Below, one piece after another: positions 1 through 64,000 of a stretch of DNA of 64,000 bases. Within the stretch, counting starts at the first letter, position 1. The number at the start of each line of letters is the position of its first letter. The position numbers and the translations under genes were made by a program. The stretch is taken from the NCBI RefSeq assembly GCF_013376095.1, contig NZ_JAAMFN010000015.1, positions 1 through 64,000 of the forward strand. The letters are read 5' to 3'. This stretch comes from Arthrobacter sp. SDTb3-6. GTDB lineage: Bacteria; Actinomycetota; Actinomycetes; Actinomycetales; Micrococcaceae. Below the pieces are notes generated by a model, which had not been told where the DNA came from, did not search any database, and was given only the letters and a program-made list of their open reading frames with translations.

Positions 1-33
1 GGGGGCCCGCCGGCCGTGCGTTAAGCTGGCAGC

Positions 34-49
34 TGGCAACCAATTGCAA
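34..49. promoter_or_regulatory. Candidate LacI-family operator ahead of the regulator gene
   Basis: The 16-mer TGGCAACCAATTGCAA lies 11 bp before the GTG start of the LacI-type gene. It aligns at most positions with the stronger palindromes before uxaC (2079-2096) and the hexuronide transporter (5133-5148), sharing the left half TGGCAAC and TTG in the right half. Its position suggests autorepression. The site is less symmetric than the other two, so this is inference from shared sequence. Confidence 0.45.
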
Positions 50-60
50 AGGAACCCGGA

Positions 61-1110
61 GTGACTGACACCAGCAATCCAGGCGGCGGTGAGGGGCCCG
101 CCGCGGCCCGCCCCCGCAACGGGAAACAGGCCACCACCATTTACGACATCGCGGAGCTGGCCGGCGTCAACCCCTCCACCGTCTCACGTGCGCTGAGCAC
201 ACCCGGGCGGGTGAGCGCCAAGACCCAAAAAAGGATCGAAGACGCCGCGGCGGAGCTGAACTACCAGGTCAATGTGTTTGCCCGCGCACTGCCGACGGGC
301 CGCACCCGAACCATCGGCCTAATTGTTTCCGACATCACCAACCCCGCCTTTTTTGACGTCATCCGGGGCGCCGGGACCGCCGCCTCGGACCATGACTACA
401 CCTTGATGCTGGCCGAATCCGCCGAGTCCGCCGAGCTGGAATTGACCGCCGCGCGGCGCCTGCTTGCCACGGTGGACGGGCTCATCCTGGCCAGCCCCCG
501 CCTGGCCGACTCCGAAATCCAGCAGCTGGCCGCGCAAAAGCCCGTGGTGGTGGTCAACCGCAACGTCGAGGACGTGGCGTCGGTGGTTGCCGACACCGAT
601 GCGGGCGTGGCCGACGCCATCCGGCACCTGGCCACGCTGGGCCACCGGCACATCGCCTACGTTGCCGGCCCCGACCGGTCCTGGATGTCCAAACGGCGTT
701 GGGAAAGCATCAAGGCCCGCAGCGACTGGTCCGGCATCGAGGCGACGGTCGTTGCCTCCGGCGTGCCCACGGTCGACGGCGGCCGGCGCTCGGCCGCCGC
801 GGTCCGGGAAGGGTCCGCCACGGCCGTGTTTTGCTACAACGACCTCATGGCGATCGGCCTGATGCGGGAGCTGCAGGCGGCCGGGGTCAGGATTCCCGAA
901 GAGTTGAGCATCCTGGGCTTTGACAACATCTTTGGCTCCGATTTCACCACGCCGCCGCTCTCCACCATCAAGTCCCCGCTGCACGAGTACGGTGCCGGCG
1001 CGCTCCGATACGTGCTGGATGCGCTGGACAAGGGAGCCTCGGACCGGGCGATGCCTTCGCTGAAGACCGAGCTGGTGCTCCGCGGATCGACCGGCCCGGC
1101 GCCTGCCTGA
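61..1110 (+). CDS. LacI/GalR-family transcriptional regulator
   Basis: A 349-residue protein with the full LacI-family plan. A helix-turn-helix sits at residues 25-47 (TIYDIAELAGVNPSTVSRAL), followed by a hinge helix near residue 68 and a periplasmic-binding-protein-like effector domain (about 80-345, from RTRTIGLIVSDITNPAFF). The GTG start is chosen because AAAGGA lies 7 bp upstream. Known LacI-family proteins repress sugar catabolic genes and are released by a pathway intermediate. Here the downstream uronate genes and the repeated TGGCAA palindromes suggest control of hexuronate use, with a uronate or ketouronate as likely inducer. The effector is inference; the family call is firm. Confidence 0.93.
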   Translation: MTDTSNPGGGEGPAAARPRNGKQATTIYDIAELAGVNPSTVSRALSTPGRVSAKTQKRIEDAAAELNYQVNVFARALPTGRTRTIGLIVSDITNPAFFDVIRGAGTAASDHDYTLMLAESAESAELELTAARRLLATVDGLILASPRLADSEIQQLAAQKPVVVVNRNVEDVASVVADTDAGVADAIRHLATLGHRHIAYVAGPDRSWMSKRRWESIKARSDWSGIEATVVASGVPTVDGGRRSAAAVREGSATAVFCYNDLMAIGLMRELQAAGVRIPEELSILGFDNIFGSDFTTPPLSTIKSPLHEYGAGALRYVLDALDKGASDRAMPSLKTELVLRGSTGPAPA

Positions 1111-1169
1111 CCCGGCCGCTGCCCGGCCCGGGCCGTTGGGACACCAAAAAGCCCGAGGGGAATGACAGG

Positions 1170-1961
1170 ATGCCACGCTTTACCGCCGGCCTGATGTCCG
1201 TCACCTTCCGGTCCCTTCCCCTCCACGACGTCGCCACCCTGGCGGCCCGGGCCGGGCTGGGGAAGGTCTCCTGGAGCGGCGACGTCCACGTCCAGCCGGG
1301 CAACTTTCGCCAGGCCGCCCTGGCCGCGGCACTTTGCGCCGGTGCCGGCCTGGACGTGGAAAGCTACGGCTCCTACTGGCGCGCGGACGGTGCGCCTTTC
1401 GGGGACATCGCCGCCACGGCGGCACGCCTGGGCGCGCCGCGGATCCGCGTCTGGGCCGGCGCCTCGGGATCCGCGGGGAGCAGCGCGGACCACCGTGCCC
1501 GGATTGCCGGCAACATTGCCCGGGCGGCCGACCTTGCCGCGGGGGAGGGGATCACGCTCCACCTCGAATTCCATCCCAACACCCTCACCGACACTGCCGA
1601 ATCCACGGTGCGCCTCCTGGCCGACATTGCGGCGGCGCGGGACAACCCTTCGCTGCCCGTCCGCAGCTACTGGCAGCCACGGCCCGGCATCGACGGGCCG
1701 CTTGCCCTGGCCGAGCTGCGGCAGCTGGGCGGCACGGTTGGGGCCCTCCACGTCTTTTCCTGGGACGCCCGGGCCAACCGCCTGCCGCTGAAAGTCCACG
1801 CAGGAGCCTGGCGGGAGCGCCTGGAGACCCTGGCGCAAGGCAGTGCGGGAAGCATTGACCTGATGCTGGAATTTGTGGCCGGCGACAGCCCGGACCAGCT
1901 GCTCCGCGACGCCAGTGAACTGCATTCCTGGATCGAGGGGCTCCGGGCACGCCCGGAGTGA
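1170..1961 (+). CDS. Sugar phosphate isomerase/epimerase-like TIM-barrel protein
   Basis: A 263-residue protein resembling the AP-endonuclease-2/xylose-isomerase-like TIM barrels. It shows barrel-like strands (GLMSVTFRSLPLHDVATLAARAG near the N-terminus), an acidic strand LHLEFHPNTLTD near residues 130-142 and GALHVFSWD near 190-198, where family members place metal ligands. The start has a good ribosome site (GAGGGGAATGACAGG). It lies 59 bp after the LacI gene on the same strand, so co-transcription is likely. The substrate cannot be read from sequence; epimerisation or isomerisation of a sugar acid in the same pathway is a guess from context. Confidence 0.72.
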   Translation: MPRFTAGLMSVTFRSLPLHDVATLAARAGLGKVSWSGDVHVQPGNFRQAALAAALCAGAGLDVESYGSYWRADGAPFGDIAATAARLGAPRIRVWAGASGSAGSSADHRARIAGNIARAADLAAGEGITLHLEFHPNTLTDTAESTVRLLADIAAARDNPSLPVRSYWQPRPGIDGPLALAELRQLGGTVGALHVFSWDARANRLPLKVHAGAWRERLETLAQGSAGSIDLMLEFVAGDSPDQLLRDASELHSWIEGLRARPE

Positions 1962-2041
1962 CGCCGCACGGTGGGAAGGGGCCGGGCCCCCAGGTGGCCC
2001 CGACGCCCCCATCGATAGGGCCAATCGATAGGGCCGGTTGT

Positions 2042-2060
2042 AACGGCTGGCTGCGCCGTT
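2042..2060. repeat. Short inverted repeat before the uxaC operator
   Basis: AACGGC and GCCGTT pair across a 7-nt loop just upstream of the uxaC promoter. A 13-bp direct repeat of ATCGATAGGGCC type lies immediately before it (about 2012-2035). It could be a weak terminator for the upstream pair or a regulatory element; nothing in the sequence decides between these. Confidence 0.3.
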
Positions 2061-2078
2061 TGAACCCCACGGCAATGT

Positions 2079-2096
2079 TTGGCAACCGGTTGACAA
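2079..2096. promoter_or_regulatory. Candidate LacI-family operator overlapping the uxaC -35 box
   Basis: TTGGCAACCGGTTGACAA is an 18-bp near-perfect palindrome with CG-type centre CAACCGGTTG, matching the LacI-family operator pattern. It contains the likely -35 hexamer TTGACA (2090-2095). An 18-bp spacer leads to a weak -10 GATTAT (2114-2119), placing transcription start at or beside the ATG of uxaC at 2126. Binding here would directly block RNA polymerase. Confidence 0.6.
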
Positions 2097-2125
2097 AATG
2101 CCGTGGGGACGTGGATTATTGATGT

Positions 2126-3583
2126 ATGTCACACTCCCCCTCTTCCACCGCCACAGCCGCCGCAGGCACGTCCGCCGCCAGGCCTTCCCCGGCAGCCGAT
2201 CCGGACCGGCTGCTCCCCGCCGACCCGGGAACGCGCAGCATTGCCCGCGGGCTCCTCGCCCGGGTCGAGGAGCTGCCCATCATCTCCCCGCACGGCCACG
2301 TTGACGCAGCCATGCTGGAACTGGACACCCCGTTCCCGGACCCGGCAACGCTGCTGGTCAGCCCGGACCACTACGTCACACGGCTGATCCATGCCAGCGG
2401 CGTGCCGCTCGAACGCCTGCGCATGGGCGGCACCACGTCCGTGGAACCCCGGGAAACCTGGCGCGAATTCGCCAAGGCCTGGCCCCTGTTTGACGGCACG
2501 GCCTCCGGTTACTGGATGCGCGACTCCTTCGAGCACGTCTTCGGCCTGTCCCGGCCGGTCAACGAGGAAAACGCGGACGCGCTCTTTGATGAACTGGACG
2601 CCAAGCTCAAGAGCCCGGCCTTCCGCCCGCGCCAGCTGTTCAAGGACTTCAGGATCGAGGTCCTGGCCACCACCGACGACCCCCTGGACGACCTCGCCGC
2701 GCACGCGGCCATCGCCAAGGACCCCACGTTCCCAGGCCGGGTGCTGCCAACATTCCGCCCCGACGCCTACATCAAGTTTGCCGCCGCCGGCTGGGCCGAG
2801 CGCGTGGAGAAGCTGATCGACGTCGCCGGCGACGGCCTGAGCGGCTACGAAGGCTACATCCGCGCCCTGGAAAACCGCCGCCAGTACTTTGTGGAGCACG
2901 GCGCCGTCTCCGCGGACCACGGCGTCCGCACTGCGCAGACGCTGCGCCTGGATTCCGCCACCGCGGCAGGGCTCTTCACGAAGGGCCTGCGCGGCAGTGC
3001 CACGCCCGCCGACGCGGACGCGTTCGAGGCCCACATGACCTACCAGATGGCCCGCATGTCCGTCGAGGACGGCCTGGTCATGACCATCCACCCCGGCGTG
3101 TTCCGCAACCACCACACCGAATCCTTCAAAAAGTTCGGCCCCGACACCGGCCATGACATCCCGTTTGCGGTCAGCTACACGGAGGCCCTGCGCCCCCTGT
3201 TGGAGGACTTCGGCACCGCCCCGGGCTTCCACCTGATCCCGTTCACGATCGACGAGACCGTCTTTTCCCGCGAAATTGCACCGCTGGCCGGCTTTTACCC
3301 GTCCGTGTTCATCGGCGCCCCGTGGTGGTTCCTGGACGCACCGGACGCCATGCTGCGCTTCCGATCGGCAGTGACCGAGACGGCCGGGTTCTCCCGCTCC
3401 TCGGGGTTCATCGACGACACCCGCGCCTTCTGTTCCATCCCCGCCCGGCACAACACCTCGCGCCGCATCGAGGCGGCCTTCCTGGCCCGCCTCGTCGCGG
3501 AAAGCCGTGTCAGCGAGGACCGTGCCCATGAAATCATCGTCGACATCGTTGACGCCGCACCCCGGAGGGCCTTCAAGCTGTGA
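2126..3583 (+). CDS. uxaC: Glucuronate/galacturonate isomerase
   Basis: A 485-residue cytosolic enzyme, slightly longer than the usual 465-470 because of a low-complexity N-terminal 25 residues. The family interconverts D-glucuronate with D-fructuronate and D-galacturonate with D-tagaturonate. The metal-binding HxH of the amidohydrolase fold is visible as SPHGHVD at residues 54-60, and later family blocks such as HPGVFRNHH and the C-terminal SRVSEDRAHEIIVDI are present. No Shine-Dalgarno precedes the ATG; promoter geometry suggests a leaderless mRNA. The stop overlaps the GTG of the next gene by 4 bp, so the first two uronate steps are translationally coupled. Confidence 0.93.
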   Translation: MSHSPSSTATAAAGTSAARPSPAADPDRLLPADPGTRSIARGLLARVEELPIISPHGHVDAAMLELDTPFPDPATLLVSPDHYVTRLIHASGVPLERLRMGGTTSVEPRETWREFAKAWPLFDGTASGYWMRDSFEHVFGLSRPVNEENADALFDELDAKLKSPAFRPRQLFKDFRIEVLATTDDPLDDLAAHAAIAKDPTFPGRVLPTFRPDAYIKFAAAGWAERVEKLIDVAGDGLSGYEGYIRALENRRQYFVEHGAVSADHGVRTAQTLRLDSATAAGLFTKGLRGSATPADADAFEAHMTYQMARMSVEDGLVMTIHPGVFRNHHTESFKKFGPDTGHDIPFAVSYTEALRPLLEDFGTAPGFHLIPFTIDETVFSREIAPLAGFYPSVFIGAPWWFLDAPDAMLRFRSAVTETAGFSRSSGFIDDTRAFCSIPARHNTSRRIEAAFLARLVAESRVSEDRAHEIIVDIVDAAPRRAFKL

Positions 3584-5004
3584 CTGAGCCGTTGAACCGA
3601 AGCACCGTGAAGGCCGCGCCGGCCGCGCCCGTGCGCATTGTCCACCTGGGCCTGGGCGCCTTCCACCGCGCCCACCAGGCCTGGTACACCCAGCATGCCG
3701 GCGACGGCGCGCAGTGGGGCATCGCCGCCTTCACCGGCCGCCGCCCCGACGCCGCCACAGCACTGGCCGCCCAGGACGGGCTGTACACGCTCATCGAACG
3801 CGGCGGGGCCGGCGACACCTTTGAGCTGATGACCAGCATCGTGCAGGCGCACGACGGCGCGGACGTCGCCACGCTGTGCCGGCTTGTCGCGGCCCCCTCC
3901 ACCGCACTGGTCACGCTGACCATCACGGAGGCCGCCTACCACCTGGCTGCCGACGGCGCCCTGGACACGGCCAACACGGCCGTCCAGGACGACATCGAGG
4001 TGCTGCGGACCCAGGCGGCCCGCACCGCGTCCGACGCCGGCCACCTGCCCGCCGCCGCAACCGCGCCCGGGCGCCTGGTCCAGGCACTCGCGGCTCGGCG
4101 CAGCGCCGGGACCGGGCCCATCGCCGTCGTCTCCTGCGACAACCTCGCCAACAATGCCCGGGCGGCCCGGGCGGCCATCGGCGGGCTGGCCGACGCCGCA
4201 GACCCAGGCCTGGGTGCCTGGATCGGTGAAAACGTCAGTTTTGTGGGCACCTCGATCGACAGGATCACCCCGCGCACCACGGATGCCGAAGTCGCCCTCG
4301 TGGCAACCGAATGCGGCTGGGCCGACGCCTCGCCCGTGGTGACCGAGCCCTTCGCCGACTGGGTGCTGAGCGGGGACTTCCCCGCCGGGCATCCGGACTG
4401 GGCCAGTGCCGGCGCCGTCTTTGTGGACGAAATCGAGGACTTTGAAAACCGGAAGCTGTGGCTGCTCAACGGCGCCCACTCGCTCATGGCCTACGCCGGC
4501 CAGCTGCGCGGGCATGCCACGGTGGCGCAGGCCCTGGCGGACCCCGCCTGCGCCGCCTGGATCACCGAATTCTGGGATGAGGCCGGACGCAACCTGCCCG
4601 CCGAGGGGCTGGGCATTCCGGCCTACCGGGCCGCACTGCTGGAACGCTTCAGCAACGCCCGCATTGCCCACCACCTGGCCCAGATCGCCATGGACGGCTC
4701 CAGCAAGCTGCGCATGCGCGCCGTCCCCGTCCTGAAGGCCGAACTGGCCGCCGGACGCTCCGGCGCGGGGGCGGCCCGGATGATTGCCGCCTGGGTGTCG
4801 TACCTGCGCGATGCCCACCGGACCGGCACCACGGTCACGGATGCAGCCAGTGCCGCGCTGGCGGCCGCCCTGGAGCTGCCCGCCGGCGAGGACCTGCAGG
4901 CCCTCCTGGGCATCCTGGACGCACAGCTGGCAGCTGACGAAACCGCCGTGGCGGCCGTGGCTGCCCAGGTCGCAGGCATAGCGGCAGCGGCCCCCGTGGC
5001 CTAG
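3580..5004 (+). CDS. uxuB: Mannitol dehydrogenase-family fructuronate reductase
   Basis: A 474-residue polyol-specific long-chain dehydrogenase. The N-terminal nucleotide-binding start is VHLGLGAFHRAHQAWY (residues 21-36). The catalytic Lys-x4-Asn-x2-His signature of the family is seen as K292, N297 and H300 in KLWLLNGAH. Members reduce D-fructuronate to D-mannonate (UxuB) or tagaturonate to altronate (UxaB), or oxidise mannitol. Coupling to uxaC by a 4-bp overlap and the nearby mannonate dehydratase favour UxuB. Start is the overlapping GTG. Confidence 0.88.
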   Translation: MTEPLNRSTVKAAPAAPVRIVHLGLGAFHRAHQAWYTQHAGDGAQWGIAAFTGRRPDAATALAAQDGLYTLIERGGAGDTFELMTSIVQAHDGADVATLCRLVAAPSTALVTLTITEAAYHLAADGALDTANTAVQDDIEVLRTQAARTASDAGHLPAAATAPGRLVQALAARRSAGTGPIAVVSCDNLANNARAARAAIGGLADAADPGLGAWIGENVSFVGTSIDRITPRTTDAEVALVATECGWADASPVVTEPFADWVLSGDFPAGHPDWASAGAVFVDEIEDFENRKLWLLNGAHSLMAYAGQLRGHATVAQALADPACAAWITEFWDEAGRNLPAEGLGIPAYRAALLERFSNARIAHHLAQIAMDGSSKLRMRAVPVLKAELAAGRSGAGAARMIAAWVSYLRDAHRTGTTVTDAASAALAAALELPAGEDLQALLGILDAQLAADETAVAAVAAQVAGIAAAAPVA

Positions 5005-5025
5005 CACCCCTCGACTGGCGATCGT

Positions 5026-5050
5026 GGCGCTTTCCCGGTGGGGGAGCGCC
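5026..5050 (+). terminator. Hairpin after uxuB
   Basis: GGCGCTTTCCC and GGGGGAGCGCC form an 11-bp stem (two G-U pairs) around a 3-nt loop, 22 bp after the uxuB stop. No T-run follows, so it may be a weak terminator or an mRNA-stabilising 3' end separating uxaC-uxuB from the transporter unit. Confidence 0.45.
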
Positions 5051-5076
5051 ATGATGCTGCCGGACGGCCGGCGGGC

Positions 5077-5107
5077 CAAAACAAGACAAAACAAGACAAA
5101 ACAAGAA
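5077..5107. repeat. A-rich 10-bp tandem repeat
   Basis: The unit ACAAGACAAA occurs twice in full, with a third partial copy, in the 326-bp gap between uxuB and the transporter (5005-5330). It is a sharp A-rich island in GC-rich DNA just upstream of the operator and promoter, and may act as a curved or UP-like element. Apart from the hairpin, this repeat and the operator, nothing else is recognisable in the gap. Confidence 0.5.
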
Positions 5108-5132
5108 AATTCGCCGAAATTAAAGAAAATTG

Positions 5133-5148
5133 TGGCAAGCGGTTGCCA
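5133..5148. promoter_or_regulatory. LacI-family operator ahead of the hexuronide transporter
   Basis: TGGCAAGCGGTTGCCA has perfectly complementary 6-bp half-sites (TGGCAA/TTGCCA) round a 4-bp centre. It is the most symmetric of three related sites in the first 5.2 kb. A plausible promoter follows: TTGTCG (5153-5158), a 19-bp spacer and TAATAC (5178-5183). The 5' leader to the ATG at 5331 would be about 140 nt. Confidence 0.6.
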
Positions 5149-5330
5149 AATGTTGTCGGAGCTGGTTAACTGGTTCGTAATACAGCTCACATGCCGGTTT
5201 GACAAGCGGCGGCCCACTTTCCGCCGAGGGGAAGTCCCCGCAGCGGTCCACCGAAGGGCCACGGGGGGCCGGCACCGTGAACGTGCCACCGAAGCGCATA
5301 TTCGGTGGGAATGGGTAAAGGAGCCCAAAA

Positions 5331-6809
5331 ATGACCATGACTGCAAAAACACCAACCGGCGGGGCATCCGCCACCGCCGCAAAGGGCATGGGCCCACTGT
5401 CAAGGCGGAGCATCATCGGCTACGGAGCCGGTGACGCCGCCAACAACCTGGCCTTCACCACGGCCACCATGTTCCTGCTGCTGTACTACACCGACGTGGC
5501 CGGCATCAGTGCCGCCGCCGCCGGAACCCTGCTCCTTGTGGTCCGCATCTTCGACGCCTTCTCCGACGTCCTCGCAGGACGTTTCGTGGACAAGACCTAC
5601 CACAAGAAGCTTGGCAAGTTCCGCCCCTTCATCATGTTCGGCTCGATCCCGCTGCTGCTGCTCAGCGTCGCTGCGTTCTCGATCCCGCAGATCGGCCAGT
5701 CCGGCATGCTGCTCTGGGCCTATGTCAGCTACGCGCTTCTGGGCCTGGCCTACAGCTTCGTCAACATCCCTTACGGCTCCCTTGCCGGTGCCATGACCCA
5801 GCACGCGGGGGAACGCGCCAAGCTGGCCAGCGCCCGCACCATCGGGGCCGTGGCCGTCGGATCCTTCCTGGGCATCTTCATCGCCCCGCTGATGAAGGAC
5901 GGCGCCAAGCTGCAGCCGCTGTTCACCACCATGACGCTCATCTTCGCCGTCATCGGCACCGCGCTCTACATGTTCACGGTGTTCAGCACCAAGGAGCGCG
6001 TGGTCCGCGAGGTCTCCAAGGTCTCCATGCGGCAGAGCTTTTCCACCCTCAAGGGCAACAAGCCCCTGCTGCTGCTGTGCATCAGCTCGTTCCTGTTCCT
6101 GACCGGCCAGCTCGCTGTCGGCACCGTGCAGATCTACTACTTCCGTGACGTGCTGCACTCCCTGGAGCTGTACGCCGTCATGTCGATCGTCAACATCTTC
6201 CTCACCTTCGGACTGGCGGCCCTGCTGCCCCGCCTGGTGGGCGTGTTCGGCAAGAAGAACATCTACCTGGCTGCCGGCGTCCTGATGGGACTCGGCGGGC
6301 TGATCGTCTTCCTCGCGCCGGCGAACACGGTGTGGCTCGCCTTCACCGGAGTCCTCGTCACCCAGATGGGCACCTTGCTGGTGAGCATGCTGGTGTGGGC
6401 CCTCGAAGCGGACACCGTGGAATACGGTGAGTGGAAGACCGGCGTCCGCACGGAAGGAATCACCTACGCATTGTTCTCCTTCACGCGCAAGACCGGACAG
6501 GCCGTCGGCGGGGCGCTGGCCGCCTTTGCCCTGGCCTGGGGCGGCTACACCGCCGGTGCGGGCCAGCAGAGCGCCCATGCCCTGTTGGGCATCCGCGCCG
6601 GTGCCGGACTGCTGCCCATGGTCTTCGCCATCCTGGCCATCCTCGTCATGGTCATCTACCCGCTGACGGACGCCAGGCACAAGGAAATCGTCCATGAGAT
6701 CAGCCTCCGCCGCGCTGTCCGCATCTCCGAGGCCCGCAACGCTGCAGACGGCAGCCCGGCCGACGGCGGCACTGCCGGCGGCAACGCCGCCGAAACCGCC
6801 GAGAACTAA
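5331..6809 (+). CDS. GPH-family hexuronide/glycoside:cation symporter
   Basis: A 492-residue membrane protein with about 12 hydrophobic segments, of the glycoside-pentoside-hexuronide MFS branch (MelB, GusB/UidB, YicJ relatives). The N-terminal signature is [19 protein letters not shown] (residues 26-44), followed by the family Asp pair in [19 protein letters not shown] (about 67-85). A hydrophilic Gly/Ala-rich tail ends it. The start has a strong ribosome site (AAAGGAG). The upstream operator and downstream mannonate dehydratase indicate uptake of glucuronate, galacturonate or a glucuronide; the exact substrate is inferred. Confidence 0.87.
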
Positions 6810-6883
6810 GCCGCAGCTGCCGCTCCCGGCACGCCGCCCGAACTGCCAACCCCAAGCAAAGCCCATCCCGGAAGGAACTCTTC

Positions 6884-8113
6884 GTGAAAATTGTTTCCGC
6901 AGAAGTATTTGTCACCAGCCCGAGCCGCAACTTCGTGACCCTGAAGGTCACGACGGATGAGGGCGTCACGGGCATCGGCGACGCCACCCTGAACGGGCGC
7001 GAACTGGCCGTGGCGGCCTACCTGAAGGAGCACGTGGCGCAGCTGCTCGTCGGCCGCGACCCGCACCGCATCGAGGACACCTGGCAGTTCCTTTACCGCA
7101 GCTCGTACTGGCGCCGCGGCCCGGTCACCATGGCCGCCATCGCCGCCGTCGACATGGCCTTGTGGGACATCAAGGGCAAGATCGCCGGGCTGCCGGTGTA
7201 CCAGCTGCTCGGCGGTGCCTCACGCAACGGCCTGCGCGCGTACGGCCACGCCTCCGGCACCGACATCCCGCAGCTCTTCGACTCCATCCGCGAGCACCTT
7301 GAGCTGGGCTACAAGTCCGTGCGCGTCCAGACGGCGATCCCCGGCATCAAGGCAGTCTATGGCGTTGCCGCCCAGGCCCAGGCCTCGGGCGAACGCTACG
7401 ACTACGAGCCGGCCGGCCGCGGCACCTATCCGCAGGAAGAGGACTGGGACACCCGCGCCTACCTGCGCCACCTGCCCACGGTCTTTGAGGCCGTCCGCAA
7501 CGAGTTCGGCCCGGAACTGCCCCTGCTGCACGACGGCCACCACCGCATGACCCCCATCCAGGCGGCCAAGCTCGGCAAGGCACTGGAGCCGTACGACCTG
7601 TTCTGGCTCGAGGACTGCACCCCGGCCGAGAACCAGGAAGCGCTGCGCCTGGTCCGCTCACACACCACCACCCCGCTGGCCATCGGTGAAATCTTCAACA
7701 CGGTCTACGACTTCCAGACCATCATCAAGGAACAGCTGATCGACTACGTACGTGCCGCCGCCACGCACTTTGGCGGCATCTCGCCGCTGAAGAAGGTCAT
7801 GGACTTTGCCGCGCAGTACCAGATCAAGTCCGGTTTCCACGGCCCCACCGACATCTCCCCGATCGGCTTTGCCGCACAGCTGCACGTGGGCCTGGCCATC
7901 CACAACTACGGCATCCAGGAATACATGCAGCACTCGGATGCGACGAACCAGGTGTTCGAGCAGTCCATGACGTTCAAGGACGGCTACCTGCACCCCGGCG
8001 ACAAGCCCGGCATCGGCGTGGAGCTCAACGAGGAAGCGGCGGCGGCCTTCCCGTACCAGCAGGCCTACCTGCCCTACAACCGCCTGATCGACGGCACGGT
8101 GCACGACTGGTGA
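6884..8113 (+). CDS. manD: D-mannonate dehydratase, enolase-superfamily (ManD type)
   Basis: A 409-residue enolase-superfamily enzyme that dehydrates D-mannonate to 2-keto-3-deoxy-D-gluconate. The three metal ligands are visible at the classical spacing: D217 (LHDGHHR), E243 (WLEDC) and E269 (IGEIF). The N-terminal capping domain begins [17 protein letters not shown] and the start of the barrel has [16 protein letters not shown]. ManD-like proteins include low-activity relatives (RspA), but the uxaC/uxuB context argues for a true mannonate dehydratase replacing unrelated UxuA. GTG start with GGAAGGA upstream. Its end overlaps the gluconokinase start by 4 bp. Confidence 0.85.
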
Positions 8114-8676
8114 CGGACACAGCAACCACGGCAGCCGCCGGGCAACCAGCCGCTGCCGTCGGCGCGGTGCCGCACATTGTGGTCATGGGGGTCTCCGGCT
8201 GCGGCAAGACGACGATCGGCGCCCTGGTGGCACGCGGGCTCGGCCTGCCGTTCACGGACGGGGACTCCCTGCACCCGGTGGGGAACATCGCCAAGATGGC
8301 CGCAGGAACGCCGCTCGACGACGCCGACCGCGCACCCTGGCTGGAAACGGTCGGCCGGGAGCTGGCCGCCTCGCCCAACGGCCTCGTCGTGGCCTGCTCG
8401 GCACTCAAGCGCCAATACCGCGACGCCATCCGGGACCAGGCGCCCGGCACGGTCTTCCTGCACCTGGACGGCAGCCGCGAGGTGCTGGGATCCCGGCTCG
8501 AGGGCCGTTCCGGGCACTTCATGCCGGCGGCGCTTCTCGATTCGCAGCTGGCCACACTGGAGCCGCTGGATGACGACGAGACCGCCGTCGTGATGGACAT
8601 TTCGGCGCCGGTCCCCGCCCTGGTGGGGGACGCCGTCGAACGCCTCCGGCACACCATCCCGGGCCACACGGCCTAG
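8110..8676 (+). CDS. gntK: Gluconokinase (first copy)
   Basis: A 188-residue P-loop kinase converting D-gluconate to 6-phosphogluconate. Walker A is GVSGCGKT at residues 27-34. The family blocks [41 protein letters not shown] and [22 protein letters not shown] are all present. It is translationally coupled to manD (GTG inside the manD stop). The pathway product of manD is KDG rather than gluconate, so a direct role in the same chain is unproven; it may serve gluconate generated by another branch. Confidence 0.9.
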
Positions 8677-8709
8677 GCCACGGAACAAACGCAAGCATCA
8701 GGAGAAGCA

Positions 8710-10455
8710 ATGACGTACGCAGTGGACTTGCGGGCCGCCCCGTTCAACCTCGACGACGCCGGCGTGGCCTGGGTGGAGTCGACCATTGGGTCGATGACGC
8801 TGGAGGAAAAGATCGGCCAGCTGTTCATCAACCACAACAACAGCTACGCCCCGGAATACCTCGAGGAGGTGCTTCAGACCTTCCACGTGGGCGGCATGCG
8901 GTACCGTCCGGGCCCGTCCGCCGCAGTCCAGGCGCACATCCGCCACGCACAGTCCAAGACGAAAATTCCCCTGCTGATTGCCTCCAACCCGGAAATGGGC
9001 GGCGCCGGCAGCTGCGACGACGGCACCTTCGTCTCCACGCACCTGCAGGCCGGCTCCCACCCGGACAAGTCCATTGCCCGGCAGATGGGCCAGGTGGCAG
9101 GGGTGGAAACCGCGGCGCTGGGCTGCAACTGGGCGTTCGCACCCATCGTGGACATCCACTACAACTGGCGCAACACCGTCATCTCCACCCGCTCCTTCGG
9201 CAACACGCCCGAGGTGGTGGTGGAACGCGCCAAGGAATACTTTGACGGCATCAGCGAATCGCCCACTGCCTGCGCCATGAAGCACTTCCCGGGCGACGGC
9301 ATCGACGAGCGCGACCAGCACGTGGTGACCTCCTGGAACACCCTCGGCTGGGAGGAATGGAACAAGAGCTACGGGCAGGTGTACCGGGACATGATTGCGC
9401 ACGGCGTGCAGTCGGTCATGGCCGGGCACATCGGGGCGCCGGAACTGACCCGCCACTTCCGCCCCGGCACGGCGGACGCGGAGCTGCGCCCGGCAACGCT
9501 GGCTCCCGAACTGCTGGGGGACCTGCTGCGCGGGGAACTCGGCTTCAACGGCGTGATCCTCACCGACGCCTCCCAAATGATCGGCATGACCCAGGCCATG
9601 AAGCGCCGGGACCTGGTGCCGGCCGCCATCGCGGCCGGCTGCGACATGTTCCTGTTCTTCCGCAACCCTGCGGAGGATTTTGGCTACATGCTGGACGGCT
9701 ACCGCAACGGCACCATCACCGAGGACCGCCTGCAGGACGCGCTGCGCCGCATCCTGGCACTCAAGGCGTCCCTGGGCCTGCACCTGGCGGACCGGGACGC
9801 CCTGGTCCCGCCGGTGGAGGCCCTGGCCGTGATCGGATGCCCCGGACACCTGGCCATTGCCGCCGGGATTGCGGACAAGACCGTCACGCTGGTCAAGGAC
9901 ACGGCCCGGAACCTGCCCATCGCCCCGGCCACGCACAAGAGGATCCGCCTCTACGGCGTGTCCGGTGGATCGGACTTCACCATGGCGGACCCGCTGGGCT
10001 ACCTGGACGTGGTGGCCGCGGAACTGGAGCGGGCCGGCTTTGAGGTCCACGTCTTCAAGACCGCCGAACAGCGCAAGGCGGCAGGGGAGGAGGGCGTGAA
10101 CTTCATGTCCGTCATCTCCGAAGAGGCCGCCGGGGACTACGCGGAGAAGTACGACGCCGCGTTCGTGTTCGCCAACGTCAAGGGATTCGCCCAGGAAGCA
10201 GCCATCCGGATCAAGTGGTCAACCCCCATGGCCGCGGAAATCCCGTGGTACACCACCGAGGTGCCCACGGTGTTCGTCTCGCTGAACCAGCCCAACCACC
10301 TCATCGACGTGCCCATGGTCAAGACGGCCATCCACGCCCATGCCGGGACCCGCGAAGCCATCCGGGCCACGATTGAAAAGATCCAGGGGCTCTCGGAATT
10401 CCAGGGCACGTTCAACGGGAACGTGTTCTGCGATTCCTTCGACACCCGCCTCTGA
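8710..10455 (+). CDS. Glycoside hydrolase family 3, NagZ-like
   Basis: A 581-residue protein with a GH3 TIM barrel (about 20-360) and a second alpha/beta domain (about 370-580). The motif KHFPGDG begins at K191 and is followed four residues later by D-x-H (GDGIDERDQH). This is the Asp-His acid/base signature of the beta-N-acetylglucosaminidase branch, some of which act as phosphorylases. The likely nucleophile is Asp in ILTDASQM. No signal peptide is seen, so it probably acts on imported oligosaccharides. Why it sits in a uronate operon is unclear; it may release the uronate-containing moiety of a polymer fragment. Good ribosome site AGGAGAAG. Confidence 0.82.
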   Translation: MTYAVDLRAAPFNLDDAGVAWVESTIGSMTLEEKIGQLFINHNNSYAPEYLEEVLQTFHVGGMRYRPGPSAAVQAHIRHAQSKTKIPLLIASNPEMGGAGSCDDGTFVSTHLQAGSHPDKSIARQMGQVAGVETAALGCNWAFAPIVDIHYNWRNTVISTRSFGNTPEVVVERAKEYFDGISESPTACAMKHFPGDGIDERDQHVVTSWNTLGWEEWNKSYGQVYRDMIAHGVQSVMAGHIGAPELTRHFRPGTADAELRPATLAPELLGDLLRGELGFNGVILTDASQMIGMTQAMKRRDLVPAAIAAGCDMFLFFRNPAEDFGYMLDGYRNGTITEDRLQDALRRILALKASLGLHLADRDALVPPVEALAVIGCPGHLAIAAGIADKTVTLVKDTARNLPIAPATHKRIRLYGVSGGSDFTMADPLGYLDVVAAELERAGFEVHVFKTAEQRKAAGEEGVNFMSVISEEAAGDYAEKYDAAFVFANVKGFAQEAAIRIKWSTPMAAEIPWYTTEVPTVFVSLNQPNHLIDVPMVKTAIHAHAGTREAIRATIEKIQGLSEFQGTFNGNVFCDSFDTRL

Positions 10456-10475
10456 TACAGCACCGGTTGGCCCGG

Positions 10476-10518
10476 CCGGGCCCCGGCAGCCCCGGCGCGG
10501 GCACGGGGGCCCGGTTTT
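10476..10518 (+). terminator. Rho-independent-type terminator after the GH3 gene
   Basis: CCGGGCCCC (10476-10484) pairs with GGGGCCCGG (10506-10514), a smaller GCCC/GGGC stem fits in the loop, and TTTT follows at once. This is a credible 3' end for the uronate operon just before the second gluconokinase. Confidence 0.6.
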
Positions 10519-10533
10519 GGTATATAAGGGAGT

Positions 10534-11085
10534 ATGGACATGCCGTTGCAGAACACTCAAGGCCAGGCGGGCCCCCGTGCCGCCACCCGCGTCATCGTCA
10601 TGGGTGTCTCCGGTTCCGGAAAAAGCACCATTGGCGCCCTCGTGGCCGATGCCATGGACATCCCCTTCCTGGACGGCGACTCGCTGCACCCCCTGGCCAA
10701 CATCCACAAAATGGCTGCCGGGACACCGCTGAACGACGAGGACCGCCTGCCCTGGCTGGAAATCGTCGGCAACGAGCTGGCCAACACCAAGGCAGCGGGG
10801 ATTGTCATCGCGTGCTCGGCGCTCAAGCGCAGCTACCGCGACATCATCCGCACCAAGGCCCCGGACACCATCTTCCTGCACCTGGACGGCTCCCTCGAAG
10901 TGCTCAGCTCACGGCTGGAGGGACGCTCCGGGCACTTCATGCCGCCGGCACTCCTGGAATCCCAGCTGGCCACCCTGGAACCGCTGGGCGCGGACGAACG
11001 CGGTGTGGTCATCGACATCGCCGCGGGCATCAACGAACTTCTGGCAGAGGCGGTGGCCGGCATTAGGCGCGTGGCCGGAAAGTAG
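10534..11085 (+). CDS. gntK: Gluconokinase (second copy)
   Basis: A 183-residue paralogue of the enzyme at 8110-8676, sharing all family blocks: Walker A GVSGSGKS at 24-31, [42 protein letters not shown] and [24 protein letters not shown] box at 10521-10526 and AAGGGAG immediately before the ATG suggest its own promoter. With TATATA as the -10, transcription would begin almost at the ATG. Two gluconokinases within 2 kb is unusual; they may be differently regulated or one may take a related sugar acid. Confidence 0.9.
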   Translation: MDMPLQNTQGQAGPRAATRVIVMGVSGSGKSTIGALVADAMDIPFLDGDSLHPLANIHKMAAGTPLNDEDRLPWLEIVGNELANTKAAGIVIACSALKRSYRDIIRTKAPDTIFLHLDGSLEVLSSRLEGRSGHFMPPALLESQLATLEPLGADERGVVIDIAAGINELLAEAVAGIRRVAGK

Positions 11086-11091
11086 TCCCTC

Positions 11092-11598
11092 ATGACGGAC
11101 GACGCCGACGGCCGGCACCGCGCCGACGAGGAGCTGAGCGTCGGCCAGCTCGCCGAACGCGGCGGCGTCACCGTCTCGGCCCTGCATTTCTATGAGCGGC
11201 AGGGCCTGATTTCGAGCACGCGCACGCCGGGCAACCAGCGGCGCTACCGTCGCTCCGTGTTGCGGCGCGTCGCCGTGATCCGGGCCGCCCAGCGCGCAGG
11301 GATCCCGCTGGCCCTCGTGGCCGACTCCTTTTCCGAACTCCCCTCCGACGGCGTGCCCACCCAGGCCGACTGGCAGCGGCTGTCGGAACATTGGCGCGGC
11401 GAACTGGACACGCGCATCGCCGCCCTGGAGAAGCTGCGCGGCAGCCTGGGCGGCTGCATCGGCTGCGGCTGCCTGTCGCTGGCCGAGTGCGGCTTCGTGA
11501 ACCCCAACGACCAGGTGGCCGGCACCCGGCCCGGCGCCCGTGCCTTTGACCGCATCGACCCGACTGGGCAGCAGTTGATGCGGTTTCGGCCGGTGTGA
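11092..11598 (+). CDS. soxR: Redox-sensing MerR-family activator SoxR
   Basis: A 168-residue MerR-family protein. The winged-helix start is LSVGQLAERGGVTVSALHFYERQGLI (about 15-40), then a dimerisation helix, then the [2Fe-2S] cluster motif CIGCGCLSLAEC with C122, C125, C127 and C133, the exact SoxR spacing. SoxR is oxidised by redox-cycling compounds and then activates promoters with over-long spacers. It begins 6 bp after gluconokinase, but a SoxR box follows it rather than precedes it, so the target is the next gene. In actinobacteria SoxR usually controls a few reductases or exporters, not soxS. Confidence 0.93.
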   Translation: MTDDADGRHRADEELSVGQLAERGGVTVSALHFYERQGLISSTRTPGNQRRYRRSVLRRVAVIRAAQRAGIPLALVADSFSELPSDGVPTQADWQRLSEHWRGELDTRIAALEKLRGSLGGCIGCGCLSLAECGFVNPNDQVAGTRPGARAFDRIDPTGQQLMRFRPV

Positions 11599-11646
11599 AA
11601 GCGCTTTCCCCTGCAACCATTGCGACCCAGATGGGGGCCTGCGGAT

Positions 11647-11677
11647 TTGACCTCAACCTTTGTTGAGGTTCTAGTGT
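11647..11677 (+). promoter_or_regulatory. SoxR-dependent promoter of the flavin reductase gene
   Basis: The palindrome CCTCAACCTTTGTTGAGG (11651-11668) matches the SoxR box (CCTCAA-N6-TTGAGG, perfect 6-bp arms). It lies between TTGACC (11647-11652) and TAGTGT (11672-11677), whose spacing is 19 bp, the hallmark of MerR/SoxR-activated promoters. The leader to the ATG at 11728 is about 44 nt. Confidence 0.8.
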
Positions 11678-11727
11678 TGCTGGTGGCCCGCCGCGGCGGC
11701 GGGTGTGCCTTGGAAGGGACATCTCAC

Positions 11728-12264
11728 ATGAGAGTGCATGCGGCCACGGACCCCACCTGGGCCTTGACGGCCGATTTCAAGGCTGCGTTCGGCGGCCATC
11801 CGGCCGGCGTGGCCGTCATCACCGCGGACTCCGGCACCGGGCCGGTCGGCGTGACGGCCTCCTCCGTGGCCTCCGTCTCCGCGCAGCCTCCCATCCTCGC
11901 GTTCTCGCTCGCGTCGCGGTCCGGCTCTGCCGCCGCCCTTGCCGATGCCGATTCGATCGTGGTGCACCTGCTCACGGCAGCCGACCTGTCCCTGGCCCGC
12001 ACCTTCGCCAGCCCCACCTCGGAGCGTTTTGCCGGCTCGACGGCGTGGACCCGGCTGCCGACGGGCGAACCGCTGCTCGGGCACGCAGGCTTCGCCCTGC
12101 GCTGTGAGATCCTCAGCCGCACGCCGGCAGGCGCCTCATTGCTCGTGGCAGCCTCCGTCGTGGGGATCATCGCCCCGGATGCCCCGTCCCAGGGTGCACC
12201 GCTCGTCTACCATGAGCGCGCCTACCACGCCCTTGACGGCAGCACCGTCCTGCCCGGCGCCTGA
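11728..12264 (+). CDS. Flavin reductase-like domain protein
   Basis: A 178-residue protein of the flavin-reductase/FMN-binding split-barrel family that supplies reduced flavin to monooxygenases. The N-terminal block FKAAFGGHPAGVAVITADSGTGPVGVTASSVASVSAQPP and the central LSLARTFASPTSERFAG are typical. The ATG at 11728 is chosen over upstream in-frame starts because GGAAGGGA precedes it and the SoxR promoter would otherwise fall inside the gene. The SoxR box makes it a likely member of a redox-cycling drug response. No partner monooxygenase is adjacent. Confidence 0.82.
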   Translation: MRVHAATDPTWALTADFKAAFGGHPAGVAVITADSGTGPVGVTASSVASVSAQPPILAFSLASRSGSAAALADADSIVVHLLTAADLSLARTFASPTSERFAGSTAWTRLPTGEPLLGHAGFALRCEILSRTPAGASLLVAASVVGIIAPDAPSQGAPLVYHERAYHALDGSTVLPGA

Positions 12265-12320
12265 CCCGGCACGATGCCGCCCCGTAGCTCGGGTGCGCGG
12301 TGGCGTGAAGGCCGCTCATG

Positions 12321-12533
12321 TAGACTAAAAATCCTATGGAAAGTAAATCTAGGGGCCGGCACAACGGTTCGCAGGGTATCCGCCGATGCCCCGCCGCGAA
12401 CGTTGCACAAGCCGGCAAACCCCGCACCAGAGCCCGCCATGACGCCACCTCCACGCCGGCCGGCCCCAGCGCCGACCACCCTCCGCCGGCGGCCAACCCC
12501 CACAGCTGCAACGCTGAAACCGGGGGCATCTAA
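12321..12533 (+). promoter_or_regulatory. Structured 5' leader before the CNNM exporter genes (candidate riboswitch)
   Basis: A -10-like TAGACT at 12321-12326 would give a leader of about 200 nt. It can fold a nested stem: GCCGGC (12355-12360) with GCCGGC (12411-12416), enclosing AACGGTTCGC (12363-12372) with GCGAACGTT (12396-12404). CCCCC at 12497-12501 can pair with GGGGG at 12522-12526, which is the only ribosome-site-like sequence before the ATG at 12534. A 65-codon frame from 12336 ends exactly at the ATG and could alternatively be a leader peptide. It does not clearly match the M-box or yybP-ykoY consensus as I recall them. Confidence 0.4.
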
Positions 12534-13892
12534 ATGGAGTGGATCCTCCTGGCAGCAGGGCTGCTGCTCATACTCGGCACCGGATTCTTCGTGGCCGTTG
12601 AATTTTCCCTCGTGGCACTTGACCAGACCACGGTCCAGCGCGCCGTCGACAACGGCGATGCGGCCGCCGCGCCGCTGCTGCGCTGCCTGAAGTCCCTCTC
12701 CACCCAGCTTTCGAGCTGCCAGCTCGGCATCACCCTCACGACCCTGCTGACAGGCTTCCTGATTGAGCCCTCGCTGGGGGCGTTGCTGGACGTGCCGCTG
12801 GCAGCCGTGGGAGTTCCGGCGGCAGCGGCGGCGCCCGCAGCCCTCGCCGTCGCCATGGTGATTGCCACACTTCTGTCGATGCTCATCGGCGAACTGGTGC
12901 CCAAGAACATGGCGATCGCCAAGTCCTTCGAGATCGGCAAGGCCGTGGCCCGCCCGCAGCTCGTGTTCACCGCCGTCTTCAAGCCCGCCGTGCTGCTGCT
13001 CAACGGCGTGGCCAACAAGGTGCTGCACGTGTTCGGCATGGAAGCCAAGGAGGAGATTTCCGGCGCCAGGTCACCTGCCGAGCTGGCCTCCCTGGTGCGC
13101 CGCTCGGCCGCCATGGGCACGCTGGATGAAGGCACCGCCCGCTTTGTGGCCCGCACGCTCAGCTTTGGCGAACGGACGGCCGCCGATGTCATGACCCCGC
13201 GCATGCGCGTTGAAACCATCGAATCCGAGCAGTCCGTGGCGGACATCATCGCTGCCGCCCGGCGCACCGGCTTCTCACGCTTCCCCGTCATTGGCGACTC
13301 CCCGGACAACATCCTGGGCGTGGTCCACCTGAAAAAGGCGGTCTCCATCCCCTTCCGCAAGCGCCCCGACATCGAGGCCGGCGCCATCATGACCGAGGTC
13401 CTGCGCGTGCCCGAAACTGTCCACCTGGATGCCCTGATCCTGGAACTGCGCGAAGGCAACCTGCAGATGGCGGTGGTCCAGGACGAATACGGCGGCACCG
13501 CCGGCGTCACGACCCTCGAGGACCTGGTGGAGGAGATCGTCGGGGAGGTCTCCGACGAACACGACCGCACCAAGCCCGGCATCCTGCAGGGGGCGGACGG
13601 CAACTGGTTTTTCCCGGGCCTCATGCGCCCCGACGAGGTGTCCGAACGCATCGGTGCCCTCAACGTGCCGGACGAGGCAGGCTATGAAACCGTCGGCGGT
13701 TTCATGATGGCCGAACTCGGGCGCATCGCCGTGGTGGGTGACACCGTCCCGGTCGAAGGCGGCACCCTCGTGGTGGACCGGCTCGAGCGCCACCGCATTG
13801 ACCGGATCTGCTTCATCCCGGCGCCGGCCCCCGCAACGGGGGAACCCGGCGTCGTGCCCCACGGGAAACCGGCGGGCGGTGGTGGACAATGA
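12534..13892 (+). CDS. CNNM/CorC-family divalent cation exporter with CBS pair
   Basis: A 452-residue membrane protein, commonly annotated hemolysin or HlyC/CorC. It has an N-terminal DUF21/CNNM domain of about four hydrophobic segments (1-150, starting MEWILLAAGLLLILGTGFFVAVEFSLVALD). A CBS-domain pair follows (about 215-340, from MTPRMRVETIESEQSVADII to EEIVGEVSDEHD), then a CorC/HlyC C-terminal domain (350-430). Family members such as MpfA/CorB export or sense Mg2+. Its last 4 bp overlap the start of a paralogue, implying a two-gene operon and perhaps a heterodimer. Confidence 0.86.
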   Translation: MEWILLAAGLLLILGTGFFVAVEFSLVALDQTTVQRAVDNGDAAAAPLLRCLKSLSTQLSSCQLGITLTTLLTGFLIEPSLGALLDVPLAAVGVPAAAAAPAALAVAMVIATLLSMLIGELVPKNMAIAKSFEIGKAVARPQLVFTAVFKPAVLLLNGVANKVLHVFGMEAKEEISGARSPAELASLVRRSAAMGTLDEGTARFVARTLSFGERTAADVMTPRMRVETIESEQSVADIIAAARRTGFSRFPVIGDSPDNILGVVHLKKAVSIPFRKRPDIEAGAIMTEVLRVPETVHLDALILELREGNLQMAVVQDEYGGTAGVTTLEDLVEEIVGEVSDEHDRTKPGILQGADGNWFFPGLMRPDEVSERIGALNVPDEAGYETVGGFMMAELGRIAVVGDTVPVEGGTLVVDRLERHRIDRICFIPAPAPATGEPGVVPHGKPAGGGGQ

Positions 13893-14947
13893 GCGGCTGG
13901 GCCGGACTGGTGTGGCTTGTGGTGCTGCTGCTGGGCAACGCCTTCTTCGTCGCCGCCGAATTCGCCATCATGTCGGCACGCCGCAGCCAGGTGGAACCGC
14001 TCGCCGAGACCGGGTCCAAGCGGGCCAAGATCACGCTGGGCGCCATGGAGAACGTCTCGCTCATGCTGGCCTGTTCGCAGCTGGGCATCACCGTTTGCTC
14101 GCTGCTGATCCTCAACGTGGCGGAGCCGTCCATCCACCACATGTTGTCGGCTCCGCTGCATGCCATCGGCGTCGCGGACAGCATCTCCGCGCCGGTGGCC
14201 TTTGTGGTGGCCCTGCTGCTCGTGACCTTCCTGCACGTGACGTTTGGCGAGATGGTGCCCAAGAACATGAGCGTCTCCGCCGCGGACAAGGCGGCACTGC
14301 TGCTCGCCCCGCCGCTGGTGCTCATCGGCAAGGGCGTGCGGCCGGTGATCGTGGCCCTGAACTGGAGTGCCAACCACATTGTGCGCCTGTTCCGGATTGA
14401 GCCCCAGGACGAGGTTTCCTCCTCCTTCACCCTGGAGGAGGTCCAGTCCATCGTGGCCGAGTCCACGCGCAGCGGCCTGGTGGATGACCAGACCGGGCTG
14501 ATCAACGGTGCGTTGGAGTTCTCCACGCAACGCGCGGGGGACATCATGGTGCCGCTGGGGCAGGTGGTGACCCTGCCGCCGTCGGCCACCCCCGTGGACT
14601 TTGAGCACAAGGTCGGCAAGACCGGTTTCTCCCGCTTTGTCTTCGCGGACGAGGCCGGGACCCTGCTGGGGTACCTGCACCTGAAGGACGTGCTGCCCAT
14701 TCCGGTGGAGCGCTACGAGCTGCCGATCGGGGAGGCGCGGGTGCGCTCCCTCGTCAACCTGTCCGCGGACGAGGAGATCGAGGATGCGCTGGCCATCATG
14801 CAGCGCACCGGATCCCACGTGGCACGCGTCATTTCCGCGGAGGGGCGGACGGTGGGGGTGTTGTTCCTGGAGGACGTCATCGAACAGCTCGTGGGCGAGA
14901 TCCGCGACGCCACGCAGACACAGGTCCAGGAGCGCCGGAAGGCTTGA
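13889..14947 (+). CDS. Second CNNM/CBS-domain protein
   Basis: A 352-residue paralogue of the preceding protein. The CNNM domain (1-160) begins WAGLVWLVVLLLGNAFFVAAEFAIMSARRSQVE and includes FGEMVPKNMSVSAAD. The CBS pair spans about 210-340 (IMVPLGQVVTLPPSATPVDFEHKV to DVIEQLVGEI). It lacks the C-terminal CorC/HlyC domain of its neighbour. Coupled pairs like this are common in actinobacteria and are thought to work together in Mg2+/Co2+ homeostasis. The transported ion is inferred from family. Confidence 0.84.
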   Translation: MSGWAGLVWLVVLLLGNAFFVAAEFAIMSARRSQVEPLAETGSKRAKITLGAMENVSLMLACSQLGITVCSLLILNVAEPSIHHMLSAPLHAIGVADSISAPVAFVVALLLVTFLHVTFGEMVPKNMSVSAADKAALLLAPPLVLIGKGVRPVIVALNWSANHIVRLFRIEPQDEVSSSFTLEEVQSIVAESTRSGLVDDQTGLINGALEFSTQRAGDIMVPLGQVVTLPPSATPVDFEHKVGKTGFSRFVFADEAGTLLGYLHLKDVLPIPVERYELPIGEARVRSLVNLSADEEIEDALAIMQRTGSHVARVISAEGRTVGVLFLEDVIEQLVGEIRDATQTQVQERRKA

Positions 14948-14990
14948 TGCGAACGATTCCCAATTAGGCTATGCTGTGGGAAGACTTATT

Positions 14991-15009
14991 GGTAATTATT
15001 CTCATTAGC
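14991..15009. promoter_or_regulatory. Fur/Zur-like operator before the zinc ABC operon
   Basis: GGTAATTATTCTCATTAGC is an AT-rich partial palindrome that matches the classical Fur-type box at about 14 of 19 positions. It lies 20 bp before the start of the substrate-binding protein. With a zur gene 4 kb downstream, a Zur operator is the simplest reading. It stands out against the GC-rich background. Confidence 0.55.
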
Positions 15010-15029
15010 TTTCCTTGGAGGACCTTCGC

Positions 15030-15968
15030 ATGCACCTGCGCCGCACAGCACTGACCCTGGGACTGGCCGTGGCCGCCTCCCTGGCCCTGGGCGCCTGTGG
15101 CGGAGGTACCACGGCAGCCACAGGCACCCAGGGCTCCCAAGGCGGGGGCAGGATCGCCGTCGTGGCCTCCACCGACGTGTACGGGAGCATCGCCGAGGCG
15201 ATCGGCGGCGACGACGTGGCGGTGCACTCAATCATCAACAGTGCCGCCGCGGACCCGCACTCCTACGAGGCCACCGCGCAGGACAAGCTGGCGGTCTCCA
15301 AGGCTGCCGTCGGGATTGAAAACGGCGGCGGTTACGACGACTTCTTCGGCCGGCTCGCCAGCGGCGTCCTGGACCCGGCCAAGGTGGTCAACGTCAGTGA
15401 GCTTTCCGGCCTGGACAAGGGTGCGGACTTCAACGAACACGTATGGTACTCGCTGCCCACCATGGCCAAGCTGGCCGATGAACTCGCCGAACGGTTCAGC
15501 TCGCTGGACACCGTCCGTGCCGCCACATTCAAGGCCAACGCCTCGGCCTTCAAGGGGCGGCTGGACGGGCTGGAGGGCAAGCTGGCGGCCTTGAAGTCGG
15601 CACACCCCGGCGCCACGGCCGCCATCACCGAACCGGTGCCGGTGTACCTGCTCCAGGCCGCCGGGCTGGCCAACAAGACCCCGGCAGCATTCAGCACGGC
15701 CATTGAAAACGGCTCCGACGTCCCCACCACGGTGCTGCGCGATACAGTGGCGCTCATGGCTTCCGGAACCGTGGACCTGCTGGCCTACAACGAACAAACG
15801 GAAGGCCCGCAGACCCTGGAAGTGAAAAAGGCGGCGCAGGCCGCCGGCGTCCCCGTGGTGGACTTCTCCGAGACACTGCCGGCCGGCGACTCCTACCTGG
15901 AGTGGATGGCCGCCAACACCGCGCACCTCACCGGGGCCCTGGACCATGCGAAGGCAACGGCCCCGTGA
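15030..15968 (+). CDS. znuA: Zinc (metal) ABC transporter substrate-binding lipoprotein
   Basis: A 312-residue cluster-9 (TroA/ZnuA) binding protein. It has a lipoprotein signal peptide with lipobox LGAC and Cys23. The family blocks IAVVASTDVYGSIAEAIGGDDVAVHSIINSAAADPHSYEATA and HVWYSLPTMAKLADELAERF carry the probable metal-binding His residues. It lacks the long His-rich loop of many ZnuA proteins. The ATG is preferred over an upstream TTG because GGAGGA lies between them. The last 4 bp overlap the ATPase gene. Zn2+ is inferred from the Zur-like box and nearby zur; Mn2+ is the alternative. Confidence 0.86.
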   Translation: MHLRRTALTLGLAVAASLALGACGGGTTAATGTQGSQGGGRIAVVASTDVYGSIAEAIGGDDVAVHSIINSAAADPHSYEATAQDKLAVSKAAVGIENGGGYDDFFGRLASGVLDPAKVVNVSELSGLDKGADFNEHVWYSLPTMAKLADELAERFSSLDTVRAATFKANASAFKGRLDGLEGKLAALKSAHPGATAAITEPVPVYLLQAAGLANKTPAAFSTAIENGSDVPTTVLRDTVALMASGTVDLLAYNEQTEGPQTLEVKKAAQAAGVPVVDFSETLPAGDSYLEWMAANTAHLTGALDHAKATAP

Positions 15969-16810
15969 GTGCGCCCGGCCACGAGCTGCCGGCCGCCCTG
16001 CCGTCCGGGCGGCCCGCCGTCCGCCTGCGCGATGCCCGGCTGGCCTTCGGCGACCGGGTGCTGTGGGACGGCCTGGACCTGGACGTCGCCCCCGGTGAAT
16101 TCCTGGCCGTGCTGGGCGCGAACGGCAGCGGCAAGACGAGCTTTCTGAAGGTCCTGCTGGGCCTTTCCCCCCTCAGCTCCGGGTCCCTGGCGGTCGACGG
16201 CGAACCCGCCCGCCGCGGCCACCGCGGCATTGGCTACGTCCCCCAGCAAAAGCACTTCGCACCGGACACTCCGCTGCGTGCCCGGGACCTGGTGGGCCTG
16301 GGCGTGGACGGACACCGGTGGGGGATCCGGTTGCGCGGGCGGGCCTACCGGCGCCGCGTGGACGAACTGTTGGGGCAGGTGGGGGCCACACCGTACGCCC
16401 GCGTCCCCGTGGGGCTGCTTTCCGGCGGCGAGCAGCAGCGGCTGCGCATCGCCCAGGCCCTGGCCCCCAATCCGAGGGTCCTGCTGTGCGACGAGCCGCT
16501 GCTCTCCCTGGACCTCAACCACCAAAAGGCCGTCAGCGCACTGGTGGGCCACCAGGCCAAGGCCAACGGGACCGCCGTCGTCTTTGTCACCCATGAGATC
16601 AACCCGATCCTGGAACACGTGGACCGGGTGCTGTATCTGGCCGGCGGCCGTTTCACCATCGGCACCCCGGAGCAGGTCATGACCACCAAAGTCCTCTCGA
16701 CGCTGTATGGCACCCATGTCGAGGTGCTCCACAGCAACGGCCGGATTGTGGTGGTGGGCATGCCCGAGGCGGTCATTGACGGGCACATGCCGGAAGGGGG
16801 AGCGGCATGA
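15965..16810 (+). CDS. znuC: Zinc (metal) ABC transporter ATPase
   Basis: A 281-residue ABC ATPase that powers the uptake system. Walker A is GANGSGKT at 51-58, then the Q-loop VPQQKHF, the signature LSGGEQQRLRIAQAL, Walker B VLLCDEPLLSLD and the H-loop FVTHE. The start is the GTG overlapping the upstream stop; an ATG further upstream would lie within the neighbouring gene. It overlaps the permease gene by 4 bp, so all three subunits are translationally coupled. Confidence 0.9.
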   Translation: MSAPGHELPAALPSGRPAVRLRDARLAFGDRVLWDGLDLDVAPGEFLAVLGANGSGKTSFLKVLLGLSPLSSGSLAVDGEPARRGHRGIGYVPQQKHFAPDTPLRARDLVGLGVDGHRWGIRLRGRAYRRRVDELLGQVGATPYARVPVGLLSGGEQQRLRIAQALAPNPRVLLCDEPLLSLDLNHQKAVSALVGHQAKANGTAVVFVTHEINPILEHVDRVLYLAGGRFTIGTPEQVMTTKVLSTLYGTHVEVLHSNGRIVVVGMPEAVIDGHMPEGGAA

Positions 16811-17688
16811 GCTGGGCCGACTTCACCAACGCGGTGTTCAACTTCACCGACTATGCCGAACTCATCCCGTTGTTCCGGGACTCGCTGCTGGCCGGGGCCA
16901 TCCTGGGCCTGGTGGGCGGGCTCATCGGCACCTTCGTCATGATGCGCGACCTCGCCTTTGCCGTCCACGGCATCGCCGAGCTGTCCTTTGCCGGGGCCGC
17001 CTTCGCGCTGCTGGTCGGTGCCGACGTCATCGCCGGCTCGCTGGTGGGTTCCGTGCTGGCCGCACTGCTGCTGGGCGCCATGGGCGTGCGCGCGCGGGGC
17101 AGGAACTCCGTGATCGGGGTCATCATGCCGTTCGGGCTGGGGCTGGGCATCTTGTTCCTGTCCCTGTACCAGGGCCGGGCGGCCAACAAGTTCGGCCTGC
17201 TGACCGGGCAGATCGTCTCGGTGGACTCCACCCAGCTCTCCGCCCTGGCCGTCACGGCGCTGGTGGTCATCGCCGGGCTGGTGGTCATCTGGCGGCCCCT
17301 GACCTTTGCCAGCGCGGATCCGGACATTGCCGCCGCCCGGGGGGTCCCGGTGCGCACCCTGTCGGTGGCCTTCATGTTCCTGCTGGGCATCTCGGTGGCG
17401 CTGTCCATCCAGGTGGTGGGCGCGCTGCTGGTGCTGGCCCTGCTCATCACGCCGGCCGCCGCGGCGCTGCAGGTGACGGCGGCGCCGCGCATGGTGGTGC
17501 TGCTCAGCGTTGCCTTTGCCATCGTTGCCACGGTGGGGGGAATCCTGCTGGCGCTGGGCGGACGGATTCCGATTTCGCCCTACGTGACCACATTGTCGTT
17601 CGTGATCTACCTGGTGTGCCGCGTGGCCGGGGCGGTGCGCAGGCGCCGGGGCTGGACGGCACGGGCCACGCTCCCGGCGCGCGCCTAG
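16807..17688 (+). CDS. znuB: Zinc (metal) ABC transporter permease
   Basis: A 293-residue inner-membrane permease of the ABC-3 family with about eight hydrophobic segments. The conserved blocks are LVGGLIGTFVMMRDLAFAVHGIAELSFAGAAFALL (about 37-71) and VVGALLVLALLITPAAAALQVT (about 203-224). It is the last subunit of the znuA-C-B operon and overlaps the ATPase gene by ATGA. The C-terminus is basic. Confidence 0.9.
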   Translation: MSWADFTNAVFNFTDYAELIPLFRDSLLAGAILGLVGGLIGTFVMMRDLAFAVHGIAELSFAGAAFALLVGADVIAGSLVGSVLAALLLGAMGVRARGRNSVIGVIMPFGLGLGILFLSLYQGRAANKFGLLTGQIVSVDSTQLSALAVTALVVIAGLVVIWRPLTFASADPDIAAARGVPVRTLSVAFMFLLGISVALSIQVVGALLVLALLITPAAAALQVTAAPRMVVLLSVAFAIVATVGGILLALGGRIPISPYVTTLSFVIYLVCRVAGAVRRRRGWTARATLPARA

Positions 17689-17764
17689 AGGCCCCGCCGC
17701 CGCGCTGCGGAAGTGGCGCCACGGGACGCTGGTCCGGCCCGGGGCCAGGGGCTAGCGTGGGGGC

Positions 17765-19186
17765 ATGGACTGGAATGTTCCGGCCGCGGGCTGGACCGGC
17801 TGGTTGGACTCCGCGGACTACGGGCTGGCGCGGTTTGTGCTCCAGCGCGGCATTGCGGCCATTTTCGTCATTGCCTTTGTTTCCGGCGCACTCCAGTTCC
17901 CGGCGTTGCTGGGCGAACACGGGTTGCTACCCGTCCCGCGCTACCTCTCACGCGTGGTGCGCACGCCCGGGCCCACACTGTTCCGGTGGCGGTATTCGGA
18001 CCGGCTGCTGCGCGCCGTGGCCTGGACCGGGGCCGTGCTGGGACTGTGCGTGGTGGCCGGGCTGCCGCAGCGCGGGCCCGCCTGGGTGCCGATGCTGGTG
18101 TTTGCGGCGATGTGGCTGCTGTATATGTCGATCGTCAACGTGGGCCAGGTCTTTTACGGCTTTGGCTGGGAAATCCTGCTCCTGGAGGCCGGCTTCCTGG
18201 CCGCGTTTCTCGGCTCGGAGCAGACCGCGACGCCGGCCGTCACCTTGTTTGCCTTCCGCTGGCTCGTGTTCCGGCTGGAGTTTGGCGCGGGCCTGATCAA
18301 GATGCGCGGCGACCCCGTCTGGCGGGACCTGACGGCCCTGTACTACCACCACGAGACCCAGCCCATGCCGAACCCGCTGAGCTGGTGGTTCCACCACCTG
18401 CCCAAGCCGCTGCACCGGGCCGAGGTGCTGGGAAACCACTTCGCCCAGCTGGTGGTGCCGTTCTTTGTGTTTGCCCCGCAGCCCGTGGCCACGGTGGCCG
18501 CCGCGGTCATCATTGCCACCCAGTGCTGGCTGGTCCTCTCCGGCAACTTCGCCTGGCTCAACGTCATCACGATTGTGGCCGCCTTCTCGGCCGTCGCCAC
18601 GCCGGCCACGGCGCAGGGCGGGCCGGGAATGCCCGCCTGGTTCGCCGTCGTCGTGCTCGCCATGGGGCTCCTGATGCTGGTGCTCAGCTGGCAGCCGCTG
18701 CGGAACCTGTTCTCCCGGAACCAGGTGATGAACGGCAGCTTCAACCGGTGGCGGCTGGCCAATGCCTACGGCGCGTTCGGCTCCATCACCCGCCAGCGGT
18801 ATGAGGTGGTGGTGGAGGGCACGGCCGGGGACCCGGTGGCCGGGCCGTGGCAGGAGTACGGGTTCCGGGGCAAGCCGGGGGAGCCGGGGCGGATGCCGCG
18901 GCAGTTCGCGCCCTACCACCTGCGGCTCGACTGGCTGATGTGGTTCCTGGCACTGGGATCGCCCGGGCTGAACTGGTTTGTGCCGTTCCTGAACAAGCTG
19001 CTCGACGCCGACCCCGCCACCTTGAAGCTCCTGCGCCGTGACCCGTTTGGCGGGCAGCGGCCGGCCTGGGTGCGGGCCCGCGTGTTCAGCTACCGCTACA
19101 GCACCTGGCGGGAGTGGCGCGGCACCGGCGACTGGTGGGTGCGTGAGCCGCTCGGGGACTTTGTGCCGCCCATGGCCCGCGGCTAG
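17765..19186 (+). CDS. Lipase maturation factor (LMF)-family membrane protein
   Basis: A 473-residue multi-pass membrane protein resembling the lipase-maturation-factor/DUF1222 family. Recognisable blocks are FPALLGEHGLLPVPRYL, YGFGWEILLLEAGFLAAFLG, FRLEFGAGLIKMRGDPVWRDLTALYYHHETQPMPNPLSWWFHHLP and PRQFAPYHLRLDWLMWFLA. In animals LMF1 folds lipases in the ER; the bacterial role is unknown. It follows znuB by 76 bp and converges on zur with a 6-bp gap. No lipase gene is adjacent. Confidence 0.82.
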   Translation: MDWNVPAAGWTGWLDSADYGLARFVLQRGIAAIFVIAFVSGALQFPALLGEHGLLPVPRYLSRVVRTPGPTLFRWRYSDRLLRAVAWTGAVLGLCVVAGLPQRGPAWVPMLVFAAMWLLYMSIVNVGQVFYGFGWEILLLEAGFLAAFLGSEQTATPAVTLFAFRWLVFRLEFGAGLIKMRGDPVWRDLTALYYHHETQPMPNPLSWWFHHLPKPLHRAEVLGNHFAQLVVPFFVFAPQPVATVAAAVIIATQCWLVLSGNFAWLNVITIVAAFSAVATPATAQGGPGMPAWFAVVVLAMGLLMLVLSWQPLRNLFSRNQVMNGSFNRWRLANAYGAFGSITRQRYEVVVEGTAGDPVAGPWQEYGFRGKPGEPGRMPRQFAPYHLRLDWLMWFLALGSPGLNWFVPFLNKLLDADPATLKLLRRDPFGGQRPAWVRARVFSYRYSTWREWRGTGDWWVREPLGDFVPPMARG

Positions 19187-19192
19187 GAAGGG

Positions 19193-19630
19193 TCAGCCCG
19201 CGGCACACTCCGGGCACAGCCCGTAAATCTCCACGGTGTGCTGGACCTGGGTGAAGCCGTTTTCCCTGGCAATCCGGGCGGCCCAGCTTTCCACGGCCGG
19301 GGCTTCCACCTCAACGGTCTTCCCGCAGTTGCGGCACAGCAGGTGGTGGTGGTGGCTGGTGGCCGAGCAACGCCGGTAGACGGCCTCGCCCTCGCCGTTG
19401 CGCAGGGTGTCGACCAGGCCTTCCTCGGCCATGGACGCCAGGATCCGGTACGTGGTGGCCAGCGAGACCCGGACGTCCTTGTCCGCCAGCAGGCGGTGCA
19501 GTTCCTGGGTGCTGACAAAGTCGTCCAGGCCGTCCAGGGCGGCGCTGATGGCCAGGCGCTGCTTGGTGACACGCTGTTCCTTGACCGGCGTTTCAGGGAC
19601 AGGCGCCCCGGAATCAGGCCCTCCAGACAT
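19193..19630 (-). CDS. zur: Fur-family zinc uptake regulator
   Basis: A 145-residue Fur-family repressor. The winged helix runs over about 20-85 (VTKQRLAISAALDGLDDFVSTQELHRLLADKDVRVSLATTYRIL). The metal-sensing part has a His cluster (TSHHHHLLC) and two CxxC pairs (CRNC and CPEC) that form the structural zinc site of Zur-like proteins. It lies 1.5 kb from the znu operon and converges on the LMF gene. Zur is favoured over Fur by this neighbourhood and by the high-affinity metal uptake genes. Confidence 0.88.
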   Translation of the reverse strand: MSGGPDSGAPVPETPVKEQRVTKQRLAISAALDGLDDFVSTQELHRLLADKDVRVSLATTYRILASMAEEGLVDTLRNGEGEAVYRRCSATSHHHHLLCRNCGKTVEVEAPAVESWAARIARENGFTQVQHTVEIYGLCPECAAG

Positions 19631-19762
19631 GCGTACAACCTGCTTTCACGTGGCTTCATTCCAATTAACCAGCCTAGCGCACGGGCCAACTGCGGGCGGT
19701 GGCGGGAAGTACGGATCACGCCGTGCCTGCCGCGGGGGCCCGGGCGGGCATAGGCTGGCACC

Positions 19763-20419
19763 ATGTTGCTGACCAAATACTCCCACGCCTGTGTCCGGAT
19801 CGAAAAGGAAGACGGGGCGCTCGTGATTGATCCCGGCACCCTCTCCGAAACCGGCGAGGTGCTGGCCGGTGCGGACGCCATCCTCATCACGCACGAACAC
19901 GCCGACCACTTCGACCAGGAGGCCGTGCTGGCCGCGCTCGCAGCCACACCTTCCCTGCCCGTCCACGCCCCGGCCGTGGTGGCCGATGCCCTGCGCGCCG
20001 CCGCCCCGGGGACTGCCGGGCAGGTCCACACCACCGCGGCGGGCGGCACCTTCACCACCGCCGGCTTCTCCGTCCGCTGCCTGGGCGGCCAGCACGCCCT
20101 GATCCACCCGTCCATCCCCGTGGTCGCCAATGTGGGCTACCTGGTGGACGACGCCGTCTACCACCCGGGCGATTCCCTGATTGTTCCCCCGGGCGTCCAG
20201 GTCCAAACGCTGCTGGTGCCCGTCCACGCCCCGTGGTCGAAGGTCGCCGAGGTGGTGGACTTTGTCGTGTCCGTGCGGGCGCCCAAGGCCTTCCAGATCC
20301 ACGACGCCCTGCTCAACGAGTCGGGGCTGGCCTTCACGGAGTCGCACATTGCCCGGTTGGGCGCGCAGCACGGGACCGATTTCCGGCACCTGGCAGCCGG
20401 CGACTCCGTGGAGGTCTAG
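19763..20419 (+). CDS. MBL-fold metallo-hydrolase
   Basis: A 218-residue metallo-beta-lactamase-fold protein with the motif THEHADHFD near residues 46-54 for two metal ions and later His residues (GGQHALIHP; YHPGDSL). It resembles UlaG/YtnP-like small hydrolases and the UPF0173 type rather than glyoxalases. Substrate unknown. It lies divergent from zur with a 132-bp gap. No ribosome site is obvious; a typical CATAGGCT -10-like element just upstream suggests a short leader or leaderless transcript. Confidence 0.8.
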   Translation: MLLTKYSHACVRIEKEDGALVIDPGTLSETGEVLAGADAILITHEHADHFDQEAVLAALAATPSLPVHAPAVVADALRAAAPGTAGQVHTTAAGGTFTTAGFSVRCLGGQHALIHPSIPVVANVGYLVDDAVYHPGDSLIVPPGVQVQTLLVPVHAPWSKVAEVVDFVVSVRAPKAFQIHDALLNESGLAFTESHIARLGAQHGTDFRHLAAGDSVEV

Positions 20420-20438
20420 GCTGCCTGCCTGCCTGCGT

Positions 20439-20504
20439 GGCGGCGTGCCATAGTGTCCGGGGCAGGTGAAATTTTACCCGCCCTCGCCAGCATGGCACGC
20501 CGCC
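20439..20504. terminator. Large inverted repeat between convergent genes
   Basis: GGCGGCGTGCCAT (20439-20451) and ATGGCACGCCGCC (20492-20504) are perfectly complementary 13-mers around a 40-bp centre. The centre itself holds a second near-palindrome, GGTGAAATTTTACC. The element lies between the ends of the MBL gene and the convergent PLP-enzyme gene and is probably a bidirectional terminator or 3'-end stabiliser. There is no T-run. Confidence 0.5.
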
Positions 20505-20516
20505 GGCCGCGCCTTG

Positions 20517-21599
20517 TTAGCCCGTCCACACCCCGGTCTCGAAAAAGCGCTGGAGCGAGGCCAGGTGCGGCCCCGGGTCGAGGCCCTTGCCGGCCAGCCA
20601 CGCCGGGTTGTTGTAGCTGCCCGTGTACCGTTCGCCGCCGTCGCACATGAGTGTGACAATGCTGCCCTGCTCCCCGGCGGCCACAATCCCGGCCACCAGC
20701 TGCCACACGCCCCACAGGTTGGTGCCGGTGGAGGGGCCCGCATGGAGCCCGGCAAGGTCGCCGAAATGCTGCATGGCTGCCACCGAGGCGGCGTCGGGGA
20801 CTTCAAACATGGCGTCGATGACGCCGGGCACGAAGCTTGGCTCCACGCGCGGGCGGCCGATCCCTTCGATGCGGGAGGACCTGCCCGTCACCACGGACAG
20901 CTCGCCGGACTGCCACGCCGGGTAAAACGCCGAACCCTCCGGGTCCACCACGGCCAGCTGCGTGGCATGCCCGTGGTAGCGGATGTACCGGCCGATCGTG
21001 GCCGAGGTGCCGCCCGTGCCCGCCCCGACCGCCACCCACTGCGGCTCCGGGAAGCGTTCGTGGGAGAGCTGGCTGAAAATCGACTCGGCAATGTTGTTGT
21101 TGCCGCGCCAGTCCGTGGCCCGCTCGGCATAGGTGAACTGGTCCATGTAGTGGCCGCCGCATGCCGCGGCCACCTCCGCGGCCGCCGAATAGACCTGGTC
21201 CGCCTGGTCCACAAAGTGGCAGCGCCCGCCAAAGCTTTCGATCAAGGCGATCTTTTCCGGGCTGGTGCCCCGCGTCATGACCGCCGTGAAATCCAGCCCG
21301 AGCAGCTGCGCAAAGTAGGCCTCGGACACCGCCGTGCTGCCGGAGCTGGCCTCCACCACCGTGGTGCCCTCATGGATCCAGCCGTTGACCAGCGCGAACA
21401 AAAACAGGGAGCGGGCCAGGCGGTGCTTGAGGCTGCCCGTGCGGTGGCAGGATTCGTCCTTCACATACAGGTCCACGCCCCACCCCGGCGGCAGCTCGAC
21501 CTTGTACAGGTGCGTATCCGCGCTGCGGTTGTTTTCCGCCTGCACCTTTGCCATCGCCTGGTGCGTCCAGGACCATTGCTCCGCTTGCCGTGTTGTCAT
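20517..21599 (-). CDS. PLP-dependent cysteine desulfhydrase/synthase-like enzyme
   Basis: A 360-residue fold-type-II PLP enzyme. The PLP lysine is in TGSLKHRLA, the phosphate-binding loop is ASSGSTA and later [12 protein letters not shown]. It belongs to the cysteine-synthase/cystathionine beta-synthase superfamily and looks like the actinobacterial branch containing the mycobacterial desulfhydrase Cds1, which releases H2S from cysteine. It is transcribed away from a sulfurtransferase gene across an 87-bp gap, so a shared sulfur role is likely. Cysteine synthesis remains possible. Confidence 0.78.
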
Positions 21600-21686
21600 C
21601 CAGCCAGCTTAACGTGCACGCGGTTCGGTGGTTTGCGCCCGGCCCGGGGCTAGATTTGAGGTAAAACCACCACAAAGGAGCTGCAC

Positions 21687-22532
21687 ATGACCGTCTTGAT
21701 GGACGTTGCCGAACTTCAGGAACGCCGGGCGGCCGGCCTGCGGACCGTCCTGCTCGACGTCCGCTGGGCGCTGGGCGACCCGGACGGCCGCGCGCACTAT
21801 GCGGCCGGCCACATCCCCGGTGCCGTCTTCGTGGACCTGGAAACCGAGCTGGCCGGGCACGGGGAGCCGCGCGACGGCCGCCACCCCCTGCCCGCCGAGC
21901 CCGACTTCGCCGAAACCGTCCGCCGCTGGGGCCTCCGCACCGGGGACACCGTGGTGGCCTACGACGACGCCGGGGCAGCCGCCGCTGCCCGCGCCTGGTG
22001 GCTCCTGGGTTACGCAGGCATCGACAATGTCCACCTGCTCGACGGCGGGCTGGCGGCCTGGCGCGCCGCCCGCCTTCCGCTCGCCCAGGGCGAGGAGACG
22101 GCGGAGCCGGGGGACGCCGTCGTACATTACGGGGCAAGGGCCACGGTGGACACGGAAGGGGCCGCCCGGTGGCCGGGCATCCTCCTGGACGCCCGGGCGG
22201 GGGAGCGGTACCGGGGCGAGACGGAGCCGGTCGACCCGCGGGCCGGGCACATTCCGGGGGCAGTCAGCGCACCCACGGCCGGAAACCTGGCGCAGGATGC
22301 CACGTTCCTGCCGGCGGAGGAACTGCGGGCGAGGTTTGCGGCGCTGGGCGTGCGGGAGGGTTCGGAGGTGGCCGTGTATTGCGGTTCCGGAGTGACGGCG
22401 GCCCACGAAATTGCGGCCCTGGAAATTGCCGGGTTCCCTGCTGCCCTGTATCCCGGGTCGTGGTCGGCGTGGTCCAACCGCCCGGAACGGCCCGTGGAGA
22501 CCGGTGCCGGTGGCGATAGGGTTGAACCATGA
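21687..22532 (+). CDS. sseA: Thiosulfate/3-mercaptopyruvate sulfurtransferase
   Basis: A 281-residue tandem-rhodanese protein. The N-terminal inactive domain spans 1-135 (LLDVRWALGDPDGRAHYAAGHIPGAVFVDLE) and the C-terminal catalytic domain 150-275. The active-site loop is CGSGVTA with C232, the type found in mercaptopyruvate sulfurtransferases. It transfers sulfane sulfur to cyanide or thiols. Strong ribosome site AAAGGAG. Its stop overlaps the next gene by 4 bp. Confidence 0.88.
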   Translation: MTVLMDVAELQERRAAGLRTVLLDVRWALGDPDGRAHYAAGHIPGAVFVDLETELAGHGEPRDGRHPLPAEPDFAETVRRWGLRTGDTVVAYDDAGAAAAARAWWLLGYAGIDNVHLLDGGLAAWRAARLPLAQGEETAEPGDAVVHYGARATVDTEGAARWPGILLDARAGERYRGETEPVDPRAGHIPGAVSAPTAGNLAQDATFLPAEELRARFAALGVREGSEVAVYCGSGVTAAHEIAALEIAGFPAALYPGSWSAWSNRPERPVETGAGGDRVEP

Positions 22533-23578
22533 CGCAAGCAAAAGCATACGCAGCAACGTCCGCCACCTCCGGACTGAACCCCAGCACCATTGAGCGCCGG
22601 GAGCCGGGGGCGCACGACGTGGAAATCGCCATCGACTTTTGCGGGCTGTGCCACTCCGACGTGCACACCGTCCGCTCCGAATGGCGGCCGGCCCGCTACC
22701 CGCTGGTCCCGGGCCACGAAATCGTCGGCAGGGTCACGCGGGTGGGCGCCGACGTGGTGGGCTTTGCCGTGGGGGACCTGGCGGGCGTGGGCTGCATGGT
22801 GGACTCCTGCCGCGAATGCGACTCGTGCCTTGAAGGCTTTGAGCAGTACTGCGAAAAAGGCAACACCGGCACCTACGGCGTGGTGGACCGCCGCAACGGC
22901 GGCGGCGTGACGCAGGGCGGCTACTCGTCGTCGATCGTGGTGGATGAGAACTACGTGCTGAACGTGCCCGCCGGGCTGGACCCGGCCGGCGTCGCGCCCC
23001 TGCTGTGCGCCGGCATCACCACCTACTCCCCGCTGCGCTACCTGGACGTGCAGGACGGCGACGCGGTCGGCGTGGTGGGCCTCGGCGGGCTGGGGCACAT
23101 GGCCGTCAAGATCGCCAAGGCGCTCGGGGCCTCGGTCACTGTCTTCACCACCTCACCGGGCAAGGCAGCCGCGGCGTTTGAGCTCGGTGCCGACACCGTG
23201 GTGGTGTCCTCCGATCCGGCACAGATGGCCGCTGCGAAGGGAACGCTGAACGCGATCATCGACACCGTGGCGGCCGTCCACGACCTCAACCCGTACCTGC
23301 AGACCCTGGCGCGCGACGGCGCCCTCATCCAGCTGGGGCTGCCGCCGGCACAAATGCCGCCCGTGGATCCGGGCCTGCTGATCCGCAAGCGCCTGGCCTA
23401 CGGCGGTTCCCTGATCGGCGGGATTGCCGAAACCCAGGAAATGCTGGACTTCTGCGCCGAACACGGGATTGTTTCCGACATTGAAATGGTTGCCGCACCG
23501 GAGCTGGACGCCGCCTACGACCGCATGGTGGCCGGGGACGTCAAGTACCGCTTTGTCCTGGACAACTCGACCCTTTAG
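22529..23578 (+). CDS. Zinc-dependent NAD(P) alcohol dehydrogenase (CAD-like)
   Basis: A 349-residue medium-chain dehydrogenase of the cinnamyl-alcohol-dehydrogenase/YahK branch. Catalytic zinc ligands are in CGLCHSDVH and GHEIVG. The structural zinc Cys set is in GVGCMVDSCRECDSCLEGFEQYC. The Rossmann motif is GLGGLGHMAVKIAKALG. These enzymes reduce a range of aldehydes with NADPH. It is translationally coupled to sseA (ATGA overlap), which is an odd functional pair. Confidence 0.88.
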   Translation: MTQAKAYAATSATSGLNPSTIERREPGAHDVEIAIDFCGLCHSDVHTVRSEWRPARYPLVPGHEIVGRVTRVGADVVGFAVGDLAGVGCMVDSCRECDSCLEGFEQYCEKGNTGTYGVVDRRNGGGVTQGGYSSSIVVDENYVLNVPAGLDPAGVAPLLCAGITTYSPLRYLDVQDGDAVGVVGLGGLGHMAVKIAKALGASVTVFTTSPGKAAAAFELGADTVVVSSDPAQMAAAKGTLNAIIDTVAAVHDLNPYLQTLARDGALIQLGLPPAQMPPVDPGLLIRKRLAYGGSLIGGIAETQEMLDFCAEHGIVSDIEMVAAPELDAAYDRMVAGDVKYRFVLDNSTL

Positions 23579-23587
23579 GAGCATTTC

Positions 23588-24016
23588 TTGAGCACGCTGT
23601 TTACGAAAATCATCAACGGCGACATCCCCGGGAGGTTCGTCTGGAAGGACGAGACCTGCGTGTCCTTCCTGACGATCGGGCCCCTGACGGACGGCCACGT
23701 CCTGGTGGTGCCGCGCGAGGAAGTCGACAAGTGGACCGACGCGTCGCCGGAACTGGTGGGGCACCTGATGGGCGTTTCCCAGACCATCGGGCAGGCGCAG
23801 CTTGCGGCGTTTGGTGCACCGCGGGCCGGGCTGATTGTTGCCGGCTTTGAGGTGGAGCACCTGCACGTGCACGTCTTCCCCGCCTACGGGCTGGACAATT
23901 TCAACTTCAAGGCAGTGGACAACAACCCGGACCCTGCCGTCCTTGAGGCCAATGCTGAAAAGCTCCGCGGTGCGCTGCGCGACGCCGGGCACGGGCAGTT
24001 CGTCCCCGAGGACTGA
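23588..24016 (+). CDS. HIT-family nucleotide hydrolase/transferase
   Basis: A 142-residue histidine-triad protein. The catalytic triad is HLHVHVFP near residues 93-100, and the N-terminal FTKIINGDIPGRFVWKDETCVSFL is typical of HIT/Hint proteins that hydrolyse nucleoside phosphoramidates or dinucleotides. The start is TTG with GGAG about 7 bp upstream. It follows the alcohol dehydrogenase by 9 bp, so it belongs to the same transcript. Confidence 0.88.
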   Translation: MSTLFTKIINGDIPGRFVWKDETCVSFLTIGPLTDGHVLVVPREEVDKWTDASPELVGHLMGVSQTIGQAQLAAFGAPRAGLIVAGFEVEHLHVHVFPAYGLDNFNFKAVDNNPDPAVLEANAEKLRGALRDAGHGQFVPED

Positions 24017-24059
24017 CGCGCACGCCGTGGCGGGGCCCAGCAGGGAGGCCGTGACGGGC

Positions 24060-24788
24060 GTGGCGTCGATGTGCCAGGCCGGCGCCGCAGCCCTGGCCGG
24101 CGCCCTGGCACTCGAGACCCCGCGCAGTGATGGCGGCTGGACCCTGGTGGCCATCGACGGGGTGGACGGGAGCGGGAAAACGACCTTCGCCGCGGCCTAT
24201 GCCACCGCCCTGGAGGTGCTTGGGCGCCCGGTGGTTGTCATCCACGCTGACGACTTCCTCAACCTCCGGGCCGTGCGCCACCGCCGAGGGCGTGATTCGC
24301 CGGAAGGCTTCTGGCTCGACACCTACGACTACGCGGCCTTGGAACGGGACGTCCTGGCGCCGTTCGGGCCTCGGGGCGACGGCTTGTACCGCAGCGCAGC
24401 AACGGACCGCCGCCTGGACCTGGCCCTTGATCCGCCCCGGCTGCAGGCCCGCCCGGGCACTGTGTGCATTGTCGAGGGCATGTTCCTGCATCGAAGGGAA
24501 CTTGCCGGCCGATGGGACTACTCCGTGTTTCTGGACGTGCCGTTCGCCGAGACGGCCCGCCGGATGGCGCTTCGCGACGGCACGCCGGCTGATCCCGGCC
24601 ACCCCGGCATGCGCCGCTACGTCGGGGGCCAGAGGCTGTATTTTGCCGAGGCAGCCCCATGGCTGCGAGCCGACCGTGTGGTGGACAATACCGATCCGGC
24701 GGAGCCGTTGGTGACGCCGCAGGCGGCCGGGCACCTGCGAGGGCGGCACATCCGGGGAATCGCCGGTGCTGCTGCCCGCCTGGGCTAG
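24060..24788 (+). CDS. Uridine kinase-like P-loop kinase
   Basis: A protein of about 242 residues with Walker A GVDGSGKT, a DD pair in VIHADDFLN and a lid-like region DVPFAETARRMALRDG, as in the uridine-kinase/AAA-type small-molecule kinases. The block RYVGGQRLYFAEAAPWLRADRVVDNTDP resembles actinobacterial uridine-kinase-like proteins. The start is uncertain: GTG 24060 is chosen because GGAGG lies 11 bp before it; ATG 24069 and GTG 24027 are alternatives. The phosphorylated substrate is not proven. Confidence 0.72.
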   Translation: MASMCQAGAAALAGALALETPRSDGGWTLVAIDGVDGSGKTTFAAAYATALEVLGRPVVVIHADDFLNLRAVRHRRGRDSPEGFWLDTYDYAALERDVLAPFGPRGDGLYRSAATDRRLDLALDPPRLQARPGTVCIVEGMFLHRRELAGRWDYSVFLDVPFAETARRMALRDGTPADPGHPGMRRYVGGQRLYFAEAAPWLRADRVVDNTDPAEPLVTPQAAGHLRGRHIRGIAGAAARLG

Positions 24789-24878
24789 GATTTCGTCAAT
24801 ACACTTCGTCGCAGGGGGCCGCACGGTGGACATGGCTGGACTTGGCGGCAGGCGCAACCTTCACGGCGGGAAGGCCCG

Positions 24879-25910
24879 GTGAGGCCGGGGGAACCGGATC
24901 CCGTCAAGGGCCTGCGCCGGTCCCCGTCCGGGAGGGTGCCGCAATGGGTGCCGGATGAGGAAGCAGCCCGGCCCGCCGCCCGGTCCGGGCTCCCTGCGGC
25001 TGGCCGCCCCGCGTCCGGCCCGGTGCGAAAGAAGCCACGGCGGCACCATGGCAGGTTCCGGCGCATCCTGCCCGCAGCATGTTCCGTCCTGGCCCTGGCC
25101 ATGATTGTCAGCTATTACGCTTTTCCGGGCCTCGTGGGCCAGGCCACGGCAGCGATTGCCGGGGAACAGTTCCACGCCCCGCAGTCCGGCGTCGGCCCCG
25201 CTTCGAGCTGGACTGCCGGCTACCCGCCGCGGGGCGTCGAGGCCCACAAGGCGCCGCTGGGCAGGCCCGCAGCGGTGGCGCAGACGAGCGAATCGTATGC
25301 CTTCATCGGCGGGGATTCCCGCAGCGGCCTCATTGCCTACGATCCCTGCCGCCCAATCCATTTCGTAACCCGCCCCGACAACGCCCCTGAGGGCGGTCGT
25401 GAACTCATCACCCGTGCCGTCGCGGCCGCATCGCAGGCGACCGGGCTGGTGTTCATTGACGACGGCGGCACCACGGAGGGCTATTCCACGAACCGGGGCC
25501 CATATCAGCCCGGGCGCTACGGCAAACGCTGGGCACCCGTGTTGTTTGTGTGGGCGACGGCGGCGGAGCAGCCCAAGTTTGTTCAAGTACCGGTTCCCGG
25601 CGAGACCAACGTGGCCGGATTGGGTGGCAGCCAGGCAATCGTGGGCGACACGGGAAGCGAAGTCTTCGTCACCGGCACCGTCCAGCTTAACGCGGGGGCC
25701 CTGGGCGAGACGATGTCACGCCCAGGCGGCCCGGCCCTGGTGCAGGCCGTGATCGAACACGAGATCGGCCATGTGCTGGGGCTGGGCCATGTGAAGGACC
25801 CCTCGCAGCTGATGTACGACCGTGCCCGGCCGGGCGTCACCACGTATGCCGCCGGGGACCTCACCGGCCTGGCCAGGCTCGGCCAGGGAAAGTGCTTCCC
25901 CAACCATTGA
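24879..25910 (+). CDS. Membrane-anchored metzincin (matrixin-like) metalloprotease
   Basis: A 343-residue protein. The N-terminal 60 residues are Pro/Arg-rich and cytosolic, followed by one hydrophobic segment (about 64-88, ILPAACSVLALAMIVSYYAF) and an extracytoplasmic domain. The zinc motif HEIGHVLGLGH (H294, E295, H298, H304) and a Met-turn (LMY about eight residues later) identify a metzincin. Such actinobacterial proteins are annotated as matrixins of unknown substrate. The GTG start has GGGAAGG upstream. The gene ends 28 bp before a palindromic repeat array. Confidence 0.75.
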   Translation: MRPGEPDPVKGLRRSPSGRVPQWVPDEEAARPAARSGLPAAGRPASGPVRKKPRRHHGRFRRILPAACSVLALAMIVSYYAFPGLVGQATAAIAGEQFHAPQSGVGPASSWTAGYPPRGVEAHKAPLGRPAAVAQTSESYAFIGGDSRSGLIAYDPCRPIHFVTRPDNAPEGGRELITRAVAAASQATGLVFIDDGGTTEGYSTNRGPYQPGRYGKRWAPVLFVWATAAEQPKFVQVPVPGETNVAGLGGSQAIVGDTGSEVFVTGTVQLNAGALGETMSRPGGPALVQAVIEHEIGHVLGLGHVKDPSQLMYDRARPGVTTYAAGDLTGLARLGQGKCFPNH

Positions 25911-25938
25911 CGCGACGGACCCAAAAATGCGGAAGCCC

Positions 25939-26098
25939 TGGGGAAAGTTGCCCCGGTTGCAACCGGGCGTTGGGGAAAGTTGCCCCGGTTGCAACCGGGC
26001 GTTGGGGAATGTTGCCCCGGTTGCAACCGGGCGTTGGGGAATGTTGCCCCGGTTGCAACCGGGCGTTGGGGAATGTTGCCCCGGTTGCAACCGGGCGT
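25939..26098. repeat. Five tandem 32-bp repeats with a central palindrome
   Basis: Five contiguous 32-bp units start at 25939, 25971, 26003, 26035 and 26067. Each contains the perfect 16-bp palindrome CCCGGTTGCAACCGGG. Units 1 and 2 have GGGGAAAG, units 3-5 have GGGGAATG, the main difference seen. The array fills the space between the stop codons of the convergent protease and hrpA genes, ending 3 bp from the hrpA stop. 32 bp is not a multiple of three, arguing against a coding function. Confidence 0.95.
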
Positions 26099-26101
26099 TG
26101 G

Positions 26102-29100
26102 TTATTCGGCCAAGGCCTTCGACAGTGCCACGCGGACCCGCTTTTCCGAGACCGAATACGCCGTGCCCAGCTCCACGGCGAACAGGCTGACGCGCAGTTC
26201 CTCCAACATCCAGCGCACGTGCTCCAGCCCAGCCGTTGACCGCTGGCCGGGCAGCAGGGCGGCCACGGCGTCGTCGTACTCGTCTTCCAGCCGCTGCACG
26301 GCGGCCATCGACTGACCGTCCCGGGCCACATTCGAGGGCAGCTTCTCCAGCCGGCGCTCAATCGCGGCCAGGTAGCGCGGCAGCTGGCTGAGCTGGGCGA
26401 AGCCGGTCTTGGCCACAAAACCGGGATAGACCAGCAGTTCCAGCTGCTGCCTGATGTCGTTGAGGGCACTGATCAGCGGCAGGCTGTTGCTGGCCCGCAG
26501 CGCCTTGTCGATCCGCAGCTTCGACGCCAGCACGCGTTCGACGACGGCCGTCACCGTGAACACCGTGTCAATGAGCTCGGCCCGGACCGTTTCATACAGG
26601 GCATCAAACGCGTTCCGGTCCCAGGGCAGGGCCGCGGGTGTGAGCTTGTCGATGGTGGCCAGCGTGCAGTCGGCGATCAGCTCCGCCACCGAGCCGTGCG
26701 GGTTTTGGCTGAACGTGAGCTTTTCGGTGTTGCTCAGGTGCTCGAGCACGTACCGGTCGGGGGAGGGCACCCGCAGGGCGAGGAGCCTGATGACGCCGCC
26801 ACGCATGGCGGATTCCTGCGCATCACGGCGCTGGAACACGCGCAGTCCGGCCGTGGCGCCCTCGTCCACCAGGGCCGGGTAACCCGTCACGGTGTGCCCG
26901 GAGACCAGCCGCTTCACCTCGCGCGGCAGCGTGCCCACGCTCCACTCGGTGAGCCCGGTGCGCTCGGCAATGCCCTCTGGTCCGCGGGTGTCACCGGTCG
27001 AGCTTGTCGAGACACCTGGTCTCGACGGGTCCGGTCCCCGGGTGCCGCCCGACCCCCGGGGCGTGACGGTCTTCGGCGTGGCCCCGAGTTGTTCGGCAAT
27101 GGCCCGGCGCGTGGCGCCGGCCAGTCGTGACTGCAGCGCCGGGAGGTCCTGGCCATCTTCGAGGATGCGGCCGTTCTTGTCCACCACGGAGAACGTCATG
27201 CGCAGGTGGGAGGGCACGGCGTCCCAGTTCCACGACCCCGGCGGGATGATGTGCCCCTTGATCCTGCGCAGGGCCAGTTCCAGCGACGGCTCCAGCGCGT
27301 CCACGGCAGGGTCGAAGTCGGCGGCCAGGGCCGCGGCCGCCTGCCGTCCCACGTCCGGGGCGGGGATGAAGTTCTTGCGCACGGCCTTGGGCAGCGACTT
27401 GATCAGCGCCGTCACCAGCTCCGCGCGCAGCCCGGGGATCTGCCACCGGAACGGGGCCTCGTGCAGCTGGTTCAAAAACAACAGCGGCACCTGCACGGTC
27501 ACGCCGTCGGACGGGTTGGGTGCGGAACCCGGCGCGGTCGGGTGGAACTCGTAGGAGAGCGGCAGCTCAAACTCGCCCTCGGTCCAGGTCTTCGGGAACG
27601 CGGCCCCGTCGAGCTCGGGCTCCTCGGCCATGACCACGTGCGCGTCGAAGTCCAGCAGCGAAGGGTTCTTGTGCCGGGCGTCCTTCCACCACTTGTCAAA
27701 GTGCCGCTCGGAGACCACGCCGGGCCCCACCCGCTCGTCGTAAAACTCAAAGAGTGCCTCGTCGTCCACGCGCAGGTCGCGGCGCCGCATGCGGGTTTCC
27801 AGCTCCTCCACTTCGGCGAGCAGGGCCTGGTTGCGGTGGAAGAACTTGTGGTTGGTGTGCCAGTCTCCCTCCACCAGGGCGTGCCGGATGAACAGCTCCC
27901 GGCTCAATTCCGGGTCGATACGTCCGTAGTGGACGCGGCGGTCGGGCACGATCGGCACGCCGTACAGGGTGACCTTCTCATGTGCCATGACCGAGCCCAT
28001 CTTCTTGGACCAGTGCGGCTCGGAGTAGCTGCGCTTCACCAGGTCCGGGGCCACCTCCTCGGCCCACAGGGGATCGAACTTGGCGGCCACGCGGGCCCAC
28101 AGCCGCGACGTTTCCACGAGTTCGGCGGCCATGACCCAGTCCGGCGACTTCTTGAACAGCGCCGAGCCCGGGAACACCATGAACTTGGTCCCGCGCGCGC
28201 CGGCATACTCGCGCTTGCGCGCATCATAGAGGCCGATGTGGCTGAGCAGCCCCGTCAGCAGGGACATGTGGATGGCGTCGTGGTTGGCCACCGGGTCAAT
28301 GCCGCTGCCGGAGACCTTGATGCCCAGCGGCTTGCCCATCTGCTTGAGCTGGGTGAACAAATCCTGCCATTCACGCACGCGCAGGTAGTTGATGAACTCG
28401 GCCTTGCACAACCTGCGGAACGCACTGGAGGACAGCTCCGCCTGCTTCTCCTTGATGTAGCGCCACAGGTTCAAAAAGCCCGTGAAATCGGAATTCGCAT
28501 CCACAAAGCGCTTGTGCTTTTCGGCGGCGAGCTGCTGCTTGTTTGTGCCGTCCCCCTGGGGGCGCTCACGCGGGTCCTGGATGGTCAGCGCGGCTGCGAG
28601 CACCATGACCTCCGCGGCCACGCCGCGTTTCGCGGCTTCCACGATCATCCGTCCCAGCCGCGGATCCACCGGAAGCTGGGAGAGCTGGCGTCCGACGCCG
28701 GTGATCCCGCCTTGGGCGTTCACCGCGCCCAGCTCGCGCAGCAGGGTCACGCCGTCGGTGATGGCCCGGGAGTCCGGTGGCTGCACAAACGGGAACTTCT
28801 CCACGTCCCTGGGTCCCTTTGCCACGCCCATGGCAGCCATCTGGAGGATGACGGCGGCCAGGTTGGTGCGCAGGATCTCGGGGTCCGTGAACTCGCTGCG
28901 GGCGTCGAAATCCTCCTCCGAGTACAGCCGGATGCAGATGCCGTCGGACACGCGGCCGCAGCGGCCCGAACGTTGGTTCGCACTTGCCTGGGACACGCGC
29001 TCGATGGGCAGGCGCTGCACCTTGGTCCGATGCGAATACCGGGAGATGCGGGCCGTGCCGGGGTCAATCACATACTTGATGCCCGGCACCGTCAGCGACG

Positions 29101-30064
29101 TCTCGGCCACATTGGTCGCCAGGACAATGCGCCGGCGCGTGCCCGGGGTGAACACGGCGTGCTGCTCGGCCAGCGACAGCCGGGCAAACAGGGGCAGGAT
29201 CTCGGCGTCGCGCAGCCGCGGGTTGGTCTTGATGCGGCCCCGCAGGGCCTCGGCCGCGTCGCGGATTTCGCGCTCGCCGGAGAAGAAGATCAGGATGTCC
29301 CCGGGTGCTTCGCGGGAGAGCTCCTCCACGGCGTCGCCCACGGCATCGAGCGGGTCCCGGTCCTCCTCACGGTTGCCGCCGTCTTCCCGGTTCCCGCCGT
29401 GTCGGTTCCGGTCCGCGCCCGCGCCAAGTTCGTCGTCGTCCTCCCCCTTGGCGGGGCCGGAGAGCGGGCGGTAGCGGATTTCCACGGGGAAGGTGCGTCC
29501 GGAGACCTCCATGATGGGCGCCGGGCCCCCGGGGGAGGCGAAGTGCTCGGCGAAGCGTTCCGGGTCGATCGTGGCCGAGGTGATGATGACCTTCAAGTCC
29601 GGGCGCTGGGGCAGGATCTGGCGAAGGTAGCCGAGGATGAAGTCGATGTTCAGGGAACGCTCGTGGGCCTCGTCGATGATGAGGACGGAGTATTTGCGCA
29701 GCAGTTTGTCGCGCTGGATTTCCGCCAGCAGGATGCCGTCGGTCATCAACTTGATCTTGGTCTGCGGGCCCACGTGGCCGGTGAAGCGGACCTGGAAGCC
29801 CACTTCCTCGCCGATCTTGACGTCGAGTTCGCTGGCGATGCGCTCGGCCACGGTGCGGGCGGCGAGGCGGCGCGGCTGCGTGTGCCCGATCAGGCCCTTC
29901 TCCGCCAGCCCCAGCTCCACGCACATTTTCGGGATCTGGGTGGTCTTTCCGGAGCCCGTCTCGCCGGCGATGATGGTGACCTGGTTGGCGGCGATGGCGG
30001 CCATGAGGTCCTCGCGGCGTTCCGAGACGGGAAGCGCGGCGGGGTAGGTGATGGTGAAAGTCAT
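26102..30064 (-). CDS. hrpA: ATP-dependent RNA helicase HrpA
   Basis: A 1320-residue DEAH-box helicase, the usual length for bacterial HrpA. Walker A GETGSGKT is at 34-41, the DEAH box in LIIDEAHERS at 131-134, motif III TSATID near 180, and motif VI QRSGRCGR near 360. Family-specific C-terminal domains follow (DUF3418 region to the end). A proline/glycine-rich linker near residue 1015 contains an in-frame copy of a GTCGAG-type repeat. HrpA rescues stalled ribosomes and processes mRNAs in E. coli. It is monocistronic, divergent from the GNAT gene. Confidence 0.93.
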   Translation of the reverse strand: MTFTITYPAALPVSERREDLMAAIAANQVTIIAGETGSGKTTQIPKMCVELGLAEKGLIGHTQPRRLAARTVAERIASELDVKIGEEVGFQVRFTGHVGPQTKIKLMTDGILLAEIQRDKLLRKYSVLIIDEAHERSLNIDFILGYLRQILPQRPDLKVIITSATIDPERFAEHFASPGGPAPIMEVSGRTFPVEIRYRPLSGPAKGEDDDELGAGADRNRHGGNREDGGNREEDRDPLDAVGDAVEELSREAPGDILIFFSGEREIRDAAEALRGRIKTNPRLRDAEILPLFARLSLAEQHAVFTPGTRRRIVLATNVAETSLTVPGIKYVIDPGTARISRYSHRTKVQRLPIERVSQASANQRSGRCGRVSDGICIRLYSEEDFDARSEFTDPEILRTNLAAVILQMAAMGVAKGPRDVEKFPFVQPPDSRAITDGVTLLRELGAVNAQGGITGVGRQLSQLPVDPRLGRMIVEAAKRGVAAEVMVLAAALTIQDPRERPQGDGTNKQQLAAEKHKRFVDANSDFTGFLNLWRYIKEKQAELSSSAFRRLCKAEFINYLRVREWQDLFTQLKQMGKPLGIKVSGSGIDPVANHDAIHMSLLTGLLSHIGLYDARKREYAGARGTKFMVFPGSALFKKSPDWVMAAELVETSRLWARVAAKFDPLWAEEVAPDLVKRSYSEPHWSKKMGSVMAHEKVTLYGVPIVPDRRVHYGRIDPELSRELFIRHALVEGDWHTNHKFFHRNQALLAEVEELETRMRRRDLRVDDEALFEFYDERVGPGVVSERHFDKWWKDARHKNPSLLDFDAHVVMAEEPELDGAAFPKTWTEGEFELPLSYEFHPTAPGSAPNPSDGVTVQVPLLFLNQLHEAPFRWQIPGLRAELVTALIKSLPKAVRKNFIPAPDVGRQAAAALAADFDPAVDALEPSLELALRRIKGHIIPPGSWNWDAVPSHLRMTFSVVDKNGRILEDGQDLPALQSRLAGATRRAIAEQLGATPKTVTPRGSGGTRGPDPSRPGVSTSSTGDTRGPEGIAERTGLTEWSVGTLPREVKRLVSGHTVTGYPALVDEGATAGLRVFQRRDAQESAMRGGVIRLLALRVPSPDRYVLEHLSNTEKLTFSQNPHGSVAELIADCTLATIDKLTPAALPWDRNAFDALYETVRAELIDTVFTVTAVVERVLASKLRIDKALRASNSLPLISALNDIRQQLELLVYPGFVAKTGFAQLSQLPRYLAAIERRLEKLPSNVARDGQSMAAVQRLEDEYDDAVAALLPGQRSTAGLEHVRWMLEELRVSLFAVELGTAYSVSEKRVRVALSKALAE
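26996..27026. repeat. GTCGAG-type repeat inside hrpA
   Basis: GGTCGAGCTTGTCGAGAC is followed by an inverted repeat GTCGAGAC/GTCTCGAC with a 5-bp centre (27006-27026). A near-identical 17-mer, GGTCGAGCCTGTCGAGA, occurs after rho at 48999-49015. In hrpA it encodes about 12 residues (RPGVSTSSTGDT) in a low-complexity linker. It looks like a dispersed intergenic repeat that has been captured in frame. Confidence 0.7.
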
Positions 30065-30276
30065 GGTGCCACCCAGTTTATGCCGATATTGGCGCGGTGG
30101 GCTTCGGGGTGCTTTGGTGCCAAAGCAGGCCGGCGGGCGGTGAACTGCCCCAGGCTGCGCAGGCGCCTGCCGCCACGGTGGGCCCCGGGGCCCTCACCAG
30201 GGCACCTCCTGCTTGGCGGGCGTGGCCGGGGCTCTGGCCTGCGCCGCAGCCGGGGTGGGCGTGAGAGGCTGGGGGA

Positions 30277-30795
30277 ATGGCCCAGGAAAACAAATTCCCC
30301 CGCTCGACGGCGCTGGCGAACCTTGCGCCCGCCGGCCGGAGCTTCGTGCTGCGGCGGGCGCAGGAGTCCGACGTCGGCCCGATCGTCGGGCTGTTGGCCG
30401 CGGACCAGCTGCGGGCGGCCGTTGACTCCGCCGCACCCGAACGCCGGGGCCCCTATTTGGCCGCGTTCCACGCCATCGATGCCGACCCCGCCCATTTGCT
30501 GTGCGTGGTGGACGACGACGCCGGCACTGTGGTTGCCACCATGCAGCTGTCCCTTCTGCCGGGCCTGGCCCGCGGCGGCTCCGCCCGCCTGCAGATTGAG
30601 GCGGTCCGGGTTGCCGGCCGGCTGCGCGGCAACGGACTGGGCTCAGCCATGATCGGGTGGGCCGTTGCCGAAGGGCGCCGCCGCGGGGCCGTCCTGGTCC
30701 AGTTGACGTCGGATCTTTCCCGGACGGACGCCCACCGCTTTTATGAGCGGCTGGGCTTCGTCCACTCCCACGCCGGATTCAAGCTGGTCCTTTAG
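30277..30795 (+). CDS. GNAT-family N-acetyltransferase
   Basis: A 172-residue acetyltransferase. The acetyl-CoA loop is VAGRLRGNGLGSAMIGWAVAEG (motif A, about 111-132), and the C-terminal HRFYERLGFVHSHAGFKL is the usual motif B end. It resembles single-domain enzymes acting on small amines or protein N-termini. Substrate unknown. The 212-bp gap to divergent hrpA must hold both promoters; no clear boxes are visible. Confidence 0.82.
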   Translation: MAQENKFPRSTALANLAPAGRSFVLRRAQESDVGPIVGLLAADQLRAAVDSAAPERRGPYLAAFHAIDADPAHLLCVVDDDAGTVVATMQLSLLPGLARGGSARLQIEAVRVAGRLRGNGLGSAMIGWAVAEGRRRGAVLVQLTSDLSRTDAHRFYERLGFVHSHAGFKLVL

Positions 30796-30994
30796 CCGTT
30801 GCGCCGTTCCGCCGCCGGGTTGCTGCTGCCGGGCTCGGGCGTGCCTGGGCCGCCGGGCCGGGGCCGGGGGTGCTTTTGCGAGGGTTCCGCTGCCCGGCTG
30901 CTGCGCGCCGGGCCACTCATGAATTGCTGCGGGTCCTGCCACGCGGGGTGGAAAAATACTGCTGCCTGTTCCCTCCACAGGGGGTGCCCGGCCG

Positions 30995-33121
30995 ATGGTT
31001 GTTGACATTTCGGGTTGCTCCCCGTTCCTGCCCGGGCAGTCCATTTTAGGCTTGAGGCAGCAGGGAAGTTGGTGGTTTTCGAACACGGTTTCCATATCTT
31101 GGGGGCCGCTGGGGGACCCGGGTGCACAGGCAGAGGGGGTGGAGGCGGTGGCGGTGCCGGAATGGAATGCCACGGTCAGTGCCGGCGTGTCTGCAGGCAC
31201 TGTGCCCGAGGTGGCGGGCCCGGACCCACTCGGACGATTGGTCGCCACCGTGGCAGGTGCAGCAACGGGCCCTGACGGCTTGCCGTCCGCTCCTGCTGCC
31301 GGCGGGGCCATGGGTCCCATGGACGCGGCCGATCCTGCTTCATTGGTGGTCGAAGCCGCCACGGCCCTGGCCGGCGTGTGTGGCGGATTCTTTGACCCTG
31401 CGGTGTTGGCCCAGCTGGATGCAGCCTTGGCCCTTGAACTGGCCGCCCAGGCCCGTGACCGGGCCGTGGAAGCCGGTGAGCTGTTGGATGCGGGCGTGCG
31501 GGAGGGGCGGGCCGCGGCGTTCCTGGAGCGGCTGGCGTGCCGCGCCGCAGCATGCAGGGCCGCCGCGACCCGGGCCGGGAAGCTTGCCGGGGAGGCCGCC
31601 TCGGTCGTTGCTGCGTTCGGTGGTTCCGTGGGTGCCGGGGGATACGACCCGGACGTCGTGGACCGGGTTTCCGGCGCGGTCCTGGTGAATGTCATAACCG
31701 GGCTGGAAGAAGCCAAAAATGCCTTGACAGCGGTGCAGATGCAGGCCGAGGTGCTCTTCACGGCCCAGCAGCGCCTGGTCCAGGCCCGCACAGGGGTGCC
31801 GAAAGCCAAGCTCGGCCGGGACGTGGGGGTGCAGGTCGGGCTCGCCCGGCATGAATCCGCCCACCGCGGGCGCCAGCTGGCCGAGCTTGCCGCCGTCGTG
31901 GTGCGCGAGCTCCCACACACCATGGACGCCGTCACGGCCGGGATCATCGGGGAGGACCGGGCGAGGATAGTGGCATCCGAGACGGTATTCCTCTCTGCCG
32001 AACACCGCGCCGACGTCGACGCGCTGATCTGCGCAGACCAGGAGAAACTGGCAGGCATGGGCTCCCGGCAAATCGCCACTGCGGCCAGGGCCGAGGCCTA
32101 CCGGCTCGAGCCCGAAGTTTTCGCCCAGCGCCGGGAGAAAGCGGTTGCGGACCGCTACGTGTCCCTGCGCCCGGCTGCGGATGGGATGACTCTGCTCAGC
32201 GCCCTGATCCCACTGAAGCACGGGGTCACTGTCATCAACGCCCTCACCCAGGTAGCCGACGCGGCCAAGGCCGCAGGCGACGGCCGGGGCCGCGGACAGC
32301 TCATGGCCGACGCCCTCATCCACCGCCTGACGCGGCACGTGCCGTGTGACGAGGGCCAGGGCGGTGTGGGCGACCATCGCGGCCCAACACCGGAAAATGC
32401 CGGGTCGCGGCATGGCAGTGTACTGGAACCGGGTGCGCTGGGACCGGGTGCACTGGGACCGGGTGTACTGGGTGGCGTGGCGGCACCTCCGCACACCCCG
32501 GGCTTGTGCACCACCGTCACCGAACCGGACATCATGATTGAGCTCGTCATGACCGACCGGTCCCTCTTTGACGGTGCGGGCGACCCCGCCATCATCACCG
32601 GCCACGGACCGATCCCCGCGCCCGAAGCCGGCACCATGGTGCTGGGGACGGCGTCGGGGAAATCCGGCTTCTCGCCCAAACTGTGGCTGCGCCGTCTTTT
32701 CACCCATCCTGAGAGCGGAGCCCTGCTCAGTATGGACTCCCGGGCCCGCTTCTTTCCCGAGGGAATGAAGGAGTTCCTGCGCCTGCAGTACCAGCGCTGC
32801 GCCAGCCCTTACTGCGATGCACCGATTCGCAACTACGACCACATCAAGTCCTGGGCCGCAGGCGGCACCACCAGCATTCCCAACGGACAAGGCCTCTGCG
32901 CCGCCTGCAACCAGGCCAAGGAAGCCCCCGGCTGGACCGTAGCGCCCACCATCGGACCGCCGGCCGGCGAGGGACCACTGCCCGGTAAAGCCCCGCCCGG
33001 CTCAGCCCCGCCCGGTACGACCACCACCACGCCCACGGGGCACAGCTACACGGCCGTCGCGCCAGCCCTGCCGGGCACCAGCCGCCGCAAACGGCGCAGA
33101 AGGCGCAGAAGGCGAAGCTGA
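30995..33121 (+). CDS. DUF222/HNH endonuclease-domain protein
   Basis: A protein of up to 708 residues typical of the multi-copy DUF222/HNH (13E12-like) family of actinobacteria. The DUF222 region covers about 100-450 (KNALTAVQMQAEVLFTAQQRLVQ ... ITAGIIGEDRARIVASET). The C-terminal HNH domain is CASPYCDAPIRNYDHIKSWAAGGTTSIPNGQGLCAACNQAKE. A GALGPGALGPGVLGG tandem repeat lies near residue 482 and the tail is poly-Arg. The start is uncertain; GTG near 31138 is an alternative. These are suspected mobile or homing-related proteins. Confidence 0.83.
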   Translation: MVVDISGCSPFLPGQSILGLRQQGSWWFSNTVSISWGPLGDPGAQAEGVEAVAVPEWNATVSAGVSAGTVPEVAGPDPLGRLVATVAGAATGPDGLPSAPAAGGAMGPMDAADPASLVVEAATALAGVCGGFFDPAVLAQLDAALALELAAQARDRAVEAGELLDAGVREGRAAAFLERLACRAAACRAAATRAGKLAGEAASVVAAFGGSVGAGGYDPDVVDRVSGAVLVNVITGLEEAKNALTAVQMQAEVLFTAQQRLVQARTGVPKAKLGRDVGVQVGLARHESAHRGRQLAELAAVVVRELPHTMDAVTAGIIGEDRARIVASETVFLSAEHRADVDALICADQEKLAGMGSRQIATAARAEAYRLEPEVFAQRREKAVADRYVSLRPAADGMTLLSALIPLKHGVTVINALTQVADAAKAAGDGRGRGQLMADALIHRLTRHVPCDEGQGGVGDHRGPTPENAGSRHGSVLEPGALGPGALGPGVLGGVAAPPHTPGLCTTVTEPDIMIELVMTDRSLFDGAGDPAIITGHGPIPAPEAGTMVLGTASGKSGFSPKLWLRRLFTHPESGALLSMDSRARFFPEGMKEFLRLQYQRCASPYCDAPIRNYDHIKSWAAGGTTSIPNGQGLCAACNQAKEAPGWTVAPTIGPPAGEGPLPGKAPPGSAPPGTTTTTPTGHSYTAVAPALPGTSRRKRRRRRRRRS

Positions 33122-33228
33122 AACCGCCGCGGCAGGTGCCCACGGGCCGTACGCACCGGATACGGCAGGACTTTCAGCCAGGGTGTGTCCTTGTACTGGT
33201 TCGTGCGCGATGGGAGGAGGATTGTGGC

Positions 33229-33771
33229 ATGTCCGCCGACCGCACCATGCGCATCCACAGCCCCGAATTCAAGTCAATGGCGGAGAGGGTCCTGCAGGTC
33301 ACCGCGCTCACGTCGAGGCTGAATGCCCTGCCCTTTGGTGACGAAGCGGGCAAGGCTGCACTGCTCGGGCAGATCCTGGGCCGGCCGCTGCCGTCAGGGG
33401 TGACGGTCTATCCGCCGTTCTACACGGACCACGGGCTCAATCTGCACCTCGCCGAACGGGTCTTCATCAACCAGGGCTGCACTTTCCTGGACTATGCGGG
33501 CATCCGGCTCGGCGAGGGCGTGATGATCGGCCCCAAGGCCACGCTGATCACCAGCGGCCATCCGGTCAATCCGGCAGAACGCAGGCTGTACCTCACCGGC
33601 GCCCCCATCGACGTGGCGGAAAACGTGTGGATCGGTGCGGGTGCAACGATCCTGCCCGGTGTCAGCATTGGACGCGATGCCGTCATCGCCGCCGGATCGG
33701 TTGTGGCCGACGACGTGCCGGCGGCGAGCCTGGTGACCGGACCAAAGGCCGGGGTGCGACGGCGCTGGTGA
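33229..33771 (+). CDS. Left-handed beta-helix sugar O-acetyltransferase (maltose/galactoside type)
   Basis: A 180-residue hexapeptide-repeat acyltransferase. An N-terminal alpha-helical part (MRIHSPEFKSMAERVLQVTALTSRLNALPFGD) is followed by hexapeptide coils (GVMIGPKATLITSGHPVNPAERR ... VWIGAGATILPGVSIGRDAVIAAGSVV). The conserved His in SGHPV is the likely base. The family transfers acetyl groups from acetyl-CoA to sugars. ATG 33229 is chosen because GGGAGGAGG lies just upstream; an earlier in-frame ATG has no such site. Confidence 0.84.
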   Translation: MSADRTMRIHSPEFKSMAERVLQVTALTSRLNALPFGDEAGKAALLGQILGRPLPSGVTVYPPFYTDHGLNLHLAERVFINQGCTFLDYAGIRLGEGVMIGPKATLITSGHPVNPAERRLYLTGAPIDVAENVWIGAGATILPGVSIGRDAVIAAGSVVADDVPAASLVTGPKAGVRRRW

Positions 33772-33851
33772 CGGCTGCCATGGCTGCCCAAGCCCGCCAA
33801 GCCGGGGCAGCGCGGCCAGGGGACGATGGCCTGGCCGGGCAGGGGCCGGCG

Positions 33852-34421
33852 TCAGTTGCCGGCAGGGGCGAGGAGTGCCAGGATCGCGCGGGTGCTGCCG
33901 GTCTCCCCGAGCCTCGGAAAGATCCGGGTGAGGCTGTTGTTGTGCGCATCGGCACTCATGTCCGTCATGGCGTCGACCGCCAGTGTGACATTGAGGCCGA
34001 GCTCGTGGGCCTGGCGTGCGGTGGATTCGACGCCGATGCTGGTGGCCACGCCGGCCACGACCACCTGGGTGACACCCAGGCCGGCGAGGTGTTCGGCCAG
34101 CCCCGTGTTGGTAAAGGACCCCCACGTCCGCTTGACCACCACATGGTCCCCGGGCTGATGGTTCAGCCCGGCCACCAGCTCCGTGGCGTTGTCCGAGTGT
34201 GTTCCGGTCGCAGCCCGGGGCGGCTGCTCATTGCGGCCCGGGGCGCGGCCGTCCACGCGGACCAGGACCACGGGCAGTCCGCGGCTGCGGAATCCGGCAG
34301 CCAGGTCTGCAGCGTTTTGCACCACGGGGTCCATTGGATGCGCCGTGGGAAGGGCGGCCACTGAATTTTGCAGGTCGACAACAATGAGTGCGGTCCGTGG
34401 ATCGAGGGTGGTTACTGCCAT
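33852..34421 (-). CDS. Isochorismatase-fold hydrolase lacking the usual cysteine
   Basis: A 189-residue isochorismatase/cysteine-hydrolase-fold protein. The catalytic Asp is in LIVVDLQNS and the Lys in VVVKRTWGSF. At the position of the usual nucleophilic Cys (VATxxCVESTAR) the sequence is VATSIGVESTAR, with Gly as in true isochorismatases (EntB, PhzD). An amidase reaction is therefore unlikely; isochorismate or a related vinyl-ether substrate, or a non-catalytic role, is possible. No siderophore or phenazine genes are adjacent. Probably co-transcribed with the upstream methyltransferase. Confidence 0.8.
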   Translation of the reverse strand: MAVTTLDPRTALIVVDLQNSVAALPTAHPMDPVVQNAADLAAGFRSRGLPVVLVRVDGRAPGRNEQPPRAATGTHSDNATELVAGLNHQPGDHVVVKRTWGSFTNTGLAEHLAGLGVTQVVVAGVATSIGVESTARQAHELGLNVTLAVDAMTDMSADAHNNSLTRIFPRLGETGSTRAILALLAPAGN

Positions 34422-34481
34422 GAGATGCTCCTCTGAGGGGCGGATGGGGGACGGCGAAGTTGCTCGGAGATGGACGCGAGG

Positions 34482-35114
34482 CTACACGTCCGCGCGGCGG
34501 CTGGCGCGCACCACCTCGTCGTGGACCGCGACGGGCCCGCCGCCGTGGCCCTCGGATTGGCGCGGGCGGGACTCTGCCACCAGGACCTGCCACAACCCCG
34601 GATCCAGTGCCGACACCACCTCGCCGGCGTCGAAAAGCACTTCCGCCCGGTGCGGGCGGCGCGCGCCGGAATCCATGTCCGACGGTGCGTGCCCCACCAC
34701 CAGCAGCGTGCCACCCGGCGCGACGGCGGCAGCCAGCCGGGCAAACAGGGGCCCGCGATCCGCGCGGGGCAGCTGCATGAACTGGGCAGACACGAGGTCG
34801 AAGGCCCCCTCAGGGGGAGTCCACGCGAGCAGGTCCAGCTGCCGCCACGCGAGCGAGCCGGGCAGTTCCAGCCCGGCCGCGTGCCCGGCAGCCCGTTCCA
34901 ACGCAACACTGGAAATGTCGACGCCGGTCACCTGCCACCCGCGCCCGGCCAGCCAGACGGCATCGGCGCCCTCCCCGCAGCCCACGTCCAGCGCAGTCCC
35001 GGCTGGCAGTGCAGACACCTCGGCAACCAGCTGCGGGTTCGGGTTCCCGCTCCAAATGTGCCCGTGGCTGCCGTACCGGTCATTCCAGTACGCCTCGTCA
35101 AATTGCCGAATCAA
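34482..35114 (-). CDS. Class I SAM-dependent methyltransferase
   Basis: A 210-residue methyltransferase. Motif I is ALDVGCGEGADAVWLAGRGWQVTGVDIS (about 39-66), and an aromatic N-terminus (FDEAYWNDRYGSHGHIWSGNPN) recalls the thiopurine/TehB-like group. It lies 60 bp before the isochorismatase-fold gene on the same strand, with its own start preceded by GAGGAGAAG-like sequence (reverse complement of 35111-35126). Substrate unknown. Confidence 0.82.
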   Translation of the reverse strand: MIRQFDEAYWNDRYGSHGHIWSGNPNPQLVAEVSALPAGTALDVGCGEGADAVWLAGRGWQVTGVDISSVALERAAGHAAGLELPGSLAWRQLDLLAWTPPEGAFDLVSAQFMQLPRADRGPLFARLAAAVAPGGTLLVVGHAPSDMDSGARRPHRAEVLFDAGEVVSALDPGLWQVLVAESRPRQSEGHGGGPVAVHDEVVRASRRADV

Positions 35115-35136
35115 AGGCTTCTCCTCAAGCTAGCGC

Positions 35137-35178
35137 GGTGCCCTAAATAACCCGGTGCCCTAAATAACCCGGTGCCCT
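35137..35178. repeat. 17-bp tandem repeat
   Basis: The unit GGTGCCCTAAATAACCC occurs twice in tandem (35137-35153, 35154-35170), followed by 8 bp of a third copy. It lies between the stop of the AhpD-like gene and the methyltransferase start on the minus strand, a likely promoter or terminator position. The AT-rich core could form part of the methyltransferase promoter. Confidence 0.75.
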
Positions 35179-35181
35179 GGG

Positions 35182-35634
35182 TCAGGGAAGCTCGGGCAAC
35201 GCCTGGTGGGTGCTGACGGCCAGCCGGTTCCAGACGTTGATGGCGGAGATTGCCATCAGCAGCTCCGTGACCTCGGCGTCGGTGAAGGCGGCCTTGACGC
35301 CCGCCCAGATGGCGTCGGAAACCCCGCCCTTGCTGATCAATGTCACGGCTTCGGTCAGTGCCAGCGCGGCCTGTTCGCGGTCCGAGTACAGGCCCGGGGC
35401 CTCGTGCCAGCCTGCGAGCACGTCCAGGCGGCGGTTGTCGACGCCTGCGGCCCGGGCCTCACGGCCATGCATGTCCAGGCAGAACGCGCAGCTGTTGAGC
35501 TGTGAGGCACGGATCTTGACCAGCGCCAGCAGGTCCTCGCCGAGGGTGCCGGAGTGGATGTACTTTTCCATGGCGTACATGGGCTGGTAGGCCTTGGGAT
35601 CGATTTCGTTGATGTTCAATCGCTGCGTGGACAT
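35182..35634 (-). CDS. Carboxymuconolactone decarboxylase/AhpD-family protein
   Basis: A 150-residue AhpD-fold protein with the redox CxxC in NSCAFCLDMHGREAR, the motif of alkylhydroperoxidase-like members rather than true gamma-carboxymuconolactone decarboxylases. The start is the ATG preceded by AAGGAAG. Such proteins reduce peroxides using a thiol or lipoyl partner. It stands alone on the minus strand, about 170 bp downstream of the tRNA-Arg terminator. Confidence 0.86.
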   Translation of the reverse strand: MSTQRLNINEIDPKAYQPMYAMEKYIHSGTLGEDLLALVKIRASQLNSCAFCLDMHGREARAAGVDNRRLDVLAGWHEAPGLYSDREQAALALTEAVTLISKGGVSDAIWAGVKAAFTDAEVTELLMAISAINVWNRLAVSTHQALPELP

Positions 35635-35808
35635 GTACCCTGCTTCCTTCGTGACTGCTGTCTCATCTGGTTTCGGCACTTGGGGCCGTCCTTCCCAGCT
35701 TCCACCCCGCCCCGGGGTTCCGCAAGCCGGGCAGGAAGGCACTGGCACGGTTGGCCACGCCCGGTTCTCCAGCCTCGGGCCCGCCGCTGCCGTCCCAGCG
35801 ACGGCAAC

Positions 35809-35858
35809 AAAAAATCCGGGGCCCGCACGCGGCTGTTTGGCTGCGTGCGGACCCCGGA
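35809..35858 (-). terminator. Rho-independent terminator of tRNA-Arg
   Basis: On the minus strand TCCGGGG-CCGCACGC pairs with GCGTGCGG-CCCCGGA through a long GC-rich stem with one or two mismatches and a small loop, followed directly by TTTTTT. It lies just after the tRNA 3' end. Confidence 0.88.
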
Positions 35859-35861
35859 CGG

Positions 35862-35937
35862 TGGTGCCCTCGATAGGATTCGAACCTACGACCTGTTGCT
35901 CCGGAGGCAACCGCTCTATCCCCTGAGCTACGAGGGC
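35862..35937 (-). tRNA. tRNA-Arg (anticodon CCG)
   Basis: Read on the minus strand, a 76-nt cloverleaf folds fully: acceptor GCCCTCG/CGAGGGC, D-stem GCTC/GAGC, anticodon stem GTTGC/GCAAC with loop CTCCGGA (anticodon CCG, codon CGG), T-arm GTAGG-TTCGAAT-CCTAT, discriminator A, and an encoded CCA. A -10-like TAAGCT lies about 35 bp upstream (35972-35977). The 502-bp gap around it (35635-36136) holds only this tRNA, its terminator and likely promoters. Confidence 0.96.
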
Positions 35938-36136
35938 GCGGCAACCGTGGCTGCCGAAGGGAACGAGAAAGAGCTTAGCAGGTGCCGGGCGCTGAATCGA
36001 ACGCCGTGCCCGCGCGCCGTCCGCCGCCTCCATGGCGGCCGCCTGTCGACGGCCCGGGGCGGGTCCCGCGTCCAGCCACTGGAACCGCCTGCGCCGCCGC
36101 CGGCCGGGCCGGTAACATTGGGGCAATGGTGAATAC

Positions 36137-37399
36137 ATGGTGAGGAATGTCCCGCGTTCCCTGTGGTTGTTTGCGGCGGGCATCATCCTTACCGCGTTGA
36201 CGCTGCGCGGGGCCGTGACGGTGGTCCCGCCCCTGATTTCCACCATCACGCACGACCTCCCGATGGGCACCGCCACGATCGGCGTCCTGGGCCTGCTCCC
36301 CACGGCGGCGTTTGGCCTCTTCGGCTTCCTCACCCCGTACGTGATCCGCTGGGCGTCGCAGGAACGGCTCATCGTGCTCTCGATCGTTGCCGGAATCGTC
36401 GGCCAGATCGCGCGGGTCTTTGCCCCCAACACCTTCCTGTTCCTGGGTTTTTCCGTCGTCGCCTTCGGCGGCCTCGGCGCCGGCAACGTCCTCCTGCCGC
36501 CCCTGGTGAAGAAGCACTTCCCCGGCAGGGTCGGCTTGATGACGGCCCTCTACGTGACCTCCATTTCACTCGGCACCGCCCTTCCCGCCCAGATCTCGGT
36601 GCCCCTGGCCGACGCCGCCGGTTGGCAGTTTTCCCTCTCCTCCTGGGCCGTGGTCAGCATGATCGCCGTGGTCCCCTGGCTGCTGGCCGCGATTCCCACC
36701 CGCACGACGCCGGCACCCGGCACGGCGCCCGGCCCACCGGGCGCCGTGGCACCGCCGGCAGCGGTGCGGTTGGCGGTCCCTACGCGCCCCTCACCTGACG
36801 CGGCCGGCCCGAGGATGAAGCTGTCGCGTTCGCCCACAGCCTGGGGGCTGACGTTCATGTTCGGCTGCACCTCGCTGAACACGTATGCGCTGTTCGCCTG
36901 GCTGCCGGAAATCCTGACGGAGGCCGGTCTGGACCGAGGCCACGCCGGTTCCATGCTCGCGTTGTTTGCCGCGCTCGGCCTGCCCATGAGCCTGGGCATA
37001 CCGCTGGTCGCCGCCCGGATGCGCAACCCGTTCCCGCTGGTGCTGGCCATGCTGGGCTGCTTCGTGGCCGGCTACCTGGGGCTGCTGCTCGCCCCGGCGA
37101 ACGGCACCTGGCTGTGGGTGTCGCTGGCGGGGCTGGGCCCGGGCACGTTCCCGCTGGCGCTGCTGCTGATCAACCACCGCACCCGCACACAGCACGGCGC
37201 CGGCGCGCTGTCCGGTTTCGGCCAGGGCATGGGCTACGGGCTGGCCTGTGTGGGCCCGCTCTTCTTCGGGCTGCTGAGGCAGTGGACCGGCTCCTGGACG
37301 GGGCCCTTCGTGTTCCTCTTCGCCACACTGGTCCTCCTGGGCGCCGGCGCCTTCATCATTTGCCGGCCCAGGATGCTGGAGGACGACTTCGCCAGGTGA
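36137..37399 (+). CDS. MFS transporter, CynX/NimT family
   Basis: A 420-residue protein with about 12 membrane segments, of the cyanate/nitroimidazole transporter branch of MFS. The N-terminal block TLRGAVTVVPPLISTITHDLPM and the mid-protein FMFGCTSLNTYALFAWLPEILTEAGLDRGHAGSMLALFA are family-like. A Pro/Ala-rich loop near 190-230 joins the two halves. Substrate unknown; export of small organic compounds is typical. No obvious ribosome site precedes the ATG. Confidence 0.82.
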   Translation: MVRNVPRSLWLFAAGIILTALTLRGAVTVVPPLISTITHDLPMGTATIGVLGLLPTAAFGLFGFLTPYVIRWASQERLIVLSIVAGIVGQIARVFAPNTFLFLGFSVVAFGGLGAGNVLLPPLVKKHFPGRVGLMTALYVTSISLGTALPAQISVPLADAAGWQFSLSSWAVVSMIAVVPWLLAAIPTRTTPAPGTAPGPPGAVAPPAAVRLAVPTRPSPDAAGPRMKLSRSPTAWGLTFMFGCTSLNTYALFAWLPEILTEAGLDRGHAGSMLALFAALGLPMSLGIPLVAARMRNPFPLVLAMLGCFVAGYLGLLLAPANGTWLWVSLAGLGPGTFPLALLLINHRTRTQHGAGALSGFGQGMGYGLACVGPLFFGLLRQWTGSWTGPFVFLFATLVLLGAGAFIICRPRMLEDDFAR

Positions 37400-37415
37400 C
37401 TGCCGGCCCTGCCCC

Positions 37416-39068
37416 TCAGCCGGCCCGGGCGGCGAGGATGGGCGCCATGCTTTCGCGCATGTAGTCGGCCACGACGCTTTGGGAGACGGCCACGTCCAGG
37501 ACGAACAGGCCGCGGGCGCCGGCGTCGAGCCACTCCCGGAGACGGCCGATGTCCGCCAGGGAGCGCATCTTGGTGCCGTGGGCGCCGAAGGCCCCGGCCA
37601 GCGCGGCGAAGTCCACTTCCTCGATCTGCATGGCGGTGTCGTCCAGGCCGCGCACCGCATACTGGTGCAGTTCGGCGCCGTAGGCCGCGTCGTTGAACAC
37701 CACCATGACACCGCTGGCAATGGTCCGCACGGCCGTGTCGAGGTCGGCCAGGCCCATGAGCGCGCCCCCGTCCCCCGAGACCAGGACGGTAAGCCGCTCC
37801 GGGCGGGCGGCTGCCGCGCCGACGGCGGACGGCAGTCCCAGCCCGATGGTTTGGAACGCCGTGCCCACCATCATCAATGCCTGCGGGTCCGGGACCGCGC
37901 AGTACATGGGCGCCCAGCCGATGAAGTGCCCGCCGTCCTGGACGATCGTACGCTCCTCTGGCAGCACGGCGTCGAGCAGCGTGGCCACCGCCCGGGGGTT
38001 GAGCCGGCCGTCCGGGGCGAATTCCCCGGCGGGCGGTTCGGCGAACAGGGAGCGGTCGGCCACCTCCGGGAAGCCGTCCCGCCAGCCGTGCCCGGACAGC
38101 CGGGGCAGGGCATCCAGCAGCGCGGCGGCCAATGCGGCCGCGTCCGCGTGGACAAACTCGGTGGCAGCGGGGGCGGCTGCTTCGGGGCGGTCGTCGACCT
38201 GGATGACGGTGGCGCCGTCGGCGAACAAGGTGCCGTAGCGGGTCTGGAAGGTGTTCAGGCCCGCCCCGACCACCAGCACCACGTCGGCGCGGCGCATGAT
38301 GTCGGCCGCCGGAACGCCGGCAAAGCCGCCGGCGATGCCCAGGTCCCAGGGGGAGCCGAAGAGGTTGCGGGCCATGGCGGATGTTGCAAAGAATGCCCCC
38401 AAACCGTCGCCCAGGCGGCGCAGGGCCCGGCCGGCCGCGGCCTCCACGGCGCCGCGTCCGCCGATGATCAGGGGCCTTTCGGCGCCGGACAGCTGCCGGG
38501 CAATCCGGTGCGTGGCGGCACCGTCCACGGCAGGGGGAACCCGCTGTTCCACCGGGGCGGGCGCCTGCTGGGGGCCGGCGTCGAGCGCCGCGATGTCATA
38601 GGGGATGGCCAGCACCACGGGGCGGCTGTCGCGGACGGCCAGCGCCCAGGCCCGTTCGGTGGCCGACGCGGCGGTTTCGCAGGTCACCGCCAGCGTTTCA
38701 ACGCCGAGCCCGGCGGCCACCATGTCCTGGTTGACGTCCCACGGCCGCGCGCCCCCGGCGGGGACGCCGCCGGCAACCAGCACCAGGGGAATGCGGGCCT
38801 TGGCGGCCTCGGCCAGCGGGGTCAGTGCGTTGGTGAAGCCGGCCCCGTACGTGACGGACGCGACGGCCACCCTGCCCGAGGCGCGGTAGTAGGCGTCGGC
38901 CATGGCAACCGTGCCGGCCTCGTGGCGGGCGCTGATGTAGCGCATCCCGCGGCGGGTGACATTGCTGGTGAAAAAGGCGTTGCCGTTGCCCATGAGCCCA
39001 AATACGGTGTCGGCATGCCGGGCGCAAACATCGGCAACAAGGTCGGATACGGTGGGCTGCTCGGTCAC
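37416..39068 (-). CDS. Thiamine diphosphate-dependent enzyme (acetolactate synthase-like)
   Basis: A protein of about 550 residues with the three-domain plan of ThDP decarboxylases/synthases. The PYR-domain catalytic Glu is in SARHEAGTVAMADAYYRASG (about 48-67). The PP-domain cofactor motif GDGGALMGLADLDTA...NDAAYG is near residue 430. It may be an acetolactate synthase, benzaldehyde-lyase-like or 2-oxo-acid decarboxylase. The GTG start at VTEQPTVSDL is chosen because residues upstream of it do not look coding. An Lrp/AsnC regulator lies directly upstream on the same strand, which favours an amino-acid-derived 2-oxo acid as substrate. Confidence 0.8.
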   Translation of the reverse strand: MTEQPTVSDLVADVCARHADTVFGLMGNGNAFFTSNVTRRGMRYISARHEAGTVAMADAYYRASGRVAVASVTYGAGFTNALTPLAEAAKARIPLVLVAGGVPAGGARPWDVNQDMVAAGLGVETLAVTCETAASATERAWALAVRDSRPVVLAIPYDIAALDAGPQQAPAPVEQRVPPAVDGAATHRIARQLSGAERPLIIGGRGAVEAAAGRALRRLGDGLGAFFATSAMARNLFGSPWDLGIAGGFAGVPAADIMRRADVVLVVGAGLNTFQTRYGTLFADGATVIQVDDRPEAAAPAATEFVHADAAALAAALLDALPRLSGHGWRDGFPEVADRSLFAEPPAGEFAPDGRLNPRAVATLLDAVLPEERTIVQDGGHFIGWAPMYCAVPDPQALMMVGTAFQTIGLGLPSAVGAAAARPERLTVLVSGDGGALMGLADLDTAVRTIASGVMVVFNDAAYGAELHQYAVRGLDDTAMQIEEVDFAALAGAFGAHGTKMRSLADIGRLREWLDAGARGLFVLDVAVSQSVVADYMRESMAPILAARAG

Positions 39069-39216
39069 TGGAGGCTCAAATCTACTCGGGCGGGCCGCGT
39101 GGCACGCACAACGGATGTGGTGCACCCAACAGTGGAACGCCCCGGCCCGGCACGCAAGCGTCGGCGAAACCACCAGCCAGCCTGTACAGATTGGGGTATC
39201 GATCGCCTGGTAAACC

Positions 39217-39229
39217 ATACAATTTGTAT
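39217..39229. promoter_or_regulatory. Perfect 13-bp palindrome, candidate Lrp/AsnC site
   Basis: ATACAATTTGTAT (6-1-6) is a perfect AT-rich palindrome between the Lrp/AsnC gene and the ThDP-enzyme gene, both on the minus strand. It overlaps a -10-like TATACA for the ThDP gene. A second 8-bp palindrome, CTGTACAG, lies at 39182-39189. Lrp-type regulators often act on the adjacent gene. Confidence 0.5.
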
Positions 39230-39241
39230 AGCCTCGGCGGG

Positions 39242-39712
39242 TCAGGACTCCGCGGCCGCCTTCAACAGGGGCAGGTGCCGGTTTTCAATGTGGCTCTCCA
39301 GCGCAATCACGCTTGAGGTGCGGGCGACGCCTGGTGCCTGCGACAACGCATCCAGCACGCGCTGCAGGTCAGTGGTGGAGCGGCCCACGATCTTCACCAG
39401 CAGGTCGCTGGGACCGGACACCGTGTGCATCTCGAGGATTTCCGGAATCTGGCCGATGGCGTCAAAGACCACGCCGTGGCCCATGCCCTGGGCGATTTCG
39501 ATGGAGCAAAACGCAATGATGGGAAAGCCGAAGGCCGCCGGGCTGAGGCGCGGAACAATCCCGGTGATGACACCGCCGGAGTGCAGCCGGTCCAGGCGGC
39601 CCTGCACCGTGGCCCGGGCCACCTTGAGCCGCCGCGAGCATTCAAGCACGCCGATCCCGGGCTCGTCCGTGAACATCTCGATGATGGCGGCATCCAGCCG
39701 GTCGACTTTCAT
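39242..39712 (-). CDS. Lrp/AsnC-family transcriptional regulator
   Basis: A 156-residue protein. The helix-turn-helix is in AAIIEMFTDEPGIGVLECSRRLKVARATVQGRLDRLHSGGVITG (about 8-51), and the RAM ligand-binding domain follows (65-145, EILEMHTVSGPSDLLVKIVGRSTTDLQRVLDAL). ATG 39712 is chosen because TGGAGG lies 4 bp upstream on the minus strand. Lrp/AsnC proteins respond to amino acids. It is probably the local regulator of the ThDP enzyme downstream. Confidence 0.9.
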   Translation of the reverse strand: MKVDRLDAAIIEMFTDEPGIGVLECSRRLKVARATVQGRLDRLHSGGVITGIVPRLSPAAFGFPIIAFCSIEIAQGMGHGVVFDAIGQIPEILEMHTVSGPSDLLVKIVGRSTTDLQRVLDALSQAPGVARTSSVIALESHIENRHLPLLKAAAES

Positions 39713-39762
39713 GCCTCCATTATCGCGGCCCCCGTCGGCGCCGGTGCCACACTGTGGGCGGA

Positions 39763-39801
39763 TTGGGGGAGCGCGGCGCGGGAACCGTACACTTGGAACC
39801 G
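39763..39801 (+). promoter_or_regulatory. argS promoter, probably leaderless
   Basis: TACACT (39788-39793) is a good actinobacterial -10, with TTGGGG (39763-39768) at a 19-bp spacer. The predicted start falls at the GTG of argS (39801), and no Shine-Dalgarno sequence precedes it, so the argS-lysA-hom-thrC-thrB mRNA may be leaderless. Confidence 0.5.
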
Positions 39802-41453
39802 TGACTCCTGAAGAACTTTCCGCCGCCATTACCTCCTGCCTTAAAGACGCCGTCGACGCCGGTGAACTCACCGTTCCGGCGGACGCGCTGCCCAGGGAAG
39901 TCCGCGTGGAGCGGCCCAAGAGTCGCGAGCACGGTGATTGGGCCACGAGCATCGCGCTGCAGCTGGCCAAGCCGGCCGGTGTCCCGCCGCGCAAGATCGC
40001 GGAGGTCCTTCAAGGCCGCCTGGCCGCCATCCCCGGCGTTTCCAAGGTGGACATCGCCGGACCGGGCTTCCTGAACGTCACTGTCGATGCCGCGGCCGCC
40101 GGCGGGCTGGCGAAGGCGATTGTGGAGGCCGGCGCAAGCTACGGCACCAACACCGGCATGGCCGGCACCCGGATCAACCTGGAGTTCGTCTCCGCCAACC
40201 CCACCGGTCCCATCCACCTCGGTGGCACCCGCTGGGCCGCCGTTGGCGACTCCCTGGCCCGCATCTTCCAGTCGCAGGGCGCCGACGTCACGCGCGAGTA
40301 CTACTTCAACGACCACGGCAACCAGATCGACAGGTTTGCCCGCTCCCTGCTGGCCAGCGCCAAGGGCGAGCCCGCGCCGGAGGACGGCTACGGCGGGGCC
40401 TACATCGAGGACATCGCCAAGGAGGTCATGTCGAACACCCCGGACATCCTCAGCTGCGCGGACCCGCAGGAGGAATTCCGGGCCCAGGGCGTGGAGCTGA
40501 TGTTTGCCTCCATCCGCGCATCGCTGCACGAATTCGGTGTCGACTTTGACGTCTACTTCCACGAAAACTCGCTGTTCGAGGACGGCGCCGTGGAAAAGCT
40601 GCTGGAGCAGCTCAAGGCCTCCGGCAACCTGTACGCCAAGGACGGCGCCTGGTGGCTGAACTCCACCGGGTTCGGCGACGACAAGGACCGCGTCGTCATC
40701 AAGTCCGACGGCCACGCCGCCTACATCGCCGGGGACATCGCCTACTTCAAGGACAAGCGCGACCGCGGCTTTGACCTGTGCATCTACATGCTCGGCGCCG
40801 ACCACCACGGCTACGTGGCAAGGCTCAAGGCCGCCGCGGCAGCCATGGGCGACGACGCCAACCGGGTCGAGGTGCTCATCGGCCAGATGGTCAACCTGGT
40901 CAAGGACGGTGTCCCGCTGCGCATGTCCAAGCGCGCCGGCACCGTGGTCACGATGGAGGACCTGGTGGACATCGTGGGCACGGATGCGGCCCGCTATTCG
41001 CTGGCCCGCTTCTCCAGCGATTCCAACATCGACATCGACCTGGACGTGCTGACCAAGAAGTCCAACGAAAACCCGGTGTTCTACGTCCAGTACGCCCACG
41101 CCCGCACGTGCGCCGTGGGCCGCAATGCCGCAGCCGCCGGCGTCGAACGCACTGCCTTTGACGCTGCGGCCTTGAGCCATCCCACCGAGTCGGAGCTGCT
41201 CGCCGTCCTGGGCCAGTACCCGGGCGTGCTGACGCAGGCCGCCGCTTTCCGCGAGCCGCACCGCGTAGCCCGCCACCTGGAGGTCATCGCCGGCGCCTAC
41301 CACCGTTGGTACGACGCCTGCCGGGTCACCCCCATGGGCGACGACGCCGTCACGGACGTGAACCGCACCCGCCTGTGGCTCAACGACGCCGTGGGCCAGG
41401 TCCTGGCCAACGGGCTGTCCCTGTTGGGCGTCTCCGCCCCGGAACGGATGTAG
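39801..41453 (+). CDS. argS: Arginyl-tRNA synthetase
   Basis: A 550-residue class-I synthetase charging tRNA-Arg. The HIGH-type motif is ANPTGPIHLGGTRWAAVGDSL (around 130-150), the KMSKS-type motif is LRMSKRAGTVVTM (about 376), and the C-terminal DALR anticodon-binding domain includes VARHLEVIAGAYHRWYD. The GTG is taken as start because sequence upstream is not synthetase-like and the promoter reaches it. argS-lysA adjacency is conserved in corynebacteria and relatives. It leads a five-gene operon for lysine and threonine. Confidence 0.95.
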   Translation: MTPEELSAAITSCLKDAVDAGELTVPADALPREVRVERPKSREHGDWATSIALQLAKPAGVPPRKIAEVLQGRLAAIPGVSKVDIAGPGFLNVTVDAAAAGGLAKAIVEAGASYGTNTGMAGTRINLEFVSANPTGPIHLGGTRWAAVGDSLARIFQSQGADVTREYYFNDHGNQIDRFARSLLASAKGEPAPEDGYGGAYIEDIAKEVMSNTPDILSCADPQEEFRAQGVELMFASIRASLHEFGVDFDVYFHENSLFEDGAVEKLLEQLKASGNLYAKDGAWWLNSTGFGDDKDRVVIKSDGHAAYIAGDIAYFKDKRDRGFDLCIYMLGADHHGYVARLKAAAAAMGDDANRVEVLIGQMVNLVKDGVPLRMSKRAGTVVTMEDLVDIVGTDAARYSLARFSSDSNIDIDLDVLTKKSNENPVFYVQYAHARTCAVGRNAAAAGVERTAFDAAALSHPTESELLAVLGQYPGVLTQAAAFREPHRVARHLEVIAGAYHRWYDACRVTPMGDDAVTDVNRTRLWLNDAVGQVLANGLSLLGVSAPERM

Positions 41454-41457
41454 GAAC

Positions 41458-42909
41458 ATGGCCCAGACCCAAATTGCCGGAGCGGAGCTGGCGCCCGCCT
41501 GGCTGCCCGCCGCCGGGGACCTGAATGAGCTGGTGCCCGCCATGTGGGCGGACGATGTCGAACGCGCCGGACACGGCGAACTCACCATCAGCGGTGTGCC
41601 CGTGGGCGCGCTCAAGGAGCAGTTCGGCACCCCGCTGTTCGTCATGAGCGAGGGCGACTTCCGCCACCGCGCCCGCACGTTCAAGGACGCCTTTGATGCG
41701 GCCTTTGCGGACATTTGCGGCGGCGTGGACGTCTATTACGCGGGGAAGTCCTTCCTGTGCACCGAGGTGGCACGCTGGGTGGAGTCCGAGGGGCTGCGCC
41801 TGGACACCTGCTCCGGCGGCGAACTGGCCGTGGCAACGCGCGCCGGGCTGCGCGGGGACAAGCTGGGGCTGCACGGCAACAACAAGTCCAACGCGGAAAT
41901 CAACCGGGCCCTGGAGCTGGGGCTGGGCCGGATCGTGGTGGACAGCCTGCACGAGCTGCACCGCGTTGCAGGGCTCGCCGCCGCGAAAGGCGCCACCGCC
42001 AACGTGATGCTGCGGGTGACCCCCGGCGTGCACGCCCACACGCACGAATCCATCGCCACGGCCCACGAGGACCAAAAGTTTGGGCTGTCCCTCATCTCCG
42101 AGGACCCGGACGCGCCCGGCCTGCCCGCCGCGGAAGCCGCCGCCAAGCTGGCCGTAGAAGCGGAAAGCATCAACTTCCTGGGCTTCCATGCCCACATCGG
42201 TTCACAAATCTTTGAGGCCGAGGGCTTTGAGATCGCAGCGCGCCGCCTGCTGGCGTTCACGCACCGGATTCAGCAGACGTACGGCGTCACGCTCCCCGAA
42301 CTTGACCTGGGCGGCGGCTACGGCATCGCCTACACCGCCGTGGACACCCCGCGCCCGGCAGCCGAAATCGCCCGGGCGATGGCCGCCGTCGTACGGGCGA
42401 CGTGCGCGGAACTGGACATGGCCGCGCCCCGGATCTCCATTGAGCCCGGCCGCGCGATCGTGGGCACCTCCACGTTCACGCTGTATGAGACGGGCACGCT
42501 GAAAACCGTGCAGGTCGAGGTCGACGGCACGGACGGTGTGACGGCCCCGCGTCGTTATGTGTCGGTGGACGGCGGCATGAGCGACAACGCCCGTCCGGTG
42601 CTCTACGAAGCGGATTATTCGGCAGTTTTGGCCAATCGCCATGCCGCGGCCGCCCCGGCGCTGTCCCGAGTGGTGGGCAAACATTGCGAGAGCGGCGACA
42701 TTGTTGTTAGAGATGTATATCTGCCCAATGACGTGGCGGCCGGGGATTTGCTTGCCGTTCCCGGAACGGGCGCGTACTGCTGGGCACTGGCCAGCAACTA
42801 CAACTACGTGCCCCGGCCGCCCGTTGTGGCCGTCAAGGACGGCGCCGCACGCTTGATTGTGCGGGGCGAAACAGAAGACGATTTGCTGGCACGCGATTTA
42901 GGGGCCTAG
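41458..42909 (+). CDS. lysA: Diaminopimelate decarboxylase
   Basis: A 483-residue fold-type-III PLP enzyme for the last step of lysine synthesis. The PLP lysine is in VYYAGKSFLCTEV (about 95-107). The family blocks FHAHIGSQI, ELDLGGGYGIAY, ISIEPGRAIVG and the C-terminal ESGDIVVRDVYLPND (active-site Cys in KHCESGD) are all seen. It follows argS by 4 bp. Confidence 0.95.
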   Translation: MAQTQIAGAELAPAWLPAAGDLNELVPAMWADDVERAGHGELTISGVPVGALKEQFGTPLFVMSEGDFRHRARTFKDAFDAAFADICGGVDVYYAGKSFLCTEVARWVESEGLRLDTCSGGELAVATRAGLRGDKLGLHGNNKSNAEINRALELGLGRIVVDSLHELHRVAGLAAAKGATANVMLRVTPGVHAHTHESIATAHEDQKFGLSLISEDPDAPGLPAAEAAAKLAVEAESINFLGFHAHIGSQIFEAEGFEIAARRLLAFTHRIQQTYGVTLPELDLGGGYGIAYTAVDTPRPAAEIARAMAAVVRATCAELDMAAPRISIEPGRAIVGTSTFTLYETGTLKTVQVEVDGTDGVTAPRRYVSVDGGMSDNARPVLYEADYSAVLANRHAAAAPALSRVVGKHCESGDIVVRDVYLPNDVAAGDLLAVPGTGAYCWALASNYNYVPRPPVVAVKDGAARLIVRGETEDDLLARDLGA

Positions 42910-42915
42910 AAACCA

Positions 42916-44310
42916 TTGACCGAGCGCAACACCATGGACGCGGCCGTATTTTCACCGCCGGCGTCCGCTGAGACTAAAACCTTGAAGGTGGCCCTCCTGG
43001 GTGCCGGAAACGTGGGTGCCCAGGTGGCCCGCATCCTGCTGGAGGACGCTGACGCCCTGGCCGCCCGCACCGGGGCCCGGCTGGAACTGTCGGGCATCGC
43101 GGTGCGCAACATTGACGCCCCCCGCGACGTGGATCTGCCCCGGGAGCTGTTCACCACGGACGCCTCCACGCTGGTGCGCGGCGCCGACGTCGTCATTGAG
43201 CTGATGGGCGGCCTGGAACCGGCCCGCACCCTGATCCTGGAGGCCATTGAACACGGCGCCACCGTGGTCACCGGCAACAAGGCGCTGCTGGCCGTGGACG
43301 GGCCCAGCCTGTACGAGAAGGCCGACGCCGCCGGACTGGAACTCTCCTACGAGGCCGCCGTGGCAGGGGCCATCCCGATCCTGCGCCCCATCCGGGATTC
43401 GCTCGCCGGGGACAAGATCACCCGCGTCATGGGCATTGTCAACGGCACCACGAACTTCATCCTGGACCAGATGGACACCACCGGCGCCTCCTTCGAGGAC
43501 GCGCTGGCCGAGGCCACCCGTCTGGGCTATGCGGAGGCCGACCCGACGGCGGACATCGAGGGACACGACGCCGCCGCCAAGGGTGCCATCCTGGCCTCCC
43601 TGTCCTTCCACACGCCCTTCAGCCTGGAGGACGTCCACTGCCAGGGCATCACGCAGGTGACGGCGGCGGACATCGCCGCGGCCAAGGACGCCGGCTTTGT
43701 CATCAAGCTGCTCGCCATCGCACAGAAGCTGCCCGTGCCGGCCGGGAATGACAACGGGGGCGTCCAGGCGGGCGTCAGCGTCCGTGTGCACCCCACGCTC
43801 CTGCCGCGCGACCATCCCCTGGCCGCCGTCCACGGTGCGTTCAACGCGGTGTTCATCGAGGCCGAGTCCGCCGGGGAGCTCATGTTCTACGGCCAGGGCG
43901 CCGGGGGCACCCCCACGGCGTCGGCCGTGCTCGGCGACGTGGTTTCCGCTGCCCGCCGGCTGGTGCTGGGCGGGCCGGGACGGACCGAAACCACCACCGG
44001 CGTGCTGCCGGTGCTGGGCATTGAGGCCGTCACCACCCAGTACTACATCGGCCTGGACGCGGCGGACCAGCCCGGCGTGCTGGCCAAGATTTCCGCGCTC
44101 TTTGCCGAGCACGGCGTCTCCATTGAGGCGATGCGCCAGACGGTGCACCGGGAACGTGGTCCGCACGACGACGGCGCTCCCGGCTCGGCCGAGCTGCGCA
44201 TCGTCACGCACCGCGCCAGCGAGGCTGCCCTGGCAGCAACCGTCCAGGCCATCAAGGGCCTGGACATCATAAATTCAGTTACGAGTGTCTTGAGGGTGGA
44301 GGGAGTCTAA
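42916..44310 (+). CDS. hom: Homoserine dehydrogenase
   Basis: A 464-residue enzyme for aspartate-semialdehyde reduction to homoserine. The NAD(P) motif is [17 protein letters not shown] (about 24-40), the catalytic core includes [14 protein letters not shown] and [19 protein letters not shown], and an ACT domain at the C-terminus (about 375-460) is the usual threonine feedback site. The start may be TTG 42916 or ATG 42934; neither has a clear ribosome site. It overlaps thrC by 1 bp. Confidence 0.94.
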
Positions 44311-45413
44311 TGGCTCACCAGTGGCGCGGGGTAGTCCGCGAATATGCAGAACGCCTGCCGGTAACGGCGGAAACCAAGGTCATTACGCTGGGCGAGGGCG
44401 GCACGCCCCTGGTGTACGCCCAGAAGCTTTCCGAGCTCACCGGCTCGAAGGTGTACCTGAAGGTGGAGGGCATGAACCCCACCGGCTCCTTCAAGGACCG
44501 CGGCATGACCATGGCCATGACGGCGGCAGTCGCCGCCGGGGCCAAGGCCGTGGTGTGCGCCTCCACCGGCAACACCTCCGCCTCCGCCGCCGCGTATGCC
44601 AAGCAGGCCGGGCTCACCTGCGCCGTGCTGGTGCCCGAAGGCAAAATCTCCATGGGCAAGCTCAGCCAGGCCGTGGCCCACGGCGCCACCATCCTGCAGG
44701 TGGACGGCAACTTCGACAACTGCCTGGACGTGGCGCGCAAGCTGGCCGACTCCTACCCGGTGTTCCTGGTCAACTCCGTCAACCCGGCCCGTATCGAGGG
44801 CCAGAAGACCGGCGCCTTTGAAGTCGTCGACTCCCTCGGCGACGCCCCGGACTACCATGTGCTGCCCGTCGGCAACGCCGGCAACATCAGCGCCTACTGG
44901 CGCGGCTACAAGGAATACTCGGCCCCCTACGAGTCGGCCGCCGCCGGCACGCTCCCCGCCGTGTCCACGCACACCCCCATCATGTGGGGCTTCCAGGCCG
45001 CCGGCGCCGCCCCGTTCGTGGCCGGCCACCCCATCACGGAGCCGGACACCATCGCCACGGCCATCCGCATCGGCAACCCGGCGTCCTGGGACCTGGCCAT
45101 CGCCGCCCGCGATGAGTCCGGCGGCCTGATCGACTCGGTCACCGACGAGGAAATCCTCGCCGCCCACCGCTGGCTCTCCGCCAAGGAAGGCGTGTTCGTG
45201 GAGCCCGCGTCCGCAGCGGGCGTCGCGGGCCTCATCAAGAAGCATGCCGCCGGGGAAGTCCCCGCGGGCAAGACGATTGTCATCACGGTCACGGGCCACG
45301 GCCTGAAGGACCCCGACTGGGCCCTGAAGAACGTTGACGGCAGCGCCGTTGAGCCCACCCGGGTGGAGTACGACGTCGTCACCGTCGCCAAAGCCCTCGG
45401 CCTCGCCGACTAG
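44310..45413 (+). CDS. thrC: Threonine synthase
   Basis: A 367-residue PLP enzyme converting O-phosphohomoserine to threonine. The PLP Lys is in [15 protein letters not shown] (about 53-67). Phosphate-binding [15 protein letters not shown] and [10 protein letters not shown] are present. The short form (about 360 residues) is typical of Gram-positives. Ribosome site GGTGGAGGGAG lies within the end of hom. Expression is coupled to hom. Confidence 0.95.
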
Positions 45414-45433
45414 TCCCGCCCGCCGAGACGTCC

Positions 45434-46438
45434 TTGACCACCATGACAGGCACCGCCATGACACTCACGCCCTCCGCCGCCACGGCACTTGCCCCGGGCT
45501 TCACCGCCACGGTGCAGGTGCCTGGCACCAGCGCCAACCTCGGCCCCGGATTCGACTCCCTGGGCCTGGCTGTTTCCCTGTACGACACCCTGGAGGTCAC
45601 CACCCTGGCGGAGGACGTCCTGGAATTTGACCTGCACGGGGAGGGCGTGGACGAACTGCCCCGGGACGCGGGCCACCTGGTGGTCAAGGCCATGGACCTG
45701 GCCCTGGCCCGCCTGGGGTACCGCCGCGGCGGCTTGAGGATTTGTGCCCACAACGTGCTGCCGCACGGGCGCGGGTTGGGCTCCTCGGCTTCGGCCATTG
45801 TGGCCGCCATCGCCGCCGCCAACGCCCTGGTGGCACCGGCCGACCGGCAGGACCGGCAGTGGGTGCTGCAGCTGGCTTCGGAAATGGAGGGGCACCCGGA
45901 CAACGTTGCACCGGCCATCTTCGGTGCCGTCGCCATCTCCTGGCAGGCGGACGGGGAATACGCCACCACGCGGCTCACGCCGTCGGACGCAGTGGTCCCG
46001 GTGGTGGCAATTCCCAACTTTGAGGTCAAGACCGAGCTGGCCCGCGGGCTCCTGCCGGCCACGGTGCCGCACGCCGACGCTGCCGCCAACTCGGGCCGTG
46101 CGGCGCTGCTGATGCATGCGCTCAAGGACGCGCCGGAACTGCTGGCCGCCGGCACCCGCGACTACCTGCACCAGGGCTACCGTGCCGCCGCCATGCCGGA
46201 AAGCGCGGAGCTCGTCACGGCACTGCGTTTGGCGGGGCACGCCGCGTTCATTTCCGGGGCCGGGCCCACAGTCATGACGTTGGCAAACGGTGGGGCCGAG
46301 GCCGACGCAGTGGTGGAATTCATCCGCAGGCGCAATCCGGCGGCCACGGATTTGGCAACCGGCGGCGTGTCGTGGCGCGTGCTGCGGCTGGCCGTTGACC
46401 TTGAAGGTGCTAAAGTGGAAGTGCATCCGGGTTCATAA
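45434..46438 (+). CDS. thrB: Homoserine kinase
   Basis: A 334-residue GHMP kinase that phosphorylates homoserine. The ATP loop is PHGRGLGSSASAIVAAIAAAN (about 108-128), with N-terminal VPGTSANLGPGFDSLGLAV and C-terminal ISGAGPTVMTL. The start may be TTG 45434, ATG 45443 or ATG 45458. Gene order hom-thrC-thrB is the actinobacterial form. It ends the amino-acid operon, 288 bp before rho. Confidence 0.94.
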   Translation: MTTMTGTAMTLTPSAATALAPGFTATVQVPGTSANLGPGFDSLGLAVSLYDTLEVTTLAEDVLEFDLHGEGVDELPRDAGHLVVKAMDLALARLGYRRGGLRICAHNVLPHGRGLGSSASAIVAAIAAANALVAPADRQDRQWVLQLASEMEGHPDNVAPAIFGAVAISWQADGEYATTRLTPSDAVVPVVAIPNFEVKTELARGLLPATVPHADAAANSGRAALLMHALKDAPELLAAGTRDYLHQGYRAAAMPESAELVTALRLAGHAAFISGAGPTVMTLANGGAEADAVVEFIRRRNPAATDLATGGVSWRVLRLAVDLEGAKVEVHPGS

Positions 46439-46726
46439 GCGGCCCAAGATTGATGCCACCCCTTCACCGTGACGTTCCATCTGGGCCGGCCGGTAGATCG
46501 AATCAACAATTGGCAGCCGCCTCGTTTATTCACGAATTGGTCTTTTTACAGGTTGATTCAGGGGTGAACACCCCCAATCCCGCACTTCCAAAAGATTTCG
46601 CAAGTGCGAATTGGAACCTCAGCTGTTTTTCTTAGCCCCGGCCTGTGCGGCAGCGGCAGGACGGCTGACACTAATCATCGCGGCCTCGCTCCAAGGGGCT
46701 CGCTTTTCGAGGGGGAAGGATCCTTC
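46439..46726 (+). promoter_or_regulatory. Hairpin-rich rho leader
   Basis: The gap between thrB and rho holds a GGGGTGAACACCCC hairpin (46561-46574) that may terminate thrB. Next, CGCACTT (46581-46587) pairs with AAGTGCG (46602-46608). The same bases can alternatively form TTCGCA-AG-TGCGAA (46597-46610), so the two stems exclude each other. T5 follows at 46625-46629. Rho genes in other bacteria are autoregulated through their leaders; this may be an equivalent. No promoter is certain. Confidence 0.4.
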
Positions 46727-48916
46727 GTGACAGAAACCATGACTCCAGCTGCCGTCAACCAGGCAGCTGAGTTGGACGACACCGCCAAATCCACAGCAAC
46801 GGCCAAGCCGGCCGGCCTGGCGGGCCTGAAGCTGGCCCAGCTGCAGGCACTCGCCGGCCAGCTCGGCATTACCGGCGGGTCCCGGATGCGCAAGGGAGAC
46901 CTGGTTGCCGCCATTTCGGCCCACCAGCGCGGTTCGTCCGTGGCTGACCGCCCGGTGCGCACGGCCAAGGACGACGGCGCAGCCGCCGCACCCGCCAAGC
47001 GGGCACCCCGCAGCAGCAAGGACAGCTCCGCTGCCGCAGCCGAAGCTCCCGCAGCCCCGGCCGAGTCCGCCCCGGAAGAGCGCCCGGCCCGCGGCCGCCG
47101 CAGCCGCCGGGCAGCCAGCAGCGACGGCATCATCACCACCGGTGACGCCACAGTGCAGACCGCCGCCGTGGAAGCCCCGGCGGCCCCCGCCGCGGAAGGC
47201 GCGCACGGCGACCAGGCACAGGCAGCCGAACAGGGCGCCGACGGCGAGGTCCGCCGCCAGCCCCGTACCCGCAACCGCCGCGCACAAGGCGGCGGACGCG
47301 ACGCGGCCACCCCACAGGACGCCTCCGCGGAACCGAAGACGGAAACGGCTGCACCCCAGGCCGACGCCGGCCAGGGCGCGCAGCACCAAGGCGAGCACGC
47401 TGCTGCCGGCGAGAACGGCGAGGGTTCCGAGCGTCACGAGAAGAACGACCGCAACAACCGCCGCAACCAGCGCAACCAGCGCAACAACGACCGCCAGGGC
47501 ACCGGACAGCCGTCCACTGAGCGTTCGTCCAACACTGAGCGTTCGTCCAACGGCGGCAACGATGACGAAGACGGATCGCGCAACAACCGCAACCGCCGCA
47601 ACCGCCGCGACCGCAACGATTCCTCCGACCGCAACGACCGGGGCGGAAACAGCCGCAACGACCGCAACGACCGCTTCCGCGACCGCAACGAGCGCCGCCG
47701 CGGACGCAACGCCGGTCCGGACTTTGACGACACCGAGGTGACCGAGGACGACGTCCTGCTGCCCGTGGCCGGCATCCTGGACATCCTGGACAACTACGCC
47801 TTTGTCCGGACCTCCGGCTACCTGCCCGGCTCCAACGACGTCTACGTCTCCCTCTCGCAGGTGAAGAAGTACAACCTGCGCAAGGGCGACGCCGTCGTCG
47901 GCGCCATCCGCGCCCCCCGTGACGGCGAGGACCGCAGCCAGGGCCAGAGCGCCCGCCAGAAGTTCAACGCCCTGGTGCGCGTCACCAGCGTCAACGGCAA
48001 GAACCCGGACGAGCTCAAGGACCGCGTTGAATTTGCCAAGCTGGTCCCGCTGTACCCGTCCGAGCGCCTGCGCCTGGAGACGGACCCCAAGAAGATCGGC
48101 CCGCGCGTCATTGACCTGGTGGCCCCGATCGGCAAGGGCCAGCGCGGCCTGATCGTCTCCCCGCCCAAGGCTGGAAAGACGCTGATCCTGCAGTCGATCG
48201 CGAACGCCATCACCACCAACAACCCTGAGGTCCACCTCATGATGGTGCTGGTTGACGAACGCCCAGAAGAAGTCACCGACATGCAGCGCACCGTCAAGGG
48301 TGAGGTCATCGCCTCCACCTTCGACCGCCCCGCAGACGACCACACGCAGGTGGCTGAACTCTCCATCGAGCGTGCCAAGCGCCTCGTGGAGATGGGCATG
48401 GATGTGGTGGTCCTGTTGGATTCCATGACCCGCCTGGGCCGTGCCTACAACAACTCCGCACCGTCCTCCGGACGCATCCTCTCCGGTGGTGTGGATTCCG
48501 CTGCACTGTACCCGCCGAAGCGCTTCTTCGGTGCGGCCCGCAACATCGAAAACGGCGGCTCGCTGACCATCCTGGCAACGGCCCTGGTGGAAACCGGGTC
48601 CAAGGCCGACGAGGTCATCTTCGAAGAGTTCAAGGGCACGGGCAACATGGAACTGCGCCTGTCGCGCCAGCTGGCCGACAAGCGCATCTTCCCGGCTGTT
48701 GACGTCAACGCCTCGGGTACCCGACGCGAAGAAAACCTGCTCTCCCCGGAAGAGGTCAAGATCATGTGGCGCCTGCGCCGCGTCCTCTCCGGCCTGGAAA
48801 TGCAGCAGTCGCTTGAACTGCTGACCTCCAAGATCCGTGAGACGCAGTCCAACGTCGAGTTCCTCATGCAGATCCAGAAGACCACCCTGGGATCCAAGGC
48901 CGAGCACGACAAGTAG
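46727..48916 (+). CDS. rho: Transcription termination factor Rho
   Basis: A 729-residue Rho, far longer than the E. coli 419 residues because of a 330-residue low-complexity N-terminal region rich in Ala/Pro then Arg/Asn/Asp (many NRRNRR and NDRN blocks), typical of actinobacteria. The Rho N-terminal helical domain occurs at about 25-70 (LAGLKLAQLQALAGQLGITGGSRMRKGDLVAAI). The RNA-binding domain is at about 340-420, Walker A PPKAGKT near 479, and the R-loop/Q-loop ATPase core follows. The GTG start is chosen because GGGGGAAGGA lies 6 bp upstream. Confidence 0.95.
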   Translation: MTETMTPAAVNQAAELDDTAKSTATAKPAGLAGLKLAQLQALAGQLGITGGSRMRKGDLVAAISAHQRGSSVADRPVRTAKDDGAAAAPAKRAPRSSKDSSAAAAEAPAAPAESAPEERPARGRRSRRAASSDGIITTGDATVQTAAVEAPAAPAAEGAHGDQAQAAEQGADGEVRRQPRTRNRRAQGGGRDAATPQDASAEPKTETAAPQADAGQGAQHQGEHAAAGENGEGSERHEKNDRNNRRNQRNQRNNDRQGTGQPSTERSSNTERSSNGGNDDEDGSRNNRNRRNRRDRNDSSDRNDRGGNSRNDRNDRFRDRNERRRGRNAGPDFDDTEVTEDDVLLPVAGILDILDNYAFVRTSGYLPGSNDVYVSLSQVKKYNLRKGDAVVGAIRAPRDGEDRSQGQSARQKFNALVRVTSVNGKNPDELKDRVEFAKLVPLYPSERLRLETDPKKIGPRVIDLVAPIGKGQRGLIVSPPKAGKTLILQSIANAITTNNPEVHLMMVLVDERPEEVTDMQRTVKGEVIASTFDRPADDHTQVAELSIERAKRLVEMGMDVVVLLDSMTRLGRAYNNSAPSSGRILSGGVDSAALYPPKRFFGAARNIENGGSLTILATALVETGSKADEVIFEEFKGTGNMELRLSRQLADKRIFPAVDVNASGTRREENLLSPEEVKIMWRLRRVLSGLEMQQSLELLTSKIRETQSNVEFLMQIQKTTLGSKAEHDK

Positions 48917-48925
48917 CTGAGTACA

Positions 48926-48964
48926 AGGGGCGGGACCGGACATTCGTGTCCGGCCCGCCCCTTC
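48926..48964 (+). terminator. Terminator hairpin of rho
   Basis: AAGGGGCGGG-CCGGACA and TGTCCGG-CCCGCCCCTT form a long stem (one bulged base) with loop TTCG, 10 bp after the rho stop. A short T-stretch is lacking, but the stability and place make it a convincing 3' end. Confidence 0.75.
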
Positions 48965-48978
48965 GCGTTGCGCGGCCG

Positions 48979-49017
48979 TCAAGCCTGTCGGGACGCGGTG
49001 GTCGAGCCTGTCGAGAG
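48979..49017. repeat. GTCGAG-type dispersed repeats after rho
   Basis: GTCAAGCCTGTCGGGAC (48979-48995) and GGTCGAGCCTGTCGAGA (48999-49015) are two tandemly placed copies of the same short partly palindromic repeat found inside hrpA. They abut the large inverted-repeat element. Confidence 0.7.
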
Positions 49018-49024
49018 CCTGGGC

Positions 49025-49359
49025 GCCGTGGTCCGGTCCGGCGGCGGAGCGGCATTCCCTCGGTCGCTATCCGACTGACGGCCGCGGGCGGCCTTACAGT
49101 CTCCTTTACGCGACCTACGGAAACACCGCTCCACCACCTGCGCGGCAGGCCCACCAGCTGGCCCAAGGGCACTTCGTGTCCATGGGCCCAGCGCGCCGGG
49201 TGCCCGTCCGGACAATTCAGCAAGGGCGACGGAGAGGCCAAGGCGGGGGAGCCGATGTTTTTGTAGTCCGGCGTAAAGGAGACCCGAAGGCCGCCCGCGG
49301 CCGAAGGGGCGGATAGCCGGACGGGAAAACGTCGGGCCGCCGCCGGACCGGGCCACGGG
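49025..49359. repeat. Large imperfect inverted-repeat element between rho and prfA
   Basis: The left arm (about 49025-49140) and right arm (about 49238-49359) are complementary over most of 115 bp, flanking a centre of about 100 bp. Diagnostic paired blocks are GGTCCGGCGGCGG with CCGCCGCCGGACC, CTATCCG with CGGATAG, GGCCGCGGGCGGCCTT with AAGGCCGCCCGCGGCC, and GTCTCCTTTACGC with GCGTAAAGGAGAC. No convincing gene lies within it. A 14-bp direct repeat (GGACCGGGCCACGG) occurs twice at the right end. It looks like a MITE-type or two-copy repeat insertion; the 530-bp gap 48917-49446 contains only this, the rho terminator and the prfA promoter. Confidence 0.85.
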
Positions 49360-49414
49360 GACCGGGCCACGGGCGGCCGGGCCAGGGCGGCCGGGTACGG
49401 ACAGCAGAAGTAAT

Positions 49415-49447
49415 TAGACTTGACTTACGTCGAGAGAGGTTTTGAAA
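49415..49447 (+). promoter_or_regulatory. prfA promoter -10 and ribosome site
   Basis: TAGACT (49415-49420) resembles an actinobacterial -10, followed by GAGAGAGG (about 49432-49439), 7 bp before the ATG at 49447. The -35 would fall in the GC-rich edge of the inverted-repeat element and is not recognisable. Confidence 0.4.
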
Positions 49448-50520
49448 TGTTTGAATCCATCCACGGGCTGCTTGATGAGCATGCCGAACTGCAGCAGCGG
49501 CTCAGCGACCCCGCCGTCCATGCCGACCAGTCGCTGGCGCGCAGGTTGGGACGCCGGTACGCGGAGTTGAGCGGCGTGGTGGAGGGATACCACCAGGTGG
49601 AACAGCTCACCGGCGATCTTGAGGCGGCCAGGGAAATGGCGGCCGAAGACCCGGACTTTGCTGCCGAGGTGCCCGATCTTGAGAGCCAGCTCGCCTCAGC
49701 GCAGGAAAAGTTGCGCCGGCTGCTGATCCCGCGCGACCCCGACGATGCCCGGGACGTGATCCTGGAGGTCAAGGCCGGGGAGGGTGGCGACGAGGCCGCC
49801 CTGTTCGCGGCGGACCTGGTCCGGATGTACACGCGGTATGCGGATTCACGCGGGTGGAAGACGGAAGTCATCTCCTCCACGGAGTCCGACCTCGGCGGAT
49901 ACAAGGACATTTCCATTGCCGTCAAGGGCCGCTCCAATGATCCCGCCGAGGGCGTGTATGCACGCCTGAAGTTTGAAGGCGGCGTCCATCGCGTGCAGCG
50001 GGTGCCGGCCACGGAATCCCAGGGACGCATCCACACCTCTGCCGCCGGGGTCCTGGTGCTGCCGGAGGTCGATGAACCCGAAGAGGTGGACATCAACCAG
50101 AACGACCTCAAGATTGATGTTTACCGTTCTTCAGGCCCTGGCGGGCAGTCCGTGAACACCACCGACTCCGCAGTGCGCATCACGCACCTTCCCACGGGGA
50201 TCGTGGTGGCCATGCAGAACGAGAAGTCGCAGCTGCAAAACCGCGAGGCCGGCATGCGCGTGCTCCGTGCGCGCATCCTGGCCCACCAGCAGGCCATCAT
50301 CGACGCCGAGAACTCGGCCGTGCGCAAGTCGCAGATCCGCACCATGGACCGCTCTGAGCGCATCCGCACCTACAACTACCCGGAAAACCGGATCGCCGAC
50401 CACCGCACCGGCTACAAGGCCTATAACCTGGACGCCGTCATGAACGGCGACCTTGAAGCCGTGGTGCAGTCGGCCATCGAGATGGATGAGCAGCACCGGC
50501 TGGACGCCCTGGGTGACTGA
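49447..50520 (+). CDS. prfA: Peptide chain release factor 1
   Basis: A 357-residue RF1 for UAA/UAG. The PxT-type codon-reading motif lies in [16 protein letters not shown] and the GGQ motif is at 232-234 in [23 protein letters not shown] is preferred to a TTG 27 bp upstream because of the GAGAGAGG site. Its end overlaps prmC by 8 bp, which fits PrmC methylating this GGQ glutamine. Confidence 0.95.
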
Positions 50521-51445
50521 CGGGGCCCATCGGGATTCCGCCCCGTCGGCCCGTGCCGCATCGCCGTCAGGTGCCGCGTCGCTGTCGGACGCCGTGAAGC
50601 GTGCGACGGCGGTCCTGGCGGCGGCCGGTGTGCCGTCACCGTCCGTGGACGCGCAGCTCCTGGCCGCGCACCTGCTTGGCGTGGGCCGCGGCGAACTGGC
50701 CGCCATGTTATTTGGCACAGCTGTGGCACCGGAGGGCTACGAGGCACTCGTGGCCCGGCGCGCCGCCCGCGAGCCGTTGCAGCACATCACCGGGACCGCC
50801 TATTTCCGCCACCTTGAACTGGCGGTGGGCAAGGGCGTCTTTGTGCCGCGGCCGGAGACGGAATCGGTGGTGCAGCTGGCCATCGACGTCTTAACACGAC
50901 TGCGCCAGGAACGTGGCGTGGACGGTACCTTGTCCGCCGTGGACCTTGGCACGGGGTCCGGGGCCATCGCCGCGTCGCTGGCCGGGGAGGTGCCCGGCTG
51001 CCGGGTGTACGCCGTTGAACTCAGCGACGAGGCGTATCCGTGGGCGGCAAGGAACCTGGCCGGGACCGGCGTCACGCTGGTTCACGGCGACCTGCGGGAG
51101 GCGTTCACCGAGCTGGACGGCACCGTGGACGTGGTGGTCTCCAACCCGCCCTACATTCCCGCCGGCGCCGTTCCCAGGGACCCGGAAGTGCAGCTCCACG
51201 ACCCCCACATGGCGCTGTATGGAGGGGGAGCGGACGGCATGGAAATGCCCATGGCCGCCTCTTCCGCCGCCGCGCGCCTGCTGCGCCCTGGCGGGTACTT
51301 CGTCATGGAACACGCCGAAGTCCAGGCTGCGCAGATGGCGGAACTGCTGAAAGGCAGTGGCGCCTGGGAAGACATTGCAACGCACCCCGACCTGACGGGA
51401 CGGGACCGGGCCACCAGCGCACGCCGCCCGGGGAGTGCCGGCTGA
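50513..51445 (+). CDS. prmC: Release-factor glutamine methyltransferase
   Basis: A 310-residue N5-glutamine methyltransferase for RF1/RF2. Substrate-binding N-terminal helices span 20-100, the SAM motif is [21 protein letters not shown] and the catalytic NPPY is at 211-214 in [13 protein letters not shown] start inside the end of prfA. The C-terminus [13 protein letters not shown] is usual. Confidence 0.94.
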
Positions 51446-51518
51446 AGGAAGGGCCCATCGCCGTGGCCGGGGATGCGGCGTTCACGTACCGGGGTTTCCG
51501 GATGAAAGAATGGTCAAT

Positions 51519-52322
51519 GTGAGTACCACTTCGTATAACTGCACCAATGATGAACAGCGGGCCGAGGGACTGGCGCACGCCCAAAAGGCCATTGCGGCCA
51601 AGCAGGTCATCGTGATGCCTACGGACACCGTCTACGGGATCGCGGCCGACGCGTTCTCGCCGCAGGCCGTCGCCACCCTGCTCGCCGCCAAGGGCCGCGG
51701 GCGGAACATGCCCCCGCCAGTGCTGATTCCACGGATCGGCACCATGGAAGGGCTCGCCACGGAAATTCCTGACGATGCCCGCAGGCTCGCGGAAAAGTAC
51801 TGGCCCGGACCGCTGACGTTGATCTTCCACGCCCAGCCGTCCCTGACCTGGGACCTGGGTGACACCGTCGGCACCGTGGCACTGCGCGTGCCGGACGAGC
51901 AGCTGGCCCTGGACCTGCTGACCCTGACCGGACCGCTGGCCGTCTCCAGCGCCAACCGGACCGGGCAGCCCGCTGCGCAGACGGCCCAGGCGGCCCGTGA
52001 ACAGCTTGCTGAATCCGTGGAAGTTTACCTGGAGGCCGGGTTTCGCCCCCTAGCAGGCACGGACGGTGTTCCGTCAACGATCATTGACGCCACCGGGCCA
52101 CGGCTCCGCCTGGTCCGCGAAGGTGCCATCACGCTGGAGGAGATCCGGCGCATGGTGCCCAGTGCCCTGGGGCATGACGAGGAACCCCACATGTGGGAAC
52201 CAAGTGGTTCGGACTCGCCCGTCAGCCTGGAAAAGGCGGCCCCGGAGCCCGCTGGCACCGCGCAGGTCGAGCACGCAGGGGCCCAATCACCGGAGGCGGC
52301 CTCGAACACCGAGCAGGCCTGA
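51519..52322 (+). CDS. L-threonylcarbamoyladenylate synthase (Sua5/YciO/YrdC)
   Basis: A protein of about 267 residues that makes threonylcarbamoyl-AMP for the t6A modification of tRNAs. Family blocks are VIVMPTDTVYGIAADAFSP, AAKGRGRNMPPPVLIP, YWPGPLTLIF and PLAVSSANRTGQPAA. A Ser/Pro/Glu-rich tail follows 210. The start may be ATG 51510 or GTG 51519; GTG matches the usual N-terminus STTSYNCTNDEQR. Its place after prfA-prmC is conserved in actinobacteria. Confidence 0.9.
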   Translation: MSTTSYNCTNDEQRAEGLAHAQKAIAAKQVIVMPTDTVYGIAADAFSPQAVATLLAAKGRGRNMPPPVLIPRIGTMEGLATEIPDDARRLAEKYWPGPLTLIFHAQPSLTWDLGDTVGTVALRVPDEQLALDLLTLTGPLAVSSANRTGQPAAQTAQAAREQLAESVEVYLEAGFRPLAGTDGVPSTIIDATGPRLRLVREGAITLEEIRRMVPSALGHDEEPHMWEPSGSDSPVSLEKAAPEPAGTAQVEHAGAQSPEAASNTEQA

Positions 52323-52335
52323 TTCCGTGACGAAT

Positions 52336-52382
52336 GTACAGCTCCGGCGGGTCCGCTTTCAGCCGGCCCGCCGGAGCTGTAC
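52336..52382. terminator. Bidirectional terminator hairpin
   Basis: GTACAGCTCCGGCGGG (52336-52351) and CCCGCCGGAGCTGTAC (52367-52382) form a perfect 16-bp stem with a 15-nt loop, between the convergent Sua5-like and glycosyltransferase genes. There is no T-run on either side. Confidence 0.75.
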
Positions 52383-52391
52383 GCTCGGTGC

Positions 52392-53351
52392 CTAGAGGTC
52401 CAGCTTTGCCATGGGCTGCCACTGCCGGTCCGCCAGGATGGGGCGCGAGGCGCGCCATCCTGCCCACAGCCTGGCGCTGCCGCGCAGCGTCTTTTCCACG
52501 GCCAGCAGCCGCACCAGTTCCTTGGCTGCCGTCAGGGCCGTCCCGACGGCAAACCCCATGGGGTTGAACTGCCCGTGGGCGCGCAGGTACTGGGCCACGA
52601 GCCCGCGGTTGCGCATCACATAGAAGCGGCTCAGGTTGGAGGAGTCGTTCAGGTGCCGGATGTACAGGTCAACGGTGCGTTGTTCACGGACCTTGTGCAG
52701 CACAAACTCGTTCACGTACATGACGGGACGCTCCTGCGCCACCAGCCAGCCGTAAATGGCGTCGTCCCAGGTGATGAAGAAGCGCGGGTCCGGCAGGCCC
52801 GCCGACGCCACTGCGTCACGGTGCACCAGCATGCCCTCAAAGCAGCCAACGTTGGTGGGGAACTCGTTGGTGTGGGCGAAAACGTCGCCGCGCACCGGCA
52901 GGTGGATGCCCAGAAAGCTGCTGAATGTGTGTTGCCAAAAGAACGGCTTGCCTGCGGGGTCGTAGCGGCGGCCCACCAGCGCGTCGTATTTGTCCATCCA
53001 CGGCCCGAAGGCGCCGATGGCCCCGGGAACCGCGGTTACGTCGTCGTCCATCAGCCACATCCACTGGGCGCCTTCGGACAGTGCGCGCTCCACGCCGGCG
53101 GAAAAGCCGCCGGCGCCGCCCACATTCGTGCCCAGGGCCTGGTGGTGCAGGGCAACGGGGGACGGGAGGGCGGCCAGCCGCTCCCGTGCCGCGGCAATGA
53201 CTGCGGCCGTGTTGTCGGTGCTGGCGTTGTCCACCACCACAACGGCGTCGGGGGCCGGGTCAAGGGCGGCCACGGACTCCATCAGCCCGGCGAGATAGTC
53301 CGCCCGGTTGAAGGTGGTGATCACGATGAAGAAGCGGTCGCGTCGCCCCAC
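52392..53351 (-). CDS. GT2 glycosyltransferase (galactofuranosyl/rhamnosyl-like)
   Basis: A 319-residue family-2 glycosyltransferase. The GT-A start is FIVITTFNRADYLAGLMESV, the metal-binding acidic motif is WMWLMDDDVT (about 99-108) and WDD (FFITWDDAIYGWL) follows, as in GlfT/WbbL-type enzymes. It begins 2 bp after the upstream glycosyltransferase, so GTG 53351 is used; in-frame codons further upstream would overlap that gene. Acceptor and sugar are not known; cell-wall polysaccharide synthesis is likely. Confidence 0.84.
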   Translation of the reverse strand: MGRRDRFFIVITTFNRADYLAGLMESVAALDPAPDAVVVVDNASTDNTAAVIAAARERLAALPSPVALHHQALGTNVGGAGGFSAGVERALSEGAQWMWLMDDDVTAVPGAIGAFGPWMDKYDALVGRRYDPAGKPFFWQHTFSSFLGIHLPVRGDVFAHTNEFPTNVGCFEGMLVHRDAVASAGLPDPRFFITWDDAIYGWLVAQERPVMYVNEFVLHKVREQRTVDLYIRHLNDSSNLSRFYVMRNRGLVAQYLRAHGQFNPMGFAVGTALTAAKELVRLLAVEKTLRGSARLWAGWRASRPILADRQWQPMAKLDL

Positions 53352-53353
53352 GG

Positions 53354-54253
53354 CTAGAATTTCTGGTCCTTCAACGGCCCGAACTTTGCCCCGCGCAGCC
53401 CCGCCGAATAGGCGCCGGCCCATTCGGCCAGCCCTTTCACGTCCCCGTGCTTTAGGTAGTAGAGCGGGTAGCCCACCGCGTCGGCCACGAACGACTTCAG
53501 CCGCCGGTGCCTGCGCGTGAGGTAGCCGCGGTTGCGGAAGAAGTAAAAGCGCTTGAACGGCGATTCCGGGACCAGCACGTGGAAGCGGCTGCCCATGAGT
53601 TCCTGGACCTCGCCCCAGCCGGCGGGGTGTGTCAGTGCCACGGTGGTGACGGTGCCGAACTTTACGTTGGCCCGGCGCAGCCGCAGCATGAAGTCGACCT
53701 CGTCGCCGCGAATGAACAGGCGCAGGTCCGGCAGGCCCACCTTGAAGAACACCTCGGAGCGGATCAGGGCGCCGTTGAAGAACTGGCCCACGTTTTCAAT
53801 CAGGCCCAGCGGCTCCACATCGGCACGCTCGTGCGTCAGGCGCCCGTCCAGGCGGAACGGGAAGGACAGCTTGGTGGGTTCCCCGGGGGCGACGACCAGC
53901 GGCAGCACCACGTCCAAACCACGCTCCCGGGCCGCCTCCAGCAGCGTCGCCAGGCACGACGGGTCCTCCGGGTGGGCGTCGTCGTCCATGATCCACACCC
54001 ACTCGGCGCCGGAGGCCAGGGCGCTGAGGATGGCGAAGGAAAAGCCGCCTGCCCCGCCCAGGTTGGCCTCGGACCTCAGATAGGTCACGGGGGCCGGCGC
54101 GTCCGCGGCAATCCGGTCCACCGGCTGCGTGCCTGAATCAACCAGGGAGATGGAATGCGGTGCGTGGCTCTGCCGCGAGAGGGCTTCCAGCAAAGTGCGT
54201 ACGTCCCCCGGCCGGTCAAAGGTTACGGCAGCCACGGCTACGGTGTTTTGCAA
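53354..54253 (-). CDS. GT2 glycosyltransferase
   Basis: A 299-residue family-2 glycosyltransferase paralogous to its neighbour. Blocks: VAAVTFDRPGDVRTLLEALSRQ, WVWIMDDDAHP (acidic metal site) and RGDEVDFMLRLRR. TTG start with GAGAGGA upstream on the minus strand. Probably forms a two-gene operon with the downstream transferase and works with the divergent CapD/WecA-like pair in building an extracellular polysaccharide. Confidence 0.84.
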   Translation of the reverse strand: MQNTVAVAAVTFDRPGDVRTLLEALSRQSHAPHSISLVDSGTQPVDRIAADAPAPVTYLRSEANLGGAGGFSFAILSALASGAEWVWIMDDDAHPEDPSCLATLLEAARERGLDVVLPLVVAPGEPTKLSFPFRLDGRLTHERADVEPLGLIENVGQFFNGALIRSEVFFKVGLPDLRLFIRGDEVDFMLRLRRANVKFGTVTTVALTHPAGWGEVQELMGSRFHVLVPESPFKRFYFFRNRGYLTRRHRRLKSFVADAVGYPLYYLKHGDVKGLAEWAGAYSAGLRGAKFGPLKDQKF

Positions 54254-54440
54254 GTCCTGGATCCTCTCGGCCGGCGGGGGCGCGCGGCGCGGGTTGGCGG
54301 TGTGGCATGGGTGAAGCGATTACTATCGTAATAGCCATTACTTTAGTACAGCGCGCCTCGAACGGACTGTAGGGTTATTTGGGCCCGAAGCGCATGCCAA
54401 CCAATTACGGGCAGAAAACGGACTACGAACCACGTTGAAT
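54254..54440. promoter_or_regulatory. Divergent promoter region of polysaccharide genes
   Basis: This 187-bp AT-richer region separates divergent glycosyltransferases from the CapD-like gene. It contains ATTAC-N4-GTAAT (about 54319-54332) and a -10-like TAGGGT (54370-54375) with TG just before it. The inverted repeat may be an operator, but no regulator gene is adjacent. Confidence 0.35.
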
Positions 54441-56318
54441 ATGTCGAGCACCACAGCAGCAGGAAAACCCGGAGCCACGCACCCCGAAGGCGACGCCAAG
54501 CCGCGCCTGTGGCTGTGGTCGCAGGCCATCCTGGATTCCCTGTCCTGGGCCGCCGCCCTGCTGCTCGCCGTGCTGCTGCGCTACGAGCTGGACGTGCGGC
54601 TGATCAATCCCGGCGGGATGGCACTGCTGATCGCCGTGGCGGTGGCAACCCAGCTCGTTGCCGGCTGGTGGCTCTCGCTGTACCGCGGCCGCTACACGTT
54701 CGGCAGCATCCAGGAAGCCCGGGTATTGGTGGCCACCACCCTGATTGTGGCCGCCGTGACGTCAGTTTTCCTGTTCCTGACGGTGCAGGAGCTTCACATT
54801 GCCCGCTCCGTCAGCGCCATCGCCTTTCCCTTTGCCGCGCTGATCATGGCGGCCGTGCGCTACGCCAAGCGCCTGTACGTTGAGGGCAAGCCCACCTTCG
54901 GCGACGAGGCCCAAAAGACGCTGATCTATGGGGCGGGATTCCTGGGCAACTCGCTGGTCACCCGCATGGTCCAGGACCCGGAGTCGCCCTTTGTCCCGGT
55001 GGGCCTCATTGACGACGACACGGCCAAGAAGCACCTGCGCCTGAGTTCGGTGGGTGTCCTGGGCCGCGGCGACGAGCTGCCCGAGATCATCAAGCGCACC
55101 AGGTCCACCGTGGTGGTGCTGGCCATGGCCCACATCGACGCCGAACGCATCCGGGAAATTTCCGACTCCGTCGCCGGGCTGGGCGTGAAGGTCCTGGTGC
55201 TCCCGCCGCTGCAGGAAATGCTCACCTCCAACACCAACCGGGACAACGCCGGCGGCCTCACGGACTTCCGCGAGATCGACGTCGAGGACCTGATCGGCCG
55301 GCGCCCGGTGGACATCAAGGTGGACCAGATTGCCGGCTATGTCACCGGCAAGCGGGTCCTGGTCACCGGAGCGGGCGGCTCCATCGGCTCCGAACTCTGC
55401 CGCCAGCTGCACGGCTTCAACCCGGCCGAGCTGATCATGCTGGACCGTGACGAATCCGGCCTGCAGCACACGCAGCTCTCAATTTTTGGCCACGGCCTCC
55501 TCAACGACAACTCCACCGTGCTGGCGGACATCCGCGACGCGGACGCGCTCGACGAAATCTTCGCCAAGCGCCGCCCCGAAGTCGTGTTCCACGCCGCCGC
55601 CCTCAAGCACGCCCCCCTGCTGCAGATGTACCCGAAAGAGGGCTGGCAGACGAACGTCCTCGGCTCCCTGAACGTGCTCAGCGCCGCCCGCAACGTCGAC
55701 GTGGAAACCTTCGTGAACGTCTCCACGGACAAGGCCGCCAGCCCCACCACCGCGTTGGGACACTCCAAGCGCGCCGCGGAAAAGCTGACGTCCTGGATGG
55801 CGGGGGAGACCGGCAAGCGCTATGTCTCCGTGCGCTTCGGCAACGTCATCGGCAGCCGGGGGTCCATGCTGCCGCTGTTCACGGACCAGATCAACAAGGG
55901 CGGACCGGTCACGGTCACCCACCCTGACGTCACCCGTTTCTTCATGACCATCCCCGAAGCCTGCCAGCTGGTCATCCAGGCCGGTGCCATCGGCCACGGC
56001 GGCGACGTCCTCATCCTGGACATGGGCGAACCCGTGCGCATCATGGACGTGGCCCGGCGCATGATCGCCATGTCCGGGAAAAAGATCGACATCCAGATCA
56101 CCGGCCTGCGCCCGTCCGAGAAGCTCCACGAACAGCTCACCGGCGACGACGAGATCAACAAGCCCGACGGGCACCCCAAGATTTCCCACACCCACGCCCG
56201 ACCCCTGGCCCCCGCGGACCTGGACCTCGAACTGTGGCTCCAGCGCTGCCGTGAGGAGTCCGGCGGCGACGCGCCCAGCATTGACGAGTCCGACGGCGAC
56301 GTTGCGGCAGGCGCCTGA
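54441..56318 (+). CDS. CapD/PglF-type nucleoside-diphosphate-sugar dehydratase
   Basis: A protein of about 625 residues. Four N-terminal hydrophobic segments (about 20-150) are followed by a Rossmann-like domain (about 150-290, LIYGAGFLGNSLVTRM) and a large SDR domain with VLVTGAGGSIGSELCRQL. The catalytic region VSTDKAASPTTALGHSKRAAEKL has Leu where other members have Met and classical SDRs Tyr. The family makes UDP-4-keto-6-deoxy-hexosamines for glycans. ATG 54441 preferred, TTG 54435 possible. Its end overlaps the next gene by 1 bp. Confidence 0.86.
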   Translation: MSSTTAAGKPGATHPEGDAKPRLWLWSQAILDSLSWAAALLLAVLLRYELDVRLINPGGMALLIAVAVATQLVAGWWLSLYRGRYTFGSIQEARVLVATTLIVAAVTSVFLFLTVQELHIARSVSAIAFPFAALIMAAVRYAKRLYVEGKPTFGDEAQKTLIYGAGFLGNSLVTRMVQDPESPFVPVGLIDDDTAKKHLRLSSVGVLGRGDELPEIIKRTRSTVVVLAMAHIDAERIREISDSVAGLGVKVLVLPPLQEMLTSNTNRDNAGGLTDFREIDVEDLIGRRPVDIKVDQIAGYVTGKRVLVTGAGGSIGSELCRQLHGFNPAELIMLDRDESGLQHTQLSIFGHGLLNDNSTVLADIRDADALDEIFAKRRPEVVFHAAALKHAPLLQMYPKEGWQTNVLGSLNVLSAARNVDVETFVNVSTDKAASPTTALGHSKRAAEKLTSWMAGETGKRYVSVRFGNVIGSRGSMLPLFTDQINKGGPVTVTHPDVTRFFMTIPEACQLVIQAGAIGHGGDVLILDMGEPVRIMDVARRMIAMSGKKIDIQITGLRPSEKLHEQLTGDDEINKPDGHPKISHTHARPLAPADLDLELWLQRCREESGGDAPSIDESDGDVAAGA

Positions 56319-57370
56319 TGGACACCTCCAGCTGGCTTGCGTCCGCCGCCGTGGCCGCCGTCGCCCTCGTGTTGGCCCTCGGCCTGCCCGCCGTCGCGCG
56401 CCCGCTCCTGGTGCGCGCCGGGGTGCTGGACGTGCCCAACGCGCGCAGCTCCCACCAGCGGCCCACCATCCGGGGCATGGGAATCACGACGGCCGTTGCC
56501 CTGCCGGCCGCACTGGCCCTCGCCCTGTTCCTCCCCCAGGGGAGCGTGAACGAGTCGCAGGCGCGCGCCACCCTGGTCGTGATCCTGCTGGTGACCCTCT
56601 GTGCCGCTGCCATTGGCTGGGTGGAGGACATCCGGGGCCTGGCCATCACCGTCCGTGCCGGGCTGCAGCTGCTGGTGGGGGCCCTGGCCACGGCAGCCGT
56701 GGCAATCATTGACCCGGCCGCGCAGCAGTTGTGGTGGATCCCGGCCGGCGCGGTGGCCGTGGCGGCCTACGTGAACGTCACCAACTTCATGGACGGCATG
56801 GACGGCATTTCCGGCACGCACGGGCTCCTGGTGGGCGGCTTCTATGCCTTCGGCGGTGCCGTGACGGGCCACCAGTGGCTGGTGTATGCCGGCGTGGCCA
56901 TCGCCGCGGCGTTTGCCGGGTTCCTGCCATGGAACCTGGGCCGCAACAAGGTCTTCATGGGCGACGTGGGCAGCTACCTGCTGGGTGCGTCCATCTCCGT
57001 CACTGCCATGGCCGCCTTCCTGGCCCACGTTCCGGTGGAATACATTTTCTCGCCCGTGCTGGTCTACCTGGTGGATACCTTTGTCACGTTCCTGCGGCGG
57101 CTGCTGGCGGGGGAGCGTTGGTATGCCTCGCACCGCCAACACGTCTACCAGCGCCTGAACATTGTGGGCCTGAGCCATGTGCAGTCCACTGCGGTGGTGT
57201 GCGCAGCAACGGTGGTGGTCAGCGTGCTGGGCATTGTGGCCGCCCAGGGCAGCAGCCTGGTGCAGGTTGTGGCCACGGCCCTGTGCCTGGTGGCGGTGCT
57301 GCTGTACCTTCGCACGCCCACGCTTTTCCAGCGGCATTTCCGCCGGAAGGCCGGCGCCGATGCCCGGTAG
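56318..57370 (+). CDS. WecA/MraY-like polyprenyl-phosphate sugar-1-phosphate transferase
   Basis: A 350-residue membrane protein with about 10 hydrophobic segments. The cytoplasmic motifs are ARSSHQRPTIRGMGI, NVTNFMDGMDGISGTHG and LGRNKVFMGDVGSYLLGA (D of the catalytic set). It attaches a sugar phosphate to undecaprenyl phosphate to begin a polysaccharide or teichuronic-type polymer. It is translationally coupled to the CapD-like dehydratase, which probably makes its substrate. Confidence 0.87.
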   Translation: MDTSSWLASAAVAAVALVLALGLPAVARPLLVRAGVLDVPNARSSHQRPTIRGMGITTAVALPAALALALFLPQGSVNESQARATLVVILLVTLCAAAIGWVEDIRGLAITVRAGLQLLVGALATAAVAIIDPAAQQLWWIPAGAVAVAAYVNVTNFMDGMDGISGTHGLLVGGFYAFGGAVTGHQWLVYAGVAIAAAFAGFLPWNLGRNKVFMGDVGSYLLGASISVTAMAAFLAHVPVEYIFSPVLVYLVDTFVTFLRRLLAGERWYASHRQHVYQRLNIVGLSHVQSTAVVCAATVVVSVLGIVAAQGSSLVQVVATALCLVAVLLYLRTPTLFQRHFRRKAGADAR

Positions 57371-57450
57371 CGGCGGCTGTGCGCCACGGCACCGGCCGTG
57401 GCCGGGTGCGGAGGGGCATTAGTTAGGTCATGTAACAGTTCTATCTCGTG

Positions 57451-57456
57451 TAGAAT
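57451..57456 (+). promoter_or_regulatory. Candidate -10 of the ATP synthase operon
   Basis: TAGAAT, followed by TTGTTTTTGG, in an AT-rich patch upstream of the first ATP-synthase-linked gene. The -35 is poor (GTCATG at an 18-bp spacer). The leader to ATG 57530 would be about 68 nt. Confidence 0.35.
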
Positions 57457-57529
57457 TGTTTTTGGCGAATTCCGCCCCCGCGTTTCATTGGCTTTCGTGC
57501 GATAAAAGTCTCTCCTGAAGAGAGTGGTA

Positions 57530-58015
57530 ATGAAGGATAAAAGTGCCCCCCACGGCGCCGTTCGGGGACCCGTCAAGGTCGCCGGTCCTTCTGCCACCCC
57601 TTGGCTGAACATCCTCGTGAAGTGTTTGCTGGTGGCTGTGGCCGCCACGGTGGTGCTTGCCGTTGCGGCGCTCGTCGTTTCGGGCTGGCCGGGGGTTGGC
57701 AGTGTCGCCTTTGGTGCCGCCGTCGTGGTTGCCTTCTTCGGCCTCAGTCTTCTGGTGGGCCACATTTACGGCCGGAAGAATCCCTCCGGTGCCATTGGCG
57801 TTTTCATGGTCACCTACCTGGTGAAAGTGGTGGGCTTCGCGGTCATCCTTTTCACCTTGGGTGCCCCTACCTGGCTCAACGGCCCCTGGTTCGCAACGGC
57901 CGGCGTCGTGGTGGTTTTGCTGTGGCAGGCCACCGAGGTGGTCACCTTCAGCCGCCAGCGCCTGCAGCTCTACAACGACCCCGTCAAACCACCGTCGGAA
58001 GCGGGCCAGGCATGA
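57530..58015 (+). CDS. Small membrane protein preceding atpB (AtpI-position)
   Basis: A 161-residue protein with about four hydrophobic segments (ILVKCLLVAVAATVVLAVAALVVSG; VAFGAAVVVAFFGLSLLVGHI; VTYLVKVVGFAVILFTLG; WFATAGVVVVLLWQATEVVTF). It sits where AtpI-type assembly or ion proteins are found. It resembles actinobacterial proteins before atpB of no known function. Start by GAAGAGAG ribosome site. Overlaps the next gene by 4 bp. Confidence 0.72.
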   Translation: MKDKSAPHGAVRGPVKVAGPSATPWLNILVKCLLVAVAATVVLAVAALVVSGWPGVGSVAFGAAVVVAFFGLSLLVGHIYGRKNPSGAIGVFMVTYLVKVVGFAVILFTLGAPTWLNGPWFATAGVVVVLLWQATEVVTFSRQRLQLYNDPVKPPSEAGQA

Positions 58016-58326
58016 GCGGCGGCAACGGACGCGGGGAGAAGTATTCCGCGGCTTCCGGCAACCCCGACAACACCGAAGGCACGGGCGGCTACAACTCCGG
58101 AATGGTCGTGTTCAGCTACATTATTGGCGGAATAGTGGTCTGGAGTTTGATAGGGTGGGGTCTGGATATTTTGCTCGGAACACATTGGATGGTTCTGGCC
58201 GGGGCACTCATTGGCCTCGCCGGCGGATTTTATTTGTCATTTGCCCGCCGCTTCGGAATGGGCAGTTCCAAGCGTGTGGACGGACCTCCAACCGCGACCA
58301 ACGGCCAGGGGCCTGAGCAACATTGA
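58012..58326 (+). CDS. AtpZ/AtpI-like small membrane protein
   Basis: A 104-residue protein with two hydrophobic segments (about 36-55 and 65-85, SYIIGGIVVWSLIGWGLDILLG and WMVLAGALIGLAGGFYLSFARRFG), the topology of AtpZ/AtpI F0F1 accessory proteins. Overlapping start with the upstream small membrane gene suggests they act together. The role, perhaps c-ring assembly or Mg2+ supply, is inferred. Confidence 0.72.
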   Translation: MSGGNGRGEKYSAASGNPDNTEGTGGYNSGMVVFSYIIGGIVVWSLIGWGLDILLGTHWMVLAGALIGLAGGFYLSFARRFGMGSSKRVDGPPTATNGQGPEQH

Positions 58327-58423
58327 TACCACATTTTTTCTATAACCTTGGGGGCTTCGAGGCGCGTTCCGTCTCCGCTCCCGCAAACCAGCCCAATTAC
58401 GGACACTGCAGAGAGGAAACGCG

Positions 58424-59218
58424 TTGATCGCGCTTATGCTCCCCGCCCAAGATGGTGGAAGCTTTACCCCGCCCAGCGTCGAAAGCCACCTGACCCCGTT
58501 CTTTACGATCGGTGGCCTGGAATTCAACAAGCAGATTTTGTTGGTGCTGCTTTCGGTCGTGATCATCGCCTGGTTCTTCGTGGCTGCGGCACGCAAAGGC
58601 CAGCTCGTTCCGGGCCGGCTGCAATTTGTGGGCGAAATGGCCTACGGCTTCGTGCGCAACTCCGTTGGCAAGGACGTCATCGGGGCCAAGGACTACAAAA
58701 AGTACGTGCCGCTGCTGTTCTGCCTGTTCTTCTTCATCCTGGTCAACAACCTGTTCGGTGCCATCCCGATCCTGCAGCTGCCCAGCTTCTCGCACGTCTC
58801 CGGCGCCTATGTCCTGGCCCTGCTCGTATACGTGGTCTGGATCGGTGTGGGCCTGAAGGAAAACGGCCTGCGCTATTTCAAGCTGGCCGTGGTCCCGTCG
58901 GGTGTGCCGTGGTACATCCTGCCGATGGTGGTCCCGATCGAGATCATCTCAAACTTTGTGGTTCGACCGATGACCCACAGCCTGCGTCTCTTCGCCACCA
59001 TGCTCTCCGGCCACTTGATCGTCATGATCGCCGGCTCCGGCATCGAGTTCCTGATTGCACAGGAAAGCTGGTTCCTGAAGGGCACCTCCATTTTGGTACT
59101 GGTCGGAGCAGTGGCCATGTACATGCTTGAAGCCCTGATTATGGTCCTGCAGGCCTACGTCTTTGTCCTGCTGACCGCAATCTACATTGAGGGTGCTGTC
59201 CACGCGGACAGCCACTAA
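58424..59218 (+). CDS. atpB: ATP synthase F0 subunit a
   Basis: A 264-residue polytopic subunit of the proton channel. The essential Arg is R188 in MTHSLRLFATMLSGHLI, and the earlier NLFGAIPILQLPSF is usual. TTG start preceded by GAGAGGAAA. It follows two small membrane proteins by 97 bp and is the first F0 gene of the operon. Confidence 0.95.
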   Translation: MIALMLPAQDGGSFTPPSVESHLTPFFTIGGLEFNKQILLVLLSVVIIAWFFVAAARKGQLVPGRLQFVGEMAYGFVRNSVGKDVIGAKDYKKYVPLLFCLFFFILVNNLFGAIPILQLPSFSHVSGAYVLALLVYVVWIGVGLKENGLRYFKLAVVPSGVPWYILPMVVPIEIISNFVVRPMTHSLRLFATMLSGHLIVMIAGSGIEFLIAQESWFLKGTSILVLVGAVAMYMLEALIMVLQAYVFVLLTAIYIEGAVHADSH

Positions 59219-59294
59219 CCGCACCAAAAGAATTCCCCTTGGGGGATAACTTGAACCAAACAACCTGCCTACGGGCATCTTGAAAGGAAACACA

Positions 59295-59513
59295 ATGACG
59301 GGAAATATCAACGGCTCGCTGAACCTCATTGGTTACGGTCTGTCCGCAATCGGCGGTGCCATTGGCGTGGGCTTGGTCTTCGCTGCCTACATCAACGGCG
59401 TTGCACGCCAGCCGGAAGCCCAGCGTGTGCTCCAGCCCCTCGCCTTCCTGGGCCTGGCGCTGACCGAAGCACTGGCCATCCTCGGCCTCGTGTTTGCGTT
59501 CGTTCTCAAGTAA
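59295..59513 (+). CDS. atpE: ATP synthase F0 subunit c
   Basis: A 72-residue hairpin of two membrane segments, the c-ring proteolipid. The proton-binding carboxylate is E58 in [12 protein letters not shown], and the polar loop is ARQPEAQ. The ATG at 59295 has GAAAGGAAAC upstream; an in-frame ATG 15 bp earlier lies within that ribosome site. Confidence 0.96.
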
Positions 59514-59558
59514 AGAGAACTTCGAAGTTTCAAAACACGAGTAGAAAAGGACGGGTGA

Positions 59559-60121
<563 letters not shown>

Positions 60122-60122
<1 letters not shown>

Positions 60123-60964
60123 TGGCAGGCGTATCGAGCGAATCGCTGACCATGGCATTGGGCCAGTTGGAAGCAGAGCTTCCCACGGCGACGCTGTCGT
60201 TGGCCAAGGAGCTTTTTTCCATCCTGGCGGTCCTGGACAGCTCGGCCGGCCTGCGCCGTTCGCTGACTGACCCGTCCCGCGAGGGTGCGCAGAAGACGGC
60301 GCTGGTTGCCTCACTTGTCAAGGGCAAGGTTTCCGCGGAAGCGGAGGCCATCGTCGGCCGTTTGGCCGCAGCCCGTTGGAGCGATGCGCGTGACCTTGGC
60401 GATGCACTCGAGACCGTGGCCGCAACCGTGGTCATTGCCGTTGCTGAAAATCGGAGCGCGTCTGCAAGTTCCGGCAACTCCGTTTCCGGCCTCAACGGCC
60501 TGGCTGCGTTGGAGAGCGACCTGTTCGCCTTCAACCAGTCCGTTGAATCCAGCCACGAGGTGCAGCGCGCCTTGGTGGAACCGCAGGCAGACGAGTCCGC
60601 CAAGGTGGACCTGGCACTGAGGCTGGCACCTGGCGCGAGCGAGGAATCCCAGCTTCTTATTCGCCAGGCGGTCGTCAACCCGCGCGGGCTCAAGAGCGTC
60701 AAGCTCATTGAACGCTTCGCCAAATTGGCAGCGGAACGCCAGCAGCGCTGGATTGCCGAGGTCACGGTGAGCCGTCCGATGGACGCCACGCAGCTCGAGC
60801 GGCTGCAGCGCGGGCTCAACTCCCTGTACGGACGCGAGCTGAACGTCAACGTCCGCGTGGACCCCGCGCTCATCGGCGGCGTCCGTGTCCGGGTGGGTGA
60901 CGAGGTAGTGGATGCCTCCGTCATGGCCCGGTTGGGCGAACTGCGCCGCCAGCTGGCTGGATAG
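60122..60964 (+). CDS. atpH: ATP synthase F1 subunit delta
   Basis: A 280-residue delta subunit, about 100 residues longer than E. coli delta, the usual actinobacterial length. The C-terminal family block [61 protein letters not shown] is clear; the N-terminal helical domain is diverged. Coupled to atpF by a 1-bp overlap. Confidence 0.94.
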
Positions 60965-61080
60965 CCGCAAAGCAAAAAAGTAAGAAACCAAACCGCCCGC
61001 CCACCAGGACGGGAATGGTGCGAAAGCTAGGTCACCGGGAAACACGCGGTGATCGCGAAATAGGAGAGCAGGGACTGCAG

Positions 61081-62718
<1,638 letters not shown>

Positions 62719-62727
62719 CTCTACGTC

Positions 62728-62767
62728 GGCCGGTCCTGCCGGGGCAATGTCCCCGGCAGGACCGGCC
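62728..62767 (+). other. Strong intra-operon hairpin between atpA and atpG
   Basis: GGCCGGTCCTGCCGGGG (62728-62744) and CCCCGGCAGGACCGGCC (62751-62767) form a perfect 17-bp stem around a 6-nt loop, 9 bp after atpA. No T-run follows. It may stabilise or cleave the atp mRNA to set subunit ratios, or act as a partial terminator. Confidence 0.75.
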
Positions 62768-62792
62768 ACCGGGACTTTAGGAAAGGAAAAGT

Positions 62793-63686
62793 ATGGGAGC
62801 CCAGATCCGGGTCTACCGCCAGAAGATCGCATCGACCACCTCGATGCGCAAGATCTTCAAGGCGATGGAACTGATCGCCACCTCGCGCATCGGTAAGGCG
62901 CGCCTGCGTGTGGCGGCATCCTTGCCCTACTCGAATGCCATTACCCGCGCCGTTTCTGCCGTGGCATCGCAGAGTGTGATCGACCACCCGTTGGTGACGA
63001 CGCCGGAGCAGATCCGCCGGGCCGCCGTCGTCGTTGTTGCCTCCGACCGGGGCCTCGCGGGTTCCTATTCCGCCGGTGTCCTCAAGCAGTCTGAACAGCT
63101 CGCGGAGCTGCTCAGCTCGGAAGGCAAGGAAGTTTCGTACTTCCTGGTCGGCCGCAAGGCACAGGCGTACTTCGATTTCCGTGACCGCGGCTACGCGCGG
63201 GTCTGGACCGGTGGCACGGATGCCCCCGAATTCAGCACCGCGAAGGAGATTGCCCAGGCAGTCCTGGAAGCCTTCGCCACGGAATACGAAAAGGGCGGTG
63301 TGGATGAAATCCACATTGTCTCCACCCGATTCCAGTCGATGGTCGTGCAGGTTCCCCAGGTTGTCCGCCTGCTGCCCCTTGAGGTGGTGGAGGAGCAGGC
63401 AACCAGCGAGTCCGACCTTCTTCCGTTGTACGAGTTCGAGCCCGAGCCGGCACAGGTGCTTGACGCCCTGCTTCCGCGGTACATCGAATCCCGTATCTTC
63501 AACGCGCTCCTGCAGGCTGCCGCAAGCGAACTTGCAGCACGCCAGCGGGCGATGAAGTCCGCCGGCGACAACGCCTCGGACCTGATCAAGAAGTACACGC
63601 GACTGCGCAACACGGCCCGCCAGGCCGAAATCACCCAGGAATTGTCCGAGATTGTGGCCGGTGCCGACGCGTTGAACGCGTCCTAG
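62793..63686 (+). CDS. atpG: ATP synthase F1 subunit gamma
   Basis: A 297-residue central stalk subunit. The N-terminal [33 protein letters not shown] and the C-terminal [35 protein letters not shown] coil that rotates in the hexamer are both clear. Strong ribosome site AGGAAAGG. A bulged GC-rich hairpin (about 63700-63722) separates it from atpD. Confidence 0.96.
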
Positions 63687-63776
63687 CCCACGCCGCACCC
63701 CGGGGCGGGTCCGCCCGCCCGGTTTCTGACCCCGATACACTTAACCCCACGCCATCTACTGATTGAAGTGAGAGAG

Positions 63777-64000
63777 ATGACTGCCACTACTACAGAGCAG
63801 GTAGCCGCCAAGGCCGGTGCCATTGGACGCATTGCCCGCGTCATTGGCCCCGTTGTTGACGTAGAATTCCCAGCGGGGTCCATCCCCGGCATCTACAACG
63901 CCCTCGAAGCAGAGCTGACGCTCGCCGGCGAGACGCGCACCATCACGTTCGAAACCGCGTTGCACCTCGGTGACAACCTGGTCCGGGCCATCTCCCTGCA
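63777..64000 (+). CDS. atpD: ATP synthase F1 subunit beta (partial, runs off the window)
   Basis: The first 74 codons of the beta subunit. The N-terminal beta-barrel block [31 protein letters not shown] and [13 protein letters not shown] are diagnostic. Start ATG with AGAGAG just upstream. Walker motifs lie beyond the window edge. Confidence 0.95.

What the first reader, a model, noticed from the sequence alone, without database searches (positions are those of the whole stretch)
49025..49359. 335-bp giant imperfect hairpin element between rho and prfA
Arms of roughly 115 bp pair across a 100-bp centre with repeated short mismatches, as expected for two diverged inverted copies. It contains no gene, is flanked by GTCGAG repeats and a 14-bp direct repeat, and separates two essential genes. 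It could be a non-autonomous mobile element (MITE), a large REP/BIME-like unit, or a structured RNA. I know of no named family that matches.
Basis: seen in the sequence. Interest (0 to 1): 0.65.

Follow-up and report, generated by a model that had tools for sequence, protein, structure and literature searches.

The report
Paired gene-end hairpin repeat in Arthrobacter
The giant hairpin between two essential genes is two facing copies of a roughly 100-base folding DNA repeat that is scattered through Arthrobacter genomes and, wherever it could be placed, lies after the end of a gene, where it may serve as, or shelter beside, a stop signal for transcription.

Summary
The hairpin is real (335 nt, -232 kcal/mol, z -11.8). 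It is two inverted copies (about 49037-49139 + and 49242-49347 -) of a ~103-bp repeat that itself folds into a bulged hairpin. The own genome has nine matches at E<1e-4; 23 of 23 genomes of the genus, own included, have at least one. Differently written hairpins of the same plan occur in other genera of the family. Base pairs covary. Of 108 placed copy groups none lies between divergent genes, against 63 of 178 control gaps. Single copies tend to be sense to the gene they follow. All 17 inverted doublets found face the same way. No Rfam match, no target-site duplication and, in the own genome, no Y1 (RAYT-type) transposase were found. At three gene ends compared across species, other hairpin families take the same place. 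Best reading: a family of dispersed palindromic repeats like REP/BIME, living at gene 3' ends and likely acting as a terminator-like or end-protecting hairpin. How it spreads and whether it terminates transcription are untested.

The parts
49037..49139 (+). Unit w1: ~103-bp hairpin repeat, C-type outer stem (CATTCCC/GGAAA), forward orientation
   Evidence: model hit 49044-49132, 110.8 bits (w1 was also in the model's training set); unit boundary about 7 nt outside the hit, from 142 copies
49242..49347 (-). Unit w2: second copy, inverted, T-type outer stem (GTTTTCC/AAAAAC)
   Evidence: model hit 49249-49340 on the minus strand, 82.1 bits (also in the training set)
49140..49241 (.). Spacer between the two units, with a small hairpin of its own (about 49157-49191); spacers of other doublets are not alike in general
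49025..49359 (.). Giant hairpin formed by pairing of w1 with w2
   Evidence: z -11.8
49080..49093 (+). Conserved apical hairpin of w1 (GGCCGCGGGCGGCC)
   Evidence: helix 5, 99.0% of cells paired over 98 distinct rows
48971..49018 (+). Adjacent GGTCGAGCCTGTCGAGACC-type repeat (a different repeat)
49345..49372 (.). 14-bp tandem duplication at the right edge; not a target-site duplication
46604..48916 (+). rho (true start not determined)
   Evidence: ORF, Pfam
49447..50520 (+). prfA
   Evidence: ORF (start taken at the internal ATG), Pfam
48925..48963 (+). rho's own terminator-like hairpin, distinct from the element
   Evidence: read from the sequence; same kind of hairpin in several relatives without the element

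Best explanation
The feature is an inverted doublet of a ~103-bp dispersed intergenic palindromic repeat of Arthrobacter. Each unit folds into a hairpin: variable but matching outer arms, an asymmetric loop, a 6-7 bp stem, a conserved internal loop (CTATCCG against CTCCTTTAC) and a GGCCG tip. Two units facing each other fold into the giant hairpin. SHOWN: many copies across the genus, covarying stems, sharp unit ends, no copy between divergent genes among those placed, orientation preferentially sense to the gene it follows, one doublet arrangement, and other hairpin families at the same gene ends in other species. INFERRED: when the preceding gene is transcribed the unit forms a strong 3' hairpin that stops or insulates transcription and/or shields the mRNA end. 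Between rho and prfA, where rho already has its own terminator-like hairpin, it would be a second barrier or a neutral lodger. INFERRED: copies spread as a non-autonomous repeat by an unidentified enzyme or by recombination among copies, and stay where they help or do least harm. The confidence given is for the repeat-family reading with a gene-end role as the likelier option; the first rival shares the repeat reading, so the odds overlap.
For: Dispersed copies. Covariation: 94 double-changed cells against 33.8 in shuffles and at most 28 in slid controls on the MAFFT alignment; 329 against 109.7 and at most 80 on the model-fitted one. Position: 69 tandem, 39 convergent, 0 divergent, 15 of 123 not placed; control gaps 99/16/63 (Fisher 7.6e-16). 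In tandem gaps the median distance is 51 nt to the upstream stop and 133 nt to the next start. Orientation of singles: sense 42 against 16 in tandem gaps, 26 against 9 relative to the nearer gene in convergent gaps. At 135 gene ends the stop-to-unit stretch has a median of 21 nt and 27% hold another strong hairpin; with the unit 92% do; control ends 69%, shuffled 50%. T is enriched (0.30, 0.33, 0.26) at three positions just after the forward stem, not after the reverse one. Same-slot replacement.
Against: No transcription data. The T-run is weak. rho has its own terminator-like hairpin next to this copy. G.T and A.C mispairs are balanced overall, and the forward strand folds better than the reverse as RNA in only 18 of 122 copies, so RNA-level selection on the forward strand is not shown. 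Absence from divergent gaps could be selection against promoter damage alone. Between G008 and G009, in the seven of eight shared copies that aligned, changes in the units look mostly single, with no clear compensatory pair (judged by eye). Genes were called by my own GC-frame script; orthologous copies in different species are not independent, so the p-values are too small by an unknown factor.
Confidence: 0.62

Rival explanations
1. A purely parasitic REP-like repeat with no function: it spreads by a lost, unknown or trans-acting transposase and survives at gene 3' ends because insertion elsewhere is harmful.
For: Match number varies from 0 to 24 per congeneric genome (1 to 11, capped). GTAG at the foot of the inner stem on the reverse strand in 110 of 139 copies, as in GTAG REPs (passages of PMC6006769 and PMC3733652). 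Inverted doublets, like REPINs. Tandem array in A. cryoconiti.
Against: No Y1 transposase (PF01797) match in the own genome (draft, 99.97% complete) and in 20 of the other 22 congeners; the Y1 loci fetched carry no unit. The sense bias and repeated hairpin occupancy of the same gene ends suggest more than tolerance.
Confidence: 0.4
2. The conserved core was inserted into the loops of pre-existing terminator hairpins, so the variable outer arms belong to the target and not to the element.
For: In a sister family (core CTCGCGGGCAGTAAGATTTC...GAAATCCATCCCCGCTCC) the core hardly varies while outer arms differ between many copies and still look complementary (15 distinct sequences printed, some orthologous or with partly shared arms, judged by eye). 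Outer arms of the window's family match their own partner better than shuffled partners (14.9 against 12.0 of 25).
Against: In the window's family the arms share a consensus that ends sharply 7 nt beyond the model. At rho-prfA the terminator-like hairpin is intact beside the element, and relatives such as G003 and G011 have it without a second long hairpin. Gene ends without any unit at the GNAT slot (G001, G004, G015, G022) show no matching bare stem by eye, though these relatives are distant.
Confidence: 0.15
3. An independent structured RNA (small RNA or cis-regulator of prfA).
For: Strong covariation; in helix 3 G.T exceeds A.C (31 and 9), mostly from one column pair.
Against: Copies follow different genes, no Rfam match near a gathering score, no overall wobble bias, and 18 of 23 genomes show no unit, or only a possible remnant (G005), at rho-prfA (by eye).
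Confidence: 0.05
4. Random palindromic drift at one locus.
For: None found.
Against: z -11.8 and copies elsewhere in the genome and genus.
Confidence: 0.01

Closest known systems
REP / BIME / REPIN (GTAG-tagged repetitive extragenic palindromes with RAYT transposases)
   Same: Dispersed imperfect palindromes with mid-stem bulges between genes, often as inverted doublets; GTAG at the foot of the inner stem in 110 of 139 copies.
   Different: About 103 bp with a long outer stem outside GTAG (REPs are given as 20-40 bp in PMC3733652); no Y1 transposase match in the own genome; GTAG not seen by eye at that place in the related types of other genera.
CGTC-tagged REPs (PMC3733652, passages)
   Same: Palindromic repeats that apparently lack a dedicated transposase.
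   Different: A CGTC tag was not tested here; 'Arthrobacter' has 0 occurrences in that paper's main text.
ERIC (enterobacterial repetitive intergenic consensus; recalled)
   Same: Intergenic imperfect palindrome of about 100-130 bp without a gene of its own.
   Different: Different lineage; the comparison is from memory only.
Intrinsic transcription terminators
   Same: Strong hairpin soon after stop codons.
   Different: A dispersed conserved sequence with internal loops and only a weak T-run.
MITE
   Same: Short, gene-free, inverted arms, many copies.
   Different: No target-site duplication beyond chance; no parent transposon recognised, but only PF01797 was searched.

Membership tests
REP/BIME (RAYT-associated) | Dispersed intergenic palindrome in many copies | tested here: met
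REP/BIME (RAYT-associated) | GT[AG]G tetranucleotide 0-2 nt 5' of the stem | tested here: inconclusive
   GTAG foot in 110 of 139 copies of the genus family, but inside a longer outer stem, and not seen by eye in the types of other genera
REP/BIME (RAYT-associated) | Cognate RAYT (Y1 transposase) gene in the genome, flanked by the repeat | tested here: not met
   PF01797 without a match in the own genome; matches in 2 of 22 congeners, and those loci carry no unit. [quoted passage not shown]
MITE | Target-site duplication | tested here: not met
   141 copies, direct repeats hugging the ends as in shuffles apart from a few long ones, some of them tandem-array copies
MITE | Parent autonomous transposon with the same ends | not tested
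   no systematic search for transposases other than PF01797
Intrinsic terminator | GC-rich hairpin shortly downstream of a stop codon | tested here: met
   for the window copy rho's own hairpin comes first
Intrinsic terminator | U-tract after the stem | tested here: inconclusive
   T 0.30, 0.33, 0.26 at positions 8-10 after the model end, forward strand only
Intrinsic terminator | RNA 3' ends at the site | not testable with these tools
   needs RNA data
Known RNA family (Rfam 15) | Match at gathering score | tested here: not met
   window 48500-49900; nine loci

The most novel reading that the evidence does not exclude
The Micrococcaceae-like family around this genus carries a superfamily of mobile gene-end hairpins: modules of one architecture (variable self-matching outer stem, conserved internal loops, GGCCG or similar tip) that differ in sequence between genera and replace one another at the same gene ends, so that transcription-stop or mRNA-end signals are supplied by repeats that spread without a RAYT transposase.
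Probability: 0.3. Interest if true: 0.72.

Novelty: new variant of a known kind. Interest (0 to 1): 0.5.

Why it matters
If true, gene ends in this group are dressed by interchangeable repeats, which would tie genome-wide repeat spread to transcription termination and offers many natural comparisons (same gene end with one hairpin, another, or none). It also poses a clear question: what moves a GTAG-footed palindrome where no RAYT is found?

Tried and rejected
Rfam: two sub-threshold hits, lying over the rho terminator-like hairpin and not the element, and two sub-threshold microRNA hits taken as chance. RAYT link: tested, not met. Target-site duplication: none beyond chance overall. Clean empty sites: the slots compared are too diverged to fix insertion boundaries (the output was cut and I did not see all its cases). 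In the one close pair, eight of nine G008 copies have a G009 counterpart at the same site; for the ninth the G009 contigs end at or near the element, so it is unresolved. Replication strand as cause of the orientation bias: leading 42, lagging 25 if the origin is at coordinate 1, but GC skew did not bear that assumption out: inconclusive. Conserved doublet spacer: not found in general. RNA-strand test by wobble pairs: no overall bias, an excess in helix 3 only. Exact apical motif CTCGGCCGCNGGCGGCCTC: in 30 of 295 family genomes, at most two per genome, so it does not by itself mark repeat families. A kink-turn reading of the internal loop was considered and dropped as unsupported. Outlying pattern hits: the Spirochaetes MAG L099 is not confirmed by the model; the Sporosarcina contig L068 is (82.4 bits), its 8 kb being 67% GC, high for that genus as I recall, so probably contamination. 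Plasmids and phages: one Arthrobacter plasmid, plus one weak phage match to the left flank. Literature (held library only): searches listed no paper; one search listed two, judged irrelevant from the listing; one search listed three, of which I saw passages of PMC6006769; PMC3733652, found through its reference list, was seen in passages.

Full report
The observation. The stretch 49025-49359 folds from end to end at -232.1 kcal/mol, against -161.3 (sd 6.0) for 100 dinucleotide shuffles, none as low. The long inverted repeats are as described. The neighbours are rho and prfA by Pfam domains. The 14-bp direct repeat is a tandem duplication on one side only and the GTCGAG repeat lies on the left only, so neither is a target-site duplication.

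What it is made of. A search of the own genome with the region found other places that match one arm. Aligned, they show that each arm of the giant hairpin is one copy of a repeat unit that is itself a hairpin in most of the nine copies folded (three of the nine had z above -1 when folded alone). A covariance model (R1; built from 33 full-length copies, divergent ones left out, the window's two included) gives nine matches at E<1e-4 in the own genome, the ninth weak at 1.4e-5, and two in the window, 49044-49132 on + and 49249-49340 on -. Base composition outside 142 copies shows the consensus ending about 7 nt beyond the model on both sides, which puts the unit at roughly 103 bp. The giant hairpin is therefore an inverted doublet.

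Conserved fold. On the MAFFT alignment of 33 copies, 94 cells have changes on both sides that keep the pair, against 33.8 in shuffles and at most 28 with partners slid; I drew the structure from these sequences. On 98 distinct model-fitted rows the numbers are 329, 109.7 and 80, with 90.6% of cells paired. The apical GGCCG stem hardly varies. The outer arms vary and match their own partner better (14.9 of 25) than shuffled partners (12.0) (136 copies). G.T and A.C mispairs on the forward strand are about equal overall (98 and 82); helix 3 has 31 and 9, of which 23 come from one column pair, while a stricter parse of the same helix gave 6 and 11. The forward strand folds better than the reverse as RNA in only 18 of 122 copies. 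RNA-type selection on one strand is thus not shown.

Distribution. With the DNA of one unit, 18 of 38 relatives matched, all 18 in the own genus (18 of 23). With the model, 23 of 23 genomes of the genus, own included, and 71 of 395 genomes of the family in 6 of 32 genera matched at E<=0.001 (stricter filters, at most 11 candidates scored per genome). The only match of G016 (1.8e-4) is of the sister type described below. An exact-pattern scan of named genomes gave 45 stretches, 43 titled Arthrobacter; the model confirms 44 of 45, all but the Spirochaetes one. The name of the own genome is not given; Arthrobacter is inferred from these congeners and from the contig length of G006, which equals that of a plasmid of Arthrobacter sp. 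ERGS1:01. In other genera the matches are weak and belong to differently written hairpins with the same plan: long variable outer stem, internal loops, GGCCG tip. One such type is itself repeated: 9 of 12 genomes searched match, all nine of that genus, with 2 to 12 matches each, some places being counted on both strands; some of its copies have another tip. I take these as related in architecture; common descent is not proved.

Where it sits. I placed 123 groups of copies against genes called by a script of mine (GC by codon position): 69 in tandem gaps, 39 convergent, 0 divergent, 10 at edges, 5 inside predicted genes. Gaps of 120-800 bp without a unit in the same loci were 99 tandem, 16 convergent, 63 divergent; Fisher p 7.6e-16. 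Other-genus copies: 28 tandem, 15 convergent, 0 divergent, 11 inside, 1 edge (L162, which looked coding, was dropped before that count). In tandem gaps the unit is nearer the upstream stop (median 51 nt) than the next start (133 nt). Single units are sense to the gene they follow in 42 of 58 tandem cases and sense to the nearer gene in 26 of 35 convergent cases. At 135 gene ends the stretch from stop to unit is short (median 21 nt) and holds another strong hairpin in 27%; including the unit 92% have one; control ends 69%, shuffled 50%. Orthologous copies in different species are not independent, so p-values are too small by an unknown factor.

Doublets. Of 20 close pairs 17 are inverted and all 17 face the same way, the sides that bear GTAG on the reverse strand turned inward; 3 are direct. 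Twelve of the 17 join a C-type with a T-type unit, as the window does; about half would be expected by chance, the types being about equally common. Spacers of the inverted pairs are 23-238 bp and not generally conserved.

The same gene end in other species (occupancy judged by eye from the printed stretches). Between rho and prfA of 23 genomes, units are seen in G000 (two), G013, G006, G019 and, degenerate, G015; G005 has what looks like a remnant; the rest have rho's hairpin alone or a different palindrome in its place. In a convergent gap, units occur in G008, G014, G011 and G013 (two); several others have unrelated long hairpins there, among them the GTCGAG repeat, and G003, G004, G018, G001 and G022 have none of comparable size (the stretch could not be cut out in three of 23). 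After a GNAT-like gene, units occur in G000, G006, G013, G003, G007, G014 and G011; a sister hairpin family is present in G002, G005, G008, G009, G012, G019 and G020, and beside the unit in G014 and G011; G001, G004, G015 and G022 have no long hairpin, and G018 could not be cut out. So hairpin occupancy of gene ends turns over, while in the close pair G008/G009 eight of nine copies are shared.

Mechanism. The position, the sense bias, the weak T enrichment after the forward stem and the slot replacement favour a role at the RNA 3' end: stopping or insulating transcription, or shielding the end. This is inference. For the window copy rho's own hairpin stands first, so a second barrier before prfA, or no role, are both possible. 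How the repeat spreads is unknown: there is no target-site duplication beyond chance and no Y1 transposase match in the own genome. GTAG at the inner foot in 110 of 139 copies recalls GTAG REPs, whose description and doublets I saw in passages of PMC6006769 and PMC3733652; [quoted passage not shown]

Verdict. A family of dispersed palindromic repeats without an Rfam 15 match and without a paper in the held library under my searches, comparable to REP/BIME but not shown to be one, with an unusually strict gene-end location. The window feature is one doublet of that family among 17 inverted doublets seen.

Noticed in passing
L161, L242, L247, L332, L072, L376-L385: Sister hairpin family with core CTCGCGGGCAGTAAGATTTC...GAAATCCATCCCCGCTCC; core nearly constant, outer arms variable between copies but complementary by eye.
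   Followed up: partly
L080, L087, L130, L199, L209, L215, L219, L234; L368, L381, L384: Variant units in which a second hairpin (GGGCCCACAAGCGCGAGGGACCCGCTGCGAGCTTGCGAGC...) is inserted on the 5' side of the internal stem.
   Followed up: partly
L377, L380: Sister-family copies with yet another hairpin inserted on the 3' side after the tip: nested hairpin insertion.
   Followed up: no
L057 and L098, A. cryoconiti contig: Six units in a tandem array with 111-bp period.
   Followed up: no
window 48994-49018 and 26996-27014: GGTCGAGCCTGTCGAGACC-type palindromic repeat, also seen beside several units in relatives.
   Followed up: partly
rho 3' ends of G001, G002, G005, G006, G008-G010, G012, G014, G016, G020, G022: rho's terminator-like hairpin replaced by another palindrome (..CCGCC..GTAGTGAAGG..CCTTCACTAC..GGCGG..TGCGTTAA and variants).
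   Followed up: no
L283, L288, L289: A further long palindrome family with GGGCGCATT/TATGCGC motifs at a convergent gene end.
   Followed up: no
L068: Contig filed as Sporosarcina beigongshangi bears a unit of this family at 67% GC: probable contamination.
   Followed up: partly
L140, L142, L143, L145, L146, L149, L150, L153, L154, L159, L166: In another genus a related hairpin lies within a predicted gene at similar offsets in 11 loci; could be an in-gene insertion or a false gene call.
   Followed up: no
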